A DNA stretch of 21,266 nt, from positions 1 to 21,266 of the IMG/VR virus record IMGVR_UViG_3300029893_000081, one strand, 5' to 3'. The notes below the pieces were generated by a model, which saw nothing but the letters and a program-made list of their open reading frames with translations, was not told the origin of the DNA and made no database searches. The translations under genes and the position numbers were made by a program. This document shows, piece by piece, positions 1 through 21,266 of this stretch. The DNA comes from a virus. Positions within the stretch are counted from its first letter, which is position 1. Each line of letters begins with the position of its first letter.

Positions 1-222
1 ATCCGGTTCACCAATAGGCATTCGCATCGGTTCTGCATTTTCATTCCCAACAATTAAATCACCCTTTGCATTGATAACACTCTTTTCGATGTACAATTCG
101 GAATTAATTATAACCTCATTGTTAATCATCTCTAGCGTTATCGTTTCTTCTTCCGGTACTTCAATTAGTACCGGTTCTTCTACCGCAGAAAGGTCTATTA
201 TATATTCATCAATTTCAGGCAA
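1..222 (-). CDS. Partial hypothetical virion/adhesion protein, cut by window edge
   Basis: A frame stays open from a TTG at 222 to the left edge, giving 74 residues that begin LPEIDEYIIDLSAVEEP. It is acidic, with alternating short beta-prone stretches such as EVPEEETITLEMI. The start overlaps the end of the preceding gene by 8 bases, and GAGGA lies about 8 bases upstream, so translational coupling is likely. It is the last visible gene of the host-interaction end of the tail module. No family is recognised. Position suggests a fibre, appendage or accessory virion protein, which is inference from context only. The C-terminus is missing. Confidence 0.6.
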   Translation of the reverse strand, partial: MPEIDEYIIDLSAVEEPVLIEVPEEETITLEMINNEVIINSELYIEKSVINAKGDLIVGNENAEPMRMPIGEPD

Positions 223-586
223 GTTCAGTTCCTCTTCTATTCACTTTCAATTTTCCATCCCACCAAATTTTTGGCTTTGTATTCGAAAATATTAAAACGA
301 CTTCAAAACAATCATAATCGCCTGGCTCTATGTCTGTATCTTCTGTTGTCAAATGCCAGATCATCAAACCAGTGTTAATTTCAATTTTGTTATCCGATAA
401 TTTTAATTCTAAAATTGGAGTTGTCGATTTTTTGGTTGCTTTGGCAGTTAAAATTATTTCTGTTACATTTACCCAGTCGTAGTCAACACCATTTTTTTTC
501 ACCAAAAATGTTTTATCATAATGATTACCGGCATAAAACATTACCGTATGTTTAATGGGCTGGTCAAAATCTAAGATTAATGACAT
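215..586 (-). CDS. Small beta-rich phage protein, possible baseplate/fibre-attachment domain
   Basis: This 123-residue ORF begins MSLILDFDQPIKHTVMFYAG. Its pattern is a short hydrophobic N-terminus, an FLVKKNG turn, then NVTEIILTAKATKKS and IEPGDYDCFEVVLIFSN. That resembles the small beta-sandwich domains found at the base of receptor-binding proteins in many siphoviruses (BppU N-terminal type). This is pattern resemblance only; no motif is diagnostic. It lies downstream of the fibre genes and overlaps the next partial gene by 8 bases. No signal peptide is seen. It could equally be an unrelated accessory virion protein. Confidence 0.6.
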   Translation of the reverse strand: MSLILDFDQPIKHTVMFYAGNHYDKTFLVKKNGVDYDWVNVTEIILTAKATKKSTTPILELKLSDNKIEINTGLMIWHLTTEDTDIEPGDYDCFEVVLIFSNTKPKIWWDGKLKVNRRGTELA

Positions 587-598
587 CTTTTTATTCCT

Positions 599-1003
599 TT
601 ATTCCTTCATGTTTTTAGACTCAGATGCTGAGCTTGCCGAAGCACTTTTAATATCCCTCACCAACTTATCAAACACGTTCATGGCAGTCATAATACTTAC
701 CGCTTGCGAATGTGCTTCTAATAATTGGTTCATTCTGTTTACAACTATCGGATCGTTCGTTGCAATCTGCAGATAAACCTGATCAAATTTTTTTTTCAGC
801 TTTTCAATTTCCGTTTCATATTTCTTTATCAATTCTGCCTCTAAGTTCACCTTAGCAGAATCAAGTGCGCTCCATGCTTTTTTTATTTTATCAGCTGCCG
901 TCTGCTCTTTTTCTTGTCCAAATACAAGAGAACCTATAACAAACAAGAAAATTATTGTTATTGCACAGCCGTAACCGTGATTAAGTGCAAAAGGATTTTG
1001 CAT
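599..1003 (-). CDS. Exported or membrane-anchored coiled-coil protein
   Basis: The product has 134 residues. Residues about 14-29 form one hydrophobic segment (AITIIFLFVIGSLVFG), followed by GQ|EKEQ, which looks like a Sec signal peptide or an N-in anchor. A charged helical region with heptad-like spacing follows, roughly residues 40-75 (KVNLEAELIKKYETEIEKLKKKF). GAGAGG lies about 5 bases before the ATG. The arrangement of N-terminal membrane segment plus periplasmic coiled coil fits an inner-membrane spanin (Rz-like), but there is no nested or adjacent Rz1-like lipoprotein and it lies far from the lysis genes. An exported virion or host-surface protein is the alternative. No family is recognised. 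Confidence 0.65.
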   Translation of the reverse strand: MQNPFALNHGYGCAITIIFLFVIGSLVFGQEKEQTAADKIKKAWSALDSAKVNLEAELIKKYETEIEKLKKKFDQVYLQIATNDPIVVNRMNQLLEAHSQAVSIMTAMNVFDKLVRDIKSASASSASESKNMKE

Positions 1004-1012
1004 TTCAACCTC

Positions 1013-1129
1013 TCACCAAATAGATATAATTGTTTTAACAGTTTTAAAAATCCAAGGGGCTGTTAAACCCAATCCCCACCAGTATTCTGTTGCTACAGGG
1101 AAAAACCAAGAAATAAATAATTGTTCCAT
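1013..1129 (-). CDS. 38-aa hydrophobic mini-protein
   Basis: A short frame of 38 codons opens with MEQLFISWFFPVATEYWWG and is rich in Trp, Phe and Ile, with one possible membrane-crossing stretch. Its ATG is preceded at good spacing by AAGGAG, which directly follows the stop codon of the fibre gene. Its own stop ends 9 bases before the next ATG and touches that gene's ribosome-binding site. The tight packing and strong Shine-Dalgarno make it a credible gene. It could be a small membrane protein or a minor holin-like protein. The function is unknown. Confidence 0.55.
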   Translation of the reverse strand: MEQLFISWFFPVATEYWWGLGLTAPWIFKTVKTIISIW

Positions 1130-1139
1130 TCCATACTCC

Positions 1140-2654
1140 TTATGGTATATAATTGCTAATACCAGTAACCACTGTATATGACGTCCCATTAATTGTTATC
1201 GTAACAGTAGTGTACTGTAGGCCATCAACCGAATTGATGGTCCCCGCCGAAGCAGAACCAAAACTAGCCGTAGCTTTACCGTTCCAGGTAGCCGCAGAAG
1301 CAATGTAACTATCGCTTATGGGAGAACCTTGCCAGATACCTGTTCCAATCGTTCCGACAGTATTGATATATGCCGACCCCTGGAAAGAATAATTGAGATC
1401 ATTGTGTGTAACATAATTATCCAATTGCGATGTTAATGCCAATGTACCGCTAGCGTTTGGCAAAGTCCAACTTCTACTTGCAGTTAAACTGCCGGGCGCA
1501 AGTGTTCCTGTGGCATTATAAAGAAAATCACCTCCCGCCAAGGTGATCTGTCCCTTTATATTGTCCGGATTAAAACCAATCAATATACCGGATGAATTGT
1601 AAAATGTAGCAGAACCGCCCCAACTATGATTTCCGGTCCATCCATAATTTGCAGATGTCGAAGCTGTTACAGTCCAGCTTCTATCTGCAGATAAATCTTT
1701 CGTTTCCCCGTTAATTGTTATTTTTCTTAAATCTAAAAGCACGGTTCCATTAGTATCCGGCAAGTTCCAGGTTCTGTTAGAAGTAAGACTGCCCGGTTGT
1801 AAAGTTCCGGATGCATTATAAAGAAAATTACCGCCTCTTAATACTATCGATCCCTTGATATTGTCCGGATTAAAACCAACTATAATACCATTCATAAAAT
1901 TTATTGGATTAGTAAACGAAGCATTCAAAAAAGAATGCGATCCAGTCCAATAATAATTTTTTGAAGTATCCACGCCACCAGCATTTTTCCACTTTAAGTT
2001 TCCATATAGAACCGTATTTGAATCGTTTGGTGCTAATAAAAATGCTGTTGAATCCTTATGATGTTGATATACTATTGCGTTTGTAAAGTCGCCCAATAAA
2101 TTTTTTGAATATTTAGAAGCAGTACTTTTTTCCAATAAATCGCTTCTAACCAGCAAAGTATCAACAGTGTTGTTACCAACATACAGGGTTTGTATAATAC
2201 TTCTATCCAACAATTCTCCATTAGGTTTAATGACAAATCTTGCTGCAAAGTTAGAGCTGCCAGGGTTTGGCGCCACACCAATGAATAAAGTATCGGCATA
2301 AAGATTATAAAAACTTTTTGTCCCTTTTATTCTCTGCGGTCTGCCGTTTGGGTTATCCGTATAAACATAATATGTACTGTCTTTACCACCGCCTACTTTA
2401 TTGTATTTCAAATAATATAAAGTGCTGTCGTTGCTCCATTTTATTTCACCGGCATTTTTGCCGATCTTCCAATATGGTCGTAATGTGCCATCATAATTTA
2501 TCCAGCGGTCCTGTGCAAATGTTTTGTTTAAAATTACATTGATAAATAATAGTATTATAATATATTTACACCAACAAATTGCCTTATTATAATTCTCAAT
2601 TCTCAATTCTCCATTCTCCATTGTTTTACAATCTTGTTTGATGTTTAATTTCAA
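1140..2654 (-). CDS. Tail-fibre-like protein with apparent signal peptide
   Basis: This 504-residue protein carries two copies of a module, GFNPDNIKG...FLYNA(S/T)GTL.PGSLT..R.W.LP...GT. The LT-x2-R-x-W-x-LP-x3-GT motif is common in phage tail fibres. The C-terminal third (GTWQG-like GIWQGSPISDSYIASAATWNGK) is also fibre-like. Before this, residues 31-48 are strongly hydrophobic and end KTFAQ|D, a plausible Sec cleavage site, which is odd for a virion fibre. The start is ambiguous. TTG at 2654 has GAGG six bases upstream and overlaps the hub gene by 29 bases. ATG at 2621 lies just after the hub stop but has no clear Shine-Dalgarno. Either start keeps the signal-like segment. Confidence 0.7.
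   Translation of the reverse strand: MKLNIKQDCKTMENGELRIENYNKAICWCKYIIILLFINVILNKTFAQDRWINYDGTLRPYWKIGKNAGEIKWSNDSTLYYLKYNKVGGGKDSTYYVYTDNPNGRPQRIKGTKSFYNLYADTLFIGVAPNPGSSNFAARFVIKPNGELLDRSIIQTLYVGNNTVDTLLVRSDLLEKSTASKYSKNLLGDFTNAIVYQHHKDSTAFLLAPNDSNTVLYGNLKWKNAGGVDTSKNYYWTGSHSFLNASFTNPINFMNGIIVGFNPDNIKGSIVLRGGNFLYNASGTLQPGSLTSNRTWNLPDTNGTVLLDLRKITINGETKDLSADRSWTVTASTSANYGWTGNHSWGGSATFYNSSGILIGFNPDNIKGQITLAGGDFLYNATGTLAPGSLTASRSWTLPNASGTLALTSQLDNYVTHNDLNYSFQGSAYINTVGTIGTGIWQGSPISDSYIASAATWNGKATASFGSASAGTINSVDGLQYTTVTITINGTSYTVVTGISNYIP
1434..1889 (-). repeat. Two intragenic repeats in the fibre gene, 300 bases apart
   Basis: About 52 codons at 1734-1889 and again at 1434-1589 encode near-identical modules (GIIVGFNPDNIKGS... 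and GILIGFNPDNIKGQ...). Several DNA stretches, such as ttgtccggattaaaacca, are also conserved. The offset is exactly 300 bases (100 codons). This looks like an internal duplication of a fibre repeat unit. Confidence 0.85.
2591..2622 (-). repeat. Heptamer tandem repeat, (GGAGAAT)2(TGAGAAT)2
   Basis: On the minus strand the sequence just after the hub stop reads as about four consecutive 7-base units: GGAGAAT, GGAGAAT, TGAGAAT, TGAGAAT, then TATAAT. It lies at the junction of the hub and fibre genes, inside the N-terminal codons of the fibre ORF (MENGELRIEN). Such GAGAAT heptamers are familiar from intergenic regions of Bacteroidota-like genomes (from memory). Confidence 0.75.
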
Positions 2655-4455
2655 TATCCACCTCGCCGGTTGTAACCGTACCGCTTGTTGTAATAACTGC
2701 TTTAATTGTCTTCTGTGTTGGATAATCTTTATAAACCGGAACAGTAATCAGGTTATTACTCTGATCCCATATTATCATGGATGAATATTCAAGAACACCA
2801 TCGTCATCTTCAAGCTGAAAACTTGTTACATTATTAAAGCCGGTTACAAAGTACATATTGATAATAGTTATTCTAAACCCCGCTTCAATATTCTTTAAAG
2901 TTACCGGAGAAGCATTTGCATCCGAAGCAATAACTTTTGCGTTGAAAGAATATTCTTTTAAGTAACCGCCCGGTAATACAGATGCAAATGGTTTTGGCGG
3001 CGGAGTGCCGGTAGTTGGTGTATATTCATTAATAGAATCCGTAACCAGCAATGCCTCAATATCAGATACATTTTCTGTTAATCTTTTGCGTAAACTTAAA
3101 ATTTGATATCCATTACCTGCATAAATAAAATCTTTCATATAATCATAATTAATACCCTCAACGGTAAAAGTATCTACCCGTCCAATCGTCGAATTAATAC
3201 CATCAACCATTACCAATTTATTTCTGTTTCTTATATTGTAATAAAAGTTAGCCAAGACATTGTGCAAACTTGCGCTGCCTGTTATTTTAGGAACACGCGT
3301 ACTGCCGACCGTATAAGTATTACTATTATGTTCTAAAGATAAATCCCCGTAATCAACACCGCTTAACGTATATGCAAATACCGGTATTTCTTTATCAATT
3401 AAATTATCACCTCTTAAAAGACTATTTTCCGGAATTACTGTATATTGTGATAAAATAGTTCTATAAGCATTTTTGCCGGTTTGTGCCGCACGTGCTAACA
3501 ACCTTGATGTAATACGAACGGCTTCAACATCCCCGGCGCGGTTAGAAATAATCCATTTTTTAACTCTTCCCAGCGTTTGTAGATTATTTTCATCCACATA
3601 AAACAAATCCTTTACAAAAGCCTTTTCATTTGTCATCATTCCGCATATAAATCCGAAAGTAAATGCCCACTCCATTAATAGTTCATAAATAGTTTCTAAA
3701 CGATATTGGTCATCTATCGAAAAGAATAAAGCGCTCAAGTAATTCGAATTGAATTTTAATTCATCCAAATATTTTACTTCTAATGGCGGATCATTTGCGC
3801 CTTGCTGGTTACTACTAAACTTCCAATTGTGCTGCCATTGCAACGTACAATCAGGATTTATTTTTTTAAATATATTATGAATTAAAGTCTTTACATTGGT
3901 TGCGGTTGCACTGTAAACATCGCCACTTACAGAATAATCTACATTCAAAGGATTGTTACCAATTTTTCTACCGGATCCATCCTGTGCATCATTATACAAG
4001 TAATGATTTTTAAGTAAATCTGTTTTAGGATAACACGAAACAGAAACCATTTTAGTAGTTACATCATAATCTATTGCCGTGTTATCTATATATCCAACGT
4101 ATTCAGTTACGTAATTTGCTGTTCCGTTATATTTAATTTCTAATGTTACTTTGCCATCCTTGTGTACATAAGGCACCAAAGGACCTTCAAACAATAATCC
4201 TTTAAGAGTTTCCTCATCATCAAACAGAGTAAAATCGTAATTACCGGGCACCATATAATTTTCTTCTAATTGACGGCTCCAATCCAAGATACCCCATTGA
4301 GCTATTTTAATACCGTAATCTGGCGCAAAATGTTCTTCGTTATACTCGGTACCCTCAACTGTAAATTCGATGCTCATTCGTATTAAATGATTGCCGCGTA
4401 TAGTTTCACCCACATCAAGCGCTTTACCAAATTTATATGTAATTGTATAGCTCAT
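2626..4455 (-). CDS. Tail hub / baseplate-like protein
   Basis: This 609-residue protein is encoded directly downstream of the tape measure and upstream of the fibre. In siphoviruses that position holds the distal tail/hub (Dit/Tal-like or lambda K/I/J region). Its composition is beta-rich throughout (EFTVEGTEYNEEHF, KVTLEIKYNGTANYVTEYVGYIDN, MVSVSCYPKTDLL). The centre has a segment with FFSIDDQYRLETIYELLMEWAF. The C-terminus has a separate domain after a Pro/Thr linker (TPTTGTPPPKP). No catalytic motif was seen. Function is inferred from synteny and beta content; the exact family is not recognised. Confidence 0.6.
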   Translation of the reverse strand: MSYTITYKFGKALDVGETIRGNHLIRMSIEFTVEGTEYNEEHFAPDYGIKIAQWGILDWSRQLEENYMVPGNYDFTLFDDEETLKGLLFEGPLVPYVHKDGKVTLEIKYNGTANYVTEYVGYIDNTAIDYDVTTKMVSVSCYPKTDLLKNHYLYNDAQDGSGRKIGNNPLNVDYSVSGDVYSATATNVKTLIHNIFKKINPDCTLQWQHNWKFSSNQQGANDPPLEVKYLDELKFNSNYLSALFFSIDDQYRLETIYELLMEWAFTFGFICGMMTNEKAFVKDLFYVDENNLQTLGRVKKWIISNRAGDVEAVRITSRLLARAAQTGKNAYRTILSQYTVIPENSLLRGDNLIDKEIPVFAYTLSGVDYGDLSLEHNSNTYTVGSTRVPKITGSASLHNVLANFYYNIRNRNKLVMVDGINSTIGRVDTFTVEGINYDYMKDFIYAGNGYQILSLRKRLTENVSDIEALLVTDSINEYTPTTGTPPPKPFASVLPGGYLKEYSFNAKVIASDANASPVTLKNIEAGFRITIINMYFVTGFNNVTSFQLEDDDGVLEYSSMIIWDQSNNLITVPVYKDYPTQKTIKAVITTSGTVTTGEVDIEIKHQTRL

Positions 4456-4464
4456 AATTCTTTA

Positions 4465-6075
4465 TTATTTATATCTTTTAATTATTTTTTGCGCAGCATT
4501 TACAACGGCGTACAAATCTTTGCCCCTTTGAGTAAATTCTCCATTTATTTGTAAATTAATATTTAATGGACCGGAAGAGCTTGTATAATTAGGGTTCATT
4601 AATTTATGTATTGGCATAATTACTTCCGGAACGCCCTGCTCTGCAAATGTATAAGTTCTACCGCTCCTCAAACCCATACCAAATACTGGTTCGGATAATA
4701 CTCCGCCATTAGCAAACGGAATCGGTAAACCAAGAGCAGCAGCTCCAGCTCTTAATCCAATATTTATTAACAGAGATAGAGCACTTTCCAGCAACATTGC
4801 GCCTATATTCTTGAATACATCTTTTAATTTTTCCCCATAAACAAGCGCACGAGCTAAACCAGCTGCTAAATAGTTTGTTGCCCTTCTTGCAGTATCACCA
4901 AAACGCTCCATAGATTCATTAAGCCGCAATATATCTGTATCTATATCTGGTGTGCCGGGCACATTGACACCTTGCATCATAACCAAACTTGCCATTTGTT
5001 GCGCACTTAAAATATCCAGCATGGGTAAGTTGCCGGTATCATACTGCTTAGATAGTGCGCCATACCATGGTATGTTTGTATTATAATTTTTTTTGGCTAC
5101 AGATGGCTTATTAGATTTTACTATAGTTCCTTTAGGTTGGATTGTTTGAGATACAACTTTGCCATTTTCTACCCATGTATAGTTAGATAGAGCTTGTAAT
5201 AAATCTGCTTTTTGTTTTGGATCGGAGTAATTTTGTGTTTGATTATCACCAAATATACCTTTCAAACCGAGCAATCTATCAATATCATTACCCGCTTGGA
5301 TTGCCCAATTATCAATGGAGATTAATGCATCTAAGATGCCGCCCAAAACCGGCATTAATACTTCACCAGATTTATCTTTAAAAGTTTCCCATTTAACTCC
5401 AAGCGATTCAATTTTATCCGCACTATCTTGAACTTTATTAAGAACATCATCAAGAGTAACCCCGGCTGCTTTAATCATTGCCTCTACTTGTATCCATTTT
5501 TGGGTTTCTGCATCCAATTGATTCAGCTGCTTAACACCATACCCCTCAACATAACTTGCAACAATTTCATCGTATTTTGCTTTTTGAATTCCAAGTTCCT
5601 TAAGACCTTTTGTACCGCCCTCGCTTGCCTTAATAACCCTTTGAAAGTTCTCTTCAACAGAACCGCCATATTTATCGGCAGCATCTTCGGCTAAACTCAT
5701 TAGAATAGCTTGCTGTTTTATGGTTAAACCAAGGTCGGTTGCCTGGTTACTTAACTTTAATAATCCCGCTTCAGATACAGTACCCGCAGTTGCTTTCCGG
5801 AATAACTCAATATCCGCTGCTGTCCCCTTAAAATTATTTCTTAAAACTTCTAATCTGGCGGCACCTTCAACAGCACTTTTTGCAAAACTTATTAAAGCAC
5901 CCGCACCAAGTGTTACACCAAGAGCACCGGCAACAGATTTAATGGAATTATTTAAATCATTAAAACCGGATGTCATCTTTTTTGTTGCATCCTCGGTAGC
6001 ACGTTGCGCACCCAGCATACTGCTAAGATATTGCTCCATCTTTGCAACAAATTGTATTTCTATTCTTTCCGCCAT
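4465..6075 (-). CDS. Tail tape measure protein
   Basis: At 536 residues this is short for a tape measure, which implies a short tail if the usual length relation holds. The N-terminus is helical and Ala-rich (QRATEDATKKMTSGFNDLNNSIKSVAGALGV). It has the typical hydrophobic stretches (GALISFAKSAVEGAARLEVLRNNFKG; later AMLLESALSLLINIGLRAGAAALGLPIPFANGG). The FANGG-V...EAG-like C-terminal block (TYTFAEQGVPEVIMPIHKL) is characteristic of tape measure C-termini. The gene follows the tail assembly chaperone, with a TAATG overlap at 6075 suggesting translational coupling. It sets tail length and is ejected with the DNA in known phages. Confidence 0.9.
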   Translation of the reverse strand: MAERIEIQFVAKMEQYLSSMLGAQRATEDATKKMTSGFNDLNNSIKSVAGALGVTLGAGALISFAKSAVEGAARLEVLRNNFKGTAADIELFRKATAGTVSEAGLLKLSNQATDLGLTIKQQAILMSLAEDAADKYGGSVEENFQRVIKASEGGTKGLKELGIQKAKYDEIVASYVEGYGVKQLNQLDAETQKWIQVEAMIKAAGVTLDDVLNKVQDSADKIESLGVKWETFKDKSGEVLMPVLGGILDALISIDNWAIQAGNDIDRLLGLKGIFGDNQTQNYSDPKQKADLLQALSNYTWVENGKVVSQTIQPKGTIVKSNKPSVAKKNYNTNIPWYGALSKQYDTGNLPMLDILSAQQMASLVMMQGVNVPGTPDIDTDILRLNESMERFGDTARRATNYLAAGLARALVYGEKLKDVFKNIGAMLLESALSLLINIGLRAGAAALGLPIPFANGGVLSEPVFGMGLRSGRTYTFAEQGVPEVIMPIHKLMNPNYTSSSGPLNINLQINGEFTQRGKDLYAVVNAAQKIIKRYK

Positions 6076-6640
6076 TATTGGTTTAACCGCTTAATGCTTT
6101 CTAGATAATCTTTAAGTTTATTAAGTTCTTGCAATTTTCGTAAATAATAAAATTTATACACGTAACCACACTCCATATTTAAAATTGTATTTTGTTTAGT
6201 TATATCATCATTGCTTAAATAAAATGCTATTTTTTCATCATTATCTACTTTTATTAAAGGTTCTGCAAATTGCACTGAATGGCCGCTAATCCTTTCAATA
6301 TCATCAAGTATAGATATTAATTCTTTTGAGTGTTCTTCAAATATTCCATTCCAAAACGCATCAAATTCAGCCGCCTTAAAAAAAAATCTCCTAATACTTT
6401 AAGTTCAGTTTCCTCATCAATTTTTTCTATTACGCTTTTATCGGTTTCCTTGTCTACTGGTTCTAAAATGATATTTAATAGTTTTAACGTTTCTTCGTAG
6501 CTTAATCCTTCGGCATTGTTATTATCAACAGTGGGTATTTTTTTTAAAAGTTTATTAACATCAATCCTATCTTTTAGTAGGATATTTTCTTTCAAAACAA
6601 AATCTTTTCCATCAATATTATATTTTTTCTTTGGGTCCAT
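6075..6640 (-). CDS. Tail assembly chaperone fusion (GT-type) made by -1 frameshift
   Basis: Translation starts at the ATG at 6640, follows the 0 frame to the slippery run at 6377-6386, slips back one base and continues to 6075. After the slip it reads FKAAEFDAFWNGIF, then EEHSKELISILDDI, then enters the downstream ORF whose apparent start is GTG at 6275. That ORF has no ribosome-binding site of its own and no other way to be expressed. It ends in NKLKDYLESIKRLNQ. The layout matches lambda G/GT: a short abundant chaperone plus a minority frameshift product, directly upstream of the tape measure. The gene order and heptamer are seen directly; the chaperone role comes from the family. Confidence 0.75.
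6317..6640 (-). CDS. Tail assembly chaperone (G-type, 0-frame product)
   Basis: The 0-frame product begins MDPKKKYNIDGKDFVLKEN and has about 107 residues. An in-frame start 5 codons earlier overlaps the previous stop as TAATG, but the ATG at 6640 has AAAGGA at ideal spacing and is preferred. The C-terminal half is helical and acidic (SYEETLKLLNIILEPVDKETDKSVIEKIDEET). It has no domain recognised by sequence, as usual for these fast-evolving proteins. Assignment rests on its place between tail tube and tape measure and on the slippery site near its 3' end. It would bind the tape measure before tail tube polymerisation. Confidence 0.7.
   Translation of the reverse strand: MDPKKKYNIDGKDFVLKENILLKDRIDVNKLLKKIPTVDNNNAEGLSYEETLKLLNIILEPVDKETDKSVIEKIDEETELKVLGDFFLRRLNLMRFGMEYLKNTQKN
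6377..6383 (-). promoter_or_regulatory. -1 ribosomal slippery heptamer T TTT TTA
   Basis: The minus strand has nine T followed by AA at 6386-6376. In the 0 frame the codons are GAT TTT TTT TTA AGG, so the last seven bases form the canonical X XXY YYZ heptamer U UUU UUA. Slipping back one base opens the frame through to 6075. The 0 frame terminates at 6317. Confidence 0.8.
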
Positions 6641-6654
6641 TCTAATTCCTTTCA

Positions 6655-6912
6655 TTAATCCGTTTCCAATTCAATTGCAATGTTCTTTTTACCCTTTTTA
6701 TCTTTGCTAAATTCTAATTGTCCTTGAACAATATCACCTCTGCCTATTTCCGTTTTTCCGCCAATATCATAAAGGATAAAAGTCTTACCATTAAAAGCAG
6801 ATAGGTCATTATCAACCTCGCCAGTTGCATCATTTACTTTTAATCCTGATCTTGTTGTAATAACTTCATATAATACGTCTTTGTCAAATATTCTTAATGC
6901 TAAATTTTTCAT
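6655..6912 (-). CDS. Small tail-region protein of unknown function
   Basis: The 85 residues begin MKNLALRIFDKDVLYEV and are beta-prone and highly charged at the C-terminus (SKDKKGKKNIAIELETD). AAGGTGG lies upstream of the ATG. The stop overlaps the next start region as TAATG, so it is translated together with the tail assembly chaperone. The position, just after the tail tube gene, is often occupied by small tail-tube-associated or tail-completion proteins. No family is recognised and no membrane segment or signal peptide is present. Confidence 0.6.
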   Translation of the reverse strand: MKNLALRIFDKDVLYEVITTRSGLKVNDATGEVDNDLSAFNGKTFILYDIGGKTEIGRGDIVQGQLEFSKDKKGKKNIAIELETD

Positions 6913-6931
6913 TATCCACCTTTATTAATTA

Positions 6932-7882
6932 TTAATTACTAATAGTAACGGTGCCACCTTCAGTTCCATCCTGTGTTGAGCCGCCTCCATTTTGAGTAGT
7001 AAAGCTGAATGAAATATTCCCTATTGGAATTATTCCGCTGTAAATCAACGTTAAATTTCTTTCGTCGTCATGCACAAACCGATCGCCTTGTTTAGACAAT
7101 ACATATTGAGCGAATGAAAATTTTTCGAAAGTTGATGCACCGGTATCTTGCTGAAAACTTAACGCAATGCCCTGAGATTCAACCATTTCCGCAACTATAT
7201 TTGTTATAGTAGCAGAGCGGAATTTGTACATAATGGTTGCTTTAAGAGCTTGAGATATTTCTCTTTCTTCAAGATCATTCTCTTTATCTTTAATACTTTC
7301 AAGTGTGAAGGAGTAATCTTCTATTTCCGAATAAGCAAACGTGCTATGTGTAAAATTAAGCCGGGGTATGCGTCTTAGACTTTCATCTATTCCGCCAGCT
7401 GTTAAATTAAGTGTTGCCGGAGTATTAGAATCTGCTGCATCAATTAAAGATTTAGCTGCTGTGTTGCTTAGTAGCAACATATTGCGGACCAACAGAGCGC
7501 GCCGTTTTTTGCTCATTTCATACTTAAAACCAATTCCCATGTGTTGGTTACTTGCACCTTTGAACTGGAAGCAACCACCATCTACACCGCTACTTTGTGG
7601 ACGCGCTTTTAGTTCTACATCGCAACCGCCATCCGGCAGAAATTGTTCAAGGATATTTTTCAGGTGTAATAAATTTGGTTGATAGAGCGGAAATTCATCA
7701 ACGGTTATCATAACACCGCGCTGCATAAATCTGCCTCTCGATTCATCCTCATCGCCTATATCCTTAAAACGTAAACCGGTTTTACCGCGCAACCCGCCAG
7801 GAATTATTTTTGTTGGTGTGGTTGCGAGTGTACCCTTTGTGCAAAGAGCTATTTGATCGATTCCATATCTTGCAAAAGCCAT
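6932..7882 (-). CDS. Probable major tail tube protein
   Basis: The product has 316 residues and a clean AGAGGT ribosome-binding site upstream of MAFARYGIDQIALC. The sequence is beta-rich. Its C-terminal region, IYSGIIPIGNISFSFTTQNGGGS, ends in a Gly/Thr-rich tail (TQDGTEGGTVTISN). It sits directly upstream of the small tail genes, chaperone and tape measure, which is the usual place for the tube protein. It is somewhat longer than most tube proteins (about 150-250 residues). No signature motif is seen, so assignment is by size, composition and synteny. A tail sheath is unlikely because no baseplate, spike or sheath neighbours of a contractile phage are seen. Confidence 0.65.
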   Translation of the reverse strand: MAFARYGIDQIALCTKGTLATTPTKIIPGGLRGKTGLRFKDIGDEDESRGRFMQRGVMITVDEFPLYQPNLLHLKNILEQFLPDGGCDVELKARPQSSGVDGGCFQFKGASNQHMGIGFKYEMSKKRRALLVRNMLLLSNTAAKSLIDAADSNTPATLNLTAGGIDESLRRIPRLNFTHSTFAYSEIEDYSFTLESIKDKENDLEEREISQALKATIMYKFRSATITNIVAEMVESQGIALSFQQDTGASTFEKFSFAQYVLSKQGDRFVHDDERNLTLIYSGIIPIGNISFSFTTQNGGGSTQDGTEGGTVTISN

Positions 7883-7903
7883 TTTATTTACCTCTTTTTT
7901 TTA

Positions 7904-8131
7904 TTAATCTTTAATACATTTTTGACTTATAAGTTTAGAAAGTGTTATTGGATGAATCTTCTCCCATCCGGCTCTATTCCACAATCGCATTATGTCTGGC
8001 CACGTCATTTTTTTCTTACGCGCTTTTATTGCAAAAACATATTGCTGTTTAGTAATAAATCTTTTATTATTTGCTTTTCTTTCATATTTATCTATTTCCT
8101 TCATCAATTCAGAATAGGTAATTGGTTTCAT
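7904..8131 (-). CDS. Small basic protein, possible helix-turn-helix
   Basis: This is 75 residues and very basic (KYERKANNKRFITKQQYVFAIKARKKK). The second half, MTWPDIMRLWNRAGWEKIHPITLSKLISQKCI, has the spacing of a helix-turn-helix: TWPDIMRLWN as first helix and TLSKLISQK as recognition helix. The start overlaps the upstream metallophosphoesterase gene as ATGA, preceded by GAGG, so the two are coupled. It could be a DNA-binding regulator of the late operon or a nucleic-acid-binding accessory protein. Function is not recognised. A 22-base gap follows before the tail tube gene. Confidence 0.55.
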   Translation of the reverse strand: MKPITYSELMKEIDKYERKANNKRFITKQQYVFAIKARKKKMTWPDIMRLWNRAGWEKIHPITLSKLISQKCIKD

Positions 8132-8970
8132 ACTACAACCTCTTTACTGCGTTCTATATTCCATATTTTTTGACGCACATAAATTGGAACTTCTTCGCCT
8201 TCCCGTATTATAATTCCACCTATTTGCGGTGTGGAAGATCTGCCCATAACGCCCTTATAAGTATAAGGCGTCTTTAACTGCCAGCATGGAGTGATTACGG
8301 AAATAGCATTTACATTTTTGCTCGGAATAATATTTTGATAAAATCTATGTCTATGGCTGCGAACGATACAATCAGGCGGCTGTTTATGCATTTTACCGGC
8401 TTCAACATAAGCTTCTATTAACTCTTTATGAGGCGCAGTGCTTTCGTAGCTTGCACTATTTGTTGAACCTATATGATGTGTAAAATGAACTAATAATTTT
8501 TTTTTGCCAAATCTTAGCCATAGCTCCCACCTCGAATGATTTCCTAACTCATCCGGCTCTGCTCCTAAATCTTTTGCAACTTCTTCCTCATCCTCTGCAG
8601 ATTTACCAACATGCGCCTCTGTTCCGCGCACCTGATAATACGCAACACATTCTTTACGTTTAATAATTGGCAGCATTACTGCCATTGCTATTTTCCTTTG
8701 ATCCTTTAAATTGTGTGTAATTTGCGATGTAGATTTATGATGAACTCCATCTATAATATCACCATTATGTACTAAAATATACTTTTCGCCTTTCGTTACT
8801 TCAGGAACAAATGTATTGAAAAAATATTCCCACATTTTATACATTTTTCTTTGAAGCAAACTGGCAACATATAAACCGCCTTCGTCCAGTAGTATTTTAG
8901 GCGGACACAAACCAAGTTTGCACCCAAAGTGTGTATCGGACATAACTACAATATTTTGTATTGTTTTCAC
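8128..8970 (-). CDS. Calcineurin-like metallophosphoesterase
   Basis: This 280-residue protein carries the metallophosphoesterase motifs in order: SDTHFG (residues about 11-16), NGDIIDG (about 69-75), RGTEAHVG in place of the usual GNH(D/E), then HFTHHIG and a final RSHRHRF, equivalent to GHxH. The di-metal site therefore looks largely intact, but with Thr-Glu-Ala-His at the catalytic Asn-His position. The substrate cannot be read from sequence; phosphodiester, phosphoprotein or nucleotide are all possible. It begins with GTG overlapping the preceding stop as GTGA. It lies between lysis-type membrane genes and the tail tube gene, where an enzyme of this class has no standard structural role. 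Confidence 0.8.
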   Translation of the reverse strand: MKTIQNIVVMSDTHFGCKLGLCPPKILLDEGGLYVASLLQRKMYKMWEYFFNTFVPEVTKGEKYILVHNGDIIDGVHHKSTSQITHNLKDQRKIAMAVMLPIIKRKECVAYYQVRGTEAHVGKSAEDEEEVAKDLGAEPDELGNHSRWELWLRFGKKKLLVHFTHHIGSTNSASYESTAPHKELIEAYVEAGKMHKQPPDCIVRSHRHRFYQNIIPSKNVNAISVITPCWQLKTPYTYKGVMGRSSTPQIGGIIIREGEEVPIYVRQKIWNIERSKEVVV

Positions 8971-9200
8971 TTAGCACCTTTTAATTGTGCCAGATAATCG
9001 TTTAGTGGTATTACCACAAGCGGTTGTTCATAAAAATTATCAACGCTTCCTTTTCCTAAAATTGCAAAATCGTATTCTTCTGTAATATTTCTGATAACTC
9101 TAGATGGTTCGCGCTTCGAATAAAATACAGCGTTCCAATTTATTTTATCAGATACTTTTAATTTATCCGCCTTTTTTATTATTTCTTCTGGAATTTTCAT
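8967..9200 (-). CDS. Hypothetical small soluble protein
   Basis: This 77-residue ORF begins MKIPEEIIKKADKLKVSDK and contains VIRNITEEYDFAILGKGSV and LVVIPLNDYLAQL. No motif or membrane segment is recognised. Both ends overlap neighbours by four bases (ATGA upstream, GTGA downstream), so it is co-translated with the XhlA-like protein and the metallophosphoesterase. The name cannot go beyond hypothetical protein. Confidence 0.6.
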   Translation of the reverse strand: MKIPEEIIKKADKLKVSDKINWNAVFYSKREPSRVIRNITEEYDFAILGKGSVDNFYEQPLVVIPLNDYLAQLKGAK

Positions 9201-9430
9201 CTGTTAAAAAACATTTGAAATAGTGTTGCAAGTACACTGCCGAATATACCAGAAGCAACAATTGCACCCATAGCTTTACTTTTAAACTGCTCAAGATTCC
9301 TAATCCTTTCTTCATGGTCATCACTTTGGCTAATCATATCCTCGTTTACATATTGCATAAATCCTTCAAGCTTAGTGCGGATAACCTCTACATCGGTTAA
9401 TAATTTCTGAAGCTGCTTTTCATCAATCAT
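9197..9430 (-). CDS. XhlA-like holin-associated membrane protein
   Basis: The 77 residues have an N-terminal coiled-coil half (QLQKLLTDVEVIRTKLEGF and HEERIRNLEQFKSKA). A single C-terminal hydrophobic segment follows (AMGAIVASGIFGSVLATLFQMFF, residues about 53-75), ending in NR. This topology matches the XhlA/haemolysin-like phage proteins that act beside holins. The gene overlaps the neighbouring holin-like gene by 8 bases and lies three genes downstream of the lysozyme, which supports a lysis role. The specific family cannot be proved from this sequence alone. Confidence 0.65.
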   Translation of the reverse strand: MIDEKQLQKLLTDVEVIRTKLEGFMQYVNEDMISQSDDHEERIRNLEQFKSKAMGAIVASGIFGSVLATLFQMFFNR

Positions 9431-9728
9431 TACTCTCCCCTCCCGCTAATCCTGATGGAAGTTTTTTTTCTTTGTAAGTTTTTATTCCATGTTCAATAAT
9501 TGCAGTAGTGCCAAATAGACCGGCTGTAACTTCAAGACCAATATTTATATAATCTAGATTGTTTCTAATCCAATCTGCTCCGCCGCCAATAGCTGTATGT
9601 TCCGGTATAATTTGAGATATTAAACCACAGCCAATAGCAATTAATCTTTTTTTACCTGATAAAAAGCGCCACGCTTTATTTGCAGTATTACCAATTTTAG
9701 AAGCAATATTTTTTAACGTAAATTTCAT
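9423..9728 (-). CDS. Holin-like two-segment membrane protein
   Basis: This 101-residue protein has a basic N-terminus (MKFTLKNIASKIGNTANKAWRFLSGKKR). Two hydrophobic stretches follow, near residues 28-42 (LIAIGCGLISQIIP) and 58-80 (DYINIGLEVTAGLFGTTAIIEHG). A charged C-terminus comes last. Two weak transmembrane helices, small size and location next to an endolysin and an XhlA-like gene fit a class II/III-type holin. No holin family signature is strong enough to name it. It would permeabilise the inner membrane to time lysis, if this is right. Confidence 0.6.
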   Translation of the reverse strand: MKFTLKNIASKIGNTANKAWRFLSGKKRLIAIGCGLISQIIPEHTAIGGGADWIRNNLDYINIGLEVTAGLFGTTAIIEHGIKTYKEKKLPSGLAGGESND

Positions 9729-9733
9729 TCACG

Positions 9734-10216
9734 TTACTTTACAATGTACTTTGTAATCAAATGTTTTGTAGTTAATGTCCATTCTAAAAAATCTTCTACT
9801 GCCTGATCTAAATCTGCATTATCCTGAATCGCTTTTACTTTTTTAATAACTGCCTTAATTTGATTTTTTTCTTCCGGGGTTATTTTATCAATTAGTTCAG
9901 ATGGCACTTCGGTTATTCCCGAAATCATAGGAGCAATTTTGAATAATAAAGGAAAGAAAGACGGCGCCTCTGTTAAAACTACTTTTTTACCCCCGGCAGA
10001 ATCTTCTGCTGTTACATCACTAACAATATTAATTAGAGATGCTGCAAAGTCTAAAACATCTAAAGTTTCCTGAACACCTTTTAAATTTTGTTCTGGCATG
10101 GCTATCTCCTTCATTAAATTTTTTTTATTTAATACTTTTATTCGCAATAATTCTTTGTAATCTTTTACCGGCAAGGATTGTAAACTTTTTTCTTTTATAT
10201 AAAATTCGTTTTCCAT
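9734..10216 (-). CDS. Lysis-region protein of unknown function, two possible starts
   Basis: This is 160 residues from the ATG at 10216, or 121 from the in-frame ATG at 10099. The inner start has the best ribosome-binding site in the neighbourhood, AAGGAGAT five bases before the ATG. The outer start has AGGA and overlaps the lysozyme stop region. The shared part (DVLDFAASLINIVSDV...APSFFPLLFKIAPMISGITEVPSELIDKITPEEKNQI) resembles small phage proteins found near endolysins, with a partly hydrophobic centre followed by EVP-x-E-x-x-x-x-TPEE. It is not clearly a membrane protein. The N-terminal 39 residues of the longer form are basic. Both forms may be made. Confidence 0.6.
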   Translation of the reverse strand: MENEFYIKEKSLQSLPVKDYKELLRIKVLNKKNLMKEIAMPEQNLKGVQETLDVLDFAASLINIVSDVTAEDSAGGKKVVLTEAPSFFPLLFKIAPMISGITEVPSELIDKITPEEKNQIKAVIKKVKAIQDNADLDQAVEDFLEWTLTTKHLITKYIVK

Positions 10217-10217
10217 T

Positions 10218-10658
10218 TCATTCCTGTTTAATAAATAGTGCTCTTTCGGCTGTTCTTCTTTTAACTAACCCCGGCAGTATTTTTCCACCGCCGTAAATCC
10301 ATTTAAAAAATTCATCTCTTGCAGTTAAATCATTATTATTAATTTTCTTTAAAAGCGTGGAAGATTCTAACTTACCTTCGCCAACATTAAATGTAAAAGA
10401 CACCAATGCGTCAAACTGATTTTGCGTTATAGGAACTTTTACAAGTCTATTAACAGCGTTTTCAAATTTTTGAATGTCTAATTTTAATAAGGCATCTGCC
10501 ATTGTTTCGTTAATTTGCATTCCGGGTATTACATCCGGTCCGGTATGACCATATCCAATTGTTAGAATACCAGCCGGACATTTATAGGTTTTATATCTTA
10601 ATCCTTCAAATTCTTTAATAATCTTTAGTGCGTTTTCGCTTGCTTTCTTTTTTTCCAT
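10218..10658 (-). CDS. Phage lysozyme, glycoside hydrolase family 24 (endolysin)
   Basis: The 146 residues begin MEKKKASENALKIIKEFEGLRYKTYKCPAGILTIGYGHTG. The catalytic Glu lies in KEFEG. The usual Asp position (second member of the E-D-T triad) is taken by Cys in KCPAG, a variant common in this family. Thr lies in LTIGYGHT. QNQFDALVSFTFNVGEG and VKRRTAERALF are conserved family blocks. It cleaves the MurNAc-GlcNAc bond of peptidoglycan. There is no signal or SAR segment at the N-terminus, so release should depend on a holin. GGAG precedes the ATG by 8 bases. Confidence 0.93.
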   Translation of the reverse strand: MEKKKASENALKIIKEFEGLRYKTYKCPAGILTIGYGHTGPDVIPGMQINETMADALLKLDIQKFENAVNRLVKVPITQNQFDALVSFTFNVGEGKLESSTLLKKINNNDLTARDEFFKWIYGGGKILPGLVKRRTAERALFIKQE

Positions 10659-10660
10659 TT

Positions 10661-11119
10661 TTAATACTCCGTGCTGTCATAAATCCAATTACTGTTTTGT
10701 CCCGTTACAACAGAAAATGTAACTTTACCACCGCCCATATCTTGTTCAAACTTTTCAACTATAATTTCATCGTTTACATATCTTATTTCCGGACAGTTCA
10801 AACTAATTTCTAAGTCTTTACGTTTTACATTAAACCACTTTTTTATATCATCAATCATATCATTAATAGTATCATAATTTTGTTCCGGAATGCTACAAGC
10901 AAGGATAATTTCTATCATTAATGTTTCCTTTTCAGATTCAGCATCTTCCGTATTGCTAATTACTCGGTCCCTTACCACCACCGTCTTTTGATTAACCTTT
11001 GGCTCAATATCTGTACTCCAGTGCTTTACTACCGGAAAATTTACGCGGTATCCTCCGGCAACAGATATTGTGCTTAACTCTGAAGCAAAAGTGGTTGCTA
11101 TTTTTTTTCGTTTTGTCAT
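10661..11119 (-). CDS. Tail completion / minor tail protein
   Basis: This 152-residue protein contains RVNFPVVKHWSTDIEPK and VRDRVISNTEDAESEKETLMIEI, and ends with KVTFSVVTGQNSNWIYDSTEY. Small proteins of this pattern (two-layer alpha/beta, RD-x5 then MxIEI) lie between the FII-like joiner and the tail tube in lambda-like phages. They form the tail terminator or tail-to-head completion ring. The placement fits that role. No strong Shine-Dalgarno is present; the gene starts 2 bases after the upstream stop and is likely coupled. Family-level assignment is inferred from synteny. Confidence 0.6.
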   Translation of the reverse strand: MTKRKKIATTFASELSTISVAGGYRVNFPVVKHWSTDIEPKVNQKTVVVRDRVISNTEDAESEKETLMIEIILACSIPEQNYDTINDMIDDIKKWFNVKRKDLEISLNCPEIRYVNDEIIVEKFEQDMGGGKVTFSVVTGQNSNWIYDSTEY

Positions 11120-11121
11120 GT

Positions 11122-11451
11122 TTAATCAATTGATAATTCTAACACACAATAGTTTGGTTTATTCGGCTTTACTTCGCGTATTGTAAAAGCCGATCCATTA
11201 TTTTCGCCATCTATTAATATCGTTGCACTGTTTGTTATAATTTCCTCCCAATTACTAACCATATTATATGGTACAATTGCAATAGGATTGGAACCCTGAT
11301 AATTAATATCCATAACAGATGCGCGCTGATAATTATTACGGAATATTACTTTCCCGTAATAATTGGCGGAGCCGTTTTTAAGAACGGCATCCGCTTTTTT
11401 TTCTAAACCACTATCAAAAAGAACGTCCGATATGTCCAGAATATCGTCCAT
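11122..11451 (-). CDS. Head-tail joining protein (lambda FII-like)
   Basis: The 109 residues begin MDDILDISDVLFDSGLEKKADAVLKNG and end in NKPNYCVLELSID. The mix of a short N-terminal helix and beta strands, ending in a YxVLEL strand, is typical of FII-like attachment proteins (Phage_attach family). The location after the capsid and a small capsid-associated gene, and before the tail terminator, is the standard one. The start overlaps the preceding stop as TAATG. In known phages this protein forms the ring on the portal to which the tail attaches. Confidence 0.65.
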   Translation of the reverse strand: MDDILDISDVLFDSGLEKKADAVLKNGSANYYGKVIFRNNYQRASVMDINYQGSNPIAIVPYNMVSNWEEIITNSATILIDGENNGSAFTIREVKPNKPNYCVLELSID

Positions 11452-11663
11452 TATTTTTCTTTTACAGTCTTAGTTTTAAGAGCAAGTTCTGCTTTAATTT
11501 TTTTTACATTCTCTTCGGTTGCTTCTAAAGCTTTTCCAGATCCAAGTAATTCGCGTACAGCAATTCCTTCCTCTTCGAATACATCTCCATACTTAACGGA
11601 ATCATACTTTACACCAAAGGGATGTTCGCAAACACTTATAAGTTTTACTTTTTTATCTGACAT
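11451..11663 (-). CDS. Small protein after capsid
   Basis: The preferred start is ATG at 11663, with GAGG five bases upstream, giving 70 residues (MSDKKVKLISVCEHPFGVKYDS...). A longer in-frame reading from 11735 overlaps the capsid stop as TAATG, but its extra 24 residues are encoded across a terminator-like hairpin, so it is less likely. The C-terminus is helical and Lys-rich (EENVKKIKAELALKTKTVKEK). No family is recognised. Possible roles are a head-completion or capsid-associated protein. Confidence 0.6.
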   Translation of the reverse strand: MSDKKVKLISVCEHPFGVKYDSVKYGDVFEEEGIAVRELLGSGKALEATEENVKKIKAELALKTKTVKEK

Positions 11664-11680
11664 GTTTTCCTCATAATTAT

Positions 11681-11717
11681 TATTTAATAAAGAAGCTCCG
11701 CTTATAAGGGCGGAGCT
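11681..11717 (-). terminator. Rho-independent terminator-like hairpin after capsid gene
   Basis: On the minus strand AGCTCCGC and GCGGAGCT form a perfect 8-base stem with an 8-base loop (11694-11717), followed by TCTTTATT. The hairpin begins 17 bases after the capsid stop codon and precedes the well-spaced start at 11663. The T-tract is interrupted, so termination may be partial, which would set capsid transcripts above downstream tail transcripts. Confidence 0.6.
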
Positions 11718-11734
11718 ATTTAGTTTAGTTAACA

Positions 11735-13624
11735 TTAAATTGGTCTGTAATTAGCGAATGCGCCGGCATATCTTAAGGCAACATCCATACTCAAGAAGCA
11801 TTTAACTTTAATAATACCTACATCGGAAGAAACCGCATCTACAACTATATCAAGTCCGCCCCATTCACCAACTACAACCTGGCTAAAATCTCCAAAGAAT
11901 ACAAAACCGGCTGTAATCTGGTTAGAAGCAAAAGCACGGTATCCGTTTACTTCGTTATTTTCCCAAATGTAACCGCCTACTCCGGAATCTTTTAGTGTAG
12001 TTTTTAATGCGCCTCTAATTGTTGGAGTAATTACGTATGCACTGGTTGCAACTTCTAAATTAGCTGCCGCAACTGTTGTTTCCATCAATACCATATCTGC
12101 AAATGAAAAAGATGTTTTAATTGTATTTAATCCAACGCCGGATGTACCATGAATACCCTGAGGTTCACCATAAGTAGCGTGTCCGCGTCCATGGAATATT
12201 GCTCTGTCTTTTGCAAGGTTAGCAATTTTTTGCAAATCATCTTCTACCAGCATATTAATTGCTGGTGTTGATTGGAGCAATAATTTTCTGCTAAATCCGG
12301 TTAAACCGTGGAATGTTTGAGGGCTCAAAGTTTTTTGCCCAAAAGAAGCATCTGCTGCAGCTGCGCCGGTAGATTCATCCGTCATCCATCCACCAACTAT
12401 TGCGCCGGTTTGTGTTGGTATTGCAACATCGCCGGTTAAGTTTGGCAATGTTCTAACTCCCAATTTATCTGCAAGAGATATGTTTCTATTAAGCGGAATA
12501 AATTCGCTTGCAATTAAATTGGTACCAACTAAATTACCGCCACCAGTTGAAGATGCAACGGTATGGGTTCTGTCTAAAAGTTCACGCGGAATAACAACAC
12601 CGTGCGGAGTTATACCTTTTTCTTTTTCGTAAGCGCGGCAAATTTCTCTTTCGTGGTCTGCATTTACTCTTGGATCTGCGATACTTAAAATAAGTTTACT
12701 TACATTAAATTTATCGCGGTCCTTTTTGGGCACATCAAAAGTGCCGGCATTTTTTTGCATTGATTTTTGGCTGATAATGAAATCAGAAAATTGTCTTTCG
12801 GTCGCGCCCAATTCAAAAGCAAATTTGGCAGCTTCTTTGTCCAGATCAACAATATCTTTTAAGTCTTCCTTAAAAGCTTTTGCCATTCTCATAATAGCTG
12901 CAATATTTTGAATTGCTTTTTCGCCGCCCTGAGTTTTAGCTCTATCTACAGCGGCTTGCTGATCTTCTTTAAGATCGGATTTGATTTTGTTTGTTAGAGC
13001 TTCAAGCTCGGTATCGCTCAAAGTTCTCTCTCCGGGTGTGTTTACTACTGGATCCATTTGTTTCTCCTGTTTGTTATTTACATTAATTATTATTGGCTCT
13101 GATTTATAATTCTCATTTCTATTTACTCCAACCGTTGGATCTGCCGGGTCCGGAACAAATGCAACATGTATTGGCTCCCAATCTGTTACGCGGTAATAGG
13201 TGGTTCCCTCTTCTTCTCTTTCCATAACTATTTTATGAGGCACATATCTTAGAGATACATTCCGCACAATTCCATCTTCAACGTCCGTCATAATTTCTTC
13301 TGCACGTGCATTACGAGAGAATTTAATTTCGCATCTTAATTTTTTTTCTTCTTGGTCTAGCACTGGTTTTAATATTACACCAACCTGTTTACCATAGTGT
13401 TCATCTCTTACGGATGCGCCGTCTTTGAACCGATTAAGCCGTATCGATTGAAAATTATGATCGAGAATAAAAAATGTGTCAAAGAATTCTTCAACCGGTT
13501 GTTCGGATGATACCGAGAGTTCTATTGTTCTTTTTTCCCTGTTCAGATTTGTCATCTGCAGAGATCGTGTCATCGTCTGGTTGATTATCTTTTCCCTGAG
13601 TTGATCCTGAGTTAGTTTTTCCAT
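11735..13624 (-). CDS. Prohead protease fused to HK97-fold major capsid protein
   Basis: One frame encodes both proteins (about 629 residues). Residues about 20-175 are a U35-type prohead protease: RTIELSVSSEQPVEEFF, a probable catalytic His in RDEHYGKQVGVI, a probable nucleophile Ser in GIVRNVSLRY, then YRVTDWEPIHVAFVPDPADPTVGVNR. A helical scaffold-like region follows. The HK97 capsid domain then occupies roughly residues 335-629 (SLADKLGVRTL..., GLTGFSRKLLLQSTPAIN, ATYGEPQGIHG). The start at 13624 is chosen because GAGG lies 9 bases upstream; another ATG is 15 bases earlier. The 5' end overlaps the portal gene by about 134 bases. Confidence 0.9.
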   Translation of the reverse strand: MEKLTQDQLREKIINQTMTRSLQMTNLNREKRTIELSVSSEQPVEEFFDTFFILDHNFQSIRLNRFKDGASVRDEHYGKQVGVILKPVLDQEEKKLRCEIKFSRNARAEEIMTDVEDGIVRNVSLRYVPHKIVMEREEEGTTYYRVTDWEPIHVAFVPDPADPTVGVNRNENYKSEPIIINVNNKQEKQMDPVVNTPGERTLSDTELEALTNKIKSDLKEDQQAAVDRAKTQGGEKAIQNIAAIMRMAKAFKEDLKDIVDLDKEAAKFAFELGATERQFSDFIISQKSMQKNAGTFDVPKKDRDKFNVSKLILSIADPRVNADHEREICRAYEKEKGITPHGVVIPRELLDRTHTVASSTGGGNLVGTNLIASEFIPLNRNISLADKLGVRTLPNLTGDVAIPTQTGAIVGGWMTDESTGAAAADASFGQKTLSPQTFHGLTGFSRKLLLQSTPAINMLVEDDLQKIANLAKDRAIFHGRGHATYGEPQGIHGTSGVGLNTIKTSFSFADMVLMETTVAAANLEVATSAYVITPTIRGALKTTLKDSGVGGYIWENNEVNGYRAFASNQITAGFVFFGDFSQVVVGEWGGLDIVVDAVSSDVGIIKVKCFLSMDVALRYAGAFANYRPI

Positions 13625-15140
13625 TATTAAAATCCTCATTTGTTAAATCGTATTTTTCTTTCATCCTCTTAAATCGGGATATATTGCGTAATACTTCGTC
13701 CGGGCGTCTTCCAGATTGTGTTATAATATCAATATCATCCAGCCATCCATTTTGTCTCATTAATTCAAATGCCTGTCCTTCTTTGTACATGTCTGCCCAC
13801 GGCTGGATAACACCTTGCCAATAATGCTTTTTATATTGATCTATATTTGCAAATGTTAAAGGAGAGAGTGCGCCGGTTAATAGAGAACTTTTAAGCCATT
13901 GATTATAAAGGCGTATTAAATATTGTTCACGCATTAAAGTTTGTTTAATTGCCCACATGCGGCGCATCTTTAATTCTGCAGCTCTTTGAGAGCTATAAGT
14001 TTCGTTCTCTCTATCACCAAACAGAATTGTGTAATCTGCGCCAATAGCCATAGCAATTTTACGGCCCATTCCACGCACAAATGGATTATGTTGTTCATGA
14101 GGGAACTTTGAATCTGGTTGTTTAATATCCCATCCGGCCGGTAATTCTTCCCACGTGCCGCCCAATGTATCTCGGTCTGCATATTTACCACTATCCAAAG
14201 CCGGATCCGATATGCTTTCTGTTTCGCCATCTTCTTCCGATGAACTTGAACCGCTATATTGAGTTTGGATAGCTTCTAAAGATTTCGTTATAAATCCAAC
14301 ACGTGCGGCTACATCCTTTGCATTATCAAGCGAATAATTTTCCCACATATCCAGTCCCATTATGGTAATCATTGCCGGAGCTAATGGAGATATTCCGCGG
14401 GATTGTTTATGATGTAGTAAATCTATTCCAAATAATAAACGGTTATATGGAATTGGTTCTGATGAGGCACGTGCAGTACTGCCGGTTAATTCGCCATAAA
14501 TTGACTTACGGCTTAAATAAATATTTTGTATTCGGCGCCATTTATCATATTCAATCCCCATAATAATAGCACCGCCATTTTTACCTTCAACATTCAAATC
14601 AACATCAATATCATTTGGATCTAAAAATTCTTGCGATATTCCAAAAGGATTTTCTTCTTTTGGAATACCATCAATAAGATGGATAAGAAATTCACCTTCT
14701 ATACTTAGTTGATCTGCAACATGGAACTGAGATAACAGGAATGAATATCTTTGTGACATAGTGCAATATTTTTCATCACACCATTCATCAAATTTTTGTT
14801 TTATAAATTCATTTACCGAATCGTTTAAATCTCCATTAGCTAAAGTTACCAGCGGTTGAAGATCGAATCCTTCTGCACCAACAACATTTGCGCGGTAATC
14901 AAAACAATAACCGGCAACAACCGGATTATTTAAACGCAAATCCCTTGCCCGTGCTTTGAGAGCAGTTAAATCACTTTTAATTTCAGAATTAATTTCCCTT
15001 ATAGATGTGGTCCATCCATAAATTGATCTTAAATTCTTTGCCGCATTCCAGGCACGGCTTTTATACTTAATAATTTCCTTTTCGGAATTTCTTAAAGTTG
15101 TTAAGCCGATTTTGTTTAATATGTTATTCAGCAGAGCCAT
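13491..15140 (-). CDS. Portal protein, lambda gpB type
   Basis: The 549 residues have the lambda-type portal hallmarks: KARARDLRLNNPVVAGYCFDYRANVVG near the N-terminus, LYDEWC-like QKFDEWCDEKYC, GEFLIHLID, DPNDIDVDL, an HHKQSRGISPLAPAM block, and the wing/stem region with LFGDRENETYSSQRAAELKMRRMW. The C-terminal 50 residues are low-complexity and hydrophilic. Twelve copies would form the DNA entry ring that docks the terminase. No clear Shine-Dalgarno precedes the ATG, and the last ~134 bases also encode the start of the protease-capsid protein in another frame. Confidence 0.93.
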   Translation of the reverse strand: MALLNNILNKIGLTTLRNSEKEIIKYKSRAWNAAKNLRSIYGWTTSIREINSEIKSDLTALKARARDLRLNNPVVAGYCFDYRANVVGAEGFDLQPLVTLANGDLNDSVNEFIKQKFDEWCDEKYCTMSQRYSFLLSQFHVADQLSIEGEFLIHLIDGIPKEENPFGISQEFLDPNDIDVDLNVEGKNGGAIIMGIEYDKWRRIQNIYLSRKSIYGELTGSTARASSEPIPYNRLLFGIDLLHHKQSRGISPLAPAMITIMGLDMWENYSLDNAKDVAARVGFITKSLEAIQTQYSGSSSSEEDGETESISDPALDSGKYADRDTLGGTWEELPAGWDIKQPDSKFPHEQHNPFVRGMGRKIAMAIGADYTILFGDRENETYSSQRAAELKMRRMWAIKQTLMREQYLIRLYNQWLKSSLLTGALSPLTFANIDQYKKHYWQGVIQPWADMYKEGQAFELMRQNGWLDDIDIITQSGRRPDEVLRNISRFKRMKEKYDLTNEDFNNGKTNSGSTQGKDNQPDDDTISADDKSEQGKKNNRTLGIIRTTG

Positions 15141-15192
15141 ATTTAATTACAGTTAAAAATATTTTGGACCTTTTTATTTTTCTTACTCTTTT

Positions 15193-15681
15193 TTATTCAT
15201 TTACTAAAAATCTTGACCTATAAATTTTAGAAGATGATTTACCTAATTCGGCATTCATTTTTTGTTCGGCTAAATTTGCCCGGCGCATTAAGTCATCAAG
15301 GTTTGCGTATGTTACCTGGGTGCCATCATAAAGCGTAACACTCTCCGCTTTTTTTGATGATAATGATTCAATGGCATTCATTAAGTTTTGATAAATACGC
15401 ATCCACTCACTGCGCGGATCTTCAGAGGTTTCTAAATTTGGTAAAAGTTTGGTAGTGCCTTGCGCTACAAATACGCCATCAAGAAAAGTTTGATAGATAT
15501 ATAAACCGGGTGTTTTATTATTATCTTCGGCTGTAATTGTAAAAGTATATGGTGGCGTTACATCTCTGGATTCAATGGTTAATTGATTACCGGAATCCTT
15601 ATAAAATATTATTTTATTGCATGTAGTTTCGGATAGAGTCCAAATAGAATTGACAACTAATTTCTGTTTTGTGAAATTCAT
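15193..15681 (-). CDS. gpW-like head protein with extra N-terminal beta domain
   Basis: The 162 residues split in two. Residues 1-85 are beta-rich and Ig-like in pattern (NQLTIESRDVTPPYTFTITAEDNN, GLYIYQTFLDGVFVAQG). Residues about 95-147 (IYQNLMNAIESLSSKKAESV, TLYDGTQVTYANLDDL, MRRANLAEQKMN) follow the gpW pattern: helix, two strands with a G-x-x-V-x-Y turn, helix. gpW sits between the large terminase and portal in lambda-like phages and stabilises the filled head, which matches this position. The extra domain is not usual. The ATG lacks a clear Shine-Dalgarno and abuts a 9-base inverted repeat. Confidence 0.6.
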   Translation of the reverse strand: MNFTKQKLVVNSIWTLSETTCNKIIFYKDSGNQLTIESRDVTPPYTFTITAEDNNKTPGLYIYQTFLDGVFVAQGTTKLLPNLETSEDPRSEWMRIYQNLMNAIESLSSKKAESVTLYDGTQVTYANLDDLMRRANLAEQKMNAELGKSSSKIYRSRFLVNE

Positions 15682-15713
15682 TTGCGCATAGAATTTTATT
15701 TTCCATGCGCAAA
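15681..15713 (-). promoter_or_regulatory. Inverted repeat abutting the gpW-like start codon
   Basis: TTTGCGCAT and ATGCGCAAA form a perfect 9-base stem around a 15-base AT-rich loop. Its proximal arm ends on the first base of the ATG at 15681. No good ribosome-binding site is present, so the hairpin could hide or replace it. It could also be a DNA operator. Confidence 0.45.
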
Positions 15714-15738
15714 AAGCAAAAAATTAAGTAGAACATCA

Positions 15739-15756
15739 TTAGTATTTTTATACTAA
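15739..15756 (-). promoter_or_regulatory. Second inverted repeat upstream of gpW-like gene
   Basis: A perfect 7-base stem, TTAGTAT/ATACTAA, surrounds four bases in the largest ordinary intergenic gap of the operon (15682-15854). With the repeat at 15681-15713 it makes a pair. It could be a transcript-processing or regulatory hairpin. There is no T-tract directly after it, so it is not a clear terminator. Confidence 0.4.
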
Positions 15757-15854
15757 AGATATATAAAATATTTTTTATTGAGAATTTTAGTTGTTTTTAA
15801 GGTTTTTTTAAGCATCTTCTAGGTTTTTGTCGGCAATTTTGGCATAGTGGATAG

Positions 15855-16145
15855 TTAAACCTCTCTTCTAGGATTTATTCTTCTTATAATTTTTTTTGGT
15901 TTTATTTTTGGTGTCCTTTCAATTATTTCATCTTCCGTTTTATAGATTATATCCCTTATACTCAATTCGCCAAGGCAATGTTTAGCGGATATTTTTCTTA
16001 TAATTTCTTCTACGGTTTCTCCAACGCAGCTAATTTTCATTTCTTCAAATTCCAGGCGGATGCATTTGTTACGGTATGCCGTTTGATCTAAAATACCAAG
16101 ATGCTTTGCTGCAGTAGCTATGCTGTGAAGTATCTCTTCTTTCAT
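15855..16145 (-). CDS. Hypothetical protein in the gpW position
   Basis: This 96-residue ORF begins MKEEILHSIATAAKHLGILDQTAYRNKCIRLEFEEMKISC and ends in a basic tail (KIKPKKIIRRINPRREV). The start overlaps the large terminase stop as TAATG, so it is co-translated. The acidic helical N-terminus and basic C-terminus suggest a nucleic-acid or protein interaction role, but no family is recognised. A 173-base gap with two inverted repeats separates it from the gpW-like gene. Confidence 0.55.
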   Translation of the reverse strand: MKEEILHSIATAAKHLGILDQTAYRNKCIRLEFEEMKISCVGETVEEIIRKISAKHCLGELSIRDIIYKTEDEIIERTPKIKPKKIIRRINPRREV

Positions 16146-18184
16146 TAATTTCTTCTTGCCGCCATTCTTCTTTTTATCTTCTTTTTACTAATTGTTTTTT
16201 TAGTTTCTAATTTCAGCGGTTTTTCTAATTTTAAATTTTGTGCTTTTATTTCTTCATTATTTCTTAAACGATCGGCTTGCTTTTCAATATTTTTTTTGAG
16301 GATTGCGTCCGGCGCAGCATTAACATGTTGAATAGCACAAATTGCATAATACATTAAATCTACAACTTCATTTGCAGTATGCCGGTTTGGTTTTTCATAA
16401 ACATAATAAGAAATCATACCGGTATATTTCCGAACTAATCTTTCTGCGGAAAACTGTTTGAAAAAATCTTCGTTGCAATAACATTCCGGAAAATGAATAT
16501 ATTTAGGTCCGGGCGTGGATATTTTAAGTCGAGCATACAACTCTAATTTAGCTGCATTAGAACCGAGGTGTAAAAGTTTTGTTCTATTACCATCTACCCA
16601 TTGAAATGACCTTGGAAGAGGCGGAACTCCATAGCCACCTTTACCCTTAATTGCCCAAATTCCTTGCCGCTCTCTGCTTCTTGTATGACCATAAACTAAA
16701 TGGTGTTGATAACCTGAGTCTACAAATTGTCTTAGAACCGGAATTTTAACACCGTCCTTACGTTTCCATTTTGCTGTATAAATTTTATCTATATCCGTCC
16801 ATGCAGATTTATCAATCAATGGATTTTTAGGAATTACTTGATATAACAATACCCATAACTCGGTATCGGCACCAACACCAACCACCATTGTTTCTAATCG
16901 ATCCTTTTGTACATCCACTGTTTGAACAGCGTAAAATATTTCATTAGGTACTTCAAAAGGTTTATCCGGATTAATAAACGGCAACTCCCGTTTGCATCTA
17001 TCATATAGTTCGTTACTATCTGCACTTTCTTCACCGGCTCCGGCATCATAAGGTAATCCAAAATTTAAATTATAAAGAGCTTCAAGTTTTTCCGGGTTAT
17101 CTCCGGCATCAATAATTTTTTTTGCAAGCTCTTCCATACTGCTCATCTTACTGCAAAGATCATTAAACCAAAAACCGTAATGGTCTTTAATTTCCGGTCT
17201 TTCGGCAATCCAAATACCATTATCCAGCATGCTATGGCGTGTCTGCTCATCAATTGCACCACCACAATTATCACATGCATAAACTGTAGTTTCCGGATAA
17301 TGCTTTATTACCTTTTTCTTTTCAGCCGGTATATTTTGTTCAAACAGATTTTCTTCATAATCCTTATTCCATACCAAACGTTCGGGCTTAAAATAAAACA
17401 TCTCTCTACAATGCGGACACGTTACATAATACTTTTGCATATTCGATATATCATAAAGCGCGCTAATTCTACTCTCTCTTAAACGTGTTGGTGTAGACAC
17501 GTGGATATTTAATCCACGTCCTAAGCGTCTGTATGTTTTAGTGCGTGCTTTAAGACGCTCTACCGGATCTCCCTCTCTTTGCTGTCCAATTACGAGTTGA
17601 TCGGTATCATCATCAATTGTTAATTCGGCTGATCTTTGCCGGGTTCCGGCAGTTGATGAACCGGAAAATATTCTCATCCATCCGCCCGGAAATCTTTTTT
17701 TAAGAGTCGATTCCTTTTCCGTACTATTCTCTTTGCGAACATTCTTTACTTTTTTTCTTAACGATGGAGATTCATTTATCATGGGATCGAATTTCAGTTT
17801 TACGAAGTCGCGTGCATCGCTATCTGTTGGCAGCATGTACATAATTGAACATGGGCGGTGATCAATTCTTTCACCAACAATATTCATAACGGCTTCCGTT
17901 CCACCGGATTGAGCGGATTTCATGATAGTAATTTCACGCACATTTGGATTATTCGCTGCATCCATTATGCCTCTTAAGTGAGGCATATTAGATGTTTTCC
18001 ATTTACCCGGCATTACAGAATATTCCGGCAAATAACGGTTTTCGTCCGCCCATTGACTTACCGTTTGATCCGGTGGCGGCAATAAAAGACGCCTACATTC
18101 AATGCGTATTTTTTCAACGTTTGCAATAAACAGCTTACGAATGTATTCATCTGTAAAAGCAGTATTTTGTAAATGATTTATCAT
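16145..18184 (-). CDS. Terminase large subunit, GpA family
   Basis: The 679 residues contain the packaging ATPase Walker A-like SAQSGGTE (about residues 90-97) and an acidic Walker B-like ELTIDDDTDQ (about 188-197). A CPHC...CDNC zinc-binding pair lies near residues 257-308. The RNase H-like nuclease has acidic residues in TVDVQKDRLE (about D425), RQFVDSGYQHH (D490) and a C-terminal NEVVDLMYY. This is the lambda gpA type, which in studied phages cuts cos sites and drives DNA into the prohead. No cos sequence was recognised here. The ATG at 18184 is overlapped by the stop of a short upstream frame (ATGA). Confidence 0.95.
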   Translation of the reverse strand: MINHLQNTAFTDEYIRKLFIANVEKIRIECRRLLLPPPDQTVSQWADENRYLPEYSVMPGKWKTSNMPHLRGIMDAANNPNVREITIMKSAQSGGTEAVMNIVGERIDHRPCSIMYMLPTDSDARDFVKLKFDPMINESPSLRKKVKNVRKENSTEKESTLKKRFPGGWMRIFSGSSTAGTRQRSAELTIDDDTDQLVIGQQREGDPVERLKARTKTYRRLGRGLNIHVSTPTRLRESRISALYDISNMQKYYVTCPHCREMFYFKPERLVWNKDYEENLFEQNIPAEKKKVIKHYPETTVYACDNCGGAIDEQTRHSMLDNGIWIAERPEIKDHYGFWFNDLCSKMSSMEELAKKIIDAGDNPEKLEALYNLNFGLPYDAGAGEESADSNELYDRCKRELPFINPDKPFEVPNEIFYAVQTVDVQKDRLETMVVGVGADTELWVLLYQVIPKNPLIDKSAWTDIDKIYTAKWKRKDGVKIPVLRQFVDSGYQHHLVYGHTRSRERQGIWAIKGKGGYGVPPLPRSFQWVDGNRTKLLHLGSNAAKLELYARLKISTPGPKYIHFPECYCNEDFFKQFSAERLVRKYTGMISYYVYEKPNRHTANEVVDLMYYAICAIQHVNAAPDAILKKNIEKQADRLRNNEEIKAQNLKLEKPLKLETKKTISKKKIKRRMAARRN

Positions 18185-18285
18185 TTTTTCATAATTACAT
18201 GTTTAGGATTATCTTTTTCATCCCACCAATCTTCAAGTTTATAAATTTTTGGTACTTCCGTAACAATGTTGCGCTTTCTTCTCTG
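18181..18285 (-). other. Short open frame coupled to the terminase start (possible gene remnant)
   Basis: A frame open from 18285 ends with VPKIYKLEDWWDEKDNPKHVIMKK and stops in an ATGA overlap with the large terminase start. That junction is how real upstream genes in this operon behave, but no usual start codon with a ribosome-binding site is present. The same frame holds the 49-aa ORF upstream, separated from it by TGA and TAA, so this may be the severed 3' part of one gene. Confidence 0.3.
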
Positions 18286-18291
18286 TTAGAG

Positions 18292-18441
18292 TCAACATGA
18301 GAACGCTAATGGATTTGTCTTCGGGAATGAGATTTTTATAACAATAGTCGGTATTAGACAAACATAAAGTATCTGTTTAGATTTATCCCAATAAGCCCCA
18401 ATCCAGAAATAGAACCATGCAAAGAATACTTCAATTTTCAT
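18292..18441 (-). CDS. 49-aa phage protein (short W/Y-rich)
   Basis: This ORF reads MKIEVFFAWFYFWIGAYWD, then KSKQILYVCLIPTIVIKI, and a short tail SFPKTNPLAFSC. AGAGGAG lies at good spacing before the ATG. Small proteins with the pattern FxWYxxWIGxYxDxxxxxLYVC are, from memory, common in tailed phages and have no assigned role. The first 37 residues fit that pattern; the last 12 do not and may be out-of-place sequence. The upstream 17-codon frame overlaps its start as ATGA. Confidence 0.5.
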   Translation of the reverse strand: MKIEVFFAWFYFWIGAYWDKSKQILYVCLIPTIVIKISFPKTNPLAFSC

Positions 18442-18491
18442 AAACGCTCCTCTAATTTTTGCCGAACTGCTTCGGCGTTAAGTGAATTCAT
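18438..18491 (-). other. 17-codon frame, possible 3' fragment of a disrupted gene
   Basis: The frame MNSLNAEAVRQKLEERL ends with TGA overlapping the ATG of the 49-aa gene, as a genuine upstream gene would. It has an ATG but no ribosome-binding site. It lies just on the terminase side of the last cassette-like site, so it may be a short remnant of a phage gene disturbed by the insertion. Confidence 0.25.
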
Positions 18492-18525
18492 TCTACTTTT
18501 CAACCCGCTCCGCTCGGATTACTAA

Positions 18526-18580
18526 CTAACGGATGGAGGCGAACTTGAGGCGTGTCGCCTCATCCGCCGCCACTGTTAGC
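18526..18580 (-). repeat. attC-like recombination site A (best of four)
   Basis: On the minus strand the site begins GCTAAC-AGTGGCGG and ends CCATCC-GTTAG, so the outer arms pair as CTAAC/GTTAG. Internally CGGATGAGGCGA pairs with TCGCCTCCATCCG, leaving one unpaired G, as in the extrahelical bases of integron attC sites. About 55 bases in all. No T-tract follows, which argues against a terminator. It lies at the 3' end of the 62-aa ORF, whose stop codon is inside it. Confidence 0.5.
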
Positions 18581-18748
18581 GTGAAATTTGCTAACAGTAT
18601 CTTTTACTCTTTGTTTTATTGCTCTTAATAAATTTTCTACGTCTTTAGCTTCGCAAGGGTAAGTTTTTATAATCCGTTCATCTCCAGTTAAAAAATTATC
18701 AAGCCAATTAGTAGGTATGCAGTTTATCACCTCGTTCGCAAATTTCAC
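18560..18748 (-). CDS. Cassette-like ORF 3, small conserved-looking protein
   Basis: The 62 residues are read from a GTG that directly follows the GTTAG end of site B. The core CIPTNWLDNFLTGDERII, then a Cys-containing stretch and DVENLLRAIKQRVKD, resembles small uncharacterised proteins with a PTNWLDPLLTG motif that I recall from environmental and mobile DNA. Function is unknown. The stop lies in site A. The start is uncertain, because GTG at 18748 has no clear ribosome-binding site and an internal GTG also exists. The coding ends are enclosed by a 17-base inverted repeat. Confidence 0.5.
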   Translation of the reverse strand: MKFANEVINCIPTNWLDNFLTGDERIIKTYPCEAKDVENLLRAIKQRVKDTVSKFHANSGGG

Positions 18749-18754
18749 GCTAAC
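18575..18754. repeat. 17-base inverted repeats flanking the 62-aa ORF
   Basis: GTTAGCGTGAAATTTGC at 18575-18591 is repeated in perfect inverted orientation at 18738-18754, with 146 bases between. At 18575 the repeat also runs into GCTAAC, making a local palindrome GTTAGC/GCTAAC. The outer six bases are the GTTAGC recombination-type core. This may reflect cassette duplication/inversion or a minimal mobile unit. Confidence 0.7.
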
Positions 18755-18815
18755 TTCCGGCTGTACTCCGACCTCGCTCGCTCGGTCGGATAAAAATTTA
18801 TCTAAACCCGTTATG
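18750..18815 (-). repeat. attC-like recombination site B
   Basis: On the minus strand it runs from CATAAC (18815) to GTTAG (18750), with an inner 7-base stem TCCGACC/GGTCGGA around a CGAGCGAGCG-type loop. The stop codon of the 136-aa ORF lies just outside the stem, within the site. The two internal flanks are unequal (about 19 and 12 bases), so the L-box structure is poor. It is weaker than site A. Confidence 0.4.
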
Positions 18816-19208
18816 CCGTAAAATTGATTCTATCAAAGGGTTTAAGAGCAATTCCTCAAATCTTCCAAATAGTTTTTGCGCTTCTGATGGTAATCGTAAT
18901 TCCAAATAATCAATATGTTTCTTCACAAACGTTTCTTTCTTTTTGTTAAGAGGTTCATATTTCTCAATAGTAATGTTATGTATGTCTCCAATGTTATGGT
19001 TATTAATTCTGACTGTGTAACCGAAAACTTGTAACCCGCTTATATATTCATCAATTTTCCGCATAACAAACGGTTCAATTTGACAGCTATATTCTTCTAA
19101 TAGTTTTACTAAGCCACTCCAATCGGCAAAAGTTGGTGTTGAAAATTCGTTTAATGATTTATCTGGTGGTATAAAATATTTCTTTCTTAAAAAATTATAT
19201 GCTTCCAT
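18798..19208 (-). CDS. Cassette-like ORF 2, hypothetical protein
   Basis: The 136 residues begin MEAYNFLRKKYFIPPDKSLNEFS and include VRINNHNIGDIHNITIEKYEPLNKKKE and EAQKLFGRFEELLLNPLIESILRHNGFR. It is soluble, mixed alpha/beta and of unknown function; no family is recognised. It has the strongest ribosome-binding site of the island, AAGGAG with 5 bases before the ATG. A 45-base leader holds site C and its stop lies in site B. Self-contained gene plus leader plus downstream recombination-type site is how promoterless integron cassettes are built. Confidence 0.65.
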   Translation of the reverse strand: MEAYNFLRKKYFIPPDKSLNEFSTPTFADWSGLVKLLEEYSCQIEPFVMRKIDEYISGLQVFGYTVRINNHNIGDIHNITIEKYEPLNKKKETFVKKHIDYLELRLPSEAQKLFGRFEELLLNPLIESILRHNGFR

Positions 19209-19240
19209 TTTATCTCCTTTTGTTGTTTACGCTGCAAATT

Positions 19241-19280
19241 AACCGCCACTCCGTTAGCCAGACCTTCGCTCGCAGTTATC
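19241..19280 (-). repeat. attC-like site C, degenerate
   Basis: On the minus strand GATAAC...GGCTAAC-GGAGTGGCG-GTTAA lies between ORF 1 and ORF 2. It shares the string AGTGGCGG, near CTAAC, with site A. A complete attC with two paired box sets cannot be drawn, so it is a degenerate or partial site. The ORF 1 stop codon falls within GGCTAAC. Confidence 0.35.
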
Positions 19281-19439
19281 TACAATTAAAGTTACTGTTT
19301 CAAAATTATCTGGCTCTAAATAATTTTCTCGGCTTAAATTTTCTTGTGCTGATTTTTCGTTTATGAATAATTCGTAATGATGTGTGTCTAAAATCTTTTT
19401 TCTATCTTTAGGTAAATTCATATAATATCTTTCTGCCAA
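19254..19439 (-). CDS. Cassette-like ORF 1, hypothetical protein
   Basis: The frame encodes 61 residues from an in-frame TTG (MAERYYMNLPKDRKKILDTHHYELFINEKSAQENLSRENYLEPDNFETVTLIVDNCERRSG). The frame is open further upstream, through site D into phage-like sequence, so the true start is unclear; an ATG at MNLPKD is another candidate. No family is recognised. The stop is inside GGCTAAC. The sequence could be the 5' cassette of the island or the fused tail of a disrupted phage gene. Confidence 0.45.
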   Translation of the reverse strand: MAERYYMNLPKDRKKILDTHHYELFINEKSAQENLSRENYLEPDNFETVTLIVDNCERRSG

Positions 19440-19605
19440 AGGTTCGCTCGGCTGGCTAACAAGCGTCTCAGCCCGATTTGCTTTATCCTCGACTTCTTCT
19501 TGTTTATCTGCAAGAAGATGTTTGAGATTGATATAACCAATTAGTTGATGAACTGCTTCGTAAACTTTGTTGTATTCGGTTGTTTCTATTAGTTAAGTTT
19601 TCCAT
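19440..19605 (-). pseudogene. Frameshifted phage gene, 5' part
   Basis: ATG at 19605 is preceded by GAGG and starts MENLT, but the frame soon diverges. Shifting by one base after ACTAA gives a long protein-like reading, IETTEYNKVYEAVHQLIGYI, then NLKHLLADKQEEVEDKANRAETLVS. This continues into ORF 1 across site D. A single inserted base (a real mutation or an assembly error) would explain it. The gene follows the small terminase and seems to be a small helical phage protein disturbed by the cassette island. Confidence 0.5.
19454..19475. repeat. attC-like half-site D at the island's 5' edge
   Basis: On the plus strand this reads GGCTAAC-AAGCGTC-TCAGCCCGA, very close to the left half of known attC sites (core CTAACAA, spacer, TCAAGCC-type L box). 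On the minus strand it ends in GTTAGCC. Only one half is present, as expected at the first recombination junction of a cassette insertion. Confidence 0.45.
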
Positions 19606-19662
19606 CTTATTACCTCGTTTTTGTTTGATTAAAATGTCCATTACTTTTTATCGGCAAATCCG

Positions 19663-20181
19663 TTATACTCCTTCATCATTATCTACCTCAACAATTTCAT
19701 CAGGTTCGTTAAACCTAAGTTCATTGCCAAGTTGATTTTTAATTTCTCTTATATTTTTTTTTATTAATTCTCTTTTCTTCTCCTCGTCGTGTAAGTTTTT
19801 AAGAGCCATCGTTAAATTGTATTCCAGCGCATCCAAAGATGAGCGCAAAGATGTAATCTCGTTTGCCCACGCAATATTTGCAAGATCCCTATCTACTACA
19901 CGTTGTAATTCTTTCATCAATTTTACTTTACGCATCTGATTAGTAAGCTGTGCTCCTTCCTGTTCTAACTTATACAAAGTTTCATCACCCAATTTTAACT
20001 TTTCTATTTCCTTTTCGAGATATTCATTTCTCCACTGGCAGCATTCAACAAAATCATACTCGCCGCGTCCTAATTTTGGCATACCAAGTTCACTAGCCCA
20101 ATATTGTATAGTTCGTACATCTTTTTTAAAAAACTTGGCCAGTACCTCTACACTTACAATATTTCCAGTTGTTGTACTCAC
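19663..20181 (-). CDS. Terminase small subunit, Nu1-like
   Basis: The 172 residues have an N-terminal winged helix-turn-helix: NIVSVEVLAKFFKKDVRTIQYWASELGMPKLGRGEYDFVECCQW, residues about 6-50, with the R-TIQ-W recognition pattern of lambda Nu1. A long charged coiled coil follows (YLEKEIEKLK... and the C-terminal KKRELIKKNIREIKNQLG). Nu1-type proteins bind cos-region DNA and hold the large subunit. The gene overlaps the radical SAM stop as ATGA. Normally the large subunit would follow at once; here about 1.5 kb intervenes. Confidence 0.85.
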   Translation of the reverse strand: MSTTTGNIVSVEVLAKFFKKDVRTIQYWASELGMPKLGRGEYDFVECCQWRNEYLEKEIEKLKLGDETLYKLEQEGAQLTNQMRKVKLMKELQRVVDRDLANIAWANEITSLRSSLDALEYNLTMALKNLHDEEKKRELIKKNIREIKNQLGNELRFNEPDEIVEVDNDEGV

Positions 20182-20957
20182 GCAAACGATGGAACGTTTA
20201 AATAATCCATAGCAATTTCTTGTTCGGTTAATAATCCTTTTCGCACTTCTTTCTGTAATGTTTGCTTTATGTAAAACCGTTTATTATTTATACGCATCAT
20301 CGGAATAATCCTATTAATAAAAGATTTCCAATCACGTAACTGTTTATCCCCGCTTAACTTTCCAAATTGATATTCATCTACATAAGCAATTGTTCTTTCA
20401 ATCAAATTAATTGTCTGCTCAAAGTGTATAATGGGTTCAAAACTCACCCATGTATGCACACCATTTAAATGAAATTGTTTTAGCATTTCAATTCTTTCCG
20501 ATGGAAGCGCCGCACCGCGCTCTATACGTTTACTGTCGTTATCATTATCATAGGTGAGGGATGCACCCACCTTAATATGATTATCAAATAATTTTATTGT
20601 GGATAAATCCTTTAGCGGTTTAATTCCGCTCTTAGTAAGAATAGCAACCGGTATTTTATAATTTAAAAATATTTTGAGTGCCTCCGTTGTTAGCTGCAAT
20701 TTATCATTAAGCGGATTATATGGGTCTGTTGTAAAGCTCATGAGTACCTGGTTTTTTGTACCTGTATATTTCTTTGCGGATTTAATGAGTTGTTCTATGG
20801 AGCGTTCTCGTGCTTTCGGGTTATTATCAAAATCGTATCGGTCCATGTGCAATACACGCGGAACGTAACAGTAGCTGCACTGGTGTCCGCATCCGGTGTA
20901 AAGATTAACCGCTAATGGAGAATATTCGCGTGCCTTACCCCTCGGTTCGTAAATCAT
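20178..20957 (-). CDS. SPL-family radical SAM protein
   Basis: This 259-residue protein has the radical SAM iron-sulphur motif CGHQCSYC (C23, C27, C30; C-x3-C-x2-C). The sequence around it, PLAVNLYTGCGHQCSYCYVPRV, is typical of the spore-photoproduct-lyase-like radical SAM proteins (Rv2578c type). VLMSFTTDPYNPLN, VAILTKSG, KVGASLTY and GVHTWVSFEPI follow, as in that family. The 4Fe-4S cluster would cleave S-adenosylmethionine to make a radical; the substrate is unknown. It is co-translated with the neighbours by ATGA overlaps on both sides. Confidence 0.9.
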   Translation of the reverse strand: MIYEPRGKAREYSPLAVNLYTGCGHQCSYCYVPRVLHMDRYDFDNNPKARERSIEQLIKSAKKYTGTKNQVLMSFTTDPYNPLNDKLQLTTEALKIFLNYKIPVAILTKSGIKPLKDLSTIKLFDNHIKVGASLTYDNDNDSKRIERGAALPSERIEMLKQFHLNGVHTWVSFEPIIHFEQTINLIERTIAYVDEYQFGKLSGDKQLRDWKSFINRIIPMMRINNKRFYIKQTLQKEVRKGLLTEQEIAMDYLNVPSFA

Positions 20958-21151
20958 TGTTCCCTCATATTTATTGATAAATAATGTTTTTTATTATACG
21001 ATATAATATTAATTGATTTAATCCCATATATGGATAACCAAGCTTTAAACTTATCGATGCCGTTAGTATAAAATAATGTTGGAATCTTCTTAATCATAAC
21101 ATTAGAATAACCTAATTCATTAAGCATTGCAGTAGGTAATGCTCCGAACAA
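20954..21151 (-). CDS. Hypothetical small protein
   Basis: It runs for 65 residues from a TTG at 21151 (MFGALPTAMLNELGYSNVMIKKIPTLFYTN...), overlapping the radical SAM start as ATGA. The start is uncertain. The frame is open upstream to about 21216 (GYFVSDEYKRNFKGIIFIT) with no ATG, GTG or TTG there, and an internal ATG in PTAMLNE is another option. It is basic and partly hydrophobic, and no family is recognised. Confidence 0.5.
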   Translation of the reverse strand: MFGALPTAMLNELGYSNVMIKKIPTLFYTNGIDKFKAWLSIYGIKSINIISYNKKHYLSINMREQ

Positions 21152-21224
21152 ACTTTGTATATATGTAATAAATATTATTCCTTTAAAATTTCTTTTATAT
21201 TCATCCGAAACGAAATACCCTTAT

Positions 21225-21266
21225 TTAATGGTCACGTTTAGCGTTTAGTCGAGGTGCTAATTGCAT
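21225..21266 (-). CDS. C-terminal fragment of an upstream gene
   Basis: The last bases of the window encode MQLAPRLNAKRDH followed by TAA, in the operon orientation. The frame continues past the window edge, so this is probably the 3' end of a gene whose body is outside. Nothing can be said about function. Confidence 0.3.
   Translation of the reverse strand: MQLAPRLNAKRDH

Follow-up and report, generated by a model that had tools for sequence, protein, structure and literature searches.

The virus record analysed here, which we refer to as the window (21,266 bases, IMGVR_UViG_3300029893_000081), carries between its terminase genes TerS and TerL an island that we consider, with a probability of roughly 0.7, to be an integrase-less attC cluster of the CALIN type, consisting of two to three cassettes with reversed genes, the attC sites of which oppose the phage operon. 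As part of the best explanation, the phage would infect Melioribacteraceae or a close relative. A cassette array without its integrase had originally been predicted at this position, and the prediction is borne out in substance: no TIGR02249 match to an integron integrase was found anywhere in the record, one of the sites scores far above chance, and the terminase genes of four related loci leave no gap. The orientation implied at the time was wrong, however, in that the attCs are read on the plus strand, and while the location between the terminase genes stands, the island may extend to 19662, beyond the end at 19460 that had been proposed.

Results

The main genes of the record all lie on the minus strand, and a portal (PF05136) and a capsid protein (PF05065) were also identified among them by profile match. 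The gap between TerS and TerL is 1.48 kb in length and holds three small minus-strand ORFs together with four attC-type sites, arranged as follows (positions are those of the window).

16145-18184, minus: TerL of the GpA type (PF05876, 7e-64; PF20454, 9.5e-57)
18522-18581, plus: attC-like site A, an imperfect hairpin
18560-18748, minus: ORF c3, 62 aa, GTG start, reversed in cassette 1; codon use coding-like, 0.18 bits/codon
18576-18810, plus: cassette 1, 235 bp; R'/R'' GTTAGCGTG / CACGCTAAC, complementary 9/9
18748-18816, plus: site B, R'' CGCTAAC (18748-18754), R' G|TTATGC (18810-18816); hairpin limited to an inner 7 bp
18798-19208, minus: ORF c2, 136 aa, ribosome-binding site AAAGGAG, reversed in cassette 2
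18811-19253, plus: cassette 2, 443 bp; R'/R'' GTTATGC / GCATAAC, complementary 7/7
19061-19259, plus: attC C, full site of ~199 bp; 34.0 bits, 19/20 host consensus pairs
19254-19439, minus: ORF c1, 61 aa as called
19254-19662, plus: cassette 3, 409 bp; R'/R'' GTTAGCCAG / CTGGCTAAC, complementary 9/9
about 19453-19668, plus: candidate attC D, strong left half R''-L'' (TGGCTAACAAGCGTCTCAGCCCGATTTGC from 19453), weak right half
19663-20181, minus: TerS (phrog_57, E 1.6e-17), 34-46% identical to the TerS homologues of loci L081 and L082

No gap of this kind exists in four related phage loci (L081, L082, L084 and L085), where TerS overlaps TerL. Close viral relatives, sought among the viral contigs by TerS, c2 and c3, were not found; as a near relative without the island is absent from the collections, we infer the empty site from phages with 23-46% TerS identity.

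The three short ORFs do share one orientation, as predicted, and each stop lies at, or within 15 nt of, a CTAAC or CATAAC box. In codon use the ORFs are like the small genes of the phage itself, from which the plus-strand frames differ. None of the three has a significant match in Pfam, PHROGs or the defence families, and Rfam likewise gave no match. Searches of the viral contigs gave no credible homologue of c2 or c3, and neither did those of the family's 79 genomes (c2) and of 391 genomes of the class (c3); homologues in integrons, which the original prediction would have led one to expect, are thus lacking from every integron and phage searched, and the same ORFs do not occur as fixed genes of related phages. 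Two apparent homologues were rejected, that of c2 in genome G016 (E 0.003) as a chance match to a presumed dnaA region, where stops interrupt the aligned frame, and that of c3 in G101 (E 0.002) as not credible, with 41 aa matched at 34% in GC-rich sequence. The frame of c1 is open up to about 19600 (112 codons upstream), which suggests that the gene is longer than called and may have a frameshift close to its start, be it in the gene or in the assembly. An ATG with a ribosome-binding site is present near 19616 (19254-19641, minus), in a frame other than that of c1.

Two further readings of the gap were dropped: a C-terminus of TerS displaced downstream (33 startless codons precede TerL), because TerS is close to its homologues in length without it, and a phage gene interrupted at GTTAG between 19460 and 18530 (joined flanks ...ETLVS*), which we consider less likely because the left half of D is attC-like. 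Among the neighbouring minus-strand genes, a radical SAM protein just upstream of TerS (20178-20957; PF04055, phrog_13321 and, weakly, phrog_9252 DNA repair photolyase) is an unusual companion for a terminase, and a 49-aa phage-like small protein (18292-18441; phrog_21976, E 0.008), the start of which overlaps the stop of a 17-21 aa ORF, is encoded between site A and TerL.

The sites themselves were examined with half-site matrices (R''-L'' and L'-R') that were learned from host arrays beside integrases, where the gene direction is known, and run on both strands of the window. Site C is a convincing full attC and the only one of the four sites that is clear-cut, while A and D are supported less strongly. 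It had been recognised as attC-type from the box near 19250, but the full site spans 19061 to 19259, from an R'' box GCATAAC (19061-19067) to an R' box G|TTAGCC (19253-19259), with arms L'' GGTT[C]AATTTG[A]CAGC and L' GCTGCAAATTAACC. The pair score of 34.0 bits compares with 11.1 for the best of 300 shuffles, and of 36,958 shuffled TAAC/GTTA pairs one reached 18 of the host pairs and none reached 19. On the bottom strand, C folds as ...GGTT AATTTG CAGC ... GCTG T CAAATT G AACC..., which leaves an extrahelical T and G in the L'' arm; such unpaired bases are a textbook feature of attC sites, and among the four sites they are seen in C only. The best right half in the window is likewise that of C (plus, 19227-19259), and the two best left halves begin at plus 19061 (C) and plus 19454 (D), the latter scoring 16.1 against 1.4 for the next match outside the island.

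Site A, predicted to be an imperfect hairpin, proved to be one (fold z = -4.9 as plus-strand DNA and -4.2 as minus-strand DNA). It is bounded by an R'' box CTAAC at 18526-18530, which overlaps a CTAAC before it, and an R' box G|TTAGCG at 18575-18581. Of the 212 TAAC...GTTA-anchored stems in the 21-kb window, A and C are the two best, with scores of 31-32 where shuffled windows reach a mean maximum of 24.5, and the sequence that the two had been noticed to share next to CTAAC is AGTGGCGG. There are unpaired bases in the L'' arm of A also, but of another kind than those in C. Running an attC covariance model had been proposed as a check; a model that we built from host attCs returned A as the best window match (plus, 13.3 bits), a weak result that is not significant at E = 0.39, and this model cannot accommodate the 150-nt loop of site C. 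Site B, which had also been put forward as an attC, is poorly formed as one (fold z about 0); its R boxes are complementary to their partner boxes in the two flanking cassettes. The left half of D agrees with the earlier description of an attC left half, being one of the window's two best, and its right half ends in G|TTATAC (19662-19668), where TerS stops; the pair score of 12.6 (19454-19668) lies just above the 300-shuffle maximum of 11.1, with 11/20 consensus pairs formed. The core boxes R'' (AAC) and R' (GTT) can pair in A, C and D. Within this 21-kb fragment, the cluster comprises one strong site (C), one moderate site (A) and one half site (D).

When cassettes are delimited by cutting between G and TT, each begins with bases that are reverse-complementary to the R'' box close to the opposite end (9, 7 and 9 bp), and at the ends of cassette 1 the inverted repeat reaches 21 nt at 95%. 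Judged by their sequence, such complementary ends are as expected if the cassettes had passed through a circular form. On the right, the last cut coincides with the TerS stop codon (G|TTA on the plus strand, TAA|C on the minus strand): the TTA that follows cassette 3 is complementary to the stop TAA at 19663-19665. An R' box G|TTA is either the antisense of the TAA stop of the upstream gene or lies 8-15 nt before that stop.

The plus-strand polarity of the attCs is opposed to all three island ORFs and to the minus-strand phage operon. The 5' ends of the ORFs lie inside or near an attC (the ATG of c2 sits 51 nt inside attC C), and no attC is found at a 3' end, so that the description of promoterless single ORFs with an attC at the 3' end does not apply, the genes running counter to the attCs. 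In L082, a second phage locus in the family, TerL is directly followed by three attCs (64.9, 29.2 and 16.4 bits, the strongest at 1837-1967), which again oppose the genes; the genes begin 33-62 nt inside the attC and include a C5 cytosine methyltransferase, and in 2/3 sites the upstream stop codon lies within the R' complement.

The wider occurrence of this arrangement was surveyed by three pattern scans of 2.9 million viral contigs, which were blind to gene direction and biased toward Melioribacteraceae-like attCs, at a cut-off of our own choice (pair score of at least 24; the best of 210 shuffles scored 15.2). Gene direction was then assessed within 1 kb of each attC. The first count of phage attCs gave 17 opposite (two of them in L082), 2 same and 6 mixed, and the third scan 4, 1 and 0, for an overall 21 opposite, 3 same and 6 mixed, whereas the same test on host attCs returned 41 same, 0 opposite and 3 mixed. 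Some of the viral records overlap or are duplicated (L155 with L373, L318 with L323), and the inversion is therefore supported by about 13 independent phages; two sites counted as same, in L246 (attC inside a 1122-aa ORF) and L227 (58 nt), are apparent false matches. A strong attC of 71.3 bits in canonical direction occurs on a piece of viral contig L374, which is either a counter-example or host DNA.

A terminase was recognised by phrog_2 in 8/11 inverted-attC records and by phrog_15 in L165, and none of the 11 phage records tested has an integron integrase. Open frames of about 110-280 codons cross the sites opposite to the attC strand in most phages and rarely in hosts. The phage stems are retained through compensatory change, with a covariation of 0.411 versus 0.140 in shuffles and 88% of cells paired, a figure that leans high because the poorest-pairing sites were left out of the 20-site alignment. 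Pseudomonas phage Medea1, an isolated phage that was checked for an inverted leader, yielded no attC.

Among the 79 genomes of Melioribacteraceae, 32 encode an integrase above the cut-off, and the attCs of these hosts form a 20-pair stem with 91.3% of cells paired and a covariation score of 0.367 (0.110 in shuffles). The sedentary chromosomal integrons of the family (in G001, G062 and others) have in common with the phage sites the R''-L'' / L'-R' sequence plan, the 20-pair stem, the extrahelical base and lengths of 58-225 bp; they differ in having their own integrase and attI, and in that gene direction equals attC polarity in 41/44 and is opposite in none. Downstream (3') of the integrase gene, and on its strand, come an attI-like site and cassettes (L023 1-240; L053-L072), a layout of integrase followed by array that is unlike that of class 1 integrons, and many contigs end there. 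The first attC after the integrase in G073 (L065, 2460-2640) has lost the R'' box; a perfect inverted repeat, GGAGCGGCGGAT / ATCCGCCGCTCC, is still present there and is similar to sites A and C of the window.

Over 5,480 bases the window is identical to a contig binned in a MAG named Melioribacter roseus (Melioribacteraceae), and it is by the binning of this identical contig that the phage is tied to an integrase-encoding host; the contig probably stems from the same sample as the window and does not, for that reason, constitute independent evidence. The IntI of this MAG (425 bits, cut-off 265) is followed ~190 bp beyond its stop by an attI-like AAGTAATAG|TTAGGC, after which the contig ends in an apparent first cassette, and attCs are also scattered at several other places in the MAG. 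A search of the MAG for GTTAGCGTGAAATTTGC returned only the phage copies and chance matches with three mismatches.

Discussion

In the explanation that we favour, the mRNA-sense strand corresponds to the attC bottom strand, which, when single-stranded, would fold into a hairpin that the host integron integrase recognises; acting in trans, this enzyme could excise the cassette or insert it into another G|TT. Where that target is antisense to a TAA|C stop codon, the upstream gene would be spared, and the reversed cassette genes, being co-directional with the phage late operon, would be read from it. With the upstream gene left intact, this polarity would be tolerated in a compact operon of one direction, in which only cassettes with reversed genes would be expressed; tolerated landing sites on the antisense of stop codons would then be enough to explain the polarity. 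That the host integrase moves the cassettes, that their genes are expressed and that this orientation is selected for are inferred. A broader proposal, to which we would give somewhat less than an even chance, is that the inverted cassette constitutes a distinct form in phages of Bacteroidota-like hosts, and perhaps of others: a bottom-strand gene that starts in the attC and stops at a TAA antisense to the core site, and that drops in behind any TAA-C stop, is read at once and is moved by the host integrase, with anti-restriction and nucleic-acid enzymes among its cargo.

The hairpins might instead be relics of attCs that are no longer moved and now serve as fixed intergenic or leader structures, such as RNA hairpins near gene starts. 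The inverted layout does place the same hairpin in the mRNA near the start codon, sites B and D are degenerate, and the 11 phage records lack an integrase; even so, we regard this as unlikely, given that the R boxes and the unpaired G and T of an attC are retained, that the complementary cassette ends are best explained by a circular intermediate, and that the phage stems are maintained by compensatory change. Far less probable is a canonical cassette array in the direction of the ORFs, on the minus strand, as had been implied originally, despite the ORFs ending at or near CTAAC/CATAAC boxes and the c2 ribosome-binding site following shortly after a putative site C. In the minus orientation C has an R''-L'' score of -55, whereas the plus orientation provides the window's best L'-R' match, and the 7/7 complementarity of the ends of cassette 2 is present only when the array is read on the plus strand; it was on the matrix scores and these ends that the minus-strand array was rejected. 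That the island merely holds ordinary phage genes amid chance palindromes seems to us the least probable account of all, for chance is a very unlikely source of site C by the shuffles, and the window's other high-scoring half site falls within the same 1.1 kb. The codon use is phage-like, phages often carry extra genes, and the island proteins are orphans, as such an account would have it.

That the integrase-less cluster lies in a phage is not without precedent, and the phage route for cassettes, which had been thought unusual, is not wholly unknown. Qi et al. 2023 described 17 attC clusters in phages, and IntI1 recombined 5/6 of the phage attC sites tested (PMC9892861). Those phage CALINs resemble the present island in combining an attC-type cluster with small ORFs, without an integrase, inside a phage, and resemble the phages surveyed here in their methyltransferase cargo (L082, L243 and L256). 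Phage TJE1 of the same work differs, its locatable attCs running with the genes where those of the window and about a dozen other phages oppose them; as the TJE1 sites agree with gene direction, the inversion is not universal. Divergent attC directions were noted in P12002L, with no consistent inversion reported (PMC9892861). No account of consistent attC inversion was found in the open PMC literature (subscription journals and preprints being outside the scope).

Cassettes are also able to insert at genomic sites other than attI, termed attG. Such insertion sites are named in PMC12901181, and the last island boundary, which lies at a lone G|TT of the phage coding sequence (the TerS stop codon), is similar to them, with the difference that the putative target of the island is antisense to the stop codon. 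Compared with a canonical integron cassette, those of the island agree in their complementary R'/R'' ends and differ in the direction of attC relative to gene; compared with a complete integron, the island has no adjacent intI and attI.

Integrons have been studied as bacterial gene-capture platforms, the cassettes of which are read from a promoter beside the integrase. Our observations suggest that phages have their own way of using this system. If the inversion is consistent, phages exploit the same recombination system under other rules, namely operon read-through and stop codons as landing sites, and would represent a second reservoir and vehicle for cassettes; the entry and exit of cassettes in phage genomes without an integron integrase of their own thereby becomes a testable question. 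As a practical rule for finding them, inverted arrays can escape gene-direction filters or models with limited loop length. The genes of inverted cassettes (those of L243, L256, L274, L082 and the window) often encode an N-terminal (G)[QR][VIF][DE]xLV, which is the attC left half translated in reverse and a possible protein-level signature of such cassettes.
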